Shown here one piece after another: positions 1 through 64,000 of a DNA stretch of 64,000 nt. Position 1 is the stretch's first letter. Each line of letters starts with the position of its first letter. Below the pieces are notes generated by a model, which searched no databases, was not told the DNA's origin, and saw only the letters and a list, made by a program, of their open reading frames with translations. This DNA comes from Propionibacteriales bacterium (GTDB taxonomy: Bacteria; Actinomycetota; Actinomycetes; Propionibacteriales; Nocardioidaceae), in NCBI GenBank assembly GCA_009377795.1, contig WHTJ01000002.1, forward strand, positions 62,001 through 126,000, written 5' to 3'. The position numbers and the translations under genes are program-made.

Positions 1-577
1 CGACGACTATCCTCGCGCGTTCCAGGCATTGGTCGAGAGAGGCTGGGAGTTCATCGGGCACGGCGTCAGGCAGCAGTCACTGCACGCGGCGACCGATGAA
101 GAGGATGTCGTGACCACATCCTTGTCCATGCTCGAGGAGCACACCGGCGTCCGGCCACGTGGGTGGCTGGGACCTGGGCTCCAGGAGACATTCCGCACTC
201 CCGACATCCTCGCCGGTTGCGGGGTCGAGTACGTGCTCGACTGGTGTGTCGACGAGGTACCGACCGTGCTGACGACGAGCGGCAAGCCGCTGGTGGCGGT
301 TCCGTACAATCTGGAGCTCAACGACAGCGTGGTATTCGCGGTTGAGCGCCAATCCGCTCGCGAGTGGTCGCATCGTGTCCGCGACACGCTCGACCTGCTC
401 GCGCGGGAGGCTCAGGAATCTCCCCGCGTCCTCAGCCTCCCGCTACACCCACATCTCCTGGGCGTGCCGCATCGCTTCCAGTACCTGGTCGACGTGCTCG
501 ATCTGCTGCTGGACCGCGAGGACACGGTCTTCGCTACACCGGCAGAGATCTGTGACTGGTTCCTCGGCAGTCAGTAA
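1..577 (+). CDS. Polysaccharide deacetylase (PuuE/allantoinase-like), 3' part only
   Basis: The reading frame is open to the left edge, so the 5' part lies outside the window; a TTG at 29 is internal, because in-frame coding (DDYPRAFQAL) continues before it. The visible ~190 residues match the C-terminal part of NodB-fold deacetylases of the PuuE type: a GWEFIGHG segment with a metal-type His, TG.RP.GWLGPG, then a Cys/Tyr-rich segment and LSLPLHPHLLG near the end. Such enzymes remove acyl groups from, or hydrolyse cyclic, C-N substrates in the cytosol. The stop overlaps the convergent PrpD gene by 7 bp. The exact substrate is unknown, and whether it belongs to the island cannot be decided because its promoter is not visible. 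Confidence 0.8.
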   Translation, partial: DDYPRAFQALVERGWEFIGHGVRQQSLHAATDEEDVVTTSLSMLEEHTGVRPRGWLGPGLQETFRTPDILAGCGVEYVLDWCVDEVPTVLTTSGKPLVAVPYNLELNDSVVFAVERQSAREWSHRVRDTLDLLAREAQESPRVLSLPLHPHLLGVPHRFQYLVDVLDLLLDREDTVFATPAEICDWFLGSQ

Positions 578-1926
578 CCCGAGGGCACCGGCAGCCGGCG
601 GAGGACGTGACTGAGGTCCCGTGTGGGGGCTCCCTCAAGCAAGGAGTCCAGTGCCCCGGACACCGCCTCGACCAGGTGAGGAGCGGTTACTGCTGCAAGG
701 AGCGTCACGGTCTTCTCCCTGACGTCGTGGCCGGCCATAGGCAGCTTCGGATCGCCCTTCGCGTCGTCACGGATCGCGAGGAGGGTCCGTGACGGCGTGC
801 GAACGACGACCCTGGCTCCCCACGACTCGGGATAGGCCGCCTCGATCTCGCGGTCGAGTCGCAGCTCGATGTGCGGGCGCAGGTGCACGATGTCGGGCCT
901 GGACAGGGCTGGCTCGTCGAAGCAGGAGAGCGGCACGTTGCCGTCGATCAGAGCGCAGGCGAGCACGTGCTGGAGCGAGAACCGTGCTTGCCCTGTCGTC
1001 GTCGGGTGGACACGGTCGCAGAAGTCCAGCGCGTCGGTGTAGATGTGCGTGGTGGCCCCGGAGACGGGCTCACCGTCGAGCTGGCTGTGCAACTCGAGCG
1101 CCGCGTCAATGGAGGCGTGCGCGTGCCGGCAGCATGCCCATGGCTTCAACGACGAGTCATGGATCAGCCACCGGTCGGTCTGTGCGGCGACCAAAGCGGC
1201 CGGCACGCTGTCCGGCGCGGTGGCCGCGTAGAAGCCCCGCTCGCCCTCAAGTAGCCGTAGCGGAGCCGTCATACCCGCTGCGGCCAGCCGTGCTCCGGAG
1301 ATGCCTGACTCCGCGGCGCGGCCCGCGTGCGCCAGCTTGGCGCTCGCCGGCTCCATACGGACTTGCCAGAATCCGCCGGCCGTCGTGCCGGCGATTCCAA
1401 GGGCGTGCGCGGTAGCGGCGGGACCGAGACCCAATACCGACGCGACTGCTGCGGCTGCACCGAAGCCGCCGCAGGTCGACGTGGGGTGGAAGTAGTGGTA
1501 GTGCGCCGACCCCGCCGAGCGGCCAACCCGCGCGGCGGCTTCGTAGCCGCGTACGACTGCGTCGAGAAGGACTGTTCCGGATGCACCGGTTGCCTCGGCG
1601 GCGGCCAGGGCAGCGGCAATCACCACAGGTCCCGCGTGCAGCCTGGCTTGGCGATCGCTGGAATCGAGCTCGAGCGCGAGGGCGAGTGCCGCGTTGTGGA
1701 AGGCGGCCTGGGCCTCGCTCGTCTCGCCGCTGCCCACCGCGGTCGCGCCGGCACCGCGCTGCGAGCGGGTGAAGCCGAGCACCGCCTCCCCTTCCGGCCG
1801 ATGGGCGGCCGCGACCACCGCGCCCGTCCAGTCCTCCACGTGCGTCGCGGCGACCTCACGATCGCGGTCGTCGACCGAGCGGGCCAGGACCTCTGCTAGC
1901 TGCTCGGTCAGGCTCGGTGTTGCCAC
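571..1926 (-). CDS. MmgE/PrpD family protein (copy 1)
   Basis: This 451-residue protein has the usual length for MmgE/PrpD, the family that contains 2-methylcitrate dehydratase and cis-aconitate decarboxylase. It shows the all-helical N-terminal half with the Gly/Ala-rich GIAGTTAGG segment, the KPWACCRHAHASIDAA block and the ...FSLQHVLACALIDG segment typical of the family. The start is GTG, chosen because GAGGAG lies 6 nt upstream. It is the most divergent of three paralogues here (the other two lie side by side at 4052-6737). It is transcribed away from the acyl-CoA dehydrogenase across a 222-bp intergenic region that carries an operator-like site. The reaction (dehydration, decarboxylation or racemisation of a carboxylic acid) is inferred from family only. 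Confidence 0.85.
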   Translation of the reverse strand: MATPSLTEQLAEVLARSVDDRDREVAATHVEDWTGAVVAAAHRPEGEAVLGFTRSQRGAGATAVGSGETSEAQAAFHNAALALALELDSSDRQARLHAGPVVIAAALAAAEATGASGTVLLDAVVRGYEAAARVGRSAGSAHYHYFHPTSTCGGFGAAAAVASVLGLGPAATAHALGIAGTTAGGFWQVRMEPASAKLAHAGRAAESGISGARLAAAGMTAPLRLLEGERGFYAATAPDSVPAALVAAQTDRWLIHDSSLKPWACCRHAHASIDAALELHSQLDGEPVSGATTHIYTDALDFCDRVHPTTTGQARFSLQHVLACALIDGNVPLSCFDEPALSRPDIVHLRPHIELRLDREIEAAYPESWGARVVVRTPSRTLLAIRDDAKGDPKLPMAGHDVREKTVTLLAAVTAPHLVEAVSGALDSLLEGAPTRDLSHVLRRLPVPSGY

Positions 1927-2059
1927 AGTGATCTCCTCGGCGGGCGTGGGGTCAGGGACGGATGGCGCTGAACCGCCAGTCGAGTACCTCGCGGCGTGTC
2001 TCCCGCGAGCTAGCCGTGTCCTTCCGGATGGAGGGGTCGTTGATGCTCAGTACTTAATT

Positions 2060-2080
2060 AGATATACAATACACAGCATG
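2060..2080. promoter_or_regulatory. Operator-like AT-rich site between PrpD-1 and acyl-CoA dehydrogenase
   Basis: The segment TTAGATATACAATACACAGC is strikingly AT-rich in this GC-rich DNA and holds an imperfect dyad (AGATATACAAT). It sits in the divergent promoter region, about 70 bp before the acyl-CoA dehydrogenase start. It resembles GntR/FCD operators of the ATnGTATACnAT kind and is the first of a series of similar sites across the window. This is one of the weaker members. Confidence 0.4.
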
Positions 2081-2148
2081 GTCTTCTTCGACTTGCGGCT
2101 GCCGGGCGCCGGTACGCACGACGAACCCAGCGGAAGGCGCCGCCGGTC

Positions 2149-3306
2149 ATGACCATTCTCAGTGCCGAGGAAGAAACAGTCGTCAGTACGGTCCGAGACT
2201 TCGTCGATCGCGAGGTTCGCCCGGTCGTCCGCGGCCTGGAGCACGCCAACGAGTACCCCGAACAGCTGATCGAGCAGATGAAGGCGCTCGGCATCTTCGG
2301 ACTCGCGATCCCCGAGCCGTACGGCGAGGTCAAGGTCTCCACCACCTGCTTCGCCCGGGTCACCGAGGAGCTCGCCCGCGGCTGGATGAGCCTGGCCGGC
2401 GCCATGGGCGGCCACACGGTCGTATCGAGGCTGCTGGTCGAGTTCGGCACCGAGGAGCAGAAGCAGCGGTATCTGCCACACATGGCCACCGGCGACGTGC
2501 GGGCCACCATGGCCCTCACCGAACCGGACGGGGGCTCCGATCTGCAGAGCATGCGCACGACCGCCCGCAAGGACGGGGACCACTACGTTGTCAACGGGTC
2601 AAAGATCTGGATCACGAACGCTCGGCACTCCTCCCTGGTCGCTCTGCTGTGCCGCACCGACCCGTCCGCGGATCCCGCGCACCGCGGGATAAGCATCCTG
2701 CTGGTCGAGAAGGGGCCAGGTTTCACGGTGTCCAGGGACCTGCCGAAGCTCGGCTACAAAGGCGTCGAGAGCTGCGAGCTGTCCTTCGACGGTTTCCGGA
2801 CGCCGCAGAGCTCGCTGCTCGGTGGTCGAGAGCGGCAGGGCTTCAAGCAGATGATGAAGGGGCTGGAGATCGGCCGAATTCAGGTCGCCTCCCGGGCCAC
2901 CGGTGTGGCTCGCGCCGCCCTTGAAGACGCGCTCCTCTACGCGACTCAGCGGCAGAGCTTCGGAGTGCCGATCTGGAAGCACCAATCCGTGGGAAACCTG
3001 CTCGCCGACATGGCCACGAAGCTGGCTGCCGCGCAACAACTTGTGCTCCACGCCGCATCCGCGTACGACTCCGGGAAGCGCAGCGACATGGAGGCGGGAA
3101 TGGCCAAACTCTTCGCGTCCGAGGCAGCCGCCCAGATCACCCTGGACGCCATCAGGGTTCATGGCGGCTACGGGTACTCCACCGAGTACGACGTCGAGCG
3201 CTACTTCCGCGACGCGCCGCTGATGATCGTCGGGGAGGGCACCAACGAAATCCAGCGCAACGTGATCGTGAGCCAGCTCATGGCCCGGATGACGTCGCCG
3301 GCGTGA
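2149..3306 (+). CDS. Acyl-CoA dehydrogenase
   Basis: This FAD-dependent enzyme of 385 residues oxidises an acyl-CoA to the 2,3-enoyl-CoA and is of full family length. Visible landmarks: ALTEPDGGSD (flavin/substrate loop, ~residues 123-132), WITNARHSS, the R.QFG-like RQSFGVPIWKHQ segment, and the C-terminal GGYGYSTEYDVERYFRDA followed by GEGTNEIQRN, which carries the usual catalytic Glu. ATG start at 2149. Its 3' end overlaps the convergent GntR gene by 106 bp, a large tail-to-tail overlap that could allow antisense interference. Together with the CoA-activating enzymes downstream it suggests that CoA thioesters are oxidised in the pathway. Substrate chain type is unknown. Confidence 0.93.
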   Translation: MTILSAEEETVVSTVRDFVDREVRPVVRGLEHANEYPEQLIEQMKALGIFGLAIPEPYGEVKVSTTCFARVTEELARGWMSLAGAMGGHTVVSRLLVEFGTEEQKQRYLPHMATGDVRATMALTEPDGGSDLQSMRTTARKDGDHYVVNGSKIWITNARHSSLVALLCRTDPSADPAHRGISILLVEKGPGFTVSRDLPKLGYKGVESCELSFDGFRTPQSSLLGGRERQGFKQMMKGLEIGRIQVASRATGVARAALEDALLYATQRQSFGVPIWKHQSVGNLLADMATKLAAAQQLVLHAASAYDSGKRSDMEAGMAKLFASEAAAQITLDAIRVHGGYGYSTEYDVERYFRDAPLMIVGEGTNEIQRNVIVSQLMARMTSPA

Positions 3307-3938
3307 AGAATGTGCTTCTCCATGGCGGACCTGGCGGCTGCGGGGTCGTTCCGCTCGATCGCGTCGAATACGTGGGCATGGTCGTGCACCGCGGCGGACA
3401 CCCATCCCTCGATGGTCGCAAAGAAGGGCTGCGGCACGTACCGCACGGCGACACTCAGCAGGAAGGACAACTTCGGCGACCCGGCAAGCCGGTTGATCTC
3501 CCGGTGAATCTGCCAGTTGAGCTCGAGGACGTCTTCCGCACGACCGTCGCAGGTCGCCTGGTCGAGTTCGGCCTGCAGTTCACGAAGTCCGGCGACCGTC
3601 GCGGGCGTCGCAGCGATTGCGGCGCGGGCAGCGAGTTCGCCGGCAATGTTGGCCTGTACGAGGTACAGGTCCTGGATGTCGCTCGGCGACAAGGGAGCAA
3701 CGACGAACCCCCTTCGAGGCTCGAAGGTGAGGAACCCCTCGCCTCGCAGCGCGTGCAGGCCCTCCCGCACCGGTGTCGCGCTGACGCCGAGCTCGTCCGC
3801 GATCTTCTCCAGCCGCACGAAATCGCCCGGACGGAGCGAGCCCGACATGATCAGGGCGCGCACGTGCGCCGCTACCTCGTCACTGAGCGGAAGCCGTCGT
3901 CGGCGCGCGCGTGGAGACGTCAGCACGGGCTCCGTCAC
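3201..3938 (-). CDS. GntR-family (FCD) transcriptional regulator
   Basis: This 245-residue cytosolic repressor is the only GntR protein in the window. Residues ~17-85 form the winged helix (LSDEVAAHVRALIMSG.LRPGD, LGVSATPVREGLHALRGEGFL); residues ~95-225 form the all-helical FCD ligand domain. FCD metal-site histidines are visible in NWQIHREINR, VHDHAHVFDAIE and MEKHI; the usual Asp four residues before the first His is Asn here. GTG start. It is divergent from PrpD-2/PrpD-3. Its own promoter region has an operator-like TATCGTGTACAT, so autoregulation is likely. Inference: it controls many of the similar sites listed below, with a carboxylic-acid intermediate as a plausible effector. Confidence 0.9.
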   Translation of the reverse strand: MTEPVLTSPRARRRRLPLSDEVAAHVRALIMSGSLRPGDFVRLEKIADELGVSATPVREGLHALRGEGFLTFEPRRGFVVAPLSPSDIQDLYLVQANIAGELAARAAIAATPATVAGLRELQAELDQATCDGRAEDVLELNWQIHREINRLAGSPKLSFLLSVAVRYVPQPFFATIEGWVSAAVHDHAHVFDAIERNDPAAARSAMEKHILHAGDVIRAMSWLTITLRWISLVPSPTIISGASRK

Positions 3939-3948
3939 GCCGAAACCC

Positions 3949-3960
3949 TATCGTGTACAT
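3949..3960. promoter_or_regulatory. Operator-like site in the GntR/PrpD-2 intergenic region
   Basis: TATCGTGTACAT lies just upstream of the GntR start and about 90 bp before PrpD-2. It is an imperfect dyad around GTGTAC and resembles FCD-GntR operators and the other AT-rich sites in the window. It would suit autoregulation plus control of the PrpD pair. Confidence 0.4.
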
Positions 3961-4051
3961 TCCGCCACGCGGGTGGCGGTTGTGCCCAGTGCGCTGGTCC
4001 GTCCAACCACCGACTCGGCATCACCTCACTACCACCCACGAAGGCAGCTGC

Positions 4052-5386
4052 ATGACGACCACCCAGGAATTTGCCCGAGGACTCAATAAACTCGCGCAGG
4101 ACCGGCTCCCCGAACCCGTCATCGATGAGGCCACGCGTTCGGTACTCAACGTCATCGGCACCTCCATCGGCGCCGCCCGGTACGACGAGATCGACATCCT
4201 TGTCGCCAACGCCCTCGAGACGGGTGCGCAGGACCGTCCCAGCCGCGTCCCCGGCCGCCCCGAGTACCTCGACATGATGAGCGCGGCTCTCGCCTTCGGC
4301 GCCGCCGCCCACATCGATGACTTCGACGACACCCACCTCGCCACGGTCGTACACCCCGCCGCTTCCGTGCTGGGTGCGGCCCTACCGTTGGTCGCGCGCA
4401 GCGAGGTGTCGGGCCTGGGCCTCGTCCAGGCCGTCGCGCTGGGCGTCGAGGCCCAGTTGCGGGTCGCGGTCGCGATGACGCCGTGGCATTACGACGACGG
4501 CTGGCACATCACCGGCACCGTCGGTCCGATCGGCGCCGCCGTGACCGCTGGTGTGCTGCTGGGTCTGCAAGAGGCGGGACTGACCTCGGCGATCGCGATC
4601 GCCTCCAGCCTCAGCCTGGGCCAGCGGCAGGGCTTCGGCACCATGGTCAAGCCGTTCCATCCAGGCAAGGCCGCGGCCAACGGGCTGCTAGCCGCCGGCC
4701 TGGCAGCGCAGGGCTTCACTGGGTCCCCCACCGCACTCGAGGGACCGCGCGGCTACTTCGCATGTCTCTCTCCCGAGGTCGAGCTCGAGGTCCTCTGTGC
4801 CGGCCTGGGCGAGCAGTGGGAGCTGCTGAGGAACACCTACAAGCCGTACCCCTGCGGCATCGTCAGCCATCCGGCCATCGAGGCCGCCGAGCGGCTGCAC
4901 GATCGCATGAACGGCGCGGAGCCGACCGCCGTCCGAGTGCACTGTCACCCGCTGGTCGTCGAGCTCACCGGAGATCCCACGCCGACGACTGGTCTGGAGG
5001 CGCGGTTCAGCACGATCCATGGGGTCGCCGCAGGCCTCGTGGATGGCGTGGTCGGCCTCCGGCAGTACGACGACGCCCGAGTGATTGCCCCCGAGCCGAT
5101 CGCGATGCGCGCGCGGACGGTGCTCCTGCCTTCCGAGGCGGTAGCGCGGGCCGCGGCGGCCGTCGAGGTTGATCTTCCCGATGGACGGCAGCTGACGGAG
5201 CGGGTCTCCGAAGCGCGTGGCAGCCTCGAGCGACCCCTGAGCGACACCGAGCTCGACGCGAAGGTCACCGCGCTGGTCGAGCAAACCCTCCCCGGCAGGA
5301 GCCAGCACATCATCGACGTGGTCAGGTCCCTGCCGACGGCCGACTCGACCACCGGCCTGCTCGCCGCGATCGTTCCGGAGGACTGA
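4052..5386 (+). CDS. MmgE/PrpD family protein (copy 2)
   Basis: 444 residues, MmgE/PrpD fold. The start ATG at 4052 (MTTTQEF) is preferred over in-frame upstream codons because a GAAGGCAGC ribosome site precedes it and homology begins there. Family landmarks: HIDDFDDTH (~residue 90), WHITGTVGPIGAA (~150), TMVKPFHPGKAA (~197), YKPYPCGIVSHPAIEA (~265). It is followed after 1 nt by a paralogue (PrpD-3) that shares the same blocks, so the two are a tandem duplication in one transcript. A heteromer, or two successive reactions on related acids, is possible but not demonstrable from sequence. Confidence 0.88.
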   Translation: MTTTQEFARGLNKLAQDRLPEPVIDEATRSVLNVIGTSIGAARYDEIDILVANALETGAQDRPSRVPGRPEYLDMMSAALAFGAAAHIDDFDDTHLATVVHPAASVLGAALPLVARSEVSGLGLVQAVALGVEAQLRVAVAMTPWHYDDGWHITGTVGPIGAAVTAGVLLGLQEAGLTSAIAIASSLSLGQRQGFGTMVKPFHPGKAAANGLLAAGLAAQGFTGSPTALEGPRGYFACLSPEVELEVLCAGLGEQWELLRNTYKPYPCGIVSHPAIEAAERLHDRMNGAEPTAVRVHCHPLVVELTGDPTPTTGLEARFSTIHGVAAGLVDGVVGLRQYDDARVIAPEPIAMRARTVLLPSEAVARAAAAVEVDLPDGRQLTERVSEARGSLERPLSDTELDAKVTALVEQTLPGRSQHIIDVVRSLPTADSTTGLLAAIVPED

Positions 5387-5387
5387 C

Positions 5388-6737
5388 GTGACAATCGAAA
5401 CCCATTCCGTAACCGACGAGCTGGCCGCGTTCGCGAGCGGGCTCGCGTGGTCCGACCTGCCTCCGACCACTCAGAATGCGGCCCGCTCGACGTTCGCCAA
5501 CGTGGTCGGTCTCGCCGTGGGTGCCTCGCGGAACCCGGCCGTGGAACGTGCCCTGCGGGCGCTGACCGCCTTCGGGTTGACCGGTGACGTGTCGATCCTG
5601 GGACGCCGCGAGCGGCTCTCGGCCACGTCCGCGGCGCTCGTCACCGGCATCGCGATGCACGTGGAGGACTTCGACGACACCCACCTCCGTACCGTCCTGC
5701 ACCCGGGCGCGCCCATCGTCCCAGCGGCCCTCGCCGTCGGCGAGGTGGTCGGCGGCTCCGGCGAGGATGTGCTGACCGCCGTCGTCGCCGGTGTCGAGGT
5801 GGCCAGCCGGGTCGGCAACGGACTCGGCGTCGCGCACTTCGACCGTGGCTGGCACGTGACCGGCACCGTTGGCCACCTCGGAGCGGCGGTCGCGGCCGGC
5901 AGGCTGCTCCGGCTGACGCCCGAGCAGATGCGGCACACGCTTGCCCTGGCGGCCACCCAGGCGGCGGGCCACACCGAGCAGCTCGGCTCGATGACCAAAC
6001 CACTGCATCCGGGGAAGGCGGCGGCGGACGGCGTGGAGGCGGCGCAACTCGCCGCTCGGGGCTTCACCGGCCCGGAGGGTTCGATCGAGGGGCGCCGCGG
6101 GCTGGCGGCGCTGATGACCAGCGACGCGGACTACGAGGAGATGCTCCGCGCGTTGGGCTCTGCGTGGGAGACGGAGAAGAACGCCTTCAAGCCCTACAGC
6201 TGCGGCATCGTGTCGCACCCGGTCATCGACGCCGCCATCGCATTGCGCGAACGCGGCGTGGTCGCTGACACCATCGCCGCCGTGGAGGTGACGGCACATC
6301 CCGTGGTCCTCGACGTCATGGGCGTCAAGGAGCCGGATTCGGGGCTTCGGAGCAAGTTCTCGGTCTACCACTGCTTCGCGGTCGGCCTGCTCGACGGCGC
6401 TGCCGGGCCCAAGCAGTACTCCGACGAGCGCGCGCTGGCCGAAGAAGTCGTGGCGCTACGCCGCAAGGTCAACGTGGTGGTCGACCGCACGGTGGCGAAG
6501 GACGCATGCTCGGTTCGCGTGCTGCTCGACGACGGCACCACCCAGGAGGTAGAGGTCGAGCATGCCACCGGGAGCATCGACCGGCCGATGACGCTCGAGC
6601 AGCTGCGGGCCAAGTTCGAGCTAGTGGTCGAGCCGGTGCTGGGTGCGGCGACGGCTCGGCTCTGGGACCTCGCCGTCGGCCTGGACAGCGAGGACTCGCT
6701 GGCCGGGCTCCTCGCCACGTCGGTCCCGTCTGCCTGA
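5388..6737 (+). CDS. MmgE/PrpD family protein (copy 3)
   Basis: 449 residues with a GTG start immediately after the PrpD-2 stop, indicating translational coupling. It shares with copy 2 the blocks HVEDFDDTH, WHVTGTVGHLGAA, MTKPLHPGKAA and FKPYSCGIVSHPVIDA, and is clearly closer to copy 2 than to copy 1. The family includes 2-methylcitrate dehydratase and iminodisuccinate epimerase, so a dehydration or epimerisation of a multi-carboxylate is a reasonable guess. The 96-bp gap to the convergent binding-protein gene contains a 12-nt perfect palindrome (6811-6822) and no T-tract. Confidence 0.88.
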   Translation: MTIETHSVTDELAAFASGLAWSDLPPTTQNAARSTFANVVGLAVGASRNPAVERALRALTAFGLTGDVSILGRRERLSATSAALVTGIAMHVEDFDDTHLRTVLHPGAPIVPAALAVGEVVGGSGEDVLTAVVAGVEVASRVGNGLGVAHFDRGWHVTGTVGHLGAAVAAGRLLRLTPEQMRHTLALAATQAAGHTEQLGSMTKPLHPGKAAADGVEAAQLAARGFTGPEGSIEGRRGLAALMTSDADYEEMLRALGSAWETEKNAFKPYSCGIVSHPVIDAAIALRERGVVADTIAAVEVTAHPVVLDVMGVKEPDSGLRSKFSVYHCFAVGLLDGAAGPKQYSDERALAEEVVALRRKVNVVVDRTVAKDACSVRVLLDDGTTQEVEVEHATGSIDRPMTLEQLRAKFELVVEPVLGAATARLWDLAVGLDSEDSLAGLLATSVPSA

Positions 6738-6833
6738 CCAGACGGTCGCGGCGGGGCCCCTCACGAGGCGAGAGACCCCGCACGACGCCGTCGCATCATG
6801 TGAGAGCGTACGGTCCGGACCGCGACGCTCGGG

Positions 6834-8153
6834 TCACCCGAGCTCGTCGAGCTCCGGTTGGTACCGCTCCGCGACCTGTTCCGGCGAGTCTTCGGTGCCG
6901 GTCACCGTCAGCTCCTCGACCAGGTTGATCAGGACCTCACCGACCGCGTTCGTGTTGGTCGCAGGCGGGATCTGCGTCTCCAGGTTCCGGAAGATCTCGA
7001 GCAGCTCGTCGGTGAAGTACGGCTGCGCCTCGGGCAGCTCCTCGCCTTCGAGCACCGGGAGCGACTGGACGACCCCGGACTCCAGCTCGAAGTACCGCTC
7101 CGCGGCGATCTCCGGCTCTGCGAGGTAGCGCAGCACAAGGCTCGCCTCGTACGGGTGCTCGGTGTCCGCAGCCATCGACCAGCCGCGCGGTACGCCGAGG
7201 GCCTTGCCGCCGTCCTCCTCGTGGACCGGGTACGGCGCCGACAACCAGTCCTCGCCGTACTGGAAGTCGTCGAGCATGAACCCGACGCCGTTGTTGATGC
7301 CCTCGTCGATGAACGGGAGATTGCCGGCGACGAACGCACCCTTCGACTCGTCCTGCTGGCCGATCATGAACTCGGGATCGGTGATCCCTTCCTCGTACAT
7401 CGTCTGGAGGAAGTCGATCATGTCGACCCCCTGGTCGCTGGTCAGGTCCGGAATGTTGCCCTCGAAGGGAACTCCGAAGGTGTAGAGCCACTCGAACATC
7501 CGGTCATGGCTCGTACCGCCGGTGCCGAAGTACGCGGGCAGATCGGGATTCGACTGCTGGACCGCGCGGGCCGCATCCACCAGGTCCCACCAGGTGTCGT
7601 AGGGAGGCGGTTCGACACCGGCGTCCTCGAGCAGCTTGACGTTGTAGAAGAGCCCATTGACGAGACTCTTGTTCGGCACATGGTAGATGTCACCGTCATA
7701 GGTACCGTCCTCCCAGACCTCCGGCGGGACCGTCTCGTAGAGTTCGGGCTGCTCCTCCTCGAACGTCGCGATCTGCTCGGTCATGGGCGAGATCAGGCCG
7801 GCCTCCATGAACGCAGGCGTCAGGTGTGAGTCGATCTCCACCATGTCCGGCAGCTGTTCGCCGGCGTCGCGCATCCGCAGCATGTCGGTGAGAATGGCGT
7901 CACCGCGAATGTCCCACTCGACGGTGATGTTGTACTCCTCCTCGAGCGCCGCGAACTCGTCAGCCGGAACGGTCTCGCCGTTGAACCAGGCGGTCACGAC
8001 GACCGGCCCCCCGTCATCGGACTGGTCGGAGTCGTCACCACCGCCACATGCGGCCAGCACAAGCGCAGGCACGGCCAGGAGGGCGACGACGTTGGTCGGG
8101 CGCCGCCGTCGCCGGCTCGCACGAGTGCGTTCTCTGGAACTCGGTGTCTTCAT
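6834..8153 (-). CDS. Family-1 ABC extracellular solute-binding lipoprotein (importer 1)
   Basis: 439 residues, the typical size of family-1 (maltose/sugar-type) binding proteins. Residues 1-35 are an Arg-rich lipoprotein signal peptide ending in LVLAAC, so Cys36 would be lipidated and the protein anchored outside the membrane. It is followed by an acidic GGGDDSDQSDD linker. The start ATG has AAGGGG 7 nt upstream. It is the last gene of its operon (permease, permease, binding protein), opposite to the order of importer 2. No ATPase gene is present, so a shared MsiK-type ATPase elsewhere is expected. Ligand unknown; in this context it need not be a sugar. Confidence 0.9.
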   Translation of the reverse strand: MKTPSSRERTRASRRRRRPTNVVALLAVPALVLAACGGGDDSDQSDDGGPVVVTAWFNGETVPADEFAALEEEYNITVEWDIRGDAILTDMLRMRDAGEQLPDMVEIDSHLTPAFMEAGLISPMTEQIATFEEEQPELYETVPPEVWEDGTYDGDIYHVPNKSLVNGLFYNVKLLEDAGVEPPPYDTWWDLVDAARAVQQSNPDLPAYFGTGGTSHDRMFEWLYTFGVPFEGNIPDLTSDQGVDMIDFLQTMYEEGITDPEFMIGQQDESKGAFVAGNLPFIDEGINNGVGFMLDDFQYGEDWLSAPYPVHEEDGGKALGVPRGWSMAADTEHPYEASLVLRYLAEPEIAAERYFELESGVVQSLPVLEGEELPEAQPYFTDELLEIFRNLETQIPPATNTNAVGEVLINLVEELTVTGTEDSPEQVAERYQPELDELG

Positions 8154-8190
8154 TTTTCTGCCCCTTCACTTTGGGCGTTGGGATTGCTCA

Positions 8191-9075
8191 CTACTTCACT
8201 GCTCCACTCGTGATGCCGCCTACGACAAACCGCTCGATGCGGAGGTAGACGAAGATGAACGGGATGATCGTCATGATCGCGAAGGCGGCCTGGCCCGGGT
8301 TGTTCTGGAAACCGGTGGTCTGTGTCATCAGGAACAGCTCGTACGGCAGCGTGCGGCTCCCCGGACTGGAGGTGAGTGCCAGCACGAGGTTGAACTCGTT
8401 CCACGCCTCCCGGAAGGCCAGCACGCCGATCGTGATCATGGCCGGCAACGCCAGCGGCAGCACGACGTAGCGCACCCTCTTGGGCAGTGCCGCCCCATCG
8501 ACCATCGCCGCCTCCTCCAGCTCGCGCGGCACATGCTGGAAGAACCCGACGAGGAGCCACACGGCCAGCGGCAGCACCGTCCCCGTGAACGCGACGATCA
8601 GGGTGAGCAGCTGGTCGATCGCACCCAGCCAGACGGCCAGCCGGTAGAGCGGGACCATCAGGCCGAGGCCGGGAATGAGCCGCGGCAACAACGTGAACAG
8701 CAGCAGGAGGTGCCGCCCACGGAACCGGAACCGCACGAAGGCGTACGCCGCAGGGACTGCGAGGGCGAGCGTGAGCACCGACGTCCCGAGACCGACGACG
8801 AGGCTGTTGATGAACGCGGACCGAAACCCCTCCTGCGCGAGCACCGAGGCGTAGCCCTGGAGCGTGGGGTTGGAGGGAATGAATCCGGGGTCGGCGGACA
8901 CGTCGGCACGCGTCTTGAACGAGATCGACAGCGTCAAGAGGATCGGAAAGATCGTCCAGACCGCAAGGAACGCCAGGACAACCCAGATGCCCGTCCGTCG
9001 CAGCCGTCGCCGCACGGCGGCGACGAACCGCTCTCCGGGCGTGCGCTGCGAACGTGAGCGGGTCTGCGCGCTCAT
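8191..9075 (-). CDS. ABC importer permease, MalG-type (importer 1)
   Basis: 294-residue inner-membrane protein with six predicted transmembrane segments. The permease signature for ATPase contact is present as EEAAMVDGA...RVRYVVLPLALP (EAA loop), and the C-terminus ends in GGITSGAVK, typical of MalG-like subunits. The ATG at 9075 overlaps the stop of the upstream permease (ATGA), which fixes the start; a longer open frame upstream only reflects the overlapping gene. It works with the MalF-type partner and the downstream lipoprotein. Close paralogue of the importer-2 permease at 11329-12261 (same RHLLLLFTLLPRL.P.LGLM core). Confidence 0.93.
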   Translation of the reverse strand: MSAQTRSRSQRTPGERFVAAVRRRLRRTGIWVVLAFLAVWTIFPILLTLSISFKTRADVSADPGFIPSNPTLQGYASVLAQEGFRSAFINSLVVGLGTSVLTLALAVPAAYAFVRFRFRGRHLLLLFTLLPRLIPGLGLMVPLYRLAVWLGAIDQLLTLIVAFTGTVLPLAVWLLVGFFQHVPRELEEAAMVDGAALPKRVRYVVLPLALPAMITIGVLAFREAWNEFNLVLALTSSPGSRTLPYELFLMTQTTGFQNNPGQAAFAIMTIIPFIFVYLRIERFVVGGITSGAVK

Positions 9076-10025
9076 TGCTCGTCCAGGTTGTAGCGCCGGG
9101 AGAGACCGACATAACCGAGCGTCAGCAATGCGTTGAACAGCAGGATCACGACGACGATGGCGAGCGCCTCGTTGGTCTCCAGATCGACGAACGCGGTCTC
9201 GTAGAGCGCAATCGTCAGCGTCCTCGTGGCGTCGACCGGCCCACCTCCGGTGAGCGCGATGATCACACCCAGCGAGGTGAGTGCCTGGTAGCTGAGGAGG
9301 ATCGTGCTCAGGGAGATCTGTGGCGTGATCAACGGGATGGAGATCCGCCATGCCCGCTTCCAGCCGGTCGCGCCGTCGACCTCGGCCGCATCCAGGAGCT
9401 GTGGATCCATCAACTGCAACCCACCGAGGATCAGCAACACGGCGAGCGGCAGGTCGGCCCAGACCTGGGCGAGGATCGACGCCAGCATCGCCAGATTGGG
9501 ATCGGAGAACCAGGCCTGCGCCGGGATGCCGAGGAACTCCAGGAACCGGTTCACCTGGCCGAAGTTCTGGTTGAGGATCAGCCGGAAGATCACGGCGGTG
9601 GCGATGCCGGACACGAGGTAGGGCACGATCGTCACGCCGCGGAGGAACCGCATACCCCCGGTTACCTGGTGGAGCGCGAAACCGAAGACCAGCCCGAGGG
9701 TCATCCCGAGGATCAGCACCCCGAAGACGAAGACGAAGGTCCGGCTCATCGACCAGAGGAACTTGGGATCCTGGAACAGGTCGACGTACTGCTGGAATCC
9801 GACGAAGCGCCCAGGGCCGCCGATGAATTCGGTGTCGTAGAGGCTGCCCCATACCGCGTAAACCACCGGGAATGCCAACAACACGCTGACCGCGAGAATC
9901 GCCGGTGCGGACAGCACGTACGGCGTGGCCTTGCTATGGCCGACCAGGCTGCCGCGGTCCGGGCGTGACGCCGCCCTCTTGGCACGTCGTCGCCTACGCC
10001 GCTCGGTGGCTCTCCTGGTCGTCAC
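9072..10025 (-). CDS. ABC importer permease, MalF-type (importer 1)
   Basis: 317 residues, six transmembrane segments, with a basic N-terminus (RRATERRRRRRAKRAA). The EAA loop reads AAEVDGATGWKRAWRISIPLITP. First gene of the three-gene importer-1 operon. A 105-bp gap separates it from the MFS gene upstream on the same strand. That gap holds two ATACATGATC-type half-sites, so the operon probably has its own regulated promoter and does not rely only on read-through from importer 2. Confidence 0.93.
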   Translation of the reverse strand: MTTRRATERRRRRRAKRAASRPDRGSLVGHSKATPYVLSAPAILAVSVLLAFPVVYAVWGSLYDTEFIGGPGRFVGFQQYVDLFQDPKFLWSMSRTFVFVFGVLILGMTLGLVFGFALHQVTGGMRFLRGVTIVPYLVSGIATAVIFRLILNQNFGQVNRFLEFLGIPAQAWFSDPNLAMLASILAQVWADLPLAVLLILGGLQLMDPQLLDAAEVDGATGWKRAWRISIPLITPQISLSTILLSYQALTSLGVIIALTGGGPVDATRTLTIALYETAFVDLETNEALAIVVVILLFNALLTLGYVGLSRRYNLDEQ

Positions 10026-10080
10026 GGCAACGGGCGCTCCTCGACTGGGCCCTGAGTGTTATCTCATGAGTCGATCAAAC

Positions 10081-10108
10081 ATCGTACATGAAGCGCGATA
10101 CATGATCT
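10081..10108. promoter_or_regulatory. Double operator-like site before importer 1
   Basis: ATCGTACATGA (10081-10091) and GATACATGATC (10098-10108) lie 17 nt apart, with a further AT-rich CGATCACGATAC just after. They are the closest upstream elements to the MalF-type permease start at 10025. They match the ATACATGAT half-site seen before importer 2 (14735) and the 3-hydroxyisobutyrate-dehydrogenase-like gene (34345). Confidence 0.55.
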
Positions 10109-10130
10109 CCACTATTCGATCACGATACGG

Positions 10131-11324
10131 TCACCGCGGACGGACCACGGGAGCGAGCCTCGTGAGCGCGACCGTGGCCACCAGGGCGACCAGGCACGCC
10201 GCACCGAGACTGTAGAAGCCCAGGTCGAATGACCCCGTCTGGTCCTTGCTCACTCCGATGAGATAGGAGAACACCAGAGCACCGATGTTCGCCCAGAAGT
10301 TCCCGAACCCCGTGACCGTACCCGCGGCCTTGGAACCGAGCTCGCGCAGCGGGATCTCGAAGAGCGGCCCGAAGTACGCCTGGATGAACAACGACTGCAC
10401 CGCAACGACAGCGATGATCACCAGCAGGTCGTCCGCGACAACCAGCAGCACGAAGGTGACCGCGAGCACACTCAACGACGTACCGACGATCAGCAGCGGA
10501 CGCTGCAACCGATCCGAGATGTAGCCGCCGACGTAGTTCGACGGTGCCGTCACCGCCGAGCCGATCGCGACGACCAGGCCCGCGATCTCGAGCGGGAACC
10601 CCTTCTCCAGCACGATGTAGCTGGGCAGCCAGAACCGGAGGCCCTGCGTGACGCCCAGACGCACGAACTGCACGACGCCGGTGAGCCACATGACGCGGTA
10701 CCGCAGCAGACGCACCAGCTCGCGCACGCGCGGCCGGTTCGCCTTGGAGTGCGGCACGGGACCGGGTCCACCGATCTTCCAGTACAGAAGGGAGAACCCG
10801 ATACCCGCCGCGGAGAAGATGACGAACAGCGCACGCCAGCCCAGCGGATCGACAAGTACCGGGCCGAGGAGATTCAGCACGATGTTCGAGGAGAAGCCGC
10901 CGGCGATGTACAGCCCCATCGCACTGGCCCGCCGGTCCGGACGGAAGTGTGCGGTGATGAGCACCAATCCGGGTGCGAACACCAGCGAACGGAAGAACCC
11001 GGAGACCAACTGGTTCACGACAAGCAGCTCGTAGGTGTCGATCACCGCCAGCAGCAGCGACACCGCGTTGAGGCCCAGCAGACCGAGGAGGAACAGCCGC
11101 TTGGCGCCGAACCGGTCGGCGAGATAGCCGGACGGGATCTGCATGAACGAGTAGATCAGCGACGCCGCGACGGCGAGCGACCCGGCCTGCGAGAACGTCA
11201 TCGCGATGTCGTCGCGGATCAGCGGCAGGAAGAGCGCGATGCCGCCGAAGGCGAGACCCTGTGTGCTCTGCGCGACGACGATGAGCGCGATGCTGACCCG
11301 GCGGGCCCGGTCGTCCCTCAGCAC
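10131..11324 (-). CDS. MFS transporter
   Basis: 397 residues with twelve predicted membrane helices. The MFS loop-2/3 motif appears as GYLADRFGAKRL (~residues 66-77) and again as GYISDRLQRPLL (~250). GTG start, 4 nt after the stop of the importer-2 permease, so it is the fourth gene of that operon. Having both an ATP-driven importer and an MFS carrier in one transcript suggests either uptake of a second compound or export of a by-product. The direction of transport cannot be told from sequence. Confidence 0.88.
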   Translation of the reverse strand: MLRDDRARRVSIALIVVAQSTQGLAFGGIALFLPLIRDDIAMTFSQAGSLAVAASLIYSFMQIPSGYLADRFGAKRLFLLGLLGLNAVSLLLAVIDTYELLVVNQLVSGFFRSLVFAPGLVLITAHFRPDRRASAMGLYIAGGFSSNIVLNLLGPVLVDPLGWRALFVIFSAAGIGFSLLYWKIGGPGPVPHSKANRPRVRELVRLLRYRVMWLTGVVQFVRLGVTQGLRFWLPSYIVLEKGFPLEIAGLVVAIGSAVTAPSNYVGGYISDRLQRPLLIVGTSLSVLAVTFVLLVVADDLLVIIAVVAVQSLFIQAYFGPLFEIPLRELGSKAAGTVTGFGNFWANIGALVFSYLIGVSKDQTGSFDLGFYSLGAACLVALVATVALTRLAPVVRPR

Positions 11325-11328
11325 CGGC

Positions 11329-12261
11329 TCACTTCACGGAGCCCGTGGTGATACCGGCGACGATGTACTTCTCGATGCGGGTGTAGATGAGGATGAACGG
11401 CACGATGGTCAGTATCGTAAACGCTGCCTCCGCGGGGTAGTTCTGGATCCCCTGGATGCCCTGCATCAGATACAGCTCGTACGGCAGCGTGCGCTTGCCC
11501 GGAGTGGTCGTCAGCACCAGCACGAGAGTGAACTCGTTCCACGCCTCGCGGAACGCGAGCACGCCGATGGTGATCAGCGCGGGTAACGCCAGCGGCAGCA
11601 CGATGTACCGGATCCGTTTGAACATCGACGCCCCGTCGACGTTGGCCGCCTCCTCCAGCTCTCGGGGGATCTGCTGGATGAACCCGACGAGGAGCCACAC
11701 CGCCAACGGCACCAGCATGCCCGAGTAGACGATGACCAGCGTCAACCGCTTGTCGAGCATTCCGGCCGTGACCGCTATCTGGTACAGCGGAATCATCAGG
11801 CCGAGGCTGGGAACGAGCCGCGGCAGCAGGGTGAACAGCAGCAGGAGGTGCCGCCCGCGGAACCCGAATCTCGCGAAGGCGTAGGCCGCGGGTACGGAGA
11901 TCGCGATGGTGAGCGCGGCGGTGCCGAAACCGACGAGCACGCTGTTGAGGAACGCTCCGCGGAAGCCCGGCCGCGCGATCACCTCACGGTAGGCGTCCAG
12001 CCTCGGACTGTCGGGAAGGAGCCCGGGGTCGGCGAACACCTCGCCGCGGGCCTTGAGCGAGATCGACATCGTGATGAGGAACGGCATGACCGTCCACAAC
12101 ACGAGGATGATCAGCGGGATCCAGAGGAGGACCCGCCGCACGCCCCGACCCAGAGGCGATGCCGCAAGACCGCCGATCCGCCGGTCGGGGGGCCCGGAGG
12201 CCCCGTCCCGCGCGACCCGGGTGTCGGTCGCCCGCGTATTATGCCGCGTATTGGTCGCCAT
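11329..12261 (-). CDS. ABC importer permease, MalG-type (importer 2)
   Basis: 310 residues, six transmembrane segments after a polar N-terminus of ~45 residues. EAA loop: EEAANVDGASMFKRIRYIVLPLALP; C-terminus GITTGSVK. The start ATG at 12261 lies 2 nt after the upstream permease stop. Strong paralogy with the importer-1 MalG protein indicates that the two ABC operons arose by duplication, but the gene orders differ (binding protein first here, last in importer 1). Confidence 0.93.
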   Translation of the reverse strand: MATNTRHNTRATDTRVARDGASGPPDRRIGGLAASPLGRGVRRVLLWIPLIILVLWTVMPFLITMSISLKARGEVFADPGLLPDSPRLDAYREVIARPGFRGAFLNSVLVGFGTAALTIAISVPAAYAFARFGFRGRHLLLLFTLLPRLVPSLGLMIPLYQIAVTAGMLDKRLTLVIVYSGMLVPLAVWLLVGFIQQIPRELEEAANVDGASMFKRIRYIVLPLALPALITIGVLAFREAWNEFTLVLVLTTTPGKRTLPYELYLMQGIQGIQNYPAEAAFTILTIVPFILIYTRIEKYIVAGITTGSVK

Positions 12262-12263
12262 GG

Positions 12264-13235
12264 TCACTCCACCGTCCCGTACCGACGTGCGACCGTTACG
12301 TAGACGAGGGTCAGCAGAGCGTTCAGGATGAGGATGAAGGACGCGATCGCCAGGGCCTCGTTCATCTCCAGATCGGTGAACGCCGTGCTGTACATCTCCA
12401 TCGGCAGGGTCTGGGTCGCCTTCAGCGGACCGCCGCCGGTCAGGGCGAGGACCACGCCCAGCCCGGTGAGCGTGGAGTAGCTCAACCACACCGTGCTGAT
12501 CACGATCTGCGGCGAGATCAGCGGGATGGACAGGTGCCAGGCGCGTTTCCATCCGGTCGCGCCGTCGACCCGGGCGGCGTCGAGGTACGACGTGTCGATG
12601 GTCTGCAGACCCGCGAGCAGCAGCAGGATGGTCAGCGGAAGGTCGGTCCACACCTGGCAGAAGATGACGACCACCATCGCCAGCGTCCCGTTGCTGAGCC
12701 AGCCCGGACCGTCGAATCCGAAGAACTCGATCGTCCGGTTGAGGAGTCCGAAGTCGCTGTTGAACACCAGCCGGAACATCACCGCGGCGGCGACGTTCGA
12801 GATGATGTACGGCGCGATCGTGATCGCCCGCAGGAACCGCAGCTGCCGGATCACGCGGTTCAACGCGAACGCGAAGAACAGCCCGAGGATGAGGCCCAGG
12901 ATCAGGCAGCCGAACACGAAGACGGCGGAGCGCACCAGGGCGTGCCAGAACGCCGGGTCGGCGAACATGTCGGAGTAGTTCTCCAGCCCGACGAACTCCT
13001 CCGGCGCGCCGAGGGAGGGCGCCCGGAACAGGCTGTTGTAGAGCCCGTACAGCACCGGATAGGCCAGCAGCAGGCTGACCGTCACGATCGCGGGCGCGGA
13101 GAACAGGTACGGCGCGAGCTTGCTCTGGCCGGCCAGCGTGATGTCGAGCCTCGGCCCCCGCTGCCGTTTCCGCGGAGAGCCAGGCCGCTGTCCCGGGCTG
13201 AGCGACGGTCGGGTGCCGCTGTTCACCACGCTCAC
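12264..13235 (-). CDS. ABC importer permease, MalF-type (importer 2)
   Basis: 323 residues, six transmembrane segments, Pro/Arg-rich cytosolic N-terminus. EAA loop: AARVDGATGWKRAWHLSIPLISP. GTG start 48 nt after the binding-protein stop. It pairs with the MalG-type subunit that follows. As for importer 1, no dedicated nucleotide-binding subunit is encoded nearby. Confidence 0.93.
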   Translation of the reverse strand: MSVVNSGTRPSLSPGQRPGSPRKRQRGPRLDITLAGQSKLAPYLFSAPAIVTVSLLLAYPVLYGLYNSLFRAPSLGAPEEFVGLENYSDMFADPAFWHALVRSAVFVFGCLILGLILGLFFAFALNRVIRQLRFLRAITIAPYIISNVAAAVMFRLVFNSDFGLLNRTIEFFGFDGPGWLSNGTLAMVVVIFCQVWTDLPLTILLLLAGLQTIDTSYLDAARVDGATGWKRAWHLSIPLISPQIVISTVWLSYSTLTGLGVVLALTGGGPLKATQTLPMEMYSTAFTDLEMNEALAIASFILILNALLTLVYVTVARRYGTVE

Positions 13236-13283
13236 ATCGGCACCCTTCCGTCTAAGCGAGATCGTTCACGCCGCACCCTCGCT

Positions 13284-14627
13284 CTACTCCAGGGCGTCCA
13301 GCTGCTCCTGGTACTTGTTCGCGAGCTCCTCAGGCGACGCGTCGGTCCCCTGCACGATCTCGCCCCACAGCTGCTCCAGGATCTCCTCGACCTCTCCGGT
13401 GTTGGGGGCCGCCGGCATCGACTCGGCGCTGAGGTAGTCCTCCTTCAGGTTCTCATCGAAGAACGGGATGATCTCCTGGATCCTCGGATCGTCGAGCGCC
13501 TCGGTCTGACGCATCGGCACCGAGCCGTTGGCCAGGGGCTCGATGAGATTCTCCGTCTCGGCGAGGTACCGGAGCACGAGGCTGGACTCGTAGGGGTCGT
13601 CCGCGTCGACCGTCAGGGCCCAGGTCCGCGGGGCCGTGACCAGCTTGCCGGAGTGGCCCTGACCGCTATCGGCGGGCAGGCTCGTCGTGTCCCACTCGCT
13701 GCCGTACTTGAAGCCCTGCACCTCGTTGAAGTCGCCGGCCGTGGTGATCCCGTCGAAGACCAGCCCGCAGTTCTGCTGGATGAAGCATGCCCTGGTCTCG
13801 GACTCGCCCCAGGAGACCGCCTCGGACGGGATGAGCTCGTCCGCCTGCGCCCGGATGAAGAAGTCGATGACGTAGTGCGCCGCCGGATCGGTCAGGTCGG
13901 GGGTGGCGCCCTCGAACGGCGTGCCGACGGAGTTGAGCATGCTCTTGAGCATGGTGACGCCCTCGCCGGCGAGCGCCTGGATGCTCATCGGCGTCTGGTC
14001 CGGCCGGGCCTGCTTCATCTGGAGCAGCGCGTCGTAGAGGTCGTCGTAGGTCTCGAACGGCGGCTCGACGCCGGCCTCCTCGAACCACGCCTTGTTGAAG
14101 TAGAGGAGGTCGTAGTTCGCGGTGATCGACATCCCGTAGTGCTCGCCGTCGTACTCGGTGTCCTCCCAGGCGAGCGGCATGATCGAGTTGTAGAGCTCGG
14201 GCTCCTCCTCCTCGAACGCCTGCATCTGCTCGTCGATCGGCGCCAGCAGCCCGGCCTCGTAGTACGCGTCCATCAGGAAGGTGTCGTCCTGGATGATGTC
14301 GGGCATCGTCTGCCCGGCCTCGCGCATGCGGAGCAACTGCTGGATGATGTCGTCCTCGGCCTGGACGTCCCAGTTGAGGTTGATGTCTGGGTATTCCTGC
14401 TCGAAGCTCTGGAACTCGTCCGGCGGCACGTAGTAGTCGCGTGACGACCAGACCAGCAGCTCCCCGTCTCCGCCGCCGCCCTCCTCCGAGTCGTCACCGC
14501 CACATGCCGCGGCACCCAGCACCAGCGTCAGCAGGACGGCTCCGGCCTGCATGCCCCGTCGTCGTGCCCCCGCTTTTCCCATGCGGCCGGAGTCTCGCCG
14601 GCCTCCGCCCCGTGCGTGCCTGCGCAT
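13284..14627 (-). CDS. Family-1 ABC extracellular solute-binding lipoprotein (importer 2)
   Basis: 447 residues. The ATG at 14627 is chosen over an ATG seven codons earlier because GGAG sits at good distance before it. Signal peptide with basic N-region, hydrophobic VLLTLVLGAAAC and predicted lipidated Cys42, then an acidic linker. The mature part has the family-1 fold (WSSRDYYVPPDEFQSFEQEYPDINLNWDVQ). Paralogue of the importer-1 lipoprotein: both share a motif of the type EEEEPELYN.I.P..WEDTEYDG. First gene of a four-gene operon (lipoprotein, two permeases, MFS) under the operator site at 14735. Confidence 0.9.
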   Translation of the reverse strand: MRRHARGGGRRDSGRMGKAGARRRGMQAGAVLLTLVLGAAACGGDDSEEGGGGDGELLVWSSRDYYVPPDEFQSFEQEYPDINLNWDVQAEDDIIQQLLRMREAGQTMPDIIQDDTFLMDAYYEAGLLAPIDEQMQAFEEEEPELYNSIMPLAWEDTEYDGEHYGMSITANYDLLYFNKAWFEEAGVEPPFETYDDLYDALLQMKQARPDQTPMSIQALAGEGVTMLKSMLNSVGTPFEGATPDLTDPAAHYVIDFFIRAQADELIPSEAVSWGESETRACFIQQNCGLVFDGITTAGDFNEVQGFKYGSEWDTTSLPADSGQGHSGKLVTAPRTWALTVDADDPYESSLVLRYLAETENLIEPLANGSVPMRQTEALDDPRIQEIIPFFDENLKEDYLSAESMPAAPNTGEVEEILEQLWGEIVQGTDASPEELANKYQEQLDALE

Positions 14628-14734
14628 CTTTGTCTCCGCTCGCTCCATGGGAAGGGCTTCTCGCCGCCTCCACCTGGTTCAGCGTTCTGCGTACAATTCT
14701 CGATCCCCCATGAGTGGTACCGAACAGCAGCACC

Positions 14735-14757
14735 ATACATGAGGCATCATACATCAT
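14735..14757. promoter_or_regulatory. Operator-like double site before importer 2
   Basis: Contains ATACATGA (14736-14743) and CATCATACATCAT (14745-14757), about 110 bp upstream of the lipoprotein start. The ATACATGA and CATCATAC elements recur before importer 1, the 3-hydroxyisobutyrate-dehydrogenase-like gene and the aldo/keto reductase. Likely binding site for the island's GntR-type regulator. Confidence 0.55.
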
Positions 14758-14819
14758 CCACCCCTCCGCCAGACCATTTATGCCGTTGAGATGCATCTGT
14801 GATCCCGCCGCCGCGCGAG

Positions 14820-16946
14820 TTACGCGGGTGCGAGCCGGATCAGGGCGTCGACGACCCGCCAGCGGCCCCCGGAGAACACCACCGGGTTGAGGTCGAGCTC
14901 CTCGATGACGTCGCCGTACGTCGCGGCGATCCGCGAGAGCCGGACCACGAGCTCGGCCAGGGCGCCCGAGTCGGCCGGAGCGGCACCCCGGAACCCGTGC
15001 AGCAGGGCCCGGCCGCGCAGCGAGCCGATCATCCGCCCGGCGTCGTCCGGGCCGAGCGGCGGAAGGCCGACGGACACGTCGTCCATCGCCTCGGCGAGCG
15101 TGCCGCCGGTGCCCACCAGGACCATCGGGCCGAAGGTCGCATCCCGCACGATCCCGAGGATCATCTCGATACCCGGCGAGTACGTCTCGACGAGCATGCC
15201 GTCGATCCGCGCCGCCGGATCGCGTGACGCCACCTCGGCGGTGGTCTCCTCCCACGCCGCGGCGAGCTCCGCCGGTCCGGGAAGGTTCAGCCGTACGCCG
15301 CCGACGTCGGACTTGTGCGGCAGGTCCGCGGACACGACCTTGAGCACGACCGGGTAACCGACTCGCTCCGCGACCACCGTCGCCTCGTCCGCACTGGACG
15401 CCAGGGCGCCGGCGACCGTCTCCAGCCCCATCGCCACGGCCACCCGCATGCTCTCGGCCGCGGTGAGATCGGCGGCGGCGCCCGTCCGCCGGAATCCGGT
15501 CAGCGTGGCTCGCAGCCCGGGATCGTCGGGGGCCGGAGACTCCTCGCGCTCACGGGCACGTCGTACCTCGGCCAGACGTACCAGCCCGCTCAGCGCCCGG
15601 ACCAACGCGTCCACGTCGGTCGTCACCGGCACCCCGGCTCGCCGCAAGATGCGGAGCCCCTCGGCACCCAGGTCGCCGGCGAGCCACAGGTTGGGCAGCG
15701 GCTTGCCGGTCTCCGCGCCCAACGCGGCGAGGTCCCGGGCACGCGCCGGCGTGTGCGCGCTCGGGTGCGGTGTCGATACCGGTACGACGACGTCGTACGC
15801 CGGATCGTCCACGAAGCAACGGACCACCTCGACGTAACGATGCGGCTCGGTGATGATGCCGCCCAGATCGGTGGGGTTGCCGGTCGCGCCGTGCTGGAGG
15901 TACGGCCCGAGACGCCGCCCAAGCTCGTCCGACGGCTGCGGCAACGACAGCCCGGCGTCCACTGCCTTGTCCGCCAGCAGAACCGCCGTACCGCCGGAGT
16001 GGGTCACGATCCCGATCCGGTCGCCGGCGGGCACCGGAGTGCGAGCCATCAGCTCGGCCACGTCGAGCAGCTCGGCGGGGGTCGCGGTGACCGTGATGCC
16101 GAGCGCGTCGAACACCGCGTCGAAACGCCGTACGGATCCGGCGAGCGCACCGGTGTGCGTGCGCATCAGCCGCTGGCCGACATCCGTACGCCCGATTTTG
16201 CACACCACGATGGCTTTCCCGGCGTCCAAAGCGGCACGCGCGGCGGAGACGAACCGGGGACCGTTGCGCACCGTCTCCAGCACCAGCGCGATCGCCCGCA
16301 CGTCCTGGTGTGCGACGAGATACTCGACCACCTCGGCCACCTCGACGTCGGCCTCGTTTCCGGTGGAGACCGAGACCGCGAACCCGCTCCCCCGCTCCGC
16401 GGCGAGATTGTGGAGGTAGCTGCCCGTGCCGCCGCTCTGGGTGACCAGACCGACGGGACCGGTCCGCAGCTCGTCCGCCGGGCGTTCGAGGCAGGTCAGG
16501 AAGCTCAGCACGGTCCCGGCCGACGGGTTGATCACCCCGGCGGAGTTGGGACCGAGCAGCCGGACGCCCTTCGCCCGCGCGACCTGGTGGATCCGGGCCT
16601 GCAGCTCGGCGCCGCTCGCGCCGGCCTCGGCGAACCCTCCGCCGAACAGGATCGCCGCCCCGGCCCCGATATCGCCCGCGGTCCGGACGACGTCCGGAGC
16701 CGCGGCCGCCGGTACGGCGACCACCACGACGTCCGGCGGCTCCGGCAGGTCGGCGAGCGAGCCGAACACCTCGGCGCCGTCGATCTCGGGCAGCTTCGGG
16801 TTGACGCCCCACACCGCTCCGCCGAACCCGAACCGTCGCATGCCGGACAGCACCTTGGCGCCGTGCTTGGACGGGTCGGACGACAGCCCGGCGATCGCCA
16901 CGGATGCGGGCGTCAGCAGCCGGGCAAGGTCCGGCACCGCGGTCAA
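14820..16946 (-). CDS. ADP-forming acyl-CoA synthetase (acetate-CoA ligase family)
   Basis: About 708 residues, the normal length for single-chain NDP-forming acyl-CoA synthetases. Order: CoA-binding Rossmann domain (~10-135, SVAIAGLSSDPSKHG), succinyl-CoA-ligase-like domains (~150-440, with TQSGGTGSYLHNLAAERG and VSTGNEADVEVAEVVEYL), C-terminal ATP-grasp domain (~480-705, YPVVLKVVSADLPHKSDVGGVRLNL). It converts a carboxylic acid, ATP and CoA to acyl-CoA, ADP and Pi, or the reverse. The start is taken at a TTG overlapping the preceding stop (TTGA) with GGGGA upstream; GTG at 16937 is an alternative three codons later. Last gene of the M24/dikinase/CitE operon. Confidence 0.87.
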   Translation of the reverse strand: MTAVPDLARLLTPASVAIAGLSSDPSKHGAKVLSGMRRFGFGGAVWGVNPKLPEIDGAEVFGSLADLPEPPDVVVVAVPAAAAPDVVRTAGDIGAGAAILFGGGFAEAGASGAELQARIHQVARAKGVRLLGPNSAGVINPSAGTVLSFLTCLERPADELRTGPVGLVTQSGGTGSYLHNLAAERGSGFAVSVSTGNEADVEVAEVVEYLVAHQDVRAIALVLETVRNGPRFVSAARAALDAGKAIVVCKIGRTDVGQRLMRTHTGALAGSVRRFDAVFDALGITVTATPAELLDVAELMARTPVPAGDRIGIVTHSGGTAVLLADKAVDAGLSLPQPSDELGRRLGPYLQHGATGNPTDLGGIITEPHRYVEVVRCFVDDPAYDVVVPVSTPHPSAHTPARARDLAALGAETGKPLPNLWLAGDLGAEGLRILRRAGVPVTTDVDALVRALSGLVRLAEVRRAREREESPAPDDPGLRATLTGFRRTGAAADLTAAESMRVAVAMGLETVAGALASSADEATVVAERVGYPVVLKVVSADLPHKSDVGGVRLNLPGPAELAAAWEETTAEVASRDPAARIDGMLVETYSPGIEMILGIVRDATFGPMVLVGTGGTLAEAMDDVSVGLPPLGPDDAGRMIGSLRGRALLHGFRGAAPADSGALAELVVRLSRIAATYGDVIEELDLNPVVFSGGRWRVVDALIRLAPA

Positions 16947-17848
16947 CTCGGCGTCCCCGGGCCGTCCGAGAGGGCCGCACGGGCGAGCACCCGGTTCGCC
17001 CGCCGCACGTTCGCCTTGTCCACCATCATCCCCTCGTACCGGAACGCACCGGTGCCGCTCGCCTGCGCCCGTTCGAAGGCCGCGAGCAGGCCCTCGCTGA
17101 ACGCGACCTCCTCCGCGGTCGGGGTGAACACCTCGTGGATCACCGGCACCTGCCGGGGATGGATCGCCATCTTCGCGCCGTAACCGAGCCGGCGGGCGAG
17201 CCGGCACTCCGCGAGCAGCGCGTCGTCGTCACCGAGGTTCATGAACACCCCGTCGACCGCCCACTCGAGCCCGGCGGCGCGCGCCTCACACAGCAGCTTG
17301 CTGCGTGGGTAGAGCATCGCCTCCCCGGTAGGGGTCCACTGCCCGTCGAGATCGGCCATGAAGTCGCCCTCCTCCCCGCTGGAGAAGGCCAGACCCGCGA
17401 CTCGCGGCGACGCCGAGGCGATGTGGTACGCGAAATGCACCCCGCGGCAGCTCTCCACCAGCGGCAGGACGACGACCGACCCGGGGCCCAGCCCGGCGCG
17501 TTCCTCCCGTACACCCAGGGCCTCGTCGAGCCCCGCCACCTCCGCCGCCGTCTCGGCCTTGGGGAGCACGACGCCGAACAGGCCGTCGGTCACGACCGCG
17601 TCGAGGTCCCGCTCCATCTCCCCGGTGGACGGATGGTTCACCCGGACGAACACCGGGGGGCCGTCGCCGCCGGACAGCGCGGCGGCGACCTGCTCGCGAG
17701 CCGCGGACCGTTGCCCGGGAGCGACCGCGTCCTCGAGGTCGAAGATCAGGCCGTCCGCCCCGGAGCGTTTCGCCTTCTCCATCATGTCGGCGCGGCTGCC
17801 CGGTGAGAACAGCAGGCTCCGCAGTGCCGTGACTGCCGGGGCGATCAT
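16943..17848 (-). CDS. CitE-like lyase (HpcH/HpaI aldolase family), copy 1
   Basis: 301 residues, the length of citrate-lyase beta / malyl-CoA / citramalyl-CoA lyase homologues. LFSPGSRADMMEKAKRSGADGLIFDLEDAV (residues ~12-41) holds the Glu/Asp metal region; FVRVNH (~71) and VLPKAE (~95) are the substrate Arg strand and next barrel strand. GEEGDFMADLDGQWTPTGEAMLYPRSK and the IHPRQV segment are also typical. Such enzymes cleave beta-hydroxyacyl-CoA to acetyl-CoA plus a keto acid. Overlaps its neighbours by 4 bp at the start (ATGA) and ~4 bp at the stop, so it is tightly coupled. Paralogue of the copy at 58510-59424. Confidence 0.9.
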   Translation of the reverse strand: MIAPAVTALRSLLFSPGSRADMMEKAKRSGADGLIFDLEDAVAPGQRSAAREQVAAALSGGDGPPVFVRVNHPSTGEMERDLDAVVTDGLFGVVLPKAETAAEVAGLDEALGVREERAGLGPGSVVVLPLVESCRGVHFAYHIASASPRVAGLAFSSGEEGDFMADLDGQWTPTGEAMLYPRSKLLCEARAAGLEWAVDGVFMNLGDDDALLAECRLARRLGYGAKMAIHPRQVPVIHEVFTPTAEEVAFSEGLLAAFERAQASGTGAFRYEGMMVDKANVRRANRVLARAALSDGPGTPS

Positions 17849-19518
17849 GGCAACGAGGCCACCGACACCAGCCCCCGGCTGCCGTCGACGGCCACGACCG
17901 GGTCCGGGCCGACGCGTTCGGGGTCGGGTACGTCGCAACCGACCACGGTCGGCACGCCGATCGAGTGCGCGAACTCGATCAGATGCGCTCCGGCGCTCCC
18001 GGCCCGGGTGACCAGGCCCGCGGCGTTCCACAGCAGTGGCGCCAGCGACGGCACCGGCTGGTTGGCGACGAGGACACACCGGCCGGACGGCACCGGCCTG
18101 GGCATCGCCGAGTCGGCGACGTACGCGCGTCCGACCCCCGCTCCCGGCGCCGCGGGCGTCCCCGCGACGTGCGTACCGGTGGCCATGACGACGTGGTGGG
18201 CGAACGGCTCCCACCGATCGACTCCGAGCCGGCTCTCTCCGGGCGCCGCGCCGGACCGCAACCCGCGGTCGAGGTCGTCCGGACCGAGCCTCCAGAACGC
18301 CGCGTCGGAGTCGACCACACCGCGGGCGAGCGCGGTACGGCGAAGGCTCTCCAGATTGCCCAGCACCCGCTGGACGGCGTCCGGGCTCGGGCCGGGGAGA
18401 CCCTGGAGGATCCGCAGTGCCGCCTCCGGCGCGTCGCCGCGCAGCAGGCGGAGCATGCGTTCGGCCTCGGCCGCCGCGGCTCGCGGCGAGCGCCGCCAGA
18501 CCATGGCGGTCAGCTCGCGGGAGAGGGACCGGGTCGCGGCGAGCAGCGCGACCGGGTCGACGCCCGGGTCCGGGCCCGCCGTGGTGTGCGCCGTACGCCG
18601 AAGCGGCCCGTCGGCGACCGCCCACGGGAGGATCAGCTCGTATCCGAGCCGGCCCGGGAAACGCTGGGTCAGCCCGGCCACCCGGACGGCGACGTCCGAA
18701 CCCGCGATCGCGTCGAGCTCGCGGTCGCCCGCGACCTGGGCGGGCCGGTCCGCCGAACGGATGCTCTGCAGCAGATGGACCTTTCCGTCGACCTCTGCCC
18801 ACTCGATCAGCTGGTGGTCGAGCACCTCATGCACCCGGCGGGACAGCGACGCGACCTCGAGCAGCAGGTCGCGCTCGACGTCGACGGCCTTGATCGTGTC
18901 GTCCGCGCCGACCACCGTGACCGTGCCCTCGACCTGGCCGGACATCAGCGGGCTCAGCGGTCCGCGGGTCGCCGTCACCTGCACGCTGCCGTCGAAGCGT
19001 CGACGAGCCGTACCCCCGATGCCGGGGGCGACCTCCGGCTGCACGAGCACCGCCAGCCCGAGCCGGGTCGGGTCGGTGCCGGTGTGGTGCGCGCGTTCGA
19101 GGGAGCCGACCTGGAACGCCGAGCCCCAGCATCCCCGCACCGCGGTGCCGAGATCGTCCGGGCCCACGCCGTGGAAGCTGGAGAAGGCGCCGGACCACGT
19201 ACCGTCGGCCTCCAGCGGGCTGGACGAGCGCACGATCATCGGGGCCGGGAAGCATGCCGCACGTTCGCGCAGCTCGGCGAGCAGCGGCTCGTCCGGCTGG
19301 ACGGTCATCGCCGCCAGCCGGGCACGCGCCACCCCCTCACCCAGCAACGTGGTCGATGCGGCGCGCACCACGGGATCGGACTCGCCCACCGGCACGACGA
19401 CACCCGGCAGGGTCGGCAATCCGGCCGCGGACGCCGCGGCCAGGCCCGCGGCCTTGGCACCGGCCACCGCGGCGTCCCGCGCCCGCTCGTCGGACAGGTC
19501 GAGACAGCGTGCGGTCAT
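17845..19518 (-). CDS. PEP synthase / rifampin-phosphotransferase-like dikinase without PEP barrel
   Basis: 557 residues. The N-terminal ~280 match the PPDK/PEP-synthase ATP-binding domain (KAAGLAAASAAGLPTLPGVVVP ~22-43; PMIVRSSSPLEADGTWSG ~93-110; AVLVQPEV; LLQSIRSAD). The last ~95 match the swivelling phosphohistidine domain (AAGLVTRAGSAGAHLIEFA...IGVPTVVG), with the catalytic His kept at ~512. The PEP-binding TIM barrel of PEP synthase is absent; the order ATP domain, middle helical region, His domain resembles rifampin phosphotransferase but is ~300 residues shorter. Inference: it transfers a phosphate from ATP via His to a small molecule of this pathway. It shares 1 bp with the M24 stop and an ATGA with CitE. 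Substrate unknown. Confidence 0.75.
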   Translation of the reverse strand: MTARCLDLSDERARDAAVAGAKAAGLAAASAAGLPTLPGVVVPVGESDPVVRAASTTLLGEGVARARLAAMTVQPDEPLLAELRERAACFPAPMIVRSSSPLEADGTWSGAFSSFHGVGPDDLGTAVRGCWGSAFQVGSLERAHHTGTDPTRLGLAVLVQPEVAPGIGGTARRRFDGSVQVTATRGPLSPLMSGQVEGTVTVVGADDTIKAVDVERDLLLEVASLSRRVHEVLDHQLIEWAEVDGKVHLLQSIRSADRPAQVAGDRELDAIAGSDVAVRVAGLTQRFPGRLGYELILPWAVADGPLRRTAHTTAGPDPGVDPVALLAATRSLSRELTAMVWRRSPRAAAAEAERMLRLLRGDAPEAALRILQGLPGPSPDAVQRVLGNLESLRRTALARGVVDSDAAFWRLGPDDLDRGLRSGAAPGESRLGVDRWEPFAHHVVMATGTHVAGTPAAPGAGVGRAYVADSAMPRPVPSGRCVLVANQPVPSLAPLLWNAAGLVTRAGSAGAHLIEFAHSIGVPTVVGCDVPDPERVGPDPVVAVDGSRGLVSVASLP

Positions 19519-20792
19519 CAGTCGACGGTGATGATCTCGTGCGACTTGTACGTCGAGACGAGATCCGGCCCCTTGTCCGTGACGATCAGCATCTCCTCCA
19601 GGCGCACGCCGAACTCGTGCATCTTCCCGTGCTGGGTCTCGAGTGCGAACACCATCCCCTCCTTGATCTCCTGCGGGTGGTCGAGCGACCAGATCCGCGA
19701 GATCACCGGCTGGTCGTACTGTGCGAGCCCGAGACCGTGACCCCAGAGGTTGGCCGCGGCCTGGTCCTCGTCCTCGTACCCCCACGTCTCCATCGCCGAC
19801 GGCCACTGCGACGCGATGTCGGCCGTGGTCGCGCCCGGACGGACCGCCCCGATGGAGTCCCAGAGCCACTTGTGCGCGGTGTCGTAGTACTGCTGGTGCT
19901 CGTCGGTGGGTTTGCCGCCCACGCAGTACGTGCGGTAGACGCAGGACTTGAACCCGTTCCAGGTCAGCGCCGCGAGGTCGATGATGACCAGCTCACCCGG
20001 CCGGATGATCCGGTCGGAGAAGTTCCGCCAGTTCGGCCACGCATTGGGGCCGGACGACACGATGACATCCTCGACGTCCTCCATGCCGGGGATGTTGTAC
20101 AGGTAGTTGAAGCCGAAGGCCGCGACCTCGTTCTCGGTCAGGCCGGGCTTGAGGAACTGGGTGAACTCGTAGTGCAGCGCGTCGCAGATCGAGCCGACGA
20201 TCCGGACCGCCTTCTGCTCGTCCGGGCTCTTGATCGACCGCGCCTCCATCATGGGGGTCATGCCGTCGGACCAGGTGATCCCGGCCCGCTCGAACGCGCG
20301 GATCATGTTGATGTCGATGAAGTCGACGCCGATCGGCTTGTCCTTGACGCCGGCGTCCTCCAGGTCGTTCAGCAGGGCGTTGGTGAACTTGTCGACCTGC
20401 TGGGTCGACGCCGGTCCGGCCGCGCCCTTGATCCAGGCGAAGGAGTGCCGGATGTTCTCCTTGGGTATCCAGGGGTTGTGCACCTCGAGATGGAAGCCGA
20501 TGTCGCCCTGCTCGTAGACGATCGGTTCGTTGCCCTCGGTGAGGACGACGTAGCGCAGCCCGGGCTTGAGGCGGTTCCAGCCCGGCGTGTACGTCGAGGA
20601 GACGTACCGCATGTTCTCGTCGTACATCAGGAGCATGGCACCCAGACCGTGGCGTTGCATCGCCTCCCGCGCCCTCGACAGTCGCCAGGTGCGGACGTTG
20701 TCCCAGTTGATGCCCTCTTTCCAGTCCGAACTCAGACCGCCGAACGCTTCCTTCATGAGCGTGTCCCTCGCTATCGTCCGAAGCCGATTCAC
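19518..20792 (-). CDS. M24 family protein (creatinase/Xaa-Pro peptidase/DddP-like), Cys in metal site
   Basis: 424 residues: N-terminal creatinase-like domain (~30-190) and C-terminal pita-bread domain (~195-415). Of the five M24 metal ligands, Asp272 (VIIDLAAL), His352 (WGHGLG), Glu385 (FALE) and Glu399 (VRLEE) are present, but the second Asp is replaced by Cys284 (NGFKSCVYRTY, where the family has GY..D..R). M24 relatives include creatinase, Xaa-Pro peptidase and the DMSP lyase DddP, so the reaction is open. First gene of the operon that continues with the dikinase-like protein, CitE and acyl-CoA synthetase; the promoter 30 bp upstream is shared in sequence with the one at 26147. Confidence 0.85.
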   Translation of the reverse strand: MNRLRTIARDTLMKEAFGGLSSDWKEGINWDNVRTWRLSRAREAMQRHGLGAMLLMYDENMRYVSSTYTPGWNRLKPGLRYVVLTEGNEPIVYEQGDIGFHLEVHNPWIPKENIRHSFAWIKGAAGPASTQQVDKFTNALLNDLEDAGVKDKPIGVDFIDINMIRAFERAGITWSDGMTPMMEARSIKSPDEQKAVRIVGSICDALHYEFTQFLKPGLTENEVAAFGFNYLYNIPGMEDVEDVIVSSGPNAWPNWRNFSDRIIRPGELVIIDLAALTWNGFKSCVYRTYCVGGKPTDEHQQYYDTAHKWLWDSIGAVRPGATTADIASQWPSAMETWGYEDEDQAAANLWGHGLGLAQYDQPVISRIWSLDHPQEIKEGMVFALETQHGKMHEFGVRLEEMLIVTDKGPDLVSTYKSHEIITVD

Positions 20793-20821
20793 TCGACTAC
20801 CCCGTTACCGTTAGACCGACA

Positions 20822-20851
20822 CCCTATATTCAATACGATGTGTCATCAACG
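20822..20851 (-). promoter_or_regulatory. Promoter/operator module of the M24-1 operon
   Basis: Read on the minus strand: a TTGATG -35-like box, 15-nt spacer containing CATCGTATTGAA, then a TATAGG -10-like box. The start codon is 30 nt downstream. The same 30-mer, with only two differences, occurs at 26147-26176. The central ATCGTATTGAAT resembles the other island operators. Confidence 0.6.
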
Positions 20852-20868
20852 CGGGGCGCGTCCCCTCG

Positions 20869-21366
20869 CTACAGGAAAGGCAACCACCGAACCGGTGGGA
20901 AGGGGACGTAGAACACGCGGGTCATCAGCAGGAAGCCCGCGATGCACACCGCGATCGCCACCCCGGATGCGAGCACCAGCGTCCTCGCCGACCGGCCGGT
21001 GTCGAGGTAGGCGGCCGCCACGAAGATGGTGAGCGCGGTCATCACCCAGAAACCCACCACCGGCATCAGCGCGACGTACGCAACGGTGAGGAGGATGAAG
21101 ACCGCGACGTCCACGCCCTGCCCTCGAAGGATCGGCGGAACAGTGGGAAGGCGGTCACCGAAGCCCGCGATTCCCCGGACCAACAGGACGATCCCGAGCC
21201 CTCCGAGCACGTAGCTGAGCACGAGGGGGAACAACCAGTCGAGCCGGCCCTCCCCGGCGTTGAGCCGGAAGAAGACCGCGACGCCGAGCATCAGCAGCCC
21301 GCCCACCAGCTCCGTCGAGATCTGGCGCCCGGCTCGTCGGTCCGTGGCGACCTCAGGCGTTGACAT
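20869..21366 (-). CDS. tctB: Tripartite tricarboxylate transporter, small membrane subunit TctB
   Basis: 165 residues with four predicted transmembrane helices (ELVGGLLMLGVAVFF; VLSYVLGGLGIVLLVRGIAGF; AVFILLTVAYVALMPVVGFWVMTALTIFVAAAYL; LVLASGVAIAVCIAGFLLMT), the size and pattern of TctB. It overlaps the end of TctA by 14 bp. With TctA and the Bug/TctC lipoprotein it forms a secondary, binding-protein-dependent importer of carboxylates. It lies tail-to-head with the M24-1 gene on the same strand. Confidence 0.88.
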   Translation of the reverse strand: MSTPEVATDRRAGRQISTELVGGLLMLGVAVFFRLNAGEGRLDWLFPLVLSYVLGGLGIVLLVRGIAGFGDRLPTVPPILRGQGVDVAVFILLTVAYVALMPVVGFWVMTALTIFVAAAYLDTGRSARTLVLASGVAIAVCIAGFLLMTRVFYVPFPPVRWLPFL

Positions 21367-22843
21367 GGCGACGCTCCCGTTGTCCGGACCACACGCTCCA
21401 GACGATCGACAGCACAGTGAGCGCGATGATCACCAGGCTCACCGTGCTCCCGAAGAAGACCTGGAACATCGAGCTTCCCTCCGCTATCGCCAACGACTCG
21501 ACCATCGCCGGCTCGATGATCGGTCCCAGGATGATGCCGAGTCCGATCGGCCCGGGATGGAACCCGAGCTTGCCGAGGAAGTAGGTCGCCACCCCGATGC
21601 CGACCATCAGGTACACGTCCACGAGGTTGCTCCGGATGGCGAACGACCCGACGACCGACAGGAACAGCACGATCGGGGCCAGGAAGCGCACCGGGATCGT
21701 CACCATCCGCGCGAGCGCACCTGCGAGGGCGGCGGCGAAACCGAAGGTGACGACCCCGGCGAGCAAGACCGCGAACGCGAATGCGTAGACGAGCTCGGGC
21801 TGCGTCAGGAACAGCTCCGGGCCCGGCCGGATGCCTTGCAGCAGCAGCGCGCCGAGGATCACGGCGGCGGGAGCGGAGCCAGGGATGCCCAGCGCGGCCA
21901 GCGGGACCAACGACCCTCCCGCGGCGCTGTTGCCCGCGGCCTCGGACGCCACCACCCCGTCCATGGCGCCGCGGCCGAACTTCTGCCTGTCCTTGCTCCA
22001 CCTCCTCGCCTCGTTGTACGAGACGAGGGACGCCACCGGGCCGCCGGCACCGGGCAGGATCCCGATCACCGTCCCGATCACCGAGGAACGAACGACGTTC
22101 ACCGGGCGCCGTACGATCTCGGCGATGGTCGAGAGCGCCACTCCTGGGCTCCGGCTGTACGGCGCCACGACCAGCTGCTCGCGGCGTGCCGCGACCATGC
22201 GCAGGACCTGCGGGAACGCGAAGACGCCGATCAGCGCGGCCACGAGGTTGACTCCGCCCAGCAGCTCGGGCAGACCGAAGGTGAAACGCGAGACGGCACC
22301 CGTCGCGCTGATCCCGATGGTGCCGATCAGCATCCCGAGTACACCCCCGAGCATGCCCTTGACGAGGGAGTCGCCCGCGATGCTGCCGATGATGGTCAGG
22401 GCGAAGACCCCGATCCAGAAGAACTGTGGCGGCCCGAAGCGCAGCGCGAAGTCCGCCAACGGGCCGGACAGGAACATGAAGGCAAGCCCGCCGACCGTGG
22501 TCCCGACCAGGGCGCTGAAGCCCGCGGCGACGAGCGCCTTCTGTCCGTGGCCCTGCTGGGTCAGGGGGAAGCCGTCGAAGGCGGTGGCCATCGCCGAGGG
22601 TGTGCCGGGGGTGTTGACGAGACAGGCCGGAACCGCGTCCGCGAACTGAGACGCCACATAGAGGCCCCCCAGCATGGCCAGACCCTGTGCCGGGGACAGC
22701 GCGAAGGTGAACGGCAGCAGCAGCGCGGTCCCCATCGTCGCGGTGAACCCCGGGAGCGCGCCCACCACGATCCCGATGACGACGCCGATCACGATGACGA
22801 GGAGCGAGGACGGCGCGAGCGCGATGAGTAGTCCCTCAAGCAT
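21353..22843 (-). CDS. tctA: Tripartite tricarboxylate transporter, large permease TctA
   Basis: 496 residues, twelve or so membrane segments. TctA landmarks: GALPGFTATMGTALLLPFTFAL (~28-49), PACLVNTPGTPSAMATAFDGFPL (~72-94, the repeated PG.P.A.AT..DG motif), and a second PG.GGP loop GILPGAGGPVASLVSYNEARRWSK (~262-285) followed by GVVASEAAGNSAAGGSLVPLAALGIPGS. Ion-driven uptake of a di- or tricarboxylate is the family role. Order TctC-TctA-TctB in one operon. Confidence 0.94.
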   Translation of the reverse strand: MLEGLLIALAPSSLLVIVIGVVIGIVVGALPGFTATMGTALLLPFTFALSPAQGLAMLGGLYVASQFADAVPACLVNTPGTPSAMATAFDGFPLTQQGHGQKALVAAGFSALVGTTVGGLAFMFLSGPLADFALRFGPPQFFWIGVFALTIIGSIAGDSLVKGMLGGVLGMLIGTIGISATGAVSRFTFGLPELLGGVNLVAALIGVFAFPQVLRMVAARREQLVVAPYSRSPGVALSTIAEIVRRPVNVVRSSVIGTVIGILPGAGGPVASLVSYNEARRWSKDRQKFGRGAMDGVVASEAAGNSAAGGSLVPLAALGIPGSAPAAVILGALLLQGIRPGPELFLTQPELVYAFAFAVLLAGVVTFGFAAALAGALARMVTIPVRFLAPIVLFLSVVGSFAIRSNLVDVYLMVGIGVATYFLGKLGFHPGPIGLGIILGPIIEPAMVESLAIAEGSSMFQVFFGSTVSLVIIALTVLSIVWSVWSGQRERRHVNA

Positions 22844-22948
22844 TGGCCGTCCTCGTCATCTCCCGGTGGTCACCTGGCTGTTGTCAAGGGTCCGGTCGCC
22901 TACCCGGACACGATCAACGTACGCGGGCGACGCCTGAGCCACACCGGA

Positions 22949-23929
22949 TCAGCCCATCGCCTCCAATGCGGCGAGCGTGGCGTCGTTCTGGTCCTCGAAG
23001 TACTGTCGCGCTTCCTCGACGTCCTGATTCAGAACGGTGAACCCGGCACCCTCCTCGTACGCCTTCTTGACCTCCGGGTCGTCGAGTGCCTCCTGAACCG
23101 CCTGGTTCCAGGTCTCGACGATCCCCTCGGGAGTTTCCGGCGGCAGGATGAGACCCCACGAGGTCACCAGCTCGACGCCCTCGTACCCCGCCTCGTCGAA
23201 GGTGGGCACGTCCGGCATCTCTTCGGACTCCGAGGACAGGACGAGCGGCTCGAGCTGGCCGCCCTCGAGCAGCGAGAAGCCCGAGATGGCCGTGTCGATG
23301 TGGCCACCGGCGACCCGGGGAATGATGTCCCCGACCCCGCCGCTCACCGGCACGTACGACAGTTCCACGCCGGTCGCCTCCTGGACCTCGCTCATGAGCA
23401 GCTCGCCGTTGCTCCCGACGCCGGCGATCGTCAACTCGCCCGGGTTCGCCTCGGCCTCCGCGACGACGTCCTCGAACGAGCCGAACCGCTGGTCGTCCGT
23501 GGCGACCGCGATCATGTTCGGGGAGAACTCCGTCCAGGCGATGTACTCGAACTCGGCCGCGTCGAACCCGACGTCCTCCCCGGTCTCGGTGAGGTTCATG
23601 ATGTTGGGCGCGACCACGTTGGCGATGGTGCACCCATCCGGCGTGGCGCCCGCGAGCGCGTTCCATCCGACCGCGCCGTCGCCGCCCTCCTGGTAGGTGA
23701 CGTTCAGCGTGGTGTCGAGTGCGTTCTCCAGGGCCTCCTGGAGGCGGCGGACCTGCTGGTCCGAGCCGCCGCCGGGGGAATACGGGACGATGACGTCGAC
23801 CGACGAGCAGTCGAACTCCTCGGCCCCGCCATCGCCCTGGTCCTCGGCGATCGTCTCTCCTTGGGAGCACGCCGCCAGGACGAGTGTCGGGACGGCCAGT
23901 AGGGGTACTGCCAGTTTCCGCGTTCCCAT
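22949..23929 (-). CDS. tctC: Tripartite tricarboxylate transporter, Bug/TctC solute-binding lipoprotein
   Basis: 326 residues. Signal peptide MGTRKLAVPLLAVPTLVLAAC with predicted lipidated Cys21; mature Bug fold begins with DVIVPYSPGGGSDQQVRRL, the classic carboxylate-binding first loop. Further family segments: GGDGAVGWNALAGATPDGCTIANV and SNGELLMSEVQEATGVELSYVPVSGG. The start ATG at 23929 gives a clean signal peptide. First gene of the Tct operon, divergent from the isochorismatase across a 208-bp region with an operator-like site. Ligands of Bug proteins are usually small carboxylates or amides. Confidence 0.92.
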   Translation of the reverse strand: MGTRKLAVPLLAVPTLVLAACSQGETIAEDQGDGGAEEFDCSSVDVIVPYSPGGGSDQQVRRLQEALENALDTTLNVTYQEGGDGAVGWNALAGATPDGCTIANVVAPNIMNLTETGEDVGFDAAEFEYIAWTEFSPNMIAVATDDQRFGSFEDVVAEAEANPGELTIAGVGSNGELLMSEVQEATGVELSYVPVSGGVGDIIPRVAGGHIDTAISGFSLLEGGQLEPLVLSSESEEMPDVPTFDEAGYEGVELVTSWGLILPPETPEGIVETWNQAVQEALDDPEVKKAYEEGAGFTVLNQDVEEARQYFEDQNDATLAALEAMG

Positions 23930-24060
23930 TTCTCGGGGACCTTCCTTGTTCCGATGACCGGCAGGCGCGTCGCACCTGCCGCGCTCTCCGGGGTTGGACC
24001 CGTGGGCCGCTCGTACACCCCGTCCGCCCGAGTTGCCTTCCTGCTGGGGGTTACTAAGGG

Positions 24061-24090
24061 TTTGATGTTTGCATATTGCATTATGTCTTG
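24061..24090. promoter_or_regulatory. Promoter/operator between tctC and isochorismatase
   Basis: TTTGATGTTTGCATATTGCA followed by TTATGTCTTG. TTGATG could be a -35 box and TTATGT a -10 box for the plus-strand isochorismatase, whose start is ~48 nt further on. The centre TGCATATTGCA is an imperfect dyad similar to other island sites. It is the only AT-rich stretch in this divergent region. Confidence 0.5.
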
Positions 24091-24137
24091 CAAGCACCCC
24101 GGGTCGCGTGGCCTCGGGGACGACGAAGGGAAGCACC

Positions 24138-24836
24138 ATGCAGATCGAGGTCGCCGACCGCGGCGAGTTCAAGGCGCGGATGAACGACGCCCTGGCGTTC
24201 GACCGGCGGCGGGCGGTGGTCTTGACCGTCGACCTGCAACGCGAGTACCTCGACCCGTCGGTCGGCCAGTCGGTCGTGGAGCCGGACGAGGCGGCGCGCG
24301 TGCTGGAGGCGAACGCGCGGCTGCTAGACGCCTGCCGCGCCGCCGACATCCGGGTCGTCCACGCCTATGTGGTGCGGCCGCCGCACGACCTTGAGGCCGG
24401 CATCCAGGACGGCGGCCTGGCCTATACCAGGGCGGCGCGCGAGGCGGGCGTGTCGCAGGCGCCGCACCTGCCGCCACGGAGCCGCTCCGACCGCGCCGCC
24501 GGGTCCCCGGAGTCCGAGGTGCCCGCGCACCTGGTGGCCGAGTCCGACATCCACGTCACCAGCAAGAAGAGCCTGGACGGCTTCGCCCACACCGAGCTGG
24601 ATTTCCTGTTCTCCCGGGTCCTGCGCCCGCGGTTCGTGATCGTGACCGGGATCAACACCGACACCTGCGTCTACGCGACGACGTTCTCCGCGGCCAACCG
24701 GGGTTACTGGCCGATCGTGGTGCGGGACTGCGTGGCGTCCATGCGGGGCCGGGACTCGCACGAGATGGCGCTCGAGCTGATGTCCCGCAGCATCGCCTGG
24801 GTCCTCGGACTCGACGAGCTGCTCCGGCGCTTCTGA
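24138..24836 (+). CDS. Isochorismatase-family cysteine hydrolase
   Basis: 232 residues. The ATG at 24138 is chosen because GAAGGGAAG precedes it. The catalytic triad is visible: Asp32 (VLTVDLQREY), Lys143 (TSKKSLDGF) and Cys177 (GINTDTCV), with the cis-peptide region preceding the Cys. Relatives hydrolyse amides and carbamoyl groups (nicotinamidase, N-carbamoylsarcosine and biuret hydrolases). In this setting an amide or carbamate intermediate is a plausible substrate. Single-gene unit; it converges with the alpha/beta hydrolase, 39 bp apart. Confidence 0.92.
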   Translation: MQIEVADRGEFKARMNDALAFDRRRAVVLTVDLQREYLDPSVGQSVVEPDEAARVLEANARLLDACRAADIRVVHAYVVRPPHDLEAGIQDGGLAYTRAAREAGVSQAPHLPPRSRSDRAAGSPESEVPAHLVAESDIHVTSKKSLDGFAHTELDFLFSRVLRPRFVIVTGINTDTCVYATTFSAANRGYWPIVVRDCVASMRGRDSHEMALELMSRSIAWVLGLDELLRRF

Positions 24837-24875
24837 GCATGCGGCCGGTCTTCGGTATGCCGGCGGCGTGCTCGG

Positions 24876-26111
24876 TCACTCCAGCAGCGGGGCGCGCTCG
24901 GGCAGCCAGTAGCCGGGCACCTGGTCGTCGTACGGGCCGACCCCGTCCTGGCGGATGAGGACCTCCTTCGCGTGCCCCTCGGGGATGCGCCCGTGGAGGG
25001 CGTCCCACAGCCAGTCCGCGAGGAACGGGTAGACGTCCAGGCCGCCCAGGTTGGGGATGTCGAGCGGGACATGGAAGTCGTTCTCGATGACCCAGAACTC
25101 CTTCGGACCGGTGATCCGCTGGTAGACCTCGTACGCGTCCTCGAGGTAGCAGAGCGGGTCGTACTCGCCGATCACCTGGAGGGACGGGCAGGTGATGGCC
25201 GCCGCCTGGTCGACCAGCCCGAGCTGGGTGGCGAGCTCGTTGAACTCCTCCTCGTCGTGAATCCCGGCCATGTACATGAAGATCTGCTTGAACCGCGGCG
25301 AGGCCAGCTGGAAGAGTGGGCGCTTGCTGCCGTACGTCGCCGCCGCGGTCGCCACGGCCTTGACCCGGTCGTCTCGGGCCGCTATCCGAGAGCCCCAGTG
25401 CGAACCCATGCTGAAACCCGACACGGCGATCCGGCCGGCGTCCACGTCGTCGCGTTCCACGACCGCATCGAGGAACGCACTGCCCGCCTGCTCGTAGTTG
25501 TCGGCGGTCACCCGCACCTTGCGCAGGTTGGAGACCCCCTGTCCGGGGCCGTCGATGGAGAGTACGTGCATGCCCCGGGAGGTGAAGACGTTGTCGACGG
25601 GGTGCGGCTGCGCCTCCTTCGACATGTCCATCCCCGGGCAGAAGAGCACCAGCGGAGCCGGCCCGGGCCCGGGGGCGAGGTGCAGGAGACCGGACATCCG
25701 GTTGCCCGCCCAGTCGATCTCCACGCGCTCGATCCGTCCGTCGGACAGCTCGATGATGCGGTCGTAACAGGCGCTCATCCGGTCGTGGATGTACTGCTTC
25801 TCCGGGTTGTCGTCCTCGAAGATCGCGTGCTGGCCGTGCCGGTAGTCCTCGACCGCCTCGTAGTAGAGCCGGATCGCGGTCTGGGCATGGGAGCGCTCGT
25901 CGGCGGCTCGCGCGATGCGTTCCTTCTTCGCCCCGTGCTTGAACATCACGCGGGGGATCATGCGGTAGGTCTTCGCGTCCTCCGGGAAGCGGCGCCCGTC
26001 GTACTGGAAGTTCTGCTCCCGCCCGGTGGTCTTGATCATCCAGTCGAGCATCCATTGCTGGTTGTCCCGCTGGCGCTCCTGCGCCATGGACAGGTCGGTG
26101 TTACGCAGCAT
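24876..26111 (-). CDS. Alpha/beta hydrolase (FrsA / dihydroxypseudooxynicotine-hydrolase-like), copy 1
   Basis: 411 residues: N-terminal helical lid region (~1-145) and C-terminal alpha/beta-hydrolase core. Nucleophile Ser234 in SGFSMGS, acid Asp318 (GEYDPL) and His347 (ENDFHVPL) form a complete triad. The long helical N-terminus is typical of esterases of the 2,6-dihydroxypseudooxynicotine-hydrolase group, which can cleave C-C bonds as well as esters. ATG at 26111 with GGAGGA upstream. Divergent from the M24-2 gene, sharing the promoter/operator at 26147. A remote paralogue lies in the peptide-type ABC operon (40984-42162). Confidence 0.88.
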   Translation of the reverse strand: MLRNTDLSMAQERQRDNQQWMLDWMIKTTGREQNFQYDGRRFPEDAKTYRMIPRVMFKHGAKKERIARAADERSHAQTAIRLYYEAVEDYRHGQHAIFEDDNPEKQYIHDRMSACYDRIIELSDGRIERVEIDWAGNRMSGLLHLAPGPGPAPLVLFCPGMDMSKEAQPHPVDNVFTSRGMHVLSIDGPGQGVSNLRKVRVTADNYEQAGSAFLDAVVERDDVDAGRIAVSGFSMGSHWGSRIAARDDRVKAVATAAATYGSKRPLFQLASPRFKQIFMYMAGIHDEEEFNELATQLGLVDQAAAITCPSLQVIGEYDPLCYLEDAYEVYQRITGPKEFWVIENDFHVPLDIPNLGGLDVYPFLADWLWDALHGRIPEGHAKEVLIRQDGVGPYDDQVPGYWLPERAPLLE

Positions 26112-26146
26112 CGCCGGGTTCCTCCGTCGTCGAGGCAATGCCGATA

Positions 26147-26176
26147 CCTTATATTCAATACGATGTGCCATCAACG
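26147..26176 (-). promoter_or_regulatory. Promoter/operator module between alpha/beta hydrolase and M24-2
   Basis: Nearly identical (28 of 30 bases) to 20822-20851. On the minus strand it reads TTGATG, 15 nt, TATAAG, then the hydrolase start 36 nt on. On the plus strand it lies directly upstream of M24-2. Both copies are therefore oriented the same way relative to a minus-strand gene. Probable duplicated promoter with the operator in the spacer. Confidence 0.6.
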
Positions 26177-26194
26177 AACGAGGGGTGTGGTCTC

Positions 26195-27415
26195 ATGGAC
26201 CGCTTCGCGCGCGGACAGTTCCAGGTGGGGTACGAGGAGCGGATCGACCTCGCGACCCTTCGTACGAAGCGGGTCGGCAAGGCGCAGCACGAGCGGGAAC
26301 GCGACGAGCTCGACGCCATCCTGGTGTGGAAGGACGAGAACGTCCGCTATCTCACTGACCTGCGCCCGCAGCTGATCTCCTGCAAGAGCACCGCCCTGAA
26401 CGGTGCCCTGCTCACTCCCGGCACCGACCCCATCCTGTTCTGCTCGGGCGGCGAGCGCGACCGAGTCGACCACACCATGCCCTGGATCTCCGAGGTGCAC
26501 ACCATCCCGATCATCGAGGACCGCGGACTGATCGAGGGGTTCGTGCGTAGGACCCTCGTACCGGTGCTGGAGAGCCACGGCCTGACGAAGGGCACGATCG
26601 GGATCGACGAGTGCAACACGATCCTCGCCCTCGAGCTGCGGCGGCAACTCCCGGACCTCACCATCGCCGACGGTGACAGCTCCATGTTGCGGGCCCGCCG
26701 GATCAAGCTCCCGGAGGAGCTGCAGCTGATCGAGGAGGCCTGCGCGATCGGCGACGCGGTCACCGCGACCGGCATCGACGCGGTCGGCATCGGCGTACGC
26801 GAGATGGAGGTCGCGGCCGACGCGATGCACACCCTCTTCCGGCTCGGCGGTGAGTACGCCCATGTGATGACGCCGTTCGTCGCCTCCGGCGAGCACATGG
26901 CACCGCCGCACCGCATCTCCAGCGACAAGATCATCCGGAACGGCGACATCGTGTTCATCGACATCGGGGCCTGCTGGGGCGGCTACTACGGCGACATCGC
27001 CCGCGCGACCATCTGCGGAAAGCCGTCCCGGCAGCAGAAGGAGATCTACACCGCCGTCTACCAGAGCCTGCAGGCCGGGATCGAGAAGATGCGCCCCGGG
27101 TTCACCAACGAGGACGCGGCGGACGCCATCCGGGCGGCCGCCGACGAGTACAGGCTCGGCGGCCGCTTCCTCTCGCTGTTCATCGGCCACGGGGTCGGCA
27201 TCGGCGCGAACGAGCCCCCGTACATCGGCGAGTCCCTACCCGGCGCACCCGTGATGGAGTTCGAACCGGGCATGGTCTTCGCCGTCGAGCCGCTGATCTG
27301 GGTGGACGGCGTGCGCGGCGGAGGTGGCGTACGCCTCGAGGAGATGATCGCGATCACCGAGGACGAGGCGCACGTCATCTCCCGAGCACCGTTCGAGGAG
27401 CGGCTGATGCTCTAA
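26195..27415 (+). CDS. M24 family metallopeptidase-like protein, complete metal site
   Basis: 406 residues, creatinase-type N-domain plus pita-bread C-domain. All five metal ligands are present: Asp256 and Asp267 (FIDIGACWGGYYGDIAR), His332 (IGHGVG), Glu365 (FAVEP), Glu382 (VRLEEM). ATG at 26195, ~20 nt after the operator module. Divergent from the alpha/beta hydrolase. Of the three M24 proteins in this window it is the only one with a canonical dinuclear site, so a true Xaa-Pro-peptidase/prolidase or DddP-like lyase activity is most credible here. Confidence 0.9.
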   Translation: MDRFARGQFQVGYEERIDLATLRTKRVGKAQHERERDELDAILVWKDENVRYLTDLRPQLISCKSTALNGALLTPGTDPILFCSGGERDRVDHTMPWISEVHTIPIIEDRGLIEGFVRRTLVPVLESHGLTKGTIGIDECNTILALELRRQLPDLTIADGDSSMLRARRIKLPEELQLIEEACAIGDAVTATGIDAVGIGVREMEVAADAMHTLFRLGGEYAHVMTPFVASGEHMAPPHRISSDKIIRNGDIVFIDIGACWGGYYGDIARATICGKPSRQQKEIYTAVYQSLQAGIEKMRPGFTNEDAADAIRAAADEYRLGGRFLSLFIGHGVGIGANEPPYIGESLPGAPVMEFEPGMVFAVEPLIWVDGVRGGGGVRLEEMIAITEDEAHVISRAPFEERLML

Positions 27416-27440
27416 GCGCCACTGCTCGCCGACCGGGGCC

Positions 27441-27860
27441 CTACAGCAGCTGTCCGCGGATGGCGCCATCCCCGAAGTCTTCGTTGTGCACGTTGACGTA
27501 GTAGTCCTTCGGGTTCGCGGCGATGTCGGCGGCCAGGTCCGGGGCGATCTCCGTGCACCCCTCGACCGGCGCACCGGACCCGTCGCCGACGTCCAGCGGG
27601 ATCGCGACGCCGCCGGCGACGTGGCGGGGACCCGGGTGCACGTGCGCAGCGGTTGCGGTATCGATCCGCTGCCATTCCAGAGTCCAGCAGAACGTGGTGC
27701 CGTCAAGTTCATAGGTGAAGAAGCCGTGACCATCTTTGTCCCCGGGTTTCACCTCCTGCGCGCCGTTGAGCGCTATCACAGGGGCGGCCGAGGACGTTCC
27801 CGAGCCGAGCATCGTGGTGACCGTAAGCGCTGCCGCGCCGAATATGGCCAGAATGCGCAT
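27441..27860 (-). CDS. Secreted CHRD-domain protein
   Basis: 139 residues. The ATG at 27860, with GGGAG upstream, gives a clear Sec signal peptide (MRILAIFGAAALTVTTMLGSGTSSAAP). The remainder is one CHRD domain: LNGAQEVKPGDKDGHGFFTYELDGTTFCWTLEW, HVHPGPRHVAGGVAIPL, and a C-terminal DYYVNVHNEDFGDGAIRGQL. CHRD domains are extracellular and of unclear function in bacteria. No operator-like site is evident upstream, so it may be a bystander inside the island. Confidence 0.87.
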   Translation of the reverse strand: MRILAIFGAAALTVTTMLGSGTSSAAPVIALNGAQEVKPGDKDGHGFFTYELDGTTFCWTLEWQRIDTATAAHVHPGPRHVAGGVAIPLDVGDGSGAPVEGCTEIAPDLAADIAANPKDYYVNVHNEDFGDGAIRGQLL

Positions 27861-27941
27861 GGCATCTCCCACAGGTTGGTTACCGGTTTCCATCCCCTTC
27901 TACGGACAATGTACGCAGCGGGATTGCGATGGGAGGACGCT

Positions 27942-28969
27942 TTACCCGATGACCTCGCTCTCGCGGGCCTTCTCGCCGTATACCTCCGGGTTCAGCACGT
28001 CCAGCGGACGCTCGCCGTCGAGGAACCGCCGATGTTCTCGACCGTGCGCAGCGCCATCTCCTCCCGGGTCTCGCGGGCCGCGCTGCCGATGTGCGGGGTC
28101 AGTACGACGTTCGGCAGGGTGCGGAACCGCTCCGACGGCCCGGCGACCTCGGCCTCCGGCTTCTCGTGGAGGTAGACGTCCAGGCCGGCCCCACGGATGC
28201 GCCCCTCCACCAGCGCCTGCTCCAGCGCGGCCTCGTCGACGACCGGGCCGCGCGAGGTGTTGATCAGGATCGCGCTCGGCTTCATCATCGCGATCAGCTC
28301 GGCGGTGACCATCCCCTTGGTGTCGTTGGTCAGCGCCGGCGTCACCGCGACGAAGTCGGACTCGCGGAACAGGTCCTGCAGCGACCGGTACTCTGCGCCG
28401 AGACTTGCCTCCTCGGCCGGCGAGAGCGGGGTCCGCTTGTGGTACACGACCCGCATGCCGCAGCCGCGGGCCTTCACCGCGACGCTGGTGCCGATGGTCC
28501 CCATGCCGACGATGCCGAGGGTTTTGTCGTACAGCCGGGTACCGAGGAAGGCCTGCGACTGGTTCTGCTCCCACCGGTTGTCCCGAAGGAAGCGGTCCGC
28601 ATCCGGTATCCGCCAGGCGGTGGCTATCAGCAGGGCGAACGTGAACTCGGCCGTGGTCTTCGACAACCCGGTGTTCGGGATCCCGGTCACCGGGATCCCG
28701 CGCTTGGTTGCGGCCGCGATGTCGACGAACTTCGCGGACACGTGCATGGCCGCGATGAGCTTGAGGTTCTTCGCGGTCTCGATGACCTTCTCGTCGTACG
28801 GGACCTCGCCGAGGGCGTAGAGGATGTCCTGGTCGGGAATCGCCGCCAGCACCTCGTCGTACGCCATCCGGCGGTCCACCTCGGGGAACATCGTGACCTC
28901 GCACCGGGCCCCGAGCCGCTCCACCGCGGGCTCGGGGATCGGCTGCGGGATGAACAGCTTCGGCTTCAC
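27942..28969 (-). CDS. D-isomer 2-hydroxyacid dehydrogenase, frameshifted near the 3' end
   Basis: The main frame runs from GTG 28969 (GAGG upstream) to 27992 and holds the full catalytic part: NAD motif GIVGMGTIGTS (~155), Arg in NTSRGPVVDE (~240), Glu in LDVYLHEKP (~267), His in TPHIGSA (~295). Such enzymes interconvert 2-keto acids and D-2-hydroxy acids such as glyoxylate/glycolate or hydroxypyruvate/glycerate. After MALRTVENI the frame turns into GGSSTASVRWTC, whereas the -1 frame continues with the expected RRFLDGERPLDVLNPEVYG and ends at 27942. One C appears to be missing near 28030 (AACATCGGCGG instead of AACATCCGGCGG). The active site is unaffected, so the protein may still work, or this is a sequencing error. 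Confidence 0.8.
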
Positions 28970-28995
28970 GGCGCCTCATTTCACGTACGCTGATC

Positions 28996-29015
28996 AGACA
29001 TTATGCACTATGGCC
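28996..29015. promoter_or_regulatory. Operator-like site between hydroxyacid dehydrogenase and zinc ADH
   Basis: CAGACATTATGCACTATGGC lies in the 73-bp divergent gap. TTATGCACTAT matches the TCATGCACGAT element at 50324 and TGATGCACGAT at 34350. It overlaps possible upstream ATG codons of the ADH gene, which argues for the downstream GTG as the real start. Confidence 0.5.
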
Positions 29016-29042
29016 GAGAAGAGCGCCGAGGAAGGAGCCGAC

Positions 29043-30098
29043 GTGACGACGACTCTCGACCAGGAGGGCTACCGCCTGCACGCCTGGGACACCCCGCTCA
29101 CCTGGGACCGCTTCCCCCGCCCCACACCGCGAACCCGGGAGGTGCTCGTCGAGGTGGAGTCCTGCGGGGTCGGGCTGACCGTGCTCAACTACCTGCGCGG
29201 GGACCTCGCGAAGTCGGGCGATCACCTGCCGGTCGTACCCGGGCACGAGCTGGTAGGGAGGGTCGTCGCACTCGGCGACGGGTGCGATCCCGAGCTGCTG
29301 GAGCAGCGGATCACGGCGTACTTCTACCTGTCCTGTGGACGATGCCGGCACTGCATCGCCGGATGGCACCCGCGGTGTTCCGCGCTCGCGGGACATGTCG
29401 GGGTCGACCGCGACGGCGGATACGCGCCGTACGTCGCGCTGCCCGAGCTGAACGTCATCCCGCTGCCCGCGGGGCTGGATCCCGTGGACGCCACCGTGGT
29501 CGCCGATGCGACCGCGACGCCGGTGCACATCTGCGGAAGCCGCGCGCACATCGGACCGGGCGATCGGGTCGCCGTACTGGGGGCCGGCGGTGGCGTCGGC
29601 GCGCATCTGGTTCAGGTCGTCCGGGTGTACGGCGCGGAGGTCGTCGGCATCGACGTGACTCCGGAGAAGCTCGAGTTGGTCGAGGGCCTCGGCGTCCGTG
29701 CGGTCGCGGCCGGCGACCTGCCGCACACGTCGGCCGACACGCTCTTCGACACCGGTGCGCCGACCGCGATCATGGATCTGGTGGGCGCGAACGACACGTT
29801 GCGCTGGGCGCTGGACTCGGTCGGGACCGGCGGCCGGGTCGTCGTGGTCACGACGTTCCGCGACCGCGGCGTGGATCTCTCGCCGCGACCGATGGTCCTG
29901 GGCGAGACCGCGGTGCGGGCGTCCCGGTACGCCCGCCGCGACGAGCTGGTCACCGCCGCGGATCTGGTACGGCGCGGGGACGTCAGTCCGGTCATCGGAT
30001 CCACCGTGCGGCCGCGCGAGGTCGAGCAGCTGCACGACATGTTGCGGGACGGAAAGCTGCTCGGACGCGGCGCCATCGACTGGCGCGCCACCACATAA
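29043..30098 (+). CDS. Zinc-dependent alcohol dehydrogenase (MDR family)
   Basis: 351 residues; GTG at 29043 chosen because AAGGAG lies 5 nt upstream. GroES-like domain with catalytic-zinc residues in VVPGHELVG (~70), then a reduced structural-zinc loop YLSCGRCRHCIAGWHPRCS (~100-118) with four Cys; Rossmann domain with GAGGGVGAHLVQVVRVYG (~182). It oxidises a hydroxyl to a carbonyl with NAD(P). The typical substrate-zinc Cys near residue 45 reads ESCGVG. Monocistronic; it ends just before the hairpin/repeat cluster at 30108-30198. Substrate unknown. Confidence 0.88.
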   Translation: MTTTLDQEGYRLHAWDTPLTWDRFPRPTPRTREVLVEVESCGVGLTVLNYLRGDLAKSGDHLPVVPGHELVGRVVALGDGCDPELLEQRITAYFYLSCGRCRHCIAGWHPRCSALAGHVGVDRDGGYAPYVALPELNVIPLPAGLDPVDATVVADATATPVHICGSRAHIGPGDRVAVLGAGGGVGAHLVQVVRVYGAEVVGIDVTPEKLELVEGLGVRAVAAGDLPHTSADTLFDTGAPTAIMDLVGANDTLRWALDSVGTGGRVVVVTTFRDRGVDLSPRPMVLGETAVRASRYARRDELVTAADLVRRGDVSPVIGSTVRPREVEQLHDMLRDGKLLGRGAIDWRATT

Positions 30099-30107
30099 CC
30101 CCATCCC

Positions 30108-30132
30108 TCGCGCCGAGATTGCACATCAGGCC
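30108..30132 (+). repeat. Interspersed 25-bp repeat, copy 1
   Basis: TCGCGCCGAGATTGCACATC followed by AGGCC. One of at least seven copies of the consensus TCGCGCCGAGATTGCACWWC-TGGCC in the window. It lies 9 nt after the ADH stop. Not a recognised attachment site or transposon end. Confidence 0.7.
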
Positions 30133-30138
30133 GCACCC

Positions 30139-30198
30139 TCGCGCCGAGATTGCACTTCTGGCCGACGGACGTCGGCCAGAAGTGCAATCTCGGCGCGA
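30139..30198. repeat. Perfect 28-bp inverted repeat built from the 25-bp element
   Basis: Left arm 30139-30166 begins TCGCGCCGAGATTGCACTTC; the right arm 30171-30198 is its exact reverse complement, with a 4-nt GGAC loop. Each arm is a copy of the interspersed element, placed between the convergent ADH and Ldh2 genes. As RNA it would be a very stable hairpin that could end transcription from both sides, but only an A-run (not a T-run) follows on the plus strand, so it is not a standard intrinsic terminator for the ADH. Confidence 0.75.
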
Positions 30199-30208
30199 AA
30201 AAAGAAGG

Positions 30209-31294
30209 CTAGCGGCGGATGGACGCCAGCTCGTCCTCCAGGCCGAGAGTCTCCGCCAGCTCCCCCAGCGTGGACCAGATCTCACCACGCAGCGGCACGC
30301 CGTGCGCGAGGGCCACGACCTCACGCTCGTGCTCGAGGTCCCCGGGCATCACGATCCGATCGACCGACGGCGCGCGTGGGGCGCCCGCGATCTCCTCGCA
30401 CAGCGAACGCATCCGGTCCTGGAACGCGTCGAACGGCCCGCCCGTACGTACGTCGATGACCATCAGGAAGAACCCGGTGTCGCTCGGCGTGTCCGGGGTG
30501 TGGAGCCAGTTGCCGACCGCGCTCGTCATCGCGGCTCCCGACAACCCGGCGGACAGCGCCTCGACCATCAGCGCCAGCCCGTACCCCTTGTGGTCCTCCA
30601 TGGGCAGCAGCGCCCCGCGCCGGACGAAGAAGTCCTCGGGATCGGTGGTGGGGTTGCCATCCGGGTCGAGGATCCAGCCGAGCGGCACCTGATCCCCGCG
30701 CTCGATCGCCATCCGGACCTTGCCGCCGGCCACCCGGCTCATCGCGATGTCGAGTACGACGGGTGGGGCCGCCGTACGCGGGACGCCGAACGCCAGCGGG
30801 TTGTTGCCGATCACCCGGCTGCGGGAGCCGGTGACCGCCATGATCGGCGGGGTGTTGGACGTGACCAGCCCGAGGTATCCGGCCTCGGCGCACATCAGCG
30901 CGTAGTGACCGGCGGCGCCGAAGTGGTTCGCGTTCCGCACGGAGACGACCGCCAGGCCGTGTGCGCCGGCGCGCTCGATGGCGGTCCGGGTGGCGCGCGA
31001 GGCGACCGCGAGTCCGAGGCCGGCGTCGCCGTCGAGCACGAGCAACCCGCCGTGGTCGGCCACCGGCCGCACCCTCGCCGCACGGTTGGCGCCGCCCTCC
31101 CGCAGCTGCCGGACGTACCGGTCCAGGAACCAGATGCCGTGGCTCTCGACCCCGCGCATCGTGGTGCGGACGAGCACGTCGGAGCTCAGCGCGGCGCTCT
31201 CCCCGTCCAGTCCGGCGGTCTCGAGTACGCCGCGGGCGAACCGCCGCAGGCCGTCCGCGTCGACCAGCACAGGACCCGTCGCGCTTCCACTCAT
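30209..31294 (-). CDS. Ldh2-type malate/L-lactate dehydrogenase family (copy 1)
   Basis: 361 residues. The family (malate, L-lactate, ureidoglycolate, L-sulfolactate dehydrogenases; unusual non-Rossmann NAD fold) is recognised by RGVESHGIWFLDRYVRQLREGG with the catalytic His, NANHFGAAGHYALMCAEAGY (~115), SNTPPIM, and DHKGYGLALMVEALSAGLSG (~243). Start ATG at 31294; a TTG three codons upstream is possible. The leader is very short and no strong ribosome site is seen, suggesting leaderless translation from the shared operator region. Divergent paralogue of the next gene. Confidence 0.9.
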   Translation of the reverse strand: MSGSATGPVLVDADGLRRFARGVLETAGLDGESAALSSDVLVRTTMRGVESHGIWFLDRYVRQLREGGANRAARVRPVADHGGLLVLDGDAGLGLAVASRATRTAIERAGAHGLAVVSVRNANHFGAAGHYALMCAEAGYLGLVTSNTPPIMAVTGSRSRVIGNNPLAFGVPRTAAPPVVLDIAMSRVAGGKVRMAIERGDQVPLGWILDPDGNPTTDPEDFFVRRGALLPMEDHKGYGLALMVEALSAGLSGAAMTSAVGNWLHTPDTPSDTGFFLMVIDVRTGGPFDAFQDRMRSLCEEIAGAPRAPSVDRIVMPGDLEHEREVVALAHGVPLRGEIWSTLGELAETLGLEDELASIRR

Positions 31295-31310
31295 GGGCAG
31301 CAAACTCTAC

Positions 31311-31334
31311 ACGATGTCGTATGTACAGTATCGT
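31311..31334. promoter_or_regulatory. Dyad operator between the two Ldh2 genes
   Basis: Arms ACGAT (31311-31315) and ATCGT (31330-31334) are exact reverse complements and flank a centre TCGTATGTACAGT. The 47-bp gap between the two start codons leaves little else, so this single dyad probably controls both genes. The ATGTAC core matches ATGTACTC before the aldo/keto reductase. Confidence 0.6.
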
Positions 31335-31341
31335 TTCTCCC

Positions 31342-32397
31342 GTGCGTACCGACGTCACCCGCCTGCGAGCATTCTGTGGCGCGGCCCTCGCCGCCGCGGG
31401 TGCGTCCCAGTCCGATGCGGCGGTCGCCGCCGGAGTGCTGGTCCGGACCGACGCGCGCGGCGTGCACAGCCACGGCGTACGGACCCTCCCCAGCCATGTC
31501 CGGAACCTGCTCGACGGCGGTACGACGTCGCCGGTCTCCGTCGAGGTCGTCCGGCAGTCCGCGGTCACCGCGGTCGTCGACGGTCGGAACGGAATCGGCC
31601 ACGTCGTCGCCAGCCGGGCCGTCGACCTGGCGATCGACAAGGCGAGGACGTCGGGTGTGGGCGTCGCACTCGTCCGCAACAGCAACCACTTCGGCGCCGC
31701 CGGTCACTACGCGCTGACCGCGGCCGAGGCCGGGTTCATCGGGCTGGCCACGAGCAACGCCTCACCGATCATGACCGCGGCCGGCTCGCGGAGCAAGATG
31801 CTGAGCAACGCCCCGTTCGCGTACGCCATACCGACCGGCGACTTCCCCATGGCGCTGGACATCTCGATGAGCGCGACCGCCGGCATGAAGGTCCGGATGG
31901 CCGCCGAACGCGGCGAGGAGATGCCCGAGGGTCTGGTGGTGGACGCGGACGGGCGTACGACGACCGACCCGCGAGAGTATGCGGCCGGCGGCGCGCTCGC
32001 GCCGCTCGGCGGCCACAAGGGCTACGGTCTCGCCCTGCTGACCGAGACCCTTGCCGGCGCGCTCAGTGGATCCGCGATGACCAGCGCCGTCGTTCCCTGG
32101 CTCGTGAATCCGGGTACGCCCAGCGGCGCCGGCCATTCCTTCCTGGTGATGGATGTCGAATCTTTCATGGAGAGAAAGGAATTCGACGACCGGATGCGGG
32201 AACTCATGGCCGAGATGCGCTCGGCGGAGCCGGCACCCGGCGTCGAGCGGGTCCTGGTACCCGGCGAGCTGGAGCATGAGCACGAACGGCGCGCTCTGGC
32301 CGATGGCCTCGACCTGGACGGCGTGACCTGGGGTCACCTCGAGCAGGTCGCGCAGCAGCTCGATCTGCACGAACAATGGGACGCGGTGCCGCTTTGA
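31342..32397 (+). CDS. Ldh2-type malate/L-lactate dehydrogenase family (copy 2)
   Basis: About 351 residues. Same family marks as its divergent paralogue: RGVHSHGVRTLPSHVRNLLDGG, NSNHFGAAGHYALTAAEAGF, SNASPIM, GHKGYGLALLTETLAGALSG. GTG at 31342 fits the family N-terminus; an in-frame ATG at 31321 sits inside the operator dyad and is less likely. No clear ribosome site. It is followed after 15 nt by the HpaI-type aldolase, so dehydrogenase and aldolase are probably one transcript, consistent with oxidation of a hydroxyacid then retro-aldol cleavage. Confidence 0.88.
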   Translation: MRTDVTRLRAFCGAALAAAGASQSDAAVAAGVLVRTDARGVHSHGVRTLPSHVRNLLDGGTTSPVSVEVVRQSAVTAVVDGRNGIGHVVASRAVDLAIDKARTSGVGVALVRNSNHFGAAGHYALTAAEAGFIGLATSNASPIMTAAGSRSKMLSNAPFAYAIPTGDFPMALDISMSATAGMKVRMAAERGEEMPEGLVVDADGRTTTDPREYAAGGALAPLGGHKGYGLALLTETLAGALSGSAMTSAVVPWLVNPGTPSGAGHSFLVMDVESFMERKEFDDRMRELMAEMRSAEPAPGVERVLVPGELEHEHERRALADGLDLDGVTWGHLEQVAQQLDLHEQWDAVPL

Positions 32398-32412
32398 CCG
32401 AGAGAGGAATGC

Positions 32413-33189
32413 ATGGTGACGTCACGATCGCTGAGGAAGACGCTCGAGTCTGACCAGCCCGCCCTGGGCGCCTGGATGCAGATGCCGAACCCGATTGCGG
32501 CCGAGGCCCTGGGCAAGGCCGGGTTCGACTGGGTGGGCATCGACACCCAGCACGGCATGATCGGCTACGAGGCGATGCTGTCGATGCTGCAGGCCATCGC
32601 GATCTCCGGCACCCCGTCGATCGTCCGAGTCTCCACGAACAACGCCGCGGAGATCGGCCGGGCCCTCGACTCGGGTGCGCAGGGCGTCATCGTGCCGCTG
32701 GTCGAGACCGCCGCGGAGGCCGCCCGGGCGGTAGAGGCCTTCCGGTATCCGCCGGGCGGACGCCGGAGCTGGGGAGCCATCCGGCCCGCGCTGGATCATT
32801 CGCCGTACACCCAGGAGATCGGCAACGACCAGGCGGTGTGCATCCCGATGGTCGAGACCGTGGGTGCGGTCGAGCGGATCGAGGAGATCGTCGCGGTCGA
32901 GGGCGTCGACGCCATCCACGTCGGTCCGAGCGACCTGGCCTCGTCCGCGGGACTCACGCCCATGCTCGAGCTGCGCGATCCGGAGCACCTGCGGCTCGTC
33001 CGGCGGATCGCCGACGCGTGCGGTGAGGCCGGACGCTGGGTGGGGATCCATCCCCCGACTCCGGACGTCGGCATGTACGTCGAGATGGGCTTCAAGGTGA
33101 TGCCCGTGTACCGGGACCTGCCCGCCCTGCAGGCCGGTGCCACCTCGGCGCTCGACACGGCGACGAAGTCGTTCGGACGGGTCGACTGA
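32413..33189 (+). CDS. HpaI-type class II 2-oxo acid aldolase
   Basis: 258 residues, the length of 4-hydroxy-2-oxoheptanedioate / 2-keto-3-deoxy-rhamnonate aldolases. Landmarks: GAWMQMPNPIAAEALGKAG (substrate strand), DWVGIDTQHGMI with the catalytic-dyad His, YPPGGRRSWG with the substrate Arg, metal Glu in PMVETVGAVE and metal Asp in HVGPSDLASS. It would cleave a 4-hydroxy-2-oxo acid into pyruvate and an aldehyde. ATG at 32413 with GAGAGGA upstream, close behind the Ldh2 gene. The 3' end is followed by three copies of the 25-bp repeat. Confidence 0.92.
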   Translation: MVTSRSLRKTLESDQPALGAWMQMPNPIAAEALGKAGFDWVGIDTQHGMIGYEAMLSMLQAIAISGTPSIVRVSTNNAAEIGRALDSGAQGVIVPLVETAAEAARAVEAFRYPPGGRRSWGAIRPALDHSPYTQEIGNDQAVCIPMVETVGAVERIEEIVAVEGVDAIHVGPSDLASSAGLTPMLELRDPEHLRLVRRIADACGEAGRWVGIHPPTPDVGMYVEMGFKVMPVYRDLPALQAGATSALDTATKSFGRVD

Positions 33190-33199
33190 CGCCCCATTC

Positions 33200-33286
33200 T
33201 CGCGCCGAGATTGCACAACTGGCCGTTTCCTACGCCGAGATTGCACAACTGGCCGTTTCCTTCGCGCCGAGATTGCACATCTGGCC
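33200..33286 (+). repeat. Tandem cluster of the 25-bp repeat (three copies)
   Basis: Copies at 33200-33224, 33231-33254 and 33262-33286, each with GCCGAGATTGCACAACTGGCC or CATCTGGCC at the core, spaced ~31 nt. The spacer GTTTCCT is repeated too. They lie between the convergent aldolase and 3-hydroxyisobutyrate-dehydrogenase-like genes. Same element as at 30108, 30139/30171 and 50237. Confidence 0.75.
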
Positions 33287-33364
33287 GGCTGCTCGACGCG
33301 AGGTGCCGACGACGGGACGCCATGGGCACGTACTCGTGAACTCCCCGGACTCCCGGGTACCGCG

Positions 33365-34294
33365 TCAGCTCGACGAGGCGCCGGACTCGCCCATGTCCGG
33401 CGGGCCGGTTCCGATGCCGGCCAAACTGCGCAGCACCTCCATGACGCAGGAGTTGTCGGCCTCGCTCATGCCGTTGGCGATCGCCATCTGGACGACCTGG
33501 TTGATCTGCGAGGTGAGCAGCTGGGGCGCGCCGTGCTGCCGGCCGATCTGCAGGGTGAGTTGCGCGTCCTTGTCGTGGCTGTTCACCCGCGAGGCCGGGT
33601 CGGTGTAGCGATGGTCGACCATCCGCTGGCCCCACATGTCCATCGCCTTGCTGTAGGCGGCGCTGGCCTGCAGGACCGCGAGCATCCGGTCGAGGCCCAT
33701 CCCCATCTTCTCGGCGAGGATCAGCCCTTCGGCGACCGCGAACCGGTTGATGGACAGGACCTCGTTGACCACGATCTTCGCGCGCATCCCGTCGCCATGG
33801 GCTCCGACGTGCATCATCTCGCGGCAGACCGGGCCGAGCACCTCCCGGATAACATCGACGTCGCCCTCGGCCCCGCCGATCATGCCCAATGCCTCACCGC
33901 GGCCGACCATCTCGCTGTGGCCGCTCAGCGCGGTGTCGGAGTAGCGCACGCCGTGTTTCGCCAGCTCCGCGGCCATCGCCTCGGCTTCGTCCGGCCGTAC
34001 GGTGCTGGTCTCGATCACGAGCGCGTCCTCGCCGACCCCCTCCACTACGCCGCCTGGGCCGAAGCACGCCTCGTGGCTCACCTGGCCGTTCGGCAGGGAC
34101 AACACCACGACCCGGCTGCGCGTGGCCACCTCGGCCGGGCTGGCGGCCGGCTCGCCGCCGCGCTTCACGTGGTCGTCGCGGGCGTCCGCCAAGACGTCGA
34201 AGCCGTGTACGGCATACCCCGACGCCAGCTGCCGAGTCGTGATCGCCGAGCCCATCAGACCGAGCCCGACCAGACCGACGTCCTTCACACCCAT
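33365..34294 (-). CDS. NAD(P)-dependent 3-hydroxyisobutyrate-dehydrogenase-like protein
   Basis: 309 residues. N-terminal Rossmann motif VGLVGLGLMGSAIT (residues ~6-19), the SALSGH-like DTALSGHSEMVGRGEALGMIGG substrate segment (~115-136) and the catalytic Lys in KIVVNEVLSINRFAVAEGLILAEKMGM (~172). It oxidises a beta-hydroxy acid to a semialdehyde or keto acid. ATG at 34294 with GAGGTG upstream; longer N-terminal extensions run through the operator and are rejected. Single gene, convergent with the aldolase. Confidence 0.9.
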   Translation of the reverse strand: MGVKDVGLVGLGLMGSAITTRQLASGYAVHGFDVLADARDDHVKRGGEPAASPAEVATRSRVVVLSLPNGQVSHEACFGPGGVVEGVGEDALVIETSTVRPDEAEAMAAELAKHGVRYSDTALSGHSEMVGRGEALGMIGGAEGDVDVIREVLGPVCREMMHVGAHGDGMRAKIVVNEVLSINRFAVAEGLILAEKMGMGLDRMLAVLQASAAYSKAMDMWGQRMVDHRYTDPASRVNSHDKDAQLTLQIGRQHGAPQLLTSQINQVVQMAIANGMSEADNSCVMEVLRSLAGIGTGPPDMGESGASSS

Positions 34295-34343
34295 ATGACA
34301 CCCACCTCGGATCGAAATCGCAGCCTCGCTTGGTCTGGCAGAT

Positions 34344-34360
34344 AATACATGATGCACGAT
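34344..34360. promoter_or_regulatory. Operator-like site upstream of the 3-hydroxyisobutyrate-dehydrogenase-like gene
   Basis: AATACATGATGCACGAT. It combines the ATACATGAT half seen before importers 1 and 2 with the ATGCACGAT 9-mer that recurs exactly at 50325-50333. It is ~50 nt upstream of the start codon. Confidence 0.6.
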
Positions 34361-34475
34361 TCACGGAGTCCGGTGGCCATATGGGTACACGCTCGATCGA
34401 TCAGCAGTGGTCGGTGTTGTGGAATTTTCGTTGTGGATAACTGGAAACGGGGTTCCGTTCGTCCATCGATGGGTG

Positions 34476-34509
34476 TAGTATCGAACACATGACCTGCATC
34501 TCTGCTTGA
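34476..34509 (+). promoter_or_regulatory. Stranded promoter and start codon of the HNH gene
   Basis: TAGTAT (34476-34481) could be a -10 box for a leaderless message starting at ATG 34489. That ATG lies in the left copy of the AACACATGA duplication. Translation from it would give only six codons (MTCISA) before a TGA inside the terminal repeat of the inserted element. The HNH gene's own ATG, in the right copy, is 315 nt downstream. Confidence 0.55.
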
Positions 34510-34807
34510 GTGCAGTAGTCCTCGTGAGGTGATGATCGAGGCGGCGGATCGGGTCGGCCGTCAGGACCTCTCAAGTACCGATCAGCAGATCCGGTCGTGG
34601 TTGCCCTGACGGGGCCTGTGTCAGCTACCTTCCGTGGTATGTAAAGGAATTCGCCTTACCGTCATCCGTGGTAAGTCCAAGACATGAGGATGCTCTTCTA
34701 TCTGCCGTCGCAGCGGGAGCCGTGAGACTGATGCGCACACCCGCTCACCAAGCTGATCGGCGGCCCCCCGCGGTAACTGCACTCAAGCAGAGATGCAGAA
34801 CACATGA
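34484..34807. mobile_element. MITE-like element with 23-bp terminal inverted repeats and 9-bp target duplication
   Basis: Perfect 23-bp inverted repeats lie at 34494-34516 (CTGCATCTCTGCTTGAGTGC...) and 34776-34798. They are flanked by direct repeats AACACATGA at 34484-34492 and 34799-34807; one extra C sits at the left junction. The ~305-bp interior has no convincing gene; it contains a small TTACC...GGTAA dyad near 34656. Layout (target duplication, inverted ends, no transposase) fits a non-autonomous insertion mobilised in trans. The transposase family cannot be named from the ends alone. Confidence 0.7.
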
Positions 34808-36492
34808 TCGAACCCAGGGAGGCCGTCGCCGGGCATGACCCGGCCAGGCTTGACCTGGCCGGGTTGGATGACGCCTCCCTGATCGACGCGTTGGGTGCCG
34901 CCAGGAGGCAGGCGGCGGTCTACGAGGCCCGGCAGCTCACTCTGATGGGTGAGCTTTATCGCCGCCGCCGATCCGAGGACCGTGACGATGTTCGGGTGGT
35001 GGGGGGGCGGTCGCAGACGTTGACCGAGCTGCAGCCCGTGCTGGCCCAATCAAGGTGCCGGCTGGGCAGCCGGCTACATCTGGCCGAGACATTGCACATG
35101 CGGTTGCCGCGGACTTGGGGGTTGCTGGCCGCGGGGCGGATCGATGAGTACACCGCCAGTGTGATCGTCTCCGAACTGGACAAGCTCACCGACGACACCC
35201 TGGTGCCGGTGGTGGAGGCGAAGCTGGTCGACCGGCTGGGCACCGGCGCCGACCAGACGGAGCCGGTGCGGGTTCCTCCGGCGCAGGTGGGCCGCTGGGC
35301 GCGGGTGCTGGTCGCGGAGACCGAACCCGACCGGCACGAGGAACGGTTCCGGAAGGGGGTTCGCCGACCGTGCGGTGCAGGTGTTCGGCACCGGTGATGG
35401 GTTCGCCGACCTGGTGCTGCACCATTCCAGCGCCGAACTCGAAGCCTTGTCACACCGGTTGAGTCTGATCGCCCGCCACACCGGTGCCGACGACCCGCGC
35501 AGCATGGACCAGCGGCGAGCCGATATCGCGGTCGACCTGCTCCTCGGACGCGCCGACTGCAACGTGGCGACCAGCAGCCTGGAGACCGGCGACGTTCACC
35601 CCGAACCCGACCCAGACCTGGACACTGAGACGGATACCGACACTAGGCCCGCTCCGGTACCCGAAGGTGGTGCCGACGGTATTGGGCCAGGCCACGCGCC
35701 TGTAACCCGAGGGCCGGGTGTGCGGTTGTCCACCCGTGGCCACGGCATCGGAGCCCAGATCAACGTGACGGTGCCGATCCAGACCCTGATCGGGGTCTCG
35801 ATCAGCCCGGACAACTCCTGAACGGGGAACCCGTCCCCGCGTCCCTCGTGCGGCGGATCGCCGCCGACCCGTCCTCGACCTGGTATCGGCTGCTCACCGA
35901 CCCGGCAGGCAACCTGCTCGACCTGTCCACCCGGTCCTACAAGCCGACCATGCCGTTGGTGCGGGCACTCGTGACCCGCGACCGGGTGTGTCCGGCACCC
36001 GGATGCACCACCAGCGCACTGGTCGAGGAGACCGACCACACCATCCGCCACAGCCACAGTGGTCCCACGTCGTATGGCAACACTGGGCGGTTGTGTCCGG
36101 CGCATCATCGGGCGAAGGAATCCCCCGGATTCACCCTGTCGCAACCCACGCCGGGGGTGTTCGTGTGGTCCTACCCGAGTGGGCATACCTACACCAGCGG
36201 CCCGGATCCGCATCCGGTCACCGACTGGCCCGACCACTGGCAGCCACCAGTGTCCGCGACCCAGTTGCAGGACGCGCTACGCATGCACGACCTCAACCGC
36301 CGCAGACGACACGACACCGAACTCCCTGACACCACCCGTCGGGTCCTCGAGACCCAGCTCCGGAACTGGTACGCCGCCGGTCCCGACGACCGCGACGAGC
36401 ACACCGACCCCCACGACGAACCCGTACTCGACACCGACACCGACACCGCCAGGACCCTCGGCGGCCTGCTCGAACGGACCGCCCTGAGCTAG
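34804..36492 (+). pseudogene. DUF222/HNH endonuclease (13E12-repeat family), copy A, two frameshifts
   Basis: Three overlapping frames together encode one ~560-residue DUF222 + HNH protein. N-terminal DUF222 (RRQAAVYEARQLTLMGELYRRR, AQSRCRLGSRLHLAETLHMRLPRTW) runs to ~35355. There GGGGG (35355-35359) has one G too many compared with copy B, shifting the frame. The middle part ends at TGA 35821 because one G is missing near 35800 (TCGATC where TCGGATC is expected). The C-terminal HNH is intact: CPAPGC, ETDHTI, GNTGRLCPAHHRAK. With the upstream insertion this copy is probably dead, unless the indels are sequence errors. Family role is poorly known; members are dispersed in actinobacterial genomes. 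Confidence 0.8.
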
Positions 36493-36505
36493 TGGGCGCG
36501 TCGCT

Positions 36506-36573
36506 GTCACCGTGACACGCACCGCCACACCCGCAGGCGTCATACCGTAACCAAACGTGCCACCACACGGATG
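36506..36573 (+). repeat. Conserved 3' flank of HNH copy A
   Basis: 68 bp just after the HNH stop align, with only a few substitutions, to the reverse complement of 62312-62379, just after HNH copy B (common core GACACGCACCGCCACACCC and ACCAAACGTGCCACC). The duplicated unit therefore extends beyond the coding region, as expected for a dispersed repeat that moved as a block. The rest of the gap up to 36723 shows nothing recognisable. Confidence 0.65.
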
Positions 36574-36723
36574 GGCAAGCCCGGACTTGACCACCGCGCC
36601 AGCCAGGAACGAACGCTGATTCGAGTGGCGCCGGGCGCTCGGTCGCGGTGGCTGGCAACGAGGCCCAGCGCATCGCACCCTCAGACGAACCGGCCGGGCG
36701 ATGGGGGAAGCACCAGCCAATCG

Positions 36724-37566
36724 CTAGCGGAGCACGCCGTCCAGCCACTCGGCGACCGAATCAGCGACGTAGTCCTTCTGACCGGTGTACCAGTGATCGC
36801 AGTTCTCGAGGATGCGCGCCTCCGACGGACCGGCCACGCACCGGGCGAACTCCTTCGCCGGGTACGTCTCGGGCGCCTCCAGGTCTCCCACCAGGAACAG
36901 GGACGGACAGCGGATCGATCGCGCGTTCTCCAACAGGTCCGGCGTGTTCTCATGACGGTCCAGCAGGCTCGCCGCCGAGATCACGAACCACCAGCCCGGC
37001 ATGAGCAACAGCTCCTCACCACGCTCCTCGGCCACCAGCTCCCGCGCGCGCTCCAGGTAGGACTCGGCCCGGTCGGCGGCCATCTGGCCGGCGGCGCTGC
37101 TGCGCAGGTACGTGCCCGGACCACCCGCGTGCGCGGACAACAGAACGAGCGCACGTACCTCGGGATGGTGCGCGACGAAGTGCGCGCCCAGCATGCCGCC
37201 GTTGCTGTGCCCGATCACCACCGGCTCGGCGAAGCCTCGCGACGCGAAGAAGGCACTCGCAGCCTCGTTGTCGGCGATGCCCTCGGCCGCGGTCTGAAAC
37301 GCACCACCTCCGGCCCGCTTACCTTCCAGGGTCGTCAGTATGTCGTGTCCACGCCGGTTGAACGCCAGGCATGCGAAGCCCGCCTCTACGAGTCGAGGAG
37401 CCAGGAATCGCGATGGGCCGGAGTAGAAATTGTTTGTGTTCCCATGAAAAAGCAGAACACCTCCACGAGCGGACTCGTGGTCCGGTTGATAGAGCAGCCC
37501 GTCGAGCGGCCGGGTGTCGGTCGGGATGGAGACCAGCTCGGTACGCACCGCGTCAGCCGGACTCAC
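36724..37566 (-). CDS. Alpha/beta hydrolase
   Basis: 280 residues, a compact alpha/beta-hydrolase. Oxyanion region LLFHGNTNNFYSG, nucleophile in VVIGHSNGGMLG (GHSNG), acid in FLVGDLEAP and His in ENCDHWYTG near the C-terminus, so the triad looks complete. GTG start at 37566, overlapping the cupin gene by 14 bp. Last gene of the M24-3/cupin/hydrolase operon. It would hydrolyse an ester, lactone or amide; nothing in the sequence narrows this further. Confidence 0.88.
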   Translation of the reverse strand: MSPADAVRTELVSIPTDTRPLDGLLYQPDHESARGGVLLFHGNTNNFYSGPSRFLAPRLVEAGFACLAFNRRGHDILTTLEGKRAGGGAFQTAAEGIADNEAASAFFASRGFAEPVVIGHSNGGMLGAHFVAHHPEVRALVLLSAHAGGPGTYLRSSAAGQMAADRAESYLERARELVAEERGEELLLMPGWWFVISAASLLDRHENTPDLLENARSIRCPSLFLVGDLEAPETYPAKEFARCVAGPSEARILENCDHWYTGQKDYVADSVAEWLDGVLR

Positions 37567-37921
37567 CGCTCGGCTGATCCAGCCGGCCGGTCGCGTCGTA
37601 CGCCGGGTCGACCAGCCGCTTGAAGCTGAGCGACGTGGTGTCCTCCAGCGCCTCCTGGCTGTGTACGGCGTTCGCCGGACGGTAGCTGCCCTCGCCCGCG
37701 GAGACCTCGTACGTCTCGCCGTCCACGGTCACCCGGGAGCGGCCACTCAGGACGTAGACGAACTGCTCCTCCGGATGACTGTGCGCCACCGCCCCCTCGC
37801 CCTTCTTGAACGAGATCTTCGTGACCTCCATGCTGTCGCTGCGCAGCACCGGTCCCCTGCCCTTGGAGTACCTCGGGGTGACCAGATTGTCTTCCTCGGG
37901 GTTGAAAACGATGTGTACCAA
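37553..37921 (-). CDS. Small cupin-domain protein
   Basis: 122 residues, one cupin barrel. Metal ligands of motif 1 are in HSHPEEQFVYVLSG and motif 2 in GSYRPANAVHSQ. Start is an unusual TTG at 37921: the ribosome site GGAGGTG lies 7 nt upstream and no ATG in this frame is available, while the GTG nearby is out of frame. Single-domain cupins in catabolic operons act as dioxygenases, isomerases or small-molecule binders; which of these applies here is open. It sits between M24-3 and the alpha/beta hydrolase. Confidence 0.85.
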   Translation of the reverse strand: MVHIVFNPEEDNLVTPRYSKGRGPVLRSDSMEVTKISFKKGEGAVAHSHPEEQFVYVLSGRSRVTVDGETYEVSAGEGSYRPANAVHSQEALEDTTSLSFKRLVDPAYDATGRLDQPSGESG

Positions 37922-37958
37922 CGTGATGCACCTCCGGTCGTCCGTTTGACTGTTCTGA

Positions 37959-39176
37959 TCAGGCCGGAATCCGTATGAACTCCATCGGGTATCGCTGCAG
38001 AGCCTCGGCGCCGTCCTCGGTGATGACCACGAGCGAGCCGAGCTGCAGGCCGCGCCGCCGGTCCGGCGACAGAACGTGCGGCTGCAGTACGACGGTCATC
38101 CCCGGCTCGAACGTCGTCGGCTCCTGTGGCCGCGCGATGGTCGCGATCTCCGGTACGTCCAGGCGAGGCGGTTCGAGACTCAGCCCCCAGCCGTGGAGCA
38201 GGGCGTCCATGGTCCACATGCCGGCGTCCTGCGCCACCGGACGGGCCGCCCGGCGTACGTCCTCGTCGGTCGCGCCGGGCCCCATCGCGGCGAGCACCCG
38301 TTCGCACATTTCCTTCGCCACTTCGAAAATCCGCTGGTACTCCGGAGCCGGCTCCTCGCCCACGACGAACGCGCGATGGATCTGGCCGGCATAGCCGGCG
38401 TACGCCGTACTGAGCTCGGTCAGCACGATGTCGCCGGGACCGATCGTGCGCTGCGCCGGCTCCTGGCGCGGGAAGACGATCTCCGGCTCCGCCATCGACG
38501 TCGAGCCGATGAACAGCGTTCGCTGGTCGCCACCGAGCGAAAGCGCCGTCCCCGCGATGATCCCCGCCCACTCGGAGTCGGTCATCCCCGCCCGCGCCTC
38601 GGCCTCCAGCGCGGCCACGGTCGCGTCGGTCATCTCCGCACCCCTGCGCAGGCAGGCGATCTCCTCCTGGCTCTTGATCCGGCGCACACCCCGCAACAGG
38701 TCGGTCGCGTCCTCGAACTCCGCACCGGGAAGCGCCGACGTCAGGGCGAGCACGTGCTCGTGCGGCAGGGTGACCTTCTGGATGCCCGCCGAGCCCACCA
38801 ACCCGACCCGGCCGGACGCCGCACCCACCTCCCGCAGCGCCTCGGCGATGCGGGTGCCCGGATCCCAGGTGACGTGGTCGATCGACCGCACGCGGGCCAT
38901 CGCGTACGCCGTCGGGAGATAGAGCGGATTGCCGATCAGGAGGTGCGGTTCGCCACCGCTGGGTACGACCGCGTAGCTGAACAACGGATCCCGGTAGCCG
39001 GTCAGATAGGCGCAGTTGGCCGCGTCGGAGGATCCGGACGAGCCGCTGTAGACGACCAGCGCATCCAGGCCGCGGGCGTCCATCTCCTGCCAGACGGCGC
39101 GGTGCCGCCGGGCGTACTCCTTCTCGCTGACCGAGGGATAGAGGGTCTCGGTGGAGGCTTGTGGCGAGCGTTGCAT
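37959..39176 (-). CDS. M24 fold protein with most metal ligands lost
   Basis: 405 residues with creatinase-type N-domain and pita-bread C-domain. At the five M24 metal positions it has Glu254 and Gln265 (VLTELSTAYAGYAGQIHR), His328 (LHGWGL), Gln365 (VVLQPH) and Gly380 (LQLGSL); only the His is kept. Loss of the metal site resembles creatinase, which works without metal, so a hydrolytic or lyase role on a small molecule is more likely than peptidase activity. The ATG at 39176 has no ribosome site and directly adjoins the GATAGTATATC operator, suggesting leaderless translation. First gene of its operon, divergent from the peptide-type ABC operon. Confidence 0.85.
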   Translation of the reverse strand: MQRSPQASTETLYPSVSEKEYARRHRAVWQEMDARGLDALVVYSGSSGSSDAANCAYLTGYRDPLFSYAVVPSGGEPHLLIGNPLYLPTAYAMARVRSIDHVTWDPGTRIAEALREVGAASGRVGLVGSAGIQKVTLPHEHVLALTSALPGAEFEDATDLLRGVRRIKSQEEIACLRRGAEMTDATVAALEAEARAGMTDSEWAGIIAGTALSLGGDQRTLFIGSTSMAEPEIVFPRQEPAQRTIGPGDIVLTELSTAYAGYAGQIHRAFVVGEEPAPEYQRIFEVAKEMCERVLAAMGPGATDEDVRRAARPVAQDAGMWTMDALLHGWGLSLEPPRLDVPEIATIARPQEPTTFEPGMTVVLQPHVLSPDRRRGLQLGSLVVITEDGAEALQRYPMEFIRIPA

Positions 39177-39195
39177 AACCGATAGTATATCAAAT
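39177..39195. promoter_or_regulatory. Operator-like site between M24-3 and the peptide-type ABC operon
   Basis: ACCGATAGTATATCAAATT; GATA (39181-39184) and TATC (39188-39191) form a dyad around GTA. It touches the M24-3 start codon and lies ~130 bp before the ABC lipoprotein gene, so it could control both directions. AT-rich island in GC-rich DNA. Confidence 0.5.
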
Positions 39196-39319
39196 TCACT
39201 CGATGACGAATGGCGGTGGGATGCGTCGGCCATAGGCAGGAGGCCACCCTTCAGTCTCCTGCTCGCACACAGTGAGCCCGCTGCAACCGACTGTCCCGCT
39301 GCACGCCGTGGAGGCCGAC

Positions 39320-40981
39320 ATGCGACGCGCACGCACGAGAACAAGCTCCGGACCGGGATCGCTCCGTCTATTGGGCGTGACCGTTGCCACCTTCGGACTG
39401 CTGGCCGGATGTACCGGCGGCGACCAGTCCGACCAGAACCTCGGCGAGATCGTGCCGCCGATGTCCATCGTCTACTACGCGCCGGACGCCGGTCCGACCT
39501 ATGAGCAGAGCGCCCGGGTCCTCGCCGAGGACTTCGGCGAGATCGGGCTCCAGGTCGATCTGCAGCCCATGCAGCAAACGAAGATGGTCGACGAGGTCCA
39601 TGTCGGCGGCAATCTGGAGGACCTCGCTCTGGGGTCGTGGGGTGGCGACCCGGACCGGCTCGACCCGAGCTTCTGGGTGTTCGACCTCAGCGCCTGCGAC
39701 TCCGACCGCAACGCGGTGAAGTGGTGCGACCAGGGGTACACCCAGCTCGCACAGCAGCAGGCCACGACGCTGGACGAGAACGAGCGCAAGGATCTGGTGT
39801 GGCAGGCCCAGGAGGAGTTCCAGAGCAAGCTCCCGTGGTGGCCGATCTCCCACGAGGTCCAGGGCATCGTCTACAACAGCGAGCGCTGGGAGAACATCAC
39901 CGCCCCCGAGCCGATCCCGCCGCATGAGACCGTGATCGACCCCTGGCTGCAGATGCAGCCACTGAGCGACGACCGGGTCATCGACTGGGCCTACTACGAG
40001 GACGTCAGCACCTACAACCCGCTGGCCGAGACGACGTCCAAGGGCTGGATACGGTTCGTCTACGACACCTTCCTGCGGTTCGACGGCGAGGAGCTCATCC
40101 CCTGGGCGGCGGAGTCCTGGGACGCCGTCGACGACACCACCATCGAGCTGCAGCTCCGCGACGGGATGACCTTCCACGACGGCCGGCCGGTCACCGCGGA
40201 GGACGCCGTCTTCAGCATCAATCTCGTGGTCGACCAACAGCCGCCGTCGGTCGCGGACGCCCTGCACGGCGTCGAAGGCGCGGAGCAGGTGGACGACCGT
40301 ACCCTCCGGATCAACCTCTCCGAGCCCAACGCCGGAATCTTCCGCCAGACCCTGACCCAGCTGTGGATCCTGCCGAAGCACATCTGGGAAGGCGTGTCCG
40401 ACCCGCTCAACTGGGACCCGATTCGGGAGAACGCGGTGATCGGCAGCGGACCCTTCGCCTTCGAGAGCTGGGAACCCAACCAGCAACACGTCCTCACCAC
40501 GCACACCGACCACTGGGAGGCGCCGGACTACGACGGCATCCGCAGACTGTCTCTGGGGCAGGCCGACGCCGTGCGTACCGCGATGCTCGACGGCACCGCG
40601 GACATCGCCTCCGACGTACTGCCCGCGGCGAGCATGCAGGACCTCGCCGAGGAGGAGGACCATCTCGAGTTCATGGAGTACCCCAGCTTCAACACGATCA
40701 CGGTGTGGATGAACCACGAGAAGCCACCGTTCGACGACTACGAGTTCCGGCGGGCGCTCCGACTGGCGACGGACAAGGAACGGGTCGCACTGGAGGGCTG
40801 GCTGGGCTTCGCCGAAACGGCCGGAGAGGGCAACGTGCCCACGGCGCTCGGTGAGTGGCACAACCCGGAGCTCGAGGAGATCCAGTTCGACCTGGAGCAG
40901 GCGCGCCAGGCACTCGAGGACGCCGGCTACGGCTGGGACGACGACGGCCGGCTGCACTTCCCGGCCGGAGGAGGTCAGTGA
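39320..40981 (+). CDS. Family-5 (peptide-type) solute-binding lipoprotein with circularly permuted lobes
   Basis: 553 residues; ATG at 39320 with GGAGG upstream; signal peptide ending LLAGC, predicted lipidated Cys31. The segment order is reversed relative to family 5. Residues ~47-195 (AGPTYEQSARVLAEDFGEIGLQVDLQ, GSWGGDPDRLDP, VKWCDQGYTQL, ENERKDLVWQAQEEF, KLPWWPISH) correspond to the normal C-terminal part. Residues ~218-548 (STYNPLAE, RFVYDTFLRFDGE, PWAAESW, LRDGMTFHDGRPVTAEDAVFSI, GSGPFAFESW, FRRALRLATDKERVA, QARQALEDAGY) correspond to the normal N-terminal and middle parts. Total length is normal for a complete protein. It should still fold into a two-lobe periplasmic-type binder, for peptides or an unrelated amide/ester. 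First gene of the seven-gene operon. Confidence 0.85.
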   Translation: MRRARTRTSSGPGSLRLLGVTVATFGLLAGCTGGDQSDQNLGEIVPPMSIVYYAPDAGPTYEQSARVLAEDFGEIGLQVDLQPMQQTKMVDEVHVGGNLEDLALGSWGGDPDRLDPSFWVFDLSACDSDRNAVKWCDQGYTQLAQQQATTLDENERKDLVWQAQEEFQSKLPWWPISHEVQGIVYNSERWENITAPEPIPPHETVIDPWLQMQPLSDDRVIDWAYYEDVSTYNPLAETTSKGWIRFVYDTFLRFDGEELIPWAAESWDAVDDTTIELQLRDGMTFHDGRPVTAEDAVFSINLVVDQQPPSVADALHGVEGAEQVDDRTLRINLSEPNAGIFRQTLTQLWILPKHIWEGVSDPLNWDPIRENAVIGSGPFAFESWEPNQQHVLTTHTDHWEAPDYDGIRRLSLGQADAVRTAMLDGTADIASDVLPAASMQDLAEEEDHLEFMEYPSFNTITVWMNHEKPPFDDYEFRRALRLATDKERVALEGWLGFAETAGEGNVPTALGEWHNPELEEIQFDLEQARQALEDAGYGWDDDGRLHFPAGGGQ

Positions 40982-40983
40982 CG

Positions 40984-42162
40984 ATGGCGGCAGCGAAACG
41001 CGGCGAAGGCTGGTTCCGGTACTTCCCCGGCGACCGCCCCGAGGACTACAGGTGGTCGGCCGCGTTCAGCCTTCTGCTCGGGACGTCGCACTGGGGGGGC
41101 GCCGCACTCAGCGAGGCTCACCGCGTCGGACAGCGGCTCGCCGACCGGGTCGGTGACGACGAGGCCTGGTTCACCGAGTTCCGGGCGGCCGGCGACAACG
41201 TCGCCGAGCTCGCCCGCGAGGACGAGCACGCCGGTCATGACCTCACCGCCGCGGGCGCGTACCTCCGCGCCTGCGTCTACTACCAGATCGGGGAACGCTT
41301 CCGGCTCCCCAAGGACGACGAGGCACTGGACGTCTACCGCAGGTCGACCGAGTGCTTCCAGCGGTACGCCGAGCTCACCGACGCACCCCGGATCGAGACC
41401 CTCGAGATTCCGTTCGAGGACAGCTCCTTGTCGGCCTATTTCGTACACGGCGCGGGCCGGGGGTCCGAGCCCGGCCCGTCGGTGGTCTTCTTCGACGGCC
41501 TGGACATCACCAAGGAGCTGCAGTACGCACACGGCGTCGCGGAGCTGAGCCGCCGGGGCATCAGCACCCTGGTCGTCGACGGACCCGGCAACGGCGAAGC
41601 GATCCGGTTCCGCGGGTTCCCGCTGCGCCACGACTACGAGACGGCGGGGACGGCGGCGTACGAGTACCTCGCGGAGCGGGACGACGTCGCCGCCGACCGG
41701 ATCGGCGTCCTGGCCATCAGTCTCGGCGGCTACTACGCACCGCGATGTGCCGCACGGGAACCCCGCTTCGCGGCCTGTGCCGCCTGGGGTGCCATCTGGG
41801 ACTACCGCGAGACCTGGAAACGGCGGATAGAAGCCACCCACCAGGCCTCGATGTCCGTGGCCGCCGACCACATCGCGTGGGTACTGGGCGTCGAGACCAT
41901 CGACGAGGCGATGGACGCACTCCTGGACTTCACACTGGACGACGTCGTCGGCGACATCCGATGCCCGCTGCTGATCACCCACGGCGAGAACGACGCGCAG
42001 ATCCCGGTGGAGGACGCCCGGAAGCTGTACGAAGCGGCCGGATCACCGGACAAGACCTTGCGCACGTTCAGTGTCGAGGAGGGCGGAGCGCAGCACTGCC
42101 AGATCGACTACTCGATCCGCGCGGCCTCGGTGGTCGCCGACTGGCTCAAGGCGAAGCTGTGA
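40984..42162 (+). CDS. Alpha/beta hydrolase (dihydroxypseudooxynicotine-hydrolase-like), copy 2
   Basis: 392 residues: helical N-terminal ~135 residues followed by the hydrolase core. Triad: Ser246 (AISLGGYY), Asp337 (GENDAQIP) and His371 (GAQHCQID). ATG at 40984 with GGAGG before it; a GTG two codons earlier is possible. Starts 2 nt after the lipoprotein stop and is followed by the permease genes, i.e. a hydrolase inserted in an importer operon, suggesting that the imported compound is its substrate. Same family as 24876-26111 but only distantly similar. Confidence 0.87.
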   Translation: MAAAKRGEGWFRYFPGDRPEDYRWSAAFSLLLGTSHWGGAALSEAHRVGQRLADRVGDDEAWFTEFRAAGDNVAELAREDEHAGHDLTAAGAYLRACVYYQIGERFRLPKDDEALDVYRRSTECFQRYAELTDAPRIETLEIPFEDSSLSAYFVHGAGRGSEPGPSVVFFDGLDITKELQYAHGVAELSRRGISTLVVDGPGNGEAIRFRGFPLRHDYETAGTAAYEYLAERDDVAADRIGVLAISLGGYYAPRCAAREPRFAACAAWGAIWDYRETWKRRIEATHQASMSVAADHIAWVLGVETIDEAMDALLDFTLDDVVGDIRCPLLITHGENDAQIPVEDARKLYEAAGSPDKTLRTFSVEEGGAQHCQIDYSIRAASVVADWLKAKL

Positions 42163-42192
42163 CGCCGACGCCGACGCCAACGCCGACGCTGT
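42163..42192 (+). repeat. Short GACGCC-type simple repeat
   Basis: About five near-perfect hexamers of the GACGCC/AACGCC kind (CGCCGACGCCGACGCCAACG...) fill most of the gap between the hydrolase stop and the permease start. Probably slippage-generated filler; no gene or signal seen in it. Confidence 0.6.
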
Positions 42193-42213
42193 CGCACCGT
42201 CGGTGAGGTGCGC

Positions 42214-43173
42214 ATGCGCGCGTACATCGTCCGCCGGCTGATGCAGGCAGTTCTGGTCGTCTTCGTGGTCATCACGCTGATGTTCTTCCTGTTCCGGCTG
42301 ATGCCGGCCGACCCGACGACGATGCTGGTGGAGAGCGGACTTCCCGAGCAGGCGCGTCAGGACCTGCTCGAACGCTGGGGTCTCACCGGGTCGCTGGCCG
42401 ATCAGTACTGGAGCTATCTGACGAACCTCGCGACCGGGGACTTCGGTACGTCGTTCTTCTACCAGGAGCCCGCGTGGAACGTGCTGGCCCCCCTGATCCT
42501 GAACACGCTCTGGATCGCCGTACCGGGAATGCTGCTGGGTGCGTTGATCGGCTGCGGCCTCGGCGTCGTGGTGGGCTGGGCGCGGCGCGGCGGACCGGTG
42601 GAGCGCGCGGGAATCTTCCTTGCGACGTTCGTACGCGGGGTGCCGAGCTTCGTACTGGGCATCTTCATACTGATGGTCTTCTCCACCTGGCTGGGATGGT
42701 TCCCCGGCTTCGGCATCGGCGAGCTCGGTGACGGCTTCACCCGGTACTTCACCTGGTCGTTCCTCGCCCACCTCATCCTGCCGGTGATGACGCTGGCGAT
42801 CTTCTTCCTCCCGGAGAACCTGCTGCTGATGCGTACCGGCGTCGTGGAGAACCGCGGCGAGGACTACCTGGAGCTGGTCCGGGCGAAGGGGGTCAAGGAG
42901 TCCCGGGTGGCCTGGCACGCCGCGCGGAACTCGCTGCTCCCGGTGATCACTTGGCTGTTCCCGGCACTGGCCGAGACCGTGGCCGGGATCGTGATCATCG
43001 AGGTCGTGTTCAGCTGGCCGGGGATCGGGCGCGAGCTGGTGCTCGCCGTCAACCGGCAGGACTACCCGATCGCGCAGACCGCGTTCTTCCTGCTCGCGGT
43101 GATGATCGTGCTCGCGAACCTGGCCGCGGATCTGGTGTACGCCAAGCTCGACCCGCGCGTGAGCTACGAGTAG
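42214..43173 (+). CDS. Peptide-type ABC permease, DppB/OppB-like
   Basis: 319 residues, six transmembrane segments. N-terminal YIVRRLMQAVLVVFVVITLMFFLFRLMP is the standard DppB first helix with the following PGDP-like PADPT; the EAA loop is ELVRAKGVKESRVAWHAARNSLLPVIT; the C-terminal VVFSWPGIGRELVLAVNRQDYPIAQ is also conserved. The ATG at 42214 is favoured over a GTG two codons upstream by the GAGG spacing. Works with DppC, the two ATPases and the permuted lipoprotein. Confidence 0.93.
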   Translation: MRAYIVRRLMQAVLVVFVVITLMFFLFRLMPADPTTMLVESGLPEQARQDLLERWGLTGSLADQYWSYLTNLATGDFGTSFFYQEPAWNVLAPLILNTLWIAVPGMLLGALIGCGLGVVVGWARRGGPVERAGIFLATFVRGVPSFVLGIFILMVFSTWLGWFPGFGIGELGDGFTRYFTWSFLAHLILPVMTLAIFFLPENLLLMRTGVVENRGEDYLELVRAKGVKESRVAWHAARNSLLPVITWLFPALAETVAGIVIIEVVFSWPGIGRELVLAVNRQDYPIAQTAFFLLAVMIVLANLAADLVYAKLDPRVSYE

Positions 43174-43185
43174 GAGGCCGTCGAG

Positions 43186-44139
43186 ATGGCTGAGATGGTC
43201 GAGTTCCCGGGTCCGGGCCGCGGCGGCCCGACCCGCGACGTACTCGAGGTCTGGGCGGGGACCCGGCGCAGGTCGGGCCTGGCGCCGTTCGTCGACGGGC
43301 TCCGGCTGCTGGTACGCGACCCGTTCGCGCTGGTCGGGCTGGTGATCATCGCGGTCTTCTTCCTGGTCGCGGCGCTGTCCGGGTTCCTGGCGCCGTACGA
43401 CCCGTACGAGGCCCTGCCGACTCCCGAGGGAGAGCTGGCGCGACTGGAGACACCGTCGGGCGACCACTGGCTGGGTACGACGGCGTTCGGGAACGACGTG
43501 CTGTCCCAGCTCCTGGTCGGAACCCGGGTCGCCTTCATCGTCGGCATCTCGGCGGCGATCGTCGTCGGGATCATCAGTACTCTCCTCGGCCTGCTGTCGG
43601 GGTACTACGGCCGCTACGTGGACGACGTCATCATGCGGGCGACGGATGTCGCGTTGAGCATTCCGACGCTGCCGATCGCGATCGTCGCGGTCGCGATCCT
43701 CGGGGCCAGCCTCCGCAACATCATCCTGGTCGTCGTACTGCTCTTCTGGCGCAACGGCGCACGCATCGTCCGCTCGGTCGTGCTTACGGAGAAGGAGAAG
43801 GTGTACGTCCAGGCGGCACGTGCGGCCGGGGCGTCGCACCTGTACATCATGCGGGTGCACATCCTGCCGAACGTGATCCCGGTGGCCTTCCTCTGGATGA
43901 CGATGTCCGTGGCGTTCGCCATTCTCGCCGAGGCGAGCCTGAGCTTCATCGGCCTCGGCGACCCGAACGCCATGAGCTGGGGACAGATGCTCAACCTGGC
44001 GTTCACCGAGGGCTCGATCCGCACGGCCTGGTGGTGGGTGCTCCCGCCGTCGCTGTGCCTCGTCTTTCTGATCTCGTCCATCTACGTGGTCGGCCGGGCG
44101 TGGGAAGAGAAGACCAACCCGCGGCTGCGGAGGAGGTAG
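43186..44139 (+). CDS. Peptide-type ABC permease, DppC/OppC-like
   Basis: 317 residues, six transmembrane segments after a cytosolic N-terminus. Landmarks: LAPYDPYEALP, HWLGTTAFGNDVLSQLLVGTRVAFIVG (~104-130), EAA loop YVQAARAAGASHLYIMRVHILPNVIPV, and LSFIGLGDPNAMSWGQML near the end. GGAGG ribosome site. Slightly unusual is a charged N-terminal extension of ~40 residues. Confidence 0.93.
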   Translation: MAEMVEFPGPGRGGPTRDVLEVWAGTRRRSGLAPFVDGLRLLVRDPFALVGLVIIAVFFLVAALSGFLAPYDPYEALPTPEGELARLETPSGDHWLGTTAFGNDVLSQLLVGTRVAFIVGISAAIVVGIISTLLGLLSGYYGRYVDDVIMRATDVALSIPTLPIAIVAVAILGASLRNIILVVVLLFWRNGARIVRSVVLTEKEKVYVQAARAAGASHLYIMRVHILPNVIPVAFLWMTMSVAFAILAEASLSFIGLGDPNAMSWGQMLNLAFTEGSIRTAWWWVLPPSLCLVFLISSIYVVGRAWEEKTNPRLRRR

Positions 44140-44140
44140 C

Positions 44141-45211
44141 GTGCCGGCACAACCCACGGCCACCGCTTCGGCGGCGCCCATCTCGGACCGGCCACCGGTC
44201 TCCTTGCGGGTATCCGGGCTTCGGGTCGGCTACCGCGTGGAGCAGGGCCACCTGCGGGCGGTGGACGGAGTCGACCTGGAGGTGAACCCGGGTGAGTCGC
44301 TGGGGCTCGTGGGCGAGTCCGGGTGCGGAAAAAGCACGGTAGGCAAGGCGATTCTGCGTCTTCTCCCAGAGGATGCGAGGGTCGAGGGACGGGTCCTGCT
44401 CGATGGCGACGACGTCCTGCGGATGTCCGCCCGGCAGCTGCGGCAGATCCGATGGACGAAGCTGGCGCTCGTGACCCAGAGCGCGATGAACGCGCTCGAC
44501 CCGGTCTACCGGATCGGCGACCAGATCGCGGAGTCGATCGTCGCCCACGAGGACCTGGACCGGCGGCAGGCGTGGCGCCGCGCGGAGGAGCTGTTCACGC
44601 TCGTGGGAATCCCGCAGGAGCGGCTGCGGGACTACCCGCATCAGTTCAGCGGCGGCATGCGACAGCGCGCGGTGATCGCGATGGCGCTCAGCCTGAACGC
44701 CGGTCTGCTGCTGGCCGACGAGCCGACGACGGCGCTCGACTCGATCATGCAGGACCAGGTACTCGCGCAGATCCAGCGGCTGCAACGAGAGCTCAGCCGT
44801 TCGATGATCCTGGTGACGCACGACATAGCGGTGGTCGCCGAGACCTGCGAGAAGGTCGCGGTGATGTACGCCGGGCGGATCACCGAGAGCGGTCCGACCG
44901 CTGCCGTGCTGGCGACGCCGTACCACCCGTACACGATGGGCCTACGCAACGCCTTCCCCACCATCGACGGCGACCGGCGGGAACTGATCTCGATCCCGGG
45001 CAACCTCCCGAACCTCCTCGACCCTCCGACCGGCTGCCGGTTCGCGTCCCGCTGCCCGTTCAGCACCGACCACTGCCGCGAGGTGGACCCGCCTCTGATC
45101 GAGGTGGGCCCCGGGCATCTCTCCGCCTGCCATTACCCGGACCAGGCGGCGGCGTTCCGCGATCGGGCCGCGCAGCGGTCGACATGGACGACGGACCCGG
45201 GGGGTGGCTGA
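44141..45211 (+). CDS. Peptide-type ABC ATPase, DppD/OppD-like
   Basis: 356 residues. Walker A GESGCGKST (~64), signature SGGMRQRAVIAMAL (~168), Walker B LLLADEPTTALD (~190), His switch VTHD (~227). C-terminal oligopeptide/dipeptide extension with the Cys pair in GCRFASRCPFSTDHCREVDPPL, which may hold an iron-sulfur site in this family. GTG start 1 nt after DppC, preceded by AGGAGG. Couples ATP hydrolysis to uptake. Confidence 0.94.
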   Translation: MPAQPTATASAAPISDRPPVSLRVSGLRVGYRVEQGHLRAVDGVDLEVNPGESLGLVGESGCGKSTVGKAILRLLPEDARVEGRVLLDGDDVLRMSARQLRQIRWTKLALVTQSAMNALDPVYRIGDQIAESIVAHEDLDRRQAWRRAEELFTLVGIPQERLRDYPHQFSGGMRQRAVIAMALSLNAGLLLADEPTTALDSIMQDQVLAQIQRLQRELSRSMILVTHDIAVVAETCEKVAVMYAGRITESGPTAAVLATPYHPYTMGLRNAFPTIDGDRRELISIPGNLPNLLDPPTGCRFASRCPFSTDHCREVDPPLIEVGPGHLSACHYPDQAAAFRDRAAQRSTWTTDPGGG

Positions 45212-45213
45212 CG

Positions 45214-46164
45214 ATGGCGTCACCGGTGGTCGAGGTCCAGGGTCTCGTCAAGCACTTCACCCTCGGCGGTGGAGTCGTCGCGTCCATGCTCGGGAGGAGC
45301 CCGCGCGTGGTCAAGGCCGTCGACGGCGTCGACCTCACCATCGGCCGGAGCGAGGTGTTCGGGCTGGTGGGCGAGAGCGGGTCCGGGAAGTCCACGCTCG
45401 GGATGACCCTGGTCAAGCTCTACCAGCCAACGGAGGGCAGCATCTCCTTCCGTGGCCGCGACGTCACCCGGATCGCGGGTTCGGCGCTCAAGACCTATCG
45501 CAAGGACGCGCAGATCATCTTCCAGGACCCGTACGGGTCGCTGAACCCGCGACTGTCCGTCGCGCAGGTCGTGGAGGAGCCGCTGCGGATCCACGGCGTC
45601 AGCGACGACGCCGAGCGCGGCACGAAGGTGGTGGAGGCGCTCGACCGGGTCCGGGTTCCGGCCGCCGAGTATCTCGACCGCTATCCGCACGAGCTCTCCG
45701 GCGGTCTGCGGCAGCGGATCGCGATCGCCCGCGCGATCGTGCTGGAGCCGGAGTTCATCGTCGCCGACGAGCCCGTCTCCATGCTCGATGTGTCAATCCA
45801 AGCAGGAATTCTTGAGCTGCTCGAACGGCTGTCGCGGGAGCTCGGTCTCGCGGTGCTGTACGTGTCGCACGACATCGCGACCGTTCGCTACATCTGCGAC
45901 CGGGTGGCCGTGATGTACCTCGGCAGGTTCGTCGAGTACGGCGACACGGAGACCGTGATCGCGAGACCGGGCCATCCGTACACCAAGCGGTTGATGGCCG
46001 CCGTACCGTCCGTCGACCCCGCCTCGCAGCGCACCCGCGTGGACGCGCATCCGGACCCATCCGGATCGGACACTGCCGGCGCGGCCACCGAGACCTGCAC
46101 CCACGAGGAGCCGCACTGGGAGGAGGTGGAGCCCGAGCACTACGTCGCCTGTCCTCTCCACTGA
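45214..46164 (+). CDS. Peptide-type ABC ATPase, DppF/OppF-like
   Basis: 316 residues. Walker A GESGSGKST (~53), Q-loop IIFQDPYGSLNP, signature LSGGLRQRIAIARAI (~162), Walker B FIVADEPVSMLD (~184), VSHD switch. The C-terminus lacks the usual second Cys-rich motif in full and ends acidic (ATETCTHEEPHWEEVEPEHYVACPLH). ATG 2 nt after the DppD stop. Pairs with DppD as a heterodimeric motor. Confidence 0.93.
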   Translation: MASPVVEVQGLVKHFTLGGGVVASMLGRSPRVVKAVDGVDLTIGRSEVFGLVGESGSGKSTLGMTLVKLYQPTEGSISFRGRDVTRIAGSALKTYRKDAQIIFQDPYGSLNPRLSVAQVVEEPLRIHGVSDDAERGTKVVEALDRVRVPAAEYLDRYPHELSGGLRQRIAIARAIVLEPEFIVADEPVSMLDVSIQAGILELLERLSRELGLAVLYVSHDIATVRYICDRVAVMYLGRFVEYGDTETVIARPGHPYTKRLMAAVPSVDPASQRTRVDAHPDPSGSDTAGAATETCTHEEPHWEEVEPEHYVACPLH

Positions 46165-46185
46165 CCACCAGGAGGCCCAGAACGC

Positions 46186-48054
46186 ATGACCGTGAAGCCG
46201 ATTCCCGCAAGCCTCGAGAAACTGCACGGCTACAGCCGTGGGCCGGACACCTCGGACTACGTCCTGATTCGTGACGTGATGGTCCCGATGCGAGACGGTG
46301 TGCGGCTGGGTACAGACCTCTACCTGCCGGCACAGGACGGCCGGCCGGCTCCTGGCAAGTTCCCCGCGATCCTGGACCGTACGCCGTACGACAAGGTGCC
46401 GAGAGCGCCGGCCGCGAACGATCCGGAGTACTTCGCGCGGCGGGGATACGTCTTCGTGTTCCAGGACAGCCGCGGGCACGGGACGTCGGAGGGCGAGTTC
46501 TCGATCTACGTGGACGAGGGCAGGGACGGCTACGACACGGTCGAGTGGATCGCGCAGCAGGACTGGTCGAACGGCGACGTCGCCACCAGCGGTTATTCCT
46601 ACGACGCGGCCACCCAGAACGCGCTGGCCCGGGAGGCACCGCCCCACCTCCGAGCCATGTTCCCGGCCTTCGGCACCTCCAACTACCGCAACGACTGCGC
46701 CGGCCATGGTGGCGCCTTTCGCCTTGCACACAATCTGAACTACACCCTCGTACACGCGCTCAGCGACCACCGGGCGAAAACGGACCCGGACGTCGTGGCC
46801 CACATCTCCGACGCGTGGACGAAGCTCCGCCAGTGGCTGACGACCCCGATGTCGAAGCACCTACGGCTGTTCCGGGAGGTGCCGCACGCGGAGGAGTGGT
46901 ACCGGGCGTGGCTGGACCATCCGGACCTGGACGACTACTGGAAGCAGAACGGCTACTACTTCGAAGGTTTCCACGAGAGCTACCCGGACGTGCCCGGCTT
47001 CCTCATGGGCGGATACTACGACTTCCTGACGCTCGGCACCGTGCGGAACTATGCCGGGCTCTCGGAGCTCAAGGACTCCCCGCAGTTCCTGCTCCTCGGC
47101 CCGTGGTGTCACGGCCCACTGAACGCGCGCAAGACCTGGCAGGGCGTGGTGGACTTCGGCGCCGACGCGTACATCGACTGGACGCCGATCCGGCTCGCGT
47201 TCTTCGACCACTTCCTCAAGGGGATGGACACCGGACTGTTCGACGAGGAGTCGTCGGTGCACGTCTTCGTCGGTGGCGGTGGCAGCGGACGGAAGGACCC
47301 GCAGGGACGTCTGGACCACGGCGGCTACTGGATCAGTGCGCCGTCGTGGCCGCCCCCGGATTCGGAGACCCGCGAGCTCTACCTGCATCCCGGCGGAGGG
47401 TTGCGGCAGGCGCCGCCGGAGGCGGACGGCAGCGGCACGACGTACGCCTACGACCCGGCCGACCCGTGTCCTCAGGTCGGCGGCGACTACACGTACTCCT
47501 TCACCCGCAAGGACTTTCCCCGGATGGGTGCACAGGACCAGGTAAGTCACCCGGACTTCCCCGGATGCACCGACGAGCTGCCGCTGGCGGCCCGGCCGGA
47601 CGTGCTGGTGTTCGAGACCGACCCGCTGGAGGAGGACGTCGAGGTGGCCGGGCGGCTGACGGTGGAGCTGCACGTCAGCACGGACGCTCCGGACACCGAC
47701 TTCACGGCCAAGCTCATCGACCAGTACCCACCGAGCGCGGACTACCCGGGTGGGTTCGCCCTGATCCTCCAGGACTCGATCGTGCGACTTCGGTACAGGA
47801 ACGGTCTGGAGAAGGCGGACTTCGCCGAGCCCGGGAGCGTGGTGCCGGTGACCATCGACCTCTGGATGACTGGGAACCGGTTCGTCAAGGGGCACCGGAT
47901 CAGGCTCGACATCTCGAGCAGCAACTATCCGACGTACGACCCGAACCCGAACACCGGCGAGCCGATCGGGTACCACACCCACACCCGGGTCGCGCACAAC
48001 ACCGTGTACCACGACGCGGAGAGGCCGTCGAAGCTGCTGCTGCCGGTCAGGTAG
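46186..48054 (+). CDS. CocE/NonD family hydrolase (X-Pro dipeptidyl-peptidase-like), copy 1
   Basis: 622 residues, usual size for CocE-type serine hydrolases. N-terminal alpha/beta-hydrolase domain with nucleophile Ser138 in SGYSYDAATQ, HGTSEGEF and the DSRGHG segment; WCHGPLNARK contains the likely catalytic His region; C-terminal jelly-roll (VFETDPLEEDVEVAGRLTVELHVSTDAPDTDF). No signal peptide, so cytosolic. Family members cleave esters (cocaine esterase), beta-lactam side-chain amides or X-Pro peptides. Last gene of the ABC operon, with GGAGG ahead of ATG 46186; the 3' end overlaps the convergent MFS gene by 8 bp. Strengthens the view that the imported molecule is hydrolysed twice. Confidence 0.9.
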   Translation: MTVKPIPASLEKLHGYSRGPDTSDYVLIRDVMVPMRDGVRLGTDLYLPAQDGRPAPGKFPAILDRTPYDKVPRAPAANDPEYFARRGYVFVFQDSRGHGTSEGEFSIYVDEGRDGYDTVEWIAQQDWSNGDVATSGYSYDAATQNALAREAPPHLRAMFPAFGTSNYRNDCAGHGGAFRLAHNLNYTLVHALSDHRAKTDPDVVAHISDAWTKLRQWLTTPMSKHLRLFREVPHAEEWYRAWLDHPDLDDYWKQNGYYFEGFHESYPDVPGFLMGGYYDFLTLGTVRNYAGLSELKDSPQFLLLGPWCHGPLNARKTWQGVVDFGADAYIDWTPIRLAFFDHFLKGMDTGLFDEESSVHVFVGGGGSGRKDPQGRLDHGGYWISAPSWPPPDSETRELYLHPGGGLRQAPPEADGSGTTYAYDPADPCPQVGGDYTYSFTRKDFPRMGAQDQVSHPDFPGCTDELPLAARPDVLVFETDPLEEDVEVAGRLTVELHVSTDAPDTDFTAKLIDQYPPSADYPGGFALILQDSIVRLRYRNGLEKADFAEPGSVVPVTIDLWMTGNRFVKGHRIRLDISSSNYPTYDPNPNTGEPIGYHTHTRVAHNTVYHDAERPSKLLLPVR

Positions 48055-49291
48055 GCACGTTCTCCGGCACCGGCTCCGCGGTACCGGCGGTGAGCCGCCA
48101 CACCGCCGGTACCGCCATCGTGGCCACCGCCACGACCGCGTAGAGGATGGCACCGCCGATCACGACTCGGCGCACGTCCACCAGCCCGGCAAGCGGGCCG
48201 GCGATGACCTGACCCACGGGCAGGGCGACGAAGGACCCCAAGGCGTCGTACGACGCCACCCGGGAGAGCCGGTCGATCGGTACGTGCTGCTGCAGCGACG
48301 TCTCCCAGTTGACACTGAACAGCTCCAGGCCGACTCCCGCGAGCAGCGCGGCCAGCGCCAGTATCAGTACTCCCGGAGACCACCCCAACACCGCCATCGG
48401 GAGTGCGAGTACGGCGGCGCCGAGCATCCCGACGCGCATCGGATGTCTCCATCGCAGCCGCAGCAGCAGGACGATCCCCACCATGGCGCCCGCACCCTCC
48501 GCGGCCAGCACGAGGCCCCATCCGTCCGGGCCGAAGGTCGAGTCGGCGATCACCGGCCCGAGGGTGAACCAGGCGCCGGCGTGGATCGCGTTGAGCACGC
48601 CGAACGCCAGCACGACCACCCAGACCCAGGTACGCGAGACGAACTCCGACCACCCCTGACTGAGCTCGCGGATCATCGACATCGGTGCCGCGCGGTGTCG
48701 ACTCGCAAGCCGGAGCCGGGCGAACACCGCCGCGCCGACGAGATAGGTCATCGCATTGGCACCCAGCCCCCAACCCGCGCCCACGGTGGCGACGAGGATC
48801 CCGCCGACCGCGGGGCCGACCATGAACGCCATGGTCCGCCCCGCGGCCGCCAAGGCGTTCGCCTGCTGCCACTGGTCACGCTCGGGGATGAGCAGCGGCA
48901 CCATCGCCTGCATCGCCGGGAACGTGAACGCGGCGACGATGCCCTGTATCGCCTCGATCACCATCAGACCGGCCACCGTCGCGTTGCCGCTGATGACCAG
49001 GGCTGCGGCGCCGGCCTGCGCCACGCCGGACAAAGTCCCGGCGACAATCAGGACATGGTGACGGGCGAAACGATCGGCGATCACCCCGCCGAACAGCAGG
49101 AAGACGACCTGCGGGATGCTGCGTGCGGCAAGCACAAGGCCGAGGCCGCTCGGTCCGCCGCCGATGTGGAGTACGGCGAACGCGACCGCCACCGGGGCCA
49201 TCGCGTTGCCGAACAGCATGACCGTCCGGCCGACGATGAAATAGCGGAAGCCCGAATTTGCGAACGGGCGAAATGAATCCTCCCAGGTCAC
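48047..49291 (-). CDS. MFS transporter (drug-efflux / MFS_3-like)
   Basis: 414 residues, twelve transmembrane helices, with FGGVIADRFARHHVLI (loop 2-3 motif) and a long central loop ELSQGWSEFVSRTWVW typical of the group of ArsR-linked efflux proteins. GTG start at 49291 overlaps the ArsR stop (GTGA), so the regulator and transporter are one coupled unit. This pair looks independent of the catabolic island and probably exports a toxic compound. Confidence 0.88.
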   Translation of the reverse strand: MTWEDSFRPFANSGFRYFIVGRTVMLFGNAMAPVAVAFAVLHIGGGPSGLGLVLAARSIPQVVFLLFGGVIADRFARHHVLIVAGTLSGVAQAGAAALVISGNATVAGLMVIEAIQGIVAAFTFPAMQAMVPLLIPERDQWQQANALAAAGRTMAFMVGPAVGGILVATVGAGWGLGANAMTYLVGAAVFARLRLASRHRAAPMSMIRELSQGWSEFVSRTWVWVVVLAFGVLNAIHAGAWFTLGPVIADSTFGPDGWGLVLAAEGAGAMVGIVLLLRLRWRHPMRVGMLGAAVLALPMAVLGWSPGVLILALAALLAGVGLELFSVNWETSLQQHVPIDRLSRVASYDALGSFVALPVGQVIAGPLAGLVDVRRVVIGGAILYAVVAVATMAVPAVWRLTAGTAEPVPENVPT

Positions 49292-49800
49292 GCGTTCCGC
49301 TCCATCTCGAACAATGCGACCGTCGCGGAGACCCGCGTCGTACCCTTCGACCGCGGCGGCCGGGCGACCTCGTGCAGCCGGGCCATCGACTCGTCCACCT
49401 GCCGGACGATCTCCCGCCACTCGGCGCGCGGTACCCACAGCTCGGCGTCGGTGGTGCCTCCCTTCGACCCGGCGCGCCGATCGGCCGACCGGCGTACGAG
49501 CTCGCCGGCGAGCGCCTCCGCGAAGAGCCGCCGTTCGGATTCGTCGCCACCACGAGCACGTGGCCTCGACACGTCGTACCGGTAACGCTTGGCGAGCCCG
49601 CCGCGCACCCGCTCCTGGCCCTCCTCCACGACCAGGTCGGCCGCGAGCAGGGTGCGCAGGTGGTACGACGCGTTGGCGTGCGTGATGTCGAGCTCGCGGG
49701 CGAGCTCCGCGGCGCTCATCGGCGTACCGGTCAGGAGCGACAGCATCCGCAACCGCAACGGATGGGCGAGTGCTCGGAGCGCGGATACCTCCAAAGACAT
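49288..49800 (-). CDS. ArsR-family (HTH_20-type) transcriptional regulator
   Basis: 170 residues. N-terminal winged helix: MSLEVSALRALAHPLRLRMLSLLTG, MSAAELARELDITHANASYHLRTLLAADLV, then a basic wing ERVRGGLAKRYRYDV. No Cys metal site is visible, so it is not a metal sensor of the classic kind. The ATG at 49800 is set by homology; longer starts would run into the operator. Probable autorepressor through the palindrome at 49833, controlling the MFS gene. Confidence 0.9.
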   Translation of the reverse strand: MSLEVSALRALAHPLRLRMLSLLTGTPMSAAELARELDITHANASYHLRTLLAADLVVEEGQERVRGGLAKRYRYDVSRPRARGGDESERRLFAEALAGELVRRSADRRAGSKGGTTDAELWVPRAEWREIVRQVDESMARLHEVARPPRSKGTTRVSATVALFEMERNA

Positions 49801-49832
49801 GTTGGGGAGTCTACGGCGTTCGGCCGAGACTC

Positions 49833-49848
49833 TCAAAGAGTTCTTTGA
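49833..49848. promoter_or_regulatory. Palindromic operator of the ArsR/MFS unit
   Basis: TCAAAGAGTTCTTTGA: perfect 7-bp arms TCAAAGA/TCTTTGA around GT. It lies 33 nt upstream of the ArsR start and 27 nt before the divergent csaA start, so it can serve both. TCAAAGA..TCTTTGA palindromes are typical binding sites of this ArsR subgroup. Confidence 0.75.
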
Positions 49849-49874
49849 TGGTGGACGTCGCTAGGGTCCTGCAC

Positions 49875-50219
49875 ATGGACGCAGCACCGAAACCAGACGC
49901 GCCCGAGGCGTTCTTCGCGGTCGACATGCGGGTCGGGCGGATCGTCGACGTCATGCCGTTCCCCGAGGCCCGCAAGCCGGCCTGGAAGCTGCGGATCGAC
50001 TTCGGCCCACTGGGCGAGCGCCAGACCAGTGCCCAGATCACGCATTACGCGGCCGACGAGCTGACCGGTCGCCCGGTGGTCTGCGCGGTCAACCTCGGCG
50101 ACAAGCGGATCGCGGGGTTCACCAGCGAGTGCCTGGTGCTCGGCGCGATCGGGGACGACGGCGTCGTCCGCCTGCTGCGCCCCGACGACTGCGCACGGCC
50201 CGGCGAGCCGATCTCGTGA
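49875..50219 (+). CDS. csaA: CsaA-like tRNA-binding-domain protein
   Basis: 114 residues, the whole protein being one OB-fold tRNA-binding domain: FFAVDMRVGRIVDVMPFPEARKPAWKLRIDFGPLGERQTSAQITHYAADEL..RPVVCAVNLGDKRIAGFTSECLVLGA. CsaA is a small dimeric protein with chaperone-like, export-related activity. ATG at 49875. Divergent from ArsR; its 3' end is followed by a copy of the 25-bp repeat. Function in this organism is inferred only from family. Confidence 0.88.
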   Translation: MDAAPKPDAPEAFFAVDMRVGRIVDVMPFPEARKPAWKLRIDFGPLGERQTSAQITHYAADELTGRPVVCAVNLGDKRIAGFTSECLVLGAIGDDGVVRLLRPDDCARPGEPIS

Positions 50220-50236
50220 GCCCGACGGTCACCCTC

Positions 50237-50261
50237 TCGTGCCGAGATTGCACATCTGGCC
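50237..50261 (+). repeat. Interspersed 25-bp repeat, copy after csaA
   Basis: TCGTGCCGAGATTGCACATC followed by TGGCC, one mismatch from the consensus. It lies 17 nt after the csaA stop. As at the other sites, it is intergenic and on the 3' side of a gene. Confidence 0.7.
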
Positions 50262-50320
50262 GAGGCGAACCGATCGCCTGATCCGCCGCCCGGCGGCGGT
50301 CGCCTGATCCGCGAGCCAGA

Positions 50321-50340
50321 CATCATGCACGATGCTTGAT
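50321..50340. promoter_or_regulatory. Operator-like dyad before the ThDP enzyme
   Basis: CATCATGCACGATGCTTGAT. CATC and GATG arms flank ATGCAC. The 9-mer ATGCACGAT (50325-50333) is identical to one at 34352-34360. It lies ~40 nt upstream of the start codon and close to a possible TTGATA box. Confidence 0.6.
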
Positions 50341-50378
50341 AAGCTGGCTCTCCCTGTGCGTCCGCGAGAGGAGCCTCC

Positions 50379-52070
50379 ATGCCCACGATGTCCGGAGCGG
50401 AGTACATGGCCCGCACCTTCGAGGCGTACGGCGTCTCGGCGGTCTTCCTGGTCCCGACGATCCTCGTGCACACGCTGTACGAGATGGAGAACAGGACCGA
50501 CATCAAGCGGATCGTGACCCACGGCGAGAAGTCCGCGGCCTACATGGCCGACGGGTACGCCCGAGCCACCGGACGCCCGGGCGTCTGCGCGGCGCAGAAC
50601 GTCGGCGCCGCCAACCTGGCCGCCGCGCTGCGCGACCCGTACCTCGGCTGCTCCCCGGTCGTCGCGTTCACCGGCGGCCCGTTCGACTGGAGCCGCGGCC
50701 GGCACACCTACCAGGAGATCGAGGACTTCCCGCTCTACAAGCCGGTCACGCACTGGAGCGGCCAGGTGTTCGAGGCCCAGCGTCTCCCGGACATGTTCGC
50801 GCAGGCGTTCCGGGCCGCCTGTGTGGGCAAGCCCGGCCCCACCCACCTCGAGCTGGCCGGTCACATGGCGGCCACCGTCGAGCAGCAGGAGTTCGAGGCG
50901 GAGATCCCCGACGACGGGCCGTTCCAGACACCGATGCTGCGGATGGCACCCGACCCGGACGCGATCGGACGCGCGGCGAGGGTCCTGCGGGACGCCGGCC
51001 GGCCGGTCATCGTCGCTGGTGGCGGTGTACGCACGTCGGGTGCGGGCGCGGAGCTCATCGCCCTGGCCGAACGGCTCGGGGCACCGGTGGCGACGTCGCT
51101 GAACGCCAAGGACACCGTGCCCGGCGATCATCGGCTGAACATCGGCGTACCCGGCCTGTACAGCCGGGCGAGCGCCAACCAGGTCCTGCTCGAGGCGGAC
51201 GTCGTCTTCTTCGTCGGAAGCCAGACCGGCAGCCAGGTCACCCTGTCCTGGGAGGTCCCGCCGCCGCAGACCCAGGTGGTTCATCTGGATATCGAGCCCT
51301 CCGAGCTCGGCCGGCACTACCCGCACACCGTCCCCGTGCTCGCCGACGCCAAGCTCGGGCTGGCGGACCTGCTCGCCGCGGTCGGCGACTTCGATGCGGG
51401 CAGCCGCGCGGCCTGGGTCGAGCGCGCCCAGGAGCTCGGCCGGCACTGGCGCGCCGACACCGCCGCCCGGTTCGAGTCCGACCAGGTGCCCATGCGTCCC
51501 GAACGGATCTGCGCGGAGCTGACCCGGCTACTGCCCGATGACGCGCTCCTGGTCTCCGACACCGGTCACGCCGGGATGTGGACGGGTGGATATGTCGACC
51601 TCACCAGCCCCGGGCAGGGCTTCATCCGGGCCGCCGGGTCCCTCGGCTGGGGGCTCCCGGCCGCGATCGGCGCCAAGATCGGCGCACCCGACCGGCCGGT
51701 CGTACTCTTCACCGGCGACGGCGGCCTGTGGTACCACCTCGGCGAGCTGGAGACCGCAGTGCGGTGGAAGGTGCCGGTGGTGATCGTGGTCAACAACAAC
51801 CGTTCGCTGAACCAGGAGATCGGCTCCTACAGCCCGGCATGGGGTGGAGAGCTGCACGGCCGGCATCACGAGCTCTGGCACTTCGAGGACATCGACCTCG
51901 CCGCGGTCGCCGAGTCGATCGGCGTGAAGGGTCTGCGGGTGAAGAAGCCGAGCGAGATGGACGGGGCGATGGAACAGGCCCTGGAGAGCGACGGCCCGGT
52001 GCTCATCGACGCGGTCAGCGACATGGAGATCATCGCGCCGAAGGGCGTCGCCGTACCCGCGACCGACTGA
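50379..52070 (+). CDS. ThDP-dependent enzyme (acetolactate synthase / benzoylformate decarboxylase-like)
   Basis: 563 residues with the standard three domains: PYR (~5-175, catalytic Glu50 in THGEKSAAYMADGYAR), central (~195-330, VIVAGGGV) and PP (~380-550, metal/ThDP motif GDGG ~446 to NNN ~472-474). It would decarboxylate or ligate a 2-keto acid. The FAD-contact features of true acetolactate synthase are weak, and no small regulatory subunit gene is present, so a catabolic decarboxylase or lyase is more likely than branched-chain biosynthesis. ATG at 50379 with GAGAGGAG upstream. Single gene under the dyad at 50321. Confidence 0.88.
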   Translation: MPTMSGAEYMARTFEAYGVSAVFLVPTILVHTLYEMENRTDIKRIVTHGEKSAAYMADGYARATGRPGVCAAQNVGAANLAAALRDPYLGCSPVVAFTGGPFDWSRGRHTYQEIEDFPLYKPVTHWSGQVFEAQRLPDMFAQAFRAACVGKPGPTHLELAGHMAATVEQQEFEAEIPDDGPFQTPMLRMAPDPDAIGRAARVLRDAGRPVIVAGGGVRTSGAGAELIALAERLGAPVATSLNAKDTVPGDHRLNIGVPGLYSRASANQVLLEADVVFFVGSQTGSQVTLSWEVPPPQTQVVHLDIEPSELGRHYPHTVPVLADAKLGLADLLAAVGDFDAGSRAAWVERAQELGRHWRADTAARFESDQVPMRPERICAELTRLLPDDALLVSDTGHAGMWTGGYVDLTSPGQGFIRAAGSLGWGLPAAIGAKIGAPDRPVVLFTGDGGLWYHLGELETAVRWKVPVVIVVNNNRSLNQEIGSYSPAWGGELHGRHHELWHFEDIDLAAVAESIGVKGLRVKKPSEMDGAMEQALESDGPVLIDAVSDMEIIAPKGVAVPATD

Positions 52071-52085
52071 CTCATGACCTGAGCA

Positions 52086-52144
52086 TCGCGTGGCGCGGTT
52101 TGGTCGTCGTACGTCCAGAATGTCCGCGATAACGCGCCACGCGA
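52086..52144. terminator. Possible bidirectional hairpin between ThDP enzyme and methyltransferase
   Basis: Perfect 12-bp inverted repeat TCGCGTGGCGCG (52086-52097) and CGCGCCACGCGA (52133-52144), loop 35 nt, between two convergent genes. There is no T-tract on either side, so if it ends transcription it is not a classical intrinsic terminator. Confidence 0.4.
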
Positions 52145-52153
52145 CGGGAGACC

Positions 52154-53245
52154 TCAGCCCAGCCGGTAGAACCGCCACAGGTCGTTGTCCACCGGCAGCT
52201 CGGACACGGAGGCGTAGCCGGCGTCCTCGGCGTACCGCCGCAACGTGTCCGGCCGGAGTACGGTGCCCGCCTCCACCACCGGCGACTCGGCGTTCGTCGC
52301 GGGCAGGCAGTGCAGCACGCTGAACCCGTAGTTCAGCCGTTCGATCTCGTCTCCGGGTGCGGTGAACCGCTCGGCCACGCGCTCGTCCGCGATGAGCACG
52401 GCCCCGTCGTTCCTCAGCATCGACCGCACGACGGACAGGACCTGCACCGGGTTGGCCATGTCGTGCAGAGCCTCGAAGATGCAGACCAGGTCGTACCCGC
52501 CCTCGCCGGCGAGGGCCGAAGCGTCCGCGAGCCGGAATCCGATCCGGTCGGTGAGCCCGGACCGGGCGGCGTTCGCCTTCGCCTCGGTGATCGAGTCCTC
52601 GTCGAGGTCGACGCCGTCCACCTGCGCGTTCGGGTACGCCTGTGCGACTGCGATCGTCGACCATCCCACGCCGCAGCCCAGATCGAGCACGCGCGGCCGG
52701 TCCGTCTCGCGCAACCGCCGGTCGACGTCCGGCATCGCGACGATCCAGTCCGAGACCTGGTCGAGGAATACCGGCCGGTTCATGGCGGCGATGCCGTGCC
52801 GCACGTCCTCGCCGTACCGCGGATAGGCGACCCCGCCTCCGCTGCGGTACGCCGCGAGCAGCTCCGGGAGTACGCCGGCCACGCCGCCCATGGCGAGCGC
52901 CAACGGCCCCAGGTACAGCGTGCTGTCGGCGTCCAGAAGCACGGGCCGGTGCTCCGCCGGGATGCGGTAGCGCCTCGCGTATGGCTCGGCATCGGCATCC
53001 TCGACGTCGAGGACGCCCGCGACGGACTGTTGTTCTAGCCACTCCCGCGCGTAGCGCCGGTGGATCCCGGCATTGTCGGCCAGCTCGATGGCGGTCGCGG
53101 ACGACAGCCGGTCGAGGGTCTCGTACAGATCGAGTTTCTGGCCGACGTACACGCTGAGCATCTCCATGCTCGCGATGGCCTGCTGGAACAGCAGCTCGGC
53201 GAACTCCTCCGCCTTGGTGGTCTCGGTCGAAATGGTGGTGGTCAT
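52154..53245 (-). CDS. SAM-dependent methyltransferase with N-terminal winged-helix domain
   Basis: 363 residues. Residues ~1-100 form a helical/winged-helix dimerisation region (ELADNAGIHRRYAREWLEQQSVAG). The class I methyltransferase core has motif I VLDLGCGVGWSTIAVA (~190), acidic DGVDLDEDSI (~213) and EALHDMANPVQVL (~262). ATG at 53245 with a GGGAGG ribosome site. The acceptor is unknown. Convergent with the ThDP gene and divergent from the aldo/keto reductase; it could be under the strong inverted repeat at 53472-53502, but that lies 227 bp away. Confidence 0.87.
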   Translation of the reverse strand: MTTTISTETTKAEEFAELLFQQAIASMEMLSVYVGQKLDLYETLDRLSSATAIELADNAGIHRRYAREWLEQQSVAGVLDVEDADAEPYARRYRIPAEHRPVLLDADSTLYLGPLALAMGGVAGVLPELLAAYRSGGGVAYPRYGEDVRHGIAAMNRPVFLDQVSDWIVAMPDVDRRLRETDRPRVLDLGCGVGWSTIAVAQAYPNAQVDGVDLDEDSITEAKANAARSGLTDRIGFRLADASALAGEGGYDLVCIFEALHDMANPVQVLSVVRSMLRNDGAVLIADERVAERFTAPGDEIERLNYGFSVLHCLPATNAESPVVEAGTVLRPDTLRRYAEDAGYASVSELPVDNDLWRFYRLG

Positions 53246-53471
53246 CGCCCTCCCTCTCCACCCGAACCGTAAGCACTCAGCCCGGAGGCGTCGATACGGA
53301 GAATCCCGTATATGGAGGGCCGGTCCGCTCAAACCTCGGAGCTTCACTCGATGGAGCGCTCTTCGCTCGGCTGAACGCGCGCCATGAGTGGCATTCGGGA
53401 CAATTCATCGCGCGCAGGCGGGGGAAGAACGGTCGGCGAAGCAAGGCCGGCCGACAATAATTCATGTACTC

Positions 53472-53502
53472 TGCATCATACCTGACGGTCGTGTATGATG
53501 CA
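53472..53502. promoter_or_regulatory. Strong inverted-repeat operator before the aldo/keto reductase
   Basis: TGCATCATAC (53472-53481) and GTATGATGCA (53493-53502) are exact reverse complements separated by 11 nt. This is the cleanest version of the half-site that recurs across the island (CATCATAC at 14745, ATGCATCATATAC at 60428). Another CATGTAC lies just upstream. The start codon is 25 nt downstream, a repressor-like position. Confidence 0.7.
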
Positions 53503-53526
53503 TTTCCTCCGTCCCCTGGAGGAACC

Positions 53527-54339
53527 GTGATCGACGAGAAGATCGACGGCATGACGATCCCGGCCATCGGTCTCGGGACCATGCGCCAGCACGGGGAGCA
53601 CTGCCGTTCCCTCGTGGAAGCCGCGCTGGCGGCGGGCTACCGCCACCTGGACACCGCCCGCAAGTACGGCAACGAGGAGGATGTGGGCGCCGGTCTCCAA
53701 CGCTCCGCGGTCCACCGCGACGACGTTCTCGTGACCACCAAGCTGACCCAACTCGAGCTGGAGCCATCGCAGGTCAGGTCAGCGACGCAGCAGAGCCTCC
53801 AGCGACTTGGTACCGACCACGTCGACCTGCTCTTGATCCACTGGCCGAGCCCTGACGTCCCCCTCGAAGACACGTTGGGCGCGCTCATGCAGCTGCGAGA
53901 CGAGGGCCTCACGAGATTCGTGGGGGTGGCGAACTTCCCCTCGACGATGCTCTCCCGGGCGGTGGAGCTCGCGGACGTGGCCACGAATCAGGTCGAGTTC
54001 CACCCGTACCTCGCACAGCAGCGAGTACTCGCGACATGTCGTGACAACGGGGTCGTCCTCACGGCGTACTGCCCGCTGGGCCGGGGCAACCTCGTCGACG
54101 ACCCCGTGCTCGGCGAGATCGCGGCCGCACACTCGCGGACGGCGGCGCAGGTCGCTCTGCGATGGCTGGTCCAGCAACCCGGCGTCGTGGCCATCCCCGG
54201 CACCTCGAGCCCGGATCATCTGGGGGAGAACCTCGCCGTGCACGACTTCGCGCTCAGCGACGACGAGATGGAGGCAATTGCGGCACTCGAACGCGGCGAG
54301 CGCGTGGTCAACCCCGACCACGCGCCACAGTGGGACTGA
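53527..54339 (+). CDS. Aldo/keto reductase
   Basis: 270 residues, standard for prokaryotic AKRs such as 2,5-diketogluconate reductases. Catalytic tetrad: Asp and Tyr in HLDTARKYGNEEDVG (~36-50), Lys in VTTKL (~68) and His in LLIHWP (~101). C-terminal GTSSPDHLGENL fits the NADP-binding part. GTG at 53527 with GGAGG upstream. Followed after 2 nt by the CocE-type hydrolase, so the two form one transcript. Reduces or oxidises a carbonyl/hydroxyl of the pathway. Confidence 0.92.
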   Translation: MIDEKIDGMTIPAIGLGTMRQHGEHCRSLVEAALAAGYRHLDTARKYGNEEDVGAGLQRSAVHRDDVLVTTKLTQLELEPSQVRSATQQSLQRLGTDHVDLLLIHWPSPDVPLEDTLGALMQLRDEGLTRFVGVANFPSTMLSRAVELADVATNQVEFHPYLAQQRVLATCRDNGVVLTAYCPLGRGNLVDDPVLGEIAAAHSRTAAQVALRWLVQQPGVVAIPGTSSPDHLGENLAVHDFALSDDEMEAIAALERGERVVNPDHAPQWD

Positions 54340-54341
54340 CC

Positions 54342-56096
54342 GTGAGCGAGAGCCAGGTCCCCCACCGCACCGAGGTACTCGAGGGCATGCGGGTCGAGTG
54401 GCACGCCCCGATCGAGATGGACGACGGCACCGTGCTGCGCGCCGACGTGTACCGACCCGACGACGACGGGCAGTACCCGGTCATCTTGAACCACGGGATC
54501 TACGCCAAAGGACTGTCCTTCCAGGACGAGATCTATCAACGGCAATGGCACAAGCTGGTCAGCAAGGATCCGTCCATCCTGGAGGGCTCCACCAACAGAT
54601 TCCAGACGTGGGAGGCCGTCGACCCCGAGCGTTGGGTACCGCACGGCTACGCGGTGGTCCGGGTGGATGCGCGCGGCTCGGGATGGTCTCCGGGCTATCT
54701 CGACCCGCGCTCGCCGCGAGAGATCCAGGACTTCGAGCAGTGCATCGAGTGGGCGGGGACGCAGCCGTGGAGCAACGACAAGGTCGGCCTGTGCGGCATC
54801 TCGTACTACGCCGTGACGCAGTGGTTGGTCGCCGCCCTGTCACCACCCCACCTCGCCGCGATGATCCCGTGGGAGGGGTACGTCGACTACTACCGCGGAC
54901 CGACCCACCATGGCGGCATCCGATCGGAGTTCCAGGACAACTGGTGGACGCGACAGGTGACACGGGTGCAGTACGGCGTAGGCGAGCGGGCACTGAAAAA
55001 CCCCAACACTGGGGAGTCGATCGCCGGTCCGGTCACCCTGACCGATCAGGAGCTGGAGGCGAACCGCGTCGATCTGGCCCATGAGCTGAAGAGCCGTCAA
55101 CTCGACGAGCAGTGGTACCGCGACCGCTCCGCGGACCTCCCCAAGATCACGGTCCCGCTGCTGTCCGCCGCCAACTGGGGCGGTCAAGGCATCCACCCCA
55201 CCGGCAACTTCGAGGGCTTCGAGCGAACGGCCTCACCACAGAAGTGGCTCGACGTGCACGGCGACACCCACTACACGCACTTCTACTCCCAGTACGGGCG
55301 TGACCTGCAAAAGCGCTTCTTCGACCACTTCCTCAAGGGCATCGACAATGGCTGGGACCAGGAGCCGCCGGTCCAGCTCAATATTCGCCGTCCCGGCGAG
55401 CGGTTCGAGCGGCGCTTGGAGCACGAGTGGCCGCTCGCGAGGACCGAATGGACCCGGTTTTACCTCGACCCTGACGGCCTGTCCCTCGAACGACAGCCAC
55501 CGGAGCACCAGGCCGTCGTCGCCTACCGGACGATGGGCGACGGCCTGACGTTCTGGTTGCCGGCTCTCGACGAGGAGCTGGAGGTCACCGGACCGATGGC
55601 GGCCAAGCTGTTCATCTCCTCCGACACCACCGACGCCGACCTGTTCCTCGTTGTCCGGCTCTTCGACCCTACCGGCGCCGAAGTGACCTTCGAGGGCGCC
55701 AACGACCCGAACACCCCGATCGCGAGTGGATGGCTCCGCGCCTCGCATCGCCAGCTCGATCCGGAGCGCAGCCTTTCCTACCGCCCTTACCACCCGCACC
55801 GGGAGAAGCAGCCACTCGTCCCCGGTGCCGTCTACGAGCTCGACGTCGAGATCTGGCCCAGCTGCGTGGTGGCGCCGCCCGGCTATCGCCTGGCACTGAC
55901 CGTGCGCGGCAAGGACTACGAGTACGAAGGCGAGCTCGACGAGTACGGGCGATCCTTCTACTACGCAACCCGCGGGACCGGGGGCATGACCCACACCGAT
56001 CCTTCCGATCGCCCGCCCGAGATCTTCGACACCACGGTCCGGCTCCATGCCTCGCCCACGGAGCCGTCGTACCTCCTGCTGCCGATCATTCCCTGA
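54342..56096 (+). CDS. CocE/NonD family hydrolase, copy 2
   Basis: 584 residues, alpha/beta-hydrolase plus C-terminal jelly-roll. Nucleophile Ser154 in LCGISYYAVTQW (family GxSYxG..Q), VDARGSGWSPG before it, and WLDVHGDTHYTHFY in the His region. No signal peptide. It belongs to the same broad family as copy 1 (46186-48054) but is clearly different in sequence; copy 2 resembles the shorter acyl-hydrolase group with D.RGSG. GTG start 2 nt after the aldo/keto reductase stop. Confidence 0.9.
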   Translation: MSESQVPHRTEVLEGMRVEWHAPIEMDDGTVLRADVYRPDDDGQYPVILNHGIYAKGLSFQDEIYQRQWHKLVSKDPSILEGSTNRFQTWEAVDPERWVPHGYAVVRVDARGSGWSPGYLDPRSPREIQDFEQCIEWAGTQPWSNDKVGLCGISYYAVTQWLVAALSPPHLAAMIPWEGYVDYYRGPTHHGGIRSEFQDNWWTRQVTRVQYGVGERALKNPNTGESIAGPVTLTDQELEANRVDLAHELKSRQLDEQWYRDRSADLPKITVPLLSAANWGGQGIHPTGNFEGFERTASPQKWLDVHGDTHYTHFYSQYGRDLQKRFFDHFLKGIDNGWDQEPPVQLNIRRPGERFERRLEHEWPLARTEWTRFYLDPDGLSLERQPPEHQAVVAYRTMGDGLTFWLPALDEELEVTGPMAAKLFISSDTTDADLFLVVRLFDPTGAEVTFEGANDPNTPIASGWLRASHRQLDPERSLSYRPYHPHREKQPLVPGAVYELDVEIWPSCVVAPPGYRLALTVRGKDYEYEGELDEYGRSFYYATRGTGGMTHTDPSDRPPEIFDTTVRLHASPTEPSYLLLPIIP

Positions 56097-56124
56097 CGCC
56101 TCGATCTCAGCGCGACGGTGGGCG

Positions 56125-57234
56125 CTATGCGCGCGGAACCGCCAGCCAGGCGGCCCGGTACGACGTCTGTTCCAGCAGCACGCCGAACCCCACCGAACCG
56201 ACGATCCCGCCGGCGAACTGTCCGGTGCCGGTGACCCCGGTCGCAACCGCCGGCGCGGCGGGGGTCCGATCGGCGACCGCGAAGTTGTACAGCCCCGGCC
56301 AGGCCCAACCCAACCCGAAGATCAGCGCCGTCGCGATCACCAGCAGCGCTGCCGAGCCGGCCATGCTCAGTAACCCGAAGCCCACCGCGCCGGCCAGGAA
56401 CAGGCCGCCCATGACCCGAAACTGCGCGGTGCCGCAGTGGTCCCCCACCCACCCCCACCCAGTACGGGCCACAACTCCGAGCACGGCGCCCGCCGCCAGG
56501 ACCGTGCCCGCCGTACCCGGGCCGATGCCCTGCGCCACCGCGGACTCGACGTAGAAGGCAGCCATCGAGCTTCCGCCGATCACCCCGCACGTACCCGCGA
56601 ACGCCAGCAACACCAGCGGCCCGGTCGGAACCGGCGACCTCTCCCGCGGGCCCGGGCGCGGACGCGGGTTCGTGATCCGGCCGGCGATCCCCCAGACGAT
56701 CAGCGGTATGCCGGCGACGCCGAGCATCGCGAACGCCCACCGCCACCCGACGGTGAGCGCGATGACCGGGACGGCGGCGCCGGCCAGCAGGGTCGCGACC
56801 GTTCCGCTCGACTGCTTCACGCCGAACGCCAGGCCCCGGCGTCCCGCGGGAATGCCCTGCGTCAGACCGAGGTTGGTCGCGGGCAGCGCATGGCCGTTCG
56901 CGATGCCCGCGAGCATCATGAACGCCACCAGCACCGGCCACGACCGCGCGACGAGTGCGACGCCGAGCATGGCCACGGTCGTCCCGGCGGCCGCCAGCGC
57001 GATCACCCATCGCGCACCCAGTCGCTCGGCCAGCCGTCCGCCCGGCACGGCGGCGACGGCGGACGCCAGGTAGTACAGCGAGGCCGCGACACCGAGCTTC
57101 GCCTCGCTGAACCCGAGCTCGTCGCGGACGAAGACCGCCAGCGCACCCAGAAGGAACACCGGCACCGCGCCCAGGGTGATCGACCAGGTGGTGATCGAGA
57201 GCGTGCGGATCATGCGCGGGCTGCGCCCGCTCAC
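56125..57234 (-). CDS. MFS transporter
   Basis: 369 residues with about eleven or twelve membrane helices. PGGRLAERLGARWVI (loop 2-3 motif) and KQSSGTVATLLAGAAVP in the central part are MFS features; relatives include nitrate/cyanate and monocarboxylate-type carriers. It is slightly short for the family. GTG start overlaps the CoA-transferase stop (GTGA). Last gene of the cyclase/CitE/CaiB operon, so it probably imports the substrate of that branch. Confidence 0.87.
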   Translation of the reverse strand: MSGRSPRMIRTLSITTWSITLGAVPVFLLGALAVFVRDELGFSEAKLGVAASLYYLASAVAAVPGGRLAERLGARWVIALAAAGTTVAMLGVALVARSWPVLVAFMMLAGIANGHALPATNLGLTQGIPAGRRGLAFGVKQSSGTVATLLAGAAVPVIALTVGWRWAFAMLGVAGIPLIVWGIAGRITNPRPRPGPRERSPVPTGPLVLLAFAGTCGVIGGSSMAAFYVESAVAQGIGPGTAGTVLAAGAVLGVVARTGWGWVGDHCGTAQFRVMGGLFLAGAVGFGLLSMAGSAALLVIATALIFGLGWAWPGLYNFAVADRTPAAPAVATGVTGTGQFAGGIVGSVGFGVLLEQTSYRAAWLAVPRA

Positions 57235-58466
57235 ACCGGCCGCCGCTGCGCCTCACGACCTTCGGTCTCGGGTCGCCACACACCGACCACACCCGACTCA
57301 GCCAGCGCGGTCACCCCGCTCTCGTCATAGCCGAGCCGGCCGATCAGGACCTGCTCGGTGTGCTGACCGAGCATGGGCGCGGACTCGTTCGGGAACTCCC
57401 ACTTGTCGAACTGCATCGGGCTCGCGTTGTAGCGGATCGGGCCCAGCGTGGGGTGCTCGTACGTCCGGATCTGGCCGCGAGCCTGCACCTGGGGATCCGC
57501 AAACACCTCGCCGATGTCGTTCACCGGGGCACCGGGGATGTCGTACTCCTCCAGCAGCCGCATCGACTCCGCCCTGGTCCGCTTGCGAAACTCGGCCTCG
57601 AGGATGGGTACGACGTAGTCCCGGTTCTGCACGCGTGCCCGGTTGTGCGCCGTCCGGGGGTCGTCCTTCAGGTCGGGCCGCTCGATGGCGTCGCACAGCC
57701 GCTGCCAGAACTTCTCCTCGCGGGCGGCGACGACGACGTAGCCGTCCTGCGTCTCGAAGGCCTGCCACGGCACCATGTACGAGTGCGCTGTTCCCTGGCG
57801 GGTCACCGGTTCGCCGCTGTTGAGATGGTGCAAGGCGTCGTACGACAACAGGGAGATCAGCGAGTCGAGCATGGCGACGTCAGCGTGCTGGCCGGTGCCG
57901 TGACGCTCACGACCGACAAGACCACCCAGCACCGAGATGCACGCGAAGATCCCGCCGGCGAGGTCCGCGATCGGCACCCCGACCCGCGCCGGTGCGGAGT
58001 CCGGGTCGCCGGTGATGTGCACATGCCCGCTGAACGCCTGGACCACGAGGTCGAACGCCGGCCGGTCCTTGGCCGGCCCGTACTCCCCGAAGCCGGTGAC
58101 GGTCGCCGTGACGATGCCGGGATTGCGCGTGGTCAGCTCGGCGTGGTCGATGCCGAGCCGGGCCATGACACCCGGACGGAAGTTGTCCACGACCGCATCG
58201 GCCTGCTCCACGAGCCGGTAGAAGATCTCCCGGCCCTCGGGGCTCTTGAGATCGAGCGCGACGCTCTTCTTGCCGCGGTTCATGTAGAGATGGATCGCGG
58301 TGTCGCCGCGCAGCGGGGCGATCGCCGGGTTCCGCCCCGCGTCCCCCCGCAACGGCTCGATCTTGATCACGTCGGCGCCCATGTCGGCGAGGATCGCGCC
58401 GCCGAACGTACCCGCGATCACCTGTCCCAGCTCGAGGATCGTGACCCCCGACAACATCGCGGTCAC
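57231..58466 (-). CDS. Class III (CaiB/BaiF) CoA-transferase
   Basis: 411 residues, full family length. N-terminal LSGVTILELGQVIAGTFGGAILADMGADVIKIEPL, DLKSPEGREIFYRLVEQADAVVDNFRPGVMARLGID, catalytic Asp in ARVGVPIADLAGGIFA (~170), and C-terminal DIPGAPVNDIGEVFADPQV. It moves CoA from a donor such as succinyl-CoA to an organic acid. GTG at 58466, or ATG three codons on. Next to a CitE-like lyase, an arrangement like itaconate/citramalate degradation (CoA-transferase plus citramalyl-CoA lyase), but no enoyl-CoA hydratase is seen here. Confidence 0.93.
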   Translation of the reverse strand: MTAMLSGVTILELGQVIAGTFGGAILADMGADVIKIEPLRGDAGRNPAIAPLRGDTAIHLYMNRGKKSVALDLKSPEGREIFYRLVEQADAVVDNFRPGVMARLGIDHAELTTRNPGIVTATVTGFGEYGPAKDRPAFDLVVQAFSGHVHITGDPDSAPARVGVPIADLAGGIFACISVLGGLVGRERHGTGQHADVAMLDSLISLLSYDALHHLNSGEPVTRQGTAHSYMVPWQAFETQDGYVVVAAREEKFWQRLCDAIERPDLKDDPRTAHNRARVQNRDYVVPILEAEFRKRTRAESMRLLEEYDIPGAPVNDIGEVFADPQVQARGQIRTYEHPTLGPIRYNASPMQFDKWEFPNESAPMLGQHTEQVLIGRLGYDESGVTALAESGVVGVWRPETEGREAQRRPV

Positions 58467-58509
58467 GGTCTCACCCCGCCCCCGGAGATGTGCCGTGACC
58501 TGGCCATGG

Positions 58510-59424
58510 TCACGCGCTCCCGGATGAGGCGGCCTGGGTACCGGCCCGCTCGGCGGCCTCGGCCCGGGCCAGCACCGTGCGCGCGGTCCGCGCGACCGCG
58601 TAGTCGACCATCTTCCCGTCGACGTTGATGGAGGCGGACCCGGCAGCCACGGCGCGCTCGAACTCCTCGACGATCCGCCGGTTGTGCGCCACCTCGTCCG
58701 CGGACGGGGTGAACACGTCGTGAATCACCGGGATCTGCCGCGGGTGGATCGCGACCTTGCCGACGTACCCGACCCGTCGAGCGAGCTCGCACTCGGTGCG
58801 CAGCCCGTCGTCGTCCCGGAAGTTCATGTACACCGCGTCCATCGGCTGCTCGATGCCGGCAGCCCGTGCGGCGAGCAGCACCTGGGAACGGGCGTACAGC
58901 AGACCGGTGCCCTCCGGCGTCCACTCGCATCCGAGATCGGCCACCAGGTCGCCCTGCTCGCCGGATCCGAACAGGACCGAGCCGACCCGGTCGTCGGCGG
59001 CGAGCAGCGCGTCCGCGTCGCGCACCCCGCGCGCGCTCTCGATCAGCGGCACGATCTCCGTGCCGCCCGGCTCCCGGTCTCCGGCCAGCTCCAGGGCGGT
59101 CAGCGCACCGGCGATCCGGCGCAGCAGGTCGGCGTCCTCGGCCTTGGGAAGCACGATCCCGGCCACGTCGGGCTGCCGGCCCGCGGCCACGACGTCACCC
59201 CAGAGCAGATCGGTCTCGGCGCCGTTGACCCGCACGTAGAGCGGTATGTCCGAGGACGGCAGGTCGGCCAGCCCTGCCCTCGCCTCGACCTTCGAGTCGA
59301 GAGGTACGGCGTCCTCGAGATCGACGATGACGGCGTCGGTGCCGGAACGGATCGCCTTCTCGATCAGCTCCGGGCGGTTTCCCGGAGTGAACAGCATGGA
59401 ACGCAAGGCCCGCAACCGCGCCAC
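58510..59424 (-). CDS. CitE-like lyase (HpcH/HpaI aldolase family), copy 2
   Basis: 304 residues. Same landmarks as copy 1: MLFTPGNRPELIEKAIRSGTDAVIVDLEDAVP (~10-41), YVRVNG, VLPKAE, GSGEQGDLVADLGCEWTPEGTGLLYARSQ, and VAIHPRQIPVIHDVFTPSADEV. GTG start at 59424 behind GGGAGGAG. Would cleave a beta-hydroxyacyl-CoA such as citramalyl- or malyl-CoA made by the CoA-transferase downstream. 43 bp separate the two genes. Confidence 0.9.
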   Translation of the reverse strand: MARLRALRSMLFTPGNRPELIEKAIRSGTDAVIVDLEDAVPLDSKVEARAGLADLPSSDIPLYVRVNGAETDLLWGDVVAAGRQPDVAGIVLPKAEDADLLRRIAGALTALELAGDREPGGTEIVPLIESARGVRDADALLAADDRVGSVLFGSGEQGDLVADLGCEWTPEGTGLLYARSQVLLAARAAGIEQPMDAVYMNFRDDDGLRTECELARRVGYVGKVAIHPRQIPVIHDVFTPSADEVAHNRRIVEEFERAVAAGSASINVDGKMVDYAVARTARTVLARAEAAERAGTQAASSGSA

Positions 59425-59445
59425 CTCCTCCCTTGCCTCGTGTGC

Positions 59446-60413
59446 CTAGGTGATCGCCATCGGGTTGAGCGGCGACCCGACCGCCCGGGTGAACGGCAGC
59501 GGCGGCCCGCAGAACATGAACTCGTACACCCCGTCCTCCGCGCAGCCGTCGGCCAGCGTCTCCAGGTCGAAGATCTCCCCGATCCACATGCCCATATGGA
59601 CGATCAGGATGATGTGCAGCGGCTGCATGACGTCCTCGGTCTCGTTCGGGCGTACCTCCATGCCCCACGTGTCCGCCGCGAGCGCCGCCACCTCGTGCCT
59701 GGCCAGCCAGTCCACGCTGGCGAGGCCGAGACCGGGCGCGGGCCCACCCGCATAGTCGCCCCAGCTGCCCCGGTCGCGCACCCGGGCGATCTCGCCGGTC
59801 CGGACCAGCACGATGTCGCCGGACTCGACCGTGACCCCGGCGGCTTCGGCCGCCCGGTCGAGATCGTCGGCGCCGATCGCCGTACCGGGCTCGAGCCAGG
59901 GAACCCCGAGCGCCCGCGGTACGTCGAGCAGGACGCCCCGCCCCGGCCCACCATGCTGTCGGCGGCGTTGCGTACGTCGTTCTTGAGCGCGCCCCAGCTG
60001 CTGACCTGGTCGGCGCCGTACCCGTTGTAGATCCGGTTCTCGTAGACCACGTGTCCGAGCGCGTCCCATTGGGTTCCGCACTGCAGCGGCATCATGATCA
60101 CGTCGTCGGTGCCGCGAAAGTGCCGGTCGACGCCGGCGTAGAAGTCCCGGATCGAGGACCCGGCGATCGCGTCGGCGCCGTCGCGCACCATCAGATGGAT
60201 CGGGTTGAACCGGTTGAACGCGCCGGTCTGCGGGCCCTCCTCGTCGTACGGCAGGGCTAGTGAGATCGGGCGGCCCTTCCGCACCAGCCGGCTGGCTCGC
60301 CGCACGCACTCCGGGGTGATCAGGTTGAGCGTGCCGCGTTGGTCGTCCGGGCCCCATCGTCCCCAGTTGGTGTACGTCGTGCACATCTCACGGATGGTTT
60401 CGATGCTCGGCAC
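59446..60413 (-). pseudogene. Cyclase-family (kynurenine-formamidase-like) hydrolase, split by one frameshift
   Basis: Two overlapping frames form one ~320-residue cyclase-fold protein. The N-terminal frame starts at GTG 60413 (VPSIETIREMCTTYTNWGRWGPDDQRGTLNLITPE) and includes the metal-site region MPLQCGTQWDALGHV, here with Gln where classical members have His (HxGTHxD). At the G/C run 59934-59950 the frame changes by one; the second frame continues VLLDVPRALGVPWLEPGTAI, GDIVLVRTGEIAR and ends at 59446. Either a real inactivating indel or an error in a GGGGCGGGGC tract. No ribosome site; it follows the operator at 60426 directly, suggesting leaderless translation. First gene of the CitE/CaiB/MFS operon, 21 bp before CitE. 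Confidence 0.78.
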
Positions 60414-60425
60414 GACTACAAGATA

Positions 60426-60440
60426 ACATGCATCATATAC
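60426..60440. promoter_or_regulatory. Operator-like site before the cyclase operon
   Basis: ACATGCATCATATAC, 13 nt upstream of the cyclase start. Shares ATGCATCATA with the aldo/keto reductase operator and contains the palindrome ATGCAT. Governs the cyclase/CitE/CaiB/MFS unit by position. Confidence 0.6.
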
Positions 60441-60565
60441 GGCTCGCCCGGGTGGGCCGCCGCCGCGAAACGCGCACCCAGGCCTGACCGTCGTTCGCCG
60501 CTTCGGCATCGCTCGCGGATCCGGATACGACTGCCCACTCTCGGTCACCGAACGAGGTTCGAGGC

Positions 60566-60590
60566 ATCATGCATGACGTATCGTATTAAT
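60566..60590. promoter_or_regulatory. Operator-like palindrome before the LVIVD-repeat gene
   Basis: TCATGCATGA (60567-60576) is a perfect 10-nt palindrome; GTATCGTATTAAT follows and may hold the -10 region. It is ~80 bp before the secreted LVIVD protein gene and the last member of the series of sites. Confidence 0.5.
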
Positions 60591-60658
60591 GGACTAGTGG
60601 TTAGACCTCATTGATCGGAGGAGCCGGACACCTAGATCGCCTCATAGAGGAGGACGTG

Positions 60659-62116
60659 ATGGACGCCTTGAGACCCAGATCCGTTTTGAACGTCGCCGCG
60701 ATCGCCGTCGTGTTGCCACTGGCCCTGGCCGGTGTGGCCGGGGCGCAGCAGGCGGAGCCGGGGGACGTGGGCAGGGTTGCGGAACACGAGAACGTACAAC
60801 TGGTCGGGCACGATGCCCTGCAAGGGCGCCGCGCCTACCAGCCGATCATCGAGCAACAGGGTGATCGCCACATCGCCTACGTCGGGCATCACGGAGGAGA
60901 GGCCGAGAACCCACTGACCGGACAGGTCGAGCCGAACGGTGTCTCGATCGTCGATGTGACCGATCCACGACAGCCGGAGTACCTGCATCACCTCGCGGCG
61001 CACAGCGGCGAGAACCAGTCCCAGATGGTTCAGACGTGCCCGGGCGCCGAGCTACCGGGAGGCGACCCCGGTACGTTCTACCTGCTTCGCACGAACGGCG
61101 TCGACGGGCACGACATCTATGACGTGACCGACCCTTCCGATCCCACCCTGGTGACCAGTGTGGTGACCGGGCTGGTCGACACCCACAAGAGCTGGTGGGA
61201 GTGCTCGACCGGAATCGGCTACCTGGTGTCCGGCGTTCCCGCCTGGGGGACGGACCGCATGCTGCAGGTGTTCGACCTCAGCGACCCGGAGAACCCGGTC
61301 CACATCCGGGACTTCGGCCTGCCGGGCACGCAACCGGGTGAGGACTCGAACGGCCGTCGCGCAACGGAGCTGCACGAGCCGCTGTACCTCGACGGCAAGG
61401 TTTACATCGGGTACGGCACGCACGCGGACGGGATCCTGCAGATCCTGGACAACGACGAGCTGCTGAACGGAGACTTCGACCCGAAGTGGCCCACCGACGA
61501 GCAGCTGCTGGCGCCGCAGATCGCCCGGCTGGACTGGCCGGACTACCAGGGTGTTCACACCACGATCCCGTTGCTGGGAATGGACGTGCCGCAGTTCGCG
61601 GACTTCAACCAAGGCAGTCCACGGGACTTCGTGGCGGTGATCAACGAGGCCGGGGAGAACAAGTGCGACGAGGGGATGCACCAGTTCACGTACATGACGG
61701 ACGTGACCGATGACGCGCATCCGATCCCGATCTCGTCGTACGCCGTCCCAGAGGACGAAGGGGACTTCTGCGAGCGTGGCGGTCGCTTCGGCGCCCACTC
61801 GACACAGTGGAATCTCACCGAGAACCACTACCGGAACCGCGTGCTGTGGGTGTCCTACTTCAACGCGGGCGTCCGCGCGCTCGATGTCCGGGATCCGTAC
61901 GACATGGAGGATGTCGGCCACTTCATCCCGGAGGTCACGGACACCACCATGCCCACCGGCGGCGAGACGGTGATCCAGACCAACAATGTCGAGGTGGATG
62001 ACCGGGGCTTCGTCTACATCGCCGATCGGGCCGGCACGGGCATGCACGTGCTCTACCCGACCGGTGAGCTGAGGAGAATGACGAACCTTCCGCCGCTTAC
62101 GCAGAACCCGAACTGA
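60659..62116 (+). CDS. Secreted LVIVD-repeat (beta-propeller-like) protein
   Basis: 485 residues. ATG at 60659 with GAGGAGG upstream gives a Sec signal peptide (hydrophobic NVAAIAVVLPLALAGVAGA, cut after AGA). The mature protein has LVIVD-type repeats: GVSIVDVTDPRQPEYLHHL, HDIYDVTDPSDPTLVTSV, MLQVFDLSDPENPVHIRDF and GVRALDVRDPYDMEDVGHF, each ending a beta-propeller-like blade. Several His and Trp residues (SWWECSTG, HSTQWNL) lie between. Such proteins are extracellular, with binding or enzymatic roles unknown. Monocistronic. The 271-bp gap after it holds only the conserved HNH 3' flank. Confidence 0.88.
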   Translation: MDALRPRSVLNVAAIAVVLPLALAGVAGAQQAEPGDVGRVAEHENVQLVGHDALQGRRAYQPIIEQQGDRHIAYVGHHGGEAENPLTGQVEPNGVSIVDVTDPRQPEYLHHLAAHSGENQSQMVQTCPGAELPGGDPGTFYLLRTNGVDGHDIYDVTDPSDPTLVTSVVTGLVDTHKSWWECSTGIGYLVSGVPAWGTDRMLQVFDLSDPENPVHIRDFGLPGTQPGEDSNGRRATELHEPLYLDGKVYIGYGTHADGILQILDNDELLNGDFDPKWPTDEQLLAPQIARLDWPDYQGVHTTIPLLGMDVPQFADFNQGSPRDFVAVINEAGENKCDEGMHQFTYMTDVTDDAHPIPISSYAVPEDEGDFCERGGRFGAHSTQWNLTENHYRNRVLWVSYFNAGVRALDVRDPYDMEDVGHFIPEVTDTTMPTGGETVIQTNNVEVDDRGFVYIADRAGTGMHVLYPTGELRRMTNLPPLTQNPN

Positions 62117-62311
62117 CCCCGTTCGGAGCCGGCCAGGAGACGTGTTCATTCGTGCCGCGTATGCGGCCTGGTGTTCGACGACCAACGGATCCGCGCCGTC
62201 CTCGGCCGCCAGTAACCCCGAGCGTGGACAATGCGACGGTTGCCGGACGAGCGCGGCATCGATGGCTCGCCACAGCGGTTCCGGTCCCGTACTCCGGCAG
62301 TAGGGCGCTCT

Positions 62312-62379
62312 CATCCGTGCGGTGGCACGTTTGGTCACGGTAGGACGCCCGTGGGTGTGGCGGTGCGTGTCATGGTGAC
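62312..62379 (-). repeat. Conserved 3' flank of HNH copy B
   Basis: Reverse complement aligns with 36506-36573 over 68 bp with a few substitutions. It shows that the repeated HNH unit includes ~70 bp after the stop codon. Orientation is opposite to copy A, so the two copies form a long inverted repeat about 26 kb apart. Confidence 0.65.
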
Positions 62380-62387
62380 GGCGCCCC

Positions 62388-64000
62388 TCAGTTGAGGGCG
62401 GTCCGTTCGAGCAGGCCGCCGAGGATCCTGGCGGTGTCGGTGTCGGTGTCGAGGTCGGGCTCGCCATATGGGTCGGTGTGCTCGTCGCGGTCGTCGCGGT
62501 CGTCGCGGTCGTCGTGCTCGGCGTGTTGGGCGTGTTGGTCGCGGTCGTCGGGACTGGCGGCGTACCAGCCTCGGAGCCGGGTCTCGAGGACTCGACGTGT
62601 GGTGTCGTGGAGTCGCTGGTTGTGTTCGCGTTGGCGGTTCAAATCGTGCATCCGCAGGGCGTCCTGCACCTGCGTCGCCGACACCGGTTCCTGCCAGTGG
62701 TCTGGCCAGTCGGCGACCGGATGCGGATCCGGCCTGCTGGTGTAGACGTGTCCACTCGGATAGGACCACACGAAGGTTCCCGGTGTGGTTGGGAGAGGGT
62801 GAACCCGGGGGACTCCTTCGCCTTGTGGTGACTCTGGCACGGACGGCCGGTGTTCGCATACGACGTGGGACCGCCCAGGCTGTAGCGGATCGTGTGGTCG
62901 GTCTCCCCCACCAGTGCGGACGTGGTGCGGCCGGGAGCCGGACAGGTCCGGTCGCGGGCGACGAGTGCCCGCCCCAACGGCAGAGTCGGCTTGTACGACC
63001 GGGTGGACAAATCGATCAGGTTCCCGGCCGGGTCGGTCAGCAGCCGATACCAGGTCGAGGACGGGTCCGCAGCAATCTTGCGTATCAGCGACGCCGGAAC
63101 CGGTTCCCCGTTCAACAGTTCTCCGGGATGGTCGGAGACCCCGATCAGGGTCTGGATCGGCACCGTCACGTTGATCTGTGCCCGCACCCCACCGGACAGC
63201 ACCGGGTCGGGTTCGAGGTCTGCAGGGTGAACGTCGCCAGCTTCGAGACCGCTGGTCGGCACGGTGCAGTCGGCGCGTCCGAGGAGCAGGTCGACCGCGA
63301 TATCGGCGCGGCGCTGGTTCATCGACCGGGGATCGTCGGCACCGCCGTGGCGGGCGATCAGACTCAACCGGTGGCTGAGGGCTTCGAGCTCGGCACTGGA
63401 ATGGTGCACCACCAGATCCGCGAGGCCGTCCTCACCGCTGAACACGTGCACCGCACGGTCGGCGAACCCCTTCTGGAACCGTTCCTCCTGCTGGTCGGGT
63501 TCGGTCTCCGCGACCAGCACCCGCGCCCATCGGCCCACCTGCGCAGGCGGCGCCACCACCACCGCGTCCTCACCATCGGTGCCGAGCTTTTCGACCAGCT
63601 TGACCTCCACCACACGGATCAGGGTGTCGTCGACCAGCTTGTCCAGTCGCTGGTGATGATCCCCGCGGTGTATTCGTCGATCCGCCCCGCCGCCAACAAC
63701 CCCCAGATCCGCGGTAACCGCGTATGCAACGCCTCGGCCAGATGTAGCCGGCTGCCCAGCCGGCACCTTGATTGGGCCAGCACGGGCTGCAGCTCGGTCA
63801 ACGTCTGCGACCGGGCCCCCACCACCTCCCGATGCTCGCGGTCTTCGGCCTGTCGGCGGCGGTACAACTCGTTCATCAACGCCAACTGTTGGGCATCGTA
63901 GTGGTTGGCCCACCTCCGCGCGGTGCCGAGTGCGTCGATCAGGGAGGCGTCATCCGGCCCGGCCAGGTCAAGCCTGGCCGGGTCATGCCCGGCGGCGACC
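62388..64000 (-). pseudogene. DUF222/HNH endonuclease (13E12-repeat family), copy B, frameshifted and cut by the window end
   Basis: The frame is open at the right edge (GHDPARLDLAGPDDASLIDALGTARR...), so the 5' end lies outside. DUF222 part: LALMNELYRRRQAEDREHREVVGARSQTLTELQPVLAQSRC. Near 63648 one base seems missing (AGCGACTGG where copy A has a Glu codon), shifting the frame; the middle part then reads normally to ~62790, where a second shift occurs before TTPGTFVWSYPSGH. In the HNH, one zinc-type Cys of CPAPGC is Arg (CPAPGRTTS). The C-terminal part has a GAC/CGC-rich tandem repeat (62478-62560) coding Asp-Asp-Arg units. High identity to copy A in the opposite orientation. Most likely inactive. 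Confidence 0.8.

Follow-up and report, generated by a model that had tools for sequence, protein, structure and literature searches.

Background

The insertion sequences (IS) of the IS1595 family (ISXO2-like, e.g. ISEc69 and ISApl4) are elements of about 1 kb with inverted ends, which encode a transposase with a Zn-ribbon and an ISXO2-type DDE domain and produce an 8-bp target duplication. ISEc69 and ISApl4 are described as preferring AT-rich 8-bp sites without a fixed motif (PMC7835479, PMC12561309; both sources were available to us only in part). Bacterial MITEs and mobile insertion cassettes are short and multicopy, contain either no gene or one passenger, share their ends with an IS and are flanked by a target duplication. 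Transposons that select a short palindromic sequence with a regulatory or recombination function are also known, such as the res-site hunters of the Tn5053/Tn402 group and the IS that target REP palindromes.

The mycobacterial SOS box, the LexA operator, is TCGAAC(N)4GTTCGA, with MKWMTCGAAMRYWTGTTCGA as its refined consensus, and the SOS regulon of M. tuberculosis includes 13E12 HNH genes; the portion of this source accessible to us describes no insertions into M. tuberculosis SOS boxes (PMC4181829). The RecA-dependent, mitomycin-induced set of the same species includes imuA', alkB, a DNA repair photolyase, five HNH endonucleases and lexA (PMC8151990, available in part).

Here we analysed a stretch of 64,000 nt from a Propionibacteriales bacterium (hereafter, the window), in which an earlier note had described a MITE-like insertion exactly at the start codon of an HNH gene. 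We conclude that this element is very probably an IS1595-derived MITE, from an actinobacterial clade that targets the LexA operator and whose transposase most likely reads the palindrome. The clade shares with the IS1595 family all the features listed above, but it is found in LexA operators, whereas the described members are found in AT-rich sites (PMC7835479, PMC12561309, as far as the accessible portions go). The MITE and a passenger-bearing relative on contig C36 are likewise similar to the described MITEs and cassettes, from which they differ in having a fixed operator target at the starts of SOS genes. Unlike the target of res-site hunters and REP-targeting IS, this one is the operator of the chromosomal SOS repressor and is spread over a regulon; the box, and the presence of 13E12-type HNH genes in the regulon, are as in M. 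tuberculosis. An IS1595 clade with operator-specific targeting appears to be new: in open-licence PMC text we found no report linking IS or transposon targeting to LexA boxes, which is weak evidence.

Methods

The genome of the window (4.58 Mb in 182 contigs) was searched with a 323-bp query. A 22-bp pattern of the element ends, with at most 2 mismatches, was searched in 341 genomes of the family, with the reversed pattern as control. Transposase searches covered 394 genomes of the class, 386 of the order, 386 of the phylum, two small orders (22 and 3 genomes) and plasmids. For relatives found through their transposase, the ends were located by the inverted repeats and the duplication, and the LexA box was not used. 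Many more distant relatives, whose ends remained unread, are outside the target comparison.

The target census comprised 26 elements in 14 actinobacterial genomes and one plasmid, with 38 outer ends. When only one end of an element was read, the boundary was taken from the aligned repeat and not from a duplication. The ends in the genome of the window are not all independent events. Not counted among the 38 were a duplicate end (G266:C9:1023-1044, an assembly repeat that follows an N), three ends of the G1247 array and four of the G1108 array (inner and far ends in both), and three ends found later. Of these last three, the one in G031 scored 7/8 and the two in G056, scored by eye, 6/8 each; the duplications of the G056 pair differ from each other.

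Results

The MITE occupies positions 34493 to 34799 of the window (307 bp, no strand assigned), which refines the size of about 305 bp proposed in the earlier note. The perfect 23-bp inverted ends that the note reported were confirmed at 34494-34516 and 34776-34798; they are nested in a 36-nt inverted pair with 86% complementarity. We place the left terminal inverted repeat at 34493-34516 (+ strand), its first base being C in the window and T in the other copies of this genome, and the right one at 34776-34799 (- strand). A target duplication is indeed present on both sides, where AACACATGA is found, but its length is 8 bp and not 9. Precisely, it is ACACATGA, at 34485-34492 and 34800-34807 (both + strand), and the apparent ninth duplicated A is the terminal base of the MITE itself beside a host A. 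A copy on a Sinomonas plasmid, in which the tips end in T, has a duplication of 8 bp.

The right half of the three full MITE copies is 81-84% identical to a 1,006-bp IS on contig C49 of the same genome. By tblastn, a decayed 3′ end of an IS1595 transposase gene (residues 281-317) was detected at 34627-34764 (+ strand), with an E-value of 0.023 in the window copy and of 2e-5 in the copy on C170; the DNA of this region is 81% identical to the C49 IS over 155 bp. Because of this identity and of the decayed transposase end, we consider the MITE an internally deleted IS. It is short, transposase-free and multicopy, with a target duplication and inverted ends common to an IS, and hence satisfies the definition of a MITE; its mobilisation in trans by a related transposase is inferred, as we have no transposition data. 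Its predicted RNA folding is strong (z -4.3), which is expected of any long inverted repeat.

The duplicated 8 bp form precisely the central part of a LexA (SOS) box, TCGA-ACACATGA-TCGA (34481-34492 plus 34808-34811). The left half of the split box, TCGAACACATGA, lies at 34481-34492 and the right half, ACACATGATCGA, which includes the ATG of the gene (34804-34806), at 34800-34811, both on the + strand. Without the element the site reads TAGTATCGAACACATGATCGA, and the restored box, TCGAACACATGATCGA, agrees with TCGAAC(N)4GTTCGA (PMC4181829, seen in part) at 11 of 12 positions; the centre of the refined mycobacterial consensus, AMRYWTGT, is compatible with the duplication ACACATGT.

A -10-like hexamer of the host promoter, TAGTAT (34476-34481, + strand), stands 7 nt upstream of the left ATG (34489-34491). 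This ATG is stranded: its frame (34489-34509, + strand) runs for six codons into the terminal repeat and ends at the TGA at 34507-34509. Box, ATG and stop codon are as the note had described them from the letters. Its claim that the gene was separated from its promoter also holds, as TAGTAT and the ATG at 34804 lie on either side of the MITE. No sigma-70-type promoter or terminator was predicted in the interval 34400-34900. TAGTG or TAGTGT precedes the intact boxes on contigs C24, C110 and C88.

The gene is of the DUF222/HNH (13E12) type (34804-36492, + strand) and, being frameshifted (pieces 34804-35397, 35375-35821 and 35848-36492), is probably a pseudogene. Its first piece matches PF02720 with an E-value of 3.2e-12, and its DUF222 match contains two internal TGA and one internal TAG. 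Downstream DUF222 genes are in several frames in the window, on C170 and C36 and at the end of C23. However, such decay does not amount to proof, since the uninterrupted DUF222 gene on C24 is also in several frames.

The note had suggested looking for an empty site upstream of an HNH homologue. A paralogous one, again TCGAACACATGATCGA, was found at C24:26461-26476, where the box is identical and both the promoter and the gene are homologous. The ATG was inside the LexA box in 5/5 DUF222 genes examined that have an intact box (on C24, C110, C88, C84 and C1). As these DUF222 genes begin within their LexA box, the MITE strikes a start codon; the ATG is duplicated, as the note stated, but its precise position there is explained as a by-product of LexA-box targeting. 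The DUF222 starts at loci L033, L031, L035, L040 and L036 of this genome lie within LexA boxes, with a TANNNT-like hexamer shortly upstream in several of them, and these are probably leaderless SOS genes in which operator, start site and start codon are superposed. The lexA gene of this genome is at C163:6776, with boxes having one mismatch upstream of it at C163:6430 and 6590. The binding of LexA to all these boxes and their induction by DNA damage are inferred, no binding or expression data being available.

The genome of the window has three full copies of the MITE and two cut by contig ends, 97.8-100% identical in pairs. Element ends occur in it at 13 places, and at all of them the outer 12 bases match the LexA half-box TCGAACNNNNGT at 6-8 of 8 positions. 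A full-length relative with a transposase and the same ends, which the note had proposed to look for, is the 1,006-bp C49 element, with PF12762 DDE_Tnp_IS1595 (1.2e-16) and the PF12760 Zn-ribbon (1.3e-14); its transposase gene, the only one of the clade found in this assembly, contains one in-frame TGA. The C36 element (595 bp, L029:1273-1867) shares these ends, lacks a transposase and bears a gene of the glyoxalase family (PF00903, 7e-9), which makes it a mobile insertion cassette. The box occupied by the copy on contig C51, TCGAACACATGTTCGA, is perfect and lies where an ORF begins that does not belong to DUF222 and has no Pfam match. With these near-identical copies, an IS1595-type IS with the same ends, the target duplication and the empty paralogous site, the reading of the element as a MITE is upheld.

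In the C49 and C36 elements the two duplications do not match. The left duplications of the two elements (L028:4295-5300 and L029:1273-1867; ACACACGA) agree better with each other than either does with its own partner, as would result from recombination between copies or from misassembly.

Outside this genome, the end pattern was found in 4 of the 341 family genomes, while the reversed-pattern control gave 0 throughout. A scan of named genomes pointed to Nocardioides sp. Root122, UBA4001 (a Nocardioidaceae MAG) and one MAG each of Aeromicrobium and Propionibacteriaceae as carriers. The outer ends in these carriers are LexA half-boxes with one exception (G557:C53). Among the relatives found through the transposase, the targets were TAGA-ACATTCGT-TCGA in G599, TAGA-ACACACGT-TCGA on the Sinomonas plasmid, TCGA-AGATGTGT-TCGA in G1221, TCGA-ACGAATGT-TCGA in G1238 and TCGT-AGCTATGT-TCTA in G1256. 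Single ends fitting the half-box were read in G1247, G949, G748 and G579, and the array in G1108 starts in TAGAATATATGT (6/8).

In the census, TCGAACNNNNGT was matched at 6/8 positions or better by 36/38 outer ends and at 7/8 or better by 31/38. When the same flanks were shifted outward by 1-48 nt as a control, the corresponding counts were 11/1,777 and 1/1,777. The two misfits are G557:C53, which is at a contig end, and the left end of the G579 element. Perfect 8-bp duplications flank 8 of the 12 elements with both ends read; the box scores of these sites are 11, 11, 12, 11, 11, 11, 12 and 9 of 12, and five of the eight are in other genomes and were recovered by the box-independent search. 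Conservation among the targets follows the LexA consensus, TCGAAC....GTTCGA, and is looser at the centre.

The clade belongs to IS1595, as its elements have the ISXO2-type DDE and Zn-ribbon domains (NF033547, 2.1e-48 in the Nocardioides copy) and produce the 8-bp target duplication required for membership. Among 47 IS1595 transposases placed in a tree, a single group with a support of 100/100 comprises the 12 LexA-targeting ones and 3 others, whose element ends were not read. All the other IS1595 elements with a resolved target (8/8) are outside this group, and their sites have a box score of 2-4 of 12. Thus, the LexA-box habit is a trait of one clade and is not general to IS1595. For three clade transposases of one genus (L151, L152, L159), comparison of their loci did not reveal the ends.

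The genes struck are DUF222/HNH genes at copies in the window's own genome, at L128 (1.2e-11), at L149 (5.3e-29) and in G1238 (3.2e-24), imuA' in G1247 (NF058630, 1.4e-52), an Rv2578c-type radical SAM gene in G1221 (NF038135, 3e-120; 401 bits, under the 430-bit cut-off, for a scanned piece of 300 aa), an AlkB-type 2OG-Fe(II) oxygenase gene in G599 (PF13532, 1.8e-15) and a GNAT gene in G949 (PF13508, 1.1e-8). The G748 site is beyond the 3′ end of a gene, and at L121, L150 and L130 no gene was assigned by Pfam. Since the struck genes resemble the RecA-dependent, mitomycin-induced set of M. tuberculosis, the targets follow the SOS regulon and not one gene family.

Discussion

We propose that the transposase would recognise the operator palindrome TCGAAC-N4-GTTCGA itself and make staggered cuts, 8 nt apart on the two strands and symmetrical around the dyad (TCGA-N8-TCGA, cut at the hyphens), so that the central 8 bp would be duplicated and half an operator would remain on each side. 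In the window, where the operator overlaps the ATG of a probably leaderless DUF222/HNH gene with the -10 box 7 nt upstream, the insertion splits the operator, parts the gene from its promoter and strands an ATG. Control by LexA should then be abolished, and expression probably too. Both the direct recognition of the box and these losses of control and expression are inferred.

The alternative that deserves most attention is that bound LexA guides the transposase to the operator, either through contact or through the bend it makes in the DNA, and that the transposase does not read the sequence itself. In its favour, the target positions are conserved as in the LexA consensus, with a looser centre. 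However, the cut falls at the centre of the LexA footprint, and one would expect, by inference, that bound LexA obstructs it there. Moreover, the later elements of the tandem arrays inserted at a junction where the host contributed no more than one half of the operator, and the six aligned clade transposases have no added domain beyond the two of IS1595. We regard guidance by LexA as unlikely, though not negligible.

Much less support is left for a loose specificity, such as TCGA-N8-TCGA, with persistence only of insertions in dispensable SOS genes. DUF222 genes are in fact multicopy and several are decayed in this genome, as such survivorship would have it, but the window contains 13 TCGA-N8-TCGA palindromes and none of them is struck, and the inner AC....GT of the operator is conserved among the targets as well. 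Intergenic non-LexA insertions should persist too, and related IS1595 clades do have non-LexA sites.

That the target is the start of DUF222/HNH genes, as a repeated family, and not the LexA box itself is suggested by most copies in this genome and by those at L128, L149 and G1238. We discarded this as hardly tenable, since it is contradicted by the non-DUF222 sites: the same register is found at imuA', at the Rv2578c-type, alkB-like and GNAT genes and at the unrelated gene on C51.

An ordinary conserved leader of the HNH gene, which the note had named as the finding that would refute it (the same sequence upstream of many HNH homologues without target duplication), has practically no standing, because, although the same ~300 bp does lie upstream of several HNH homologues of this genome, its mobility is already evident from the target duplications, the two orientations, the empty paralogous site, the copy in the box of an unrelated gene and the transposase-bearing relative with the same ends.

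With recognition of the palindrome by the transposase as the preferred reading, insertion may also be gated by the SOS response, given that in the absence of DNA damage the boxes are occupied by LexA. Cleavage of LexA would expose the target, insertion would be confined to cells with damaged DNA and single branches of the SOS regulon (imuA', HNH nuclease genes) would be rewired. We offer this licensing only as a prediction, possible but rather doubtful at present.

A transposon lineage landing on the operator of a global stress regulator would represent a new form of target selection and would preferentially mutate one regulon, so that single SOS genes, including those for mutagenic repair, could be uncoupled from LexA. 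If it reads a 12-bp palindrome, the transposase would stand out among DDE enzymes for its sequence specificity. A simple prediction is that insertion depends on LexA occupancy.

We also considered whether the TCTG/CAGA tips of the element rebuild a LexA box at each junction, and dropped this idea: by eye, the tips match the lost half at 0-2 of 4 bases, and they vary between copies.

Clade elements form tandem arrays at L177 (G1108) and L178 (G1247). Their members seem to have entered the same box successively, re-using the 8-bp duplication at the junction; the internal ends adjoin other copies instead of full boxes, and at its far end the G1247 array departs from the register by 3 nt. A scan of viral sequences gave one relative (47%), with flanks unlike the LexA box. 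As for passengers, the element on the Sinomonas plasmid NZ_CP014519 (L140:1442-2959, in a LexA box) carries an Imm8 immunity gene (PF15586, 3.7e-31) beside the transposase, and two clade elements of ~2.09 kb (L146:372-2462 and L147:380-2468) carry different passenger ORFs without a Pfam match.

Follow-up and report, generated by a model that had tools for sequence, protein, structure and literature searches.

A circularly permuted family-5 solute-binding lipoprotein and its relatives in bacteria and archaea

The solute-binding protein (SBP) P0001 is encoded in a 64,000-nucleotide stretch of a Propionibacteriales genome (hereafter the window) and carries the parts of a family-5 SBP in swapped order, with the canonical C-terminal part at the front and the N-terminal and middle parts behind it. 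We are confident that P0001 serves a DppBCDF-type importer as its binding lipoprotein and belongs to a cluster C subfamily that was permuted once and that probably takes up peptides or amides. The permutation marks a broad family and not P0001 alone, and for this family we infer a single origin.

Part order of P0001

A phmmer search of PDB sequences with P0001 returned many family-5 SBPs, and the swap was present in every printed alignment. In the alignment to Lmo0135 (5isu), P0001 residues 254–538 match chain residues 56–337 and residues 51–199 match chain residues 344–489; HbpA2 (3tpa) gave two swapped stretches in the same manner. Overall, residues 51–199 correspond to the canonical C-terminal part and residues 218–550 to the canonical N-terminal and middle parts. 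The Pfam profile SBP_bac_5 (PF00496) also matched P0001 in two stretches (E = 2e-63; 215 bits against a cut-off of 32.4), the main one of which places residues 258–544 on profile positions 1–285 of 368. Against an HMM made from canonical homologues alone, residues 218–550 of the native protein fell on positions 7–342 and residues 29–195 on positions 327–492. Rotating P0001 in silico turned these two pieces (356 bits) into one collinear match over positions 7–492 of 517 (366 bits). With the N-terminal and middle parts, the Lower lobe and the C-terminal segment leading back to domain I, the rotated match contains every part of one SBP. The canonical homologue L055 is contiguous at the break, its residues 69–404 aligning to P0001 228–551 and its residues 406–557 to P0001 47–198. 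Chance is excluded as the origin of the swapped order by these E-values together with 27 further proteins in the same order. Because the canonical collinear order is absent from P0001 and its relatives, they represent a permuted variant and not ordinary PF00496 members.

The first-pass annotation, made from the sequence alone, had assigned residues ~47–195 to the C-terminal type and ~218–548 to the N-terminal and middle type. Phmmer, Pfam and the canonical HMM bear this out, with the PF00496 and HMM matches running in swapped profile order and never collinearly. The proposed continuation of the protein's end into residue ~47 is seen in L055, where P0001 residues 551 and 47 align to residues 404 and 406. 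The length, described as that of one complete protein, agrees with the single match of the rotated sequence over positions 7–492 of 517, and the junction placed at ~200–215 lies within the interval between the profile stretches, about 196–217. A lipoprotein signal with Cys31 had also been read, and the LAGC lipobox is present at residues 28–31 (Table 1).

Table 1 Features of the P0001 locus, in window positions
Feature	Position	Strand	Basis or remark
M24 peptidase, Xaa-Pro aminopeptidase/creatinase type, divergent, upstream (start provisional)	37959..39182	-	Pfam PF00557, PF01321
Circularly permuted family-5 solute-binding lipoprotein P0001	39320..40981	+	553 aa, frame intact
Lipoprotein signal peptide, LAGC lipobox at residues 28–31, Cys31 predicted to be lipidated	39320..39412	+	Read from the sequence directly
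P0001 residues 45–212, canonical C-terminal part, now at the front	39452..39955	+	PDB, canonical HMM
P0001 linker, residues 196–217, old C-terminus to old N-terminus	39905..39970	+	Between the two profile stretches; aligned across relatives
P0001 residues 213–553, canonical N-terminal and middle parts	39956..40978	+	Terminates at the domain III turn that is cut (DGRLHFPAGGGQ)
Alpha/beta hydrolase, FrsA-like / serine aminopeptidase S33-like	40984..42162	+	Pfam PF12146, PF06500
DppB-like permease, in the permease clade of permuted-SBP operons	42208..43173	+	Pfam; tree
DppC-like permease, in the permease clade of permuted-SBP operons	43186..44139	+	Pfam; tree
DppD-like ATPase	44141..45211	+	Pfam PF00005 + PF08352
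DppF-like ATPase	45208..46164	+	Pfam PF00005 + PF08352
S15 X-Pro dipeptidyl-peptidase-like hydrolase, closes the operon	46186..48054	+	Pfam PF02129 (E 4e-56), PF08530

Position of the break

We applied the rotation test to 20 permuted proteins. In native order, the match to the C-terminal part preceded that to the N-terminal part in all 20, the break falling at about hmm 342–352, and rotation in silico produced one continuous domain in 18. The exceptions, L040 and L044, carry C-terminal extensions and gave two stretches after rotation, in canonical order. Controls (E. coli DppA, OppA, NikA and GsiB, and rhizobial, Deinococcus and Haladaptatus SBPs) were collinear. Adding L073, L074, L079 and L083–L087, of which L085 is truncated, makes 28 permuted proteins in all.

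The break is common to the permuted family, the C-terminal part starting at about hmm 340–358. Aligned jointly, many canonical members show '..PDGxPL-SFxL..' at this site, and permuted members terminate in 'GRLHFP..' and open with 'VPPI-xLLT..'; the turn is an indel-rich loop among canonical members. On VcCBP (1zty/8i5j), the cut lies after about residue 341–348, inside the Lower domain (240–488), the other domains being Upper1 (1–35/140–239/489–end) and Upper2 (36–139) (PMC10667598). By the same limits, P0001 residues 45–212 comprise the latter half of the Lower lobe (domain III) and the stretch that leads back into domain I. Both old termini lie in Upper1 (PMC10667598); the junction would therefore sit in that domain and the new termini in the other lobe, so that the lipid anchor of P0001 would now be on the Lower lobe and not on domain I. 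Several members from Alphaproteobacteria carry a plain Sec-like signal with no lipobox, and tethering thus cannot explain the permutation in all members.

AlphaFold models were built from shallow alignments, model 1 from the C-part rows and model 2 from the N/middle rows, and their confidence is low (mean pLDDT 46 and 56, respectively). Foldseek matched model 2 (pLDDT 56) to family-5 SBPs at 1e-19. Model 1 (pLDDT 46) shows a strand-helix-strand-helix-strand arrangement at residues 49–107. VIA-align placed its residues about 46–505 on two-lobe binding folds of the TRAP, MetQ and PqsR type with Z of 7–8.4, a level flagged as common by VIA-align itself, and this placement is suggestive at most. 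When canonical homologues were cut into N/middle and C pieces, MAFFT misplaced most C fragments.

Operon, proposed mechanism and probable substrate

The P0001 gene heads a plus-strand operon that continues with a hydrolase, DppB, DppC, DppD, DppF and an S15 hydrolase, and Pfam identifies two BPD_transp permeases and two oligo_HPY-type ATPases among these products. An intact seven-gene ABC operon had been claimed at first reading, and all seven genes are indeed present and Pfam-identified. Two X-Pro-type enzymes flank the operon, M24 (37959–39182, minus strand) and S15 (46186–48054, plus strand), hinting at a proline-containing peptide as substrate.

We propose that the ancestral gene was permuted once, whereby a linker would have joined the old termini, which both lie in domain I, and new termini would have been opened at a turn of the Lower lobe (domain III), directly before the strand-helix-strand unit SIVYYAPDAGPTYEQSARVLAEDFGEIGLQVDLQ. 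As no part of the fold is lost, P0001 is expected to adopt the usual three-domain fold of such binding proteins. It would close on its ligand and hand it to DppBC, with DppDF driving transport. The substrate would probably be a small peptide or another amino-acid-derived amide, subsequently cut by the co-encoded hydrolases.

Owing to the Dpp-type transporter genes and their neighbours, uptake of peptides or amides appears the most likely role of the permuted systems. Peptidase or amide-hydrolase genes adjoin many permuted-SBP loci, as counted at permuted loci only. Such neighbours include M28/M20 with hydantoinase/oxoprolinase, TldD, creatininase with M20, and D-aminoacylase with dipeptide epimerase. 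Import of non-peptides (sugars, metal chelates or opines), as by many family-5 SBPs, seems somewhat unlikely: judged by match names, relatives in the family bind oligosaccharides, nickel chelates, haem-type ligands and opines, and the loci L035 and L040 have no peptidase neighbour, but genes for M28, M20, TldD, S15, M24, D-aminoacylase, dipeptide epimerase and oxoprolinase recur beside the permuted SBPs.

It is doubtful that the permutation is functional and not neutral, with the tether on the Lower lobe and the SBP docking differently, or being held differently, on a dedicated DppBC clade. Under such a functional reading, opening the chain ahead of the Lower lobe's first strand would make this lobe N-terminal as in ordinary two-lobe binding proteins, and the family would be a distinct transporter type across bacteria and archaea.

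Spread of the permuted family

The search for homologues of the same part order, which had been suggested at first reading, yielded, with P0001 included, at least 28 proteins sharing its order and break, from Actinomycetota, Alphaproteobacteria and haloarchaea. The permuted SBP is usually the first gene of a DppBCDF-type ABC operon. Most permuted rows are 25–35% identical to P0001, several have long branches, and lipoboxes or Sec-like signals can be read in the alignment. At E ≤ 0.001, Pfam detects solely SBP_bac_5 (PF00496) in P0001 and in 13 of 13 aligned permuted relatives. A related-genome search uncovered a second permuted protein (G052), collinear with P0001 residues 45–552 at 29% identity, whose gene is the first of an operon encoding DppB, DppC and a DppDF fusion.

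Searching plasmids with tblastn, we found 41 records in which a single place spans at least 80% of P0001. Among these, the 25 records listed are single collinear pieces from haloarchaea (Halalkalicoccus, Haladaptatus, Natrononativus, Halobaculum, Halostagnicola and others) and Alphaproteobacteria (Nitratireductor, Microvirga, Ketogulonicigenium, Roseomonas and Neorhizobium), and a second query behaved likewise; the spread beyond Actinomycetota is known from plasmid records only. Within Actinomycetota the permuted SBP is rare: besides the window's own, only G545 and G551 carried it among 396 genomes sampled, and 2 of 392 genomes did so within the window's taxonomic order, both frequencies being lower bounds with the best three candidates per genome scored. 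In the class of G545, the count was 4 of 66 genomes. Four scans of viral contigs gave two canonical SBPs and no permuted one.

Individual members show further peculiarities. A very divergent permuted SBP of Haloarcula sp. JP-L23 (L073:1865–3661, plus strand) has no adjoining ABC transporter genes. L085 (G821; reverse-strand frame from 5801) is a permuted SBP of 468 aa that starts inside the C-terminal part and matches hmm 414–499 and then 7–340, being truncated or frameshifted. Long extensions at the new termini occur in a haloarchaeal subclade (L040, L044, L079 and L087). In Maritalea (L063:8565–12465, plus strand), the operon is arranged differently, as SBP, ATPase, permease, permease, ATPase, and a gamma-glutamylcyclotransferase-family gene comes next. 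The OppC-like permease of a permuted-SBP operon, at L035:9679–11352 (plus strand), carries a ~330-residue insertion between OppC_N (3–37) and the permease core (373–554), after the first membrane helix. The insertion consists of ~40-residue repeats with LIVGExGT motifs, gives a weak match to Tachylectin (beta-propeller; E = 0.002) and is found in L067 and L083 as well, at ~34% identity. It is likely to form an extracytoplasmic propeller in an importer permease.

Number of origins

In a tree of rotated full-length SBPs, the 22 permuted rows form one side of a branch with support of 100/99, and the permuted clade is retained at 98/97 without the terminal and junction columns. The single halves resolve this less clearly. 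A single branch also sets the permuted rows apart in the N-part tree, at a low support of 36. On the untrimmed C-part tree, three changes are required to explain the permuted rows, with no starred branch contradicting one origin, and the trimmed C-part tree unites them at 91 (not starred). The permeases, which are not themselves permuted, give an independent view: all 22 DppB of permuted operons form one group (99), as do the DppC (86).

When plasmid permeases were ranked by their similarity to DppB of the window, known permuted neighbours scored 213 bits or above and other rows 204 bits or below. Permease similarity then foretold the SBP order correctly in 3 of 3 loci fetched with the order beforehand unseen. 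The SBPs beside the Haloprofundus (252 bits) and Halobacterium hubeiense (234 bits) permeases were permuted, as predicted (2 of 2), and that beside the Bradyrhizobium permease (199 bits) was canonical, as predicted (1 of 1). Archaeal and bacterial rows interleave in the SBP and permease trees, indicating lateral transfer. Since the rotated SBPs form one clade, the permeases form one clade and all three prospective predictions were correct, the permutation most likely arose once, after which the family would have spread laterally.

Several independent permutations at the same turn are improbable; the indel-rich loop could be a favoured site and the single-half trees are poorly resolved, but the rotated SBPs and the independent, unpermuted permeases each form one clade. 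Slightly less probable still is a chimera, in which a truncated SBP gene would have acquired, at its front, the C-terminal piece of a different one. The untrimmed C-part tree, where the permuted rows are not all in one group, would fit such a fusion, and a tandem-duplication path to permutation must itself go through two copies. However, the halves sum to exactly one complete protein with no duplicated part, both halves put most permuted rows near the same canonical proteins (L007, L048, L050, L051, L053, L056 and L058), and the combined data give strong monophyly. An assembly error, decayed gene or reading artefact in the source genome, whose assembly has 182 contigs, can be dismissed, as frame, signal peptide and operon are intact and the same part order recurs in many unrelated plasmids and genomes, these homologues alone refuting it; the first-pass view that the gene is not debris stands on the same grounds.

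Comparison with known binding proteins

P0001 and its relatives resemble the cluster C/family-5 proteins AppA (1xoc), DppA (1dpp), OppA and Lmo0135 (5isu) in homology over nearly the whole length, in size and in their DppBCDF partners; a profile of the permuted family matches 1xoc at E = 3e-82, in two stretches. The permuted family differs from these four in its swapped parts and in its termini, which, with the anchor, would lie in the Lower lobe. Among the matches listed, all relatives in the PDB are canonical and none has the permuted order. The chitooligosaccharide-binding VcCBP has the three-domain cluster C architecture predicted for the permuted family, but with the canonical part order and a sugar ligand (PMC10667598).

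Current annotation hides the swap. PF00496 matches conceal it, and annotated records are named merely 'ABC transporter substrate-binding protein'. No dedicated Pfam or NCBIfam model for the permuted type was matched; the scores of P0001 against NCBIfam models fall far short of the cut-offs, and none of these models is specific to this type. A full-text search restricted to open-licence papers found none on permuted family-5 SBPs, which is weak evidence.

Natural circular permutations that define an entire old family are uncommon. Engineered permuted SBPs serve as biosensors, and the present family offers naturally tested permuted SBPs for comparison. Permuted and unpermuted homologues with matched permeases would further allow a direct comparison of how topology and anchor affect binding, closure and docking.

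For binding proteins of ABC importers, we found one precedent, in a different SBP class: TpMglB-2 (Tp0684), a glucose-binding lipoprotein of Treponema pallidum for which the name 'Type Ic / Cluster Bc' was proposed and which, although permuted, still binds ligand and closes its lobes (PMC4990184). Both cases are natural, clade-wide circular permutations of a tethered ABC-transporter binding protein. TpMglB-2, however, has the sugar-binding cluster B fold and is permuted in the N lobe, in a separate event; P0001 shows no cluster B signature, Pfam at E ≤ 0.001 giving solely SBP_bac_5. By analogy, the P0001 family would work like the TpMglB-2 type, but it is no member of Cluster Bc. What is new is a topological change like that of TpMglB-2 in another SBP class, spanning two domains of life.
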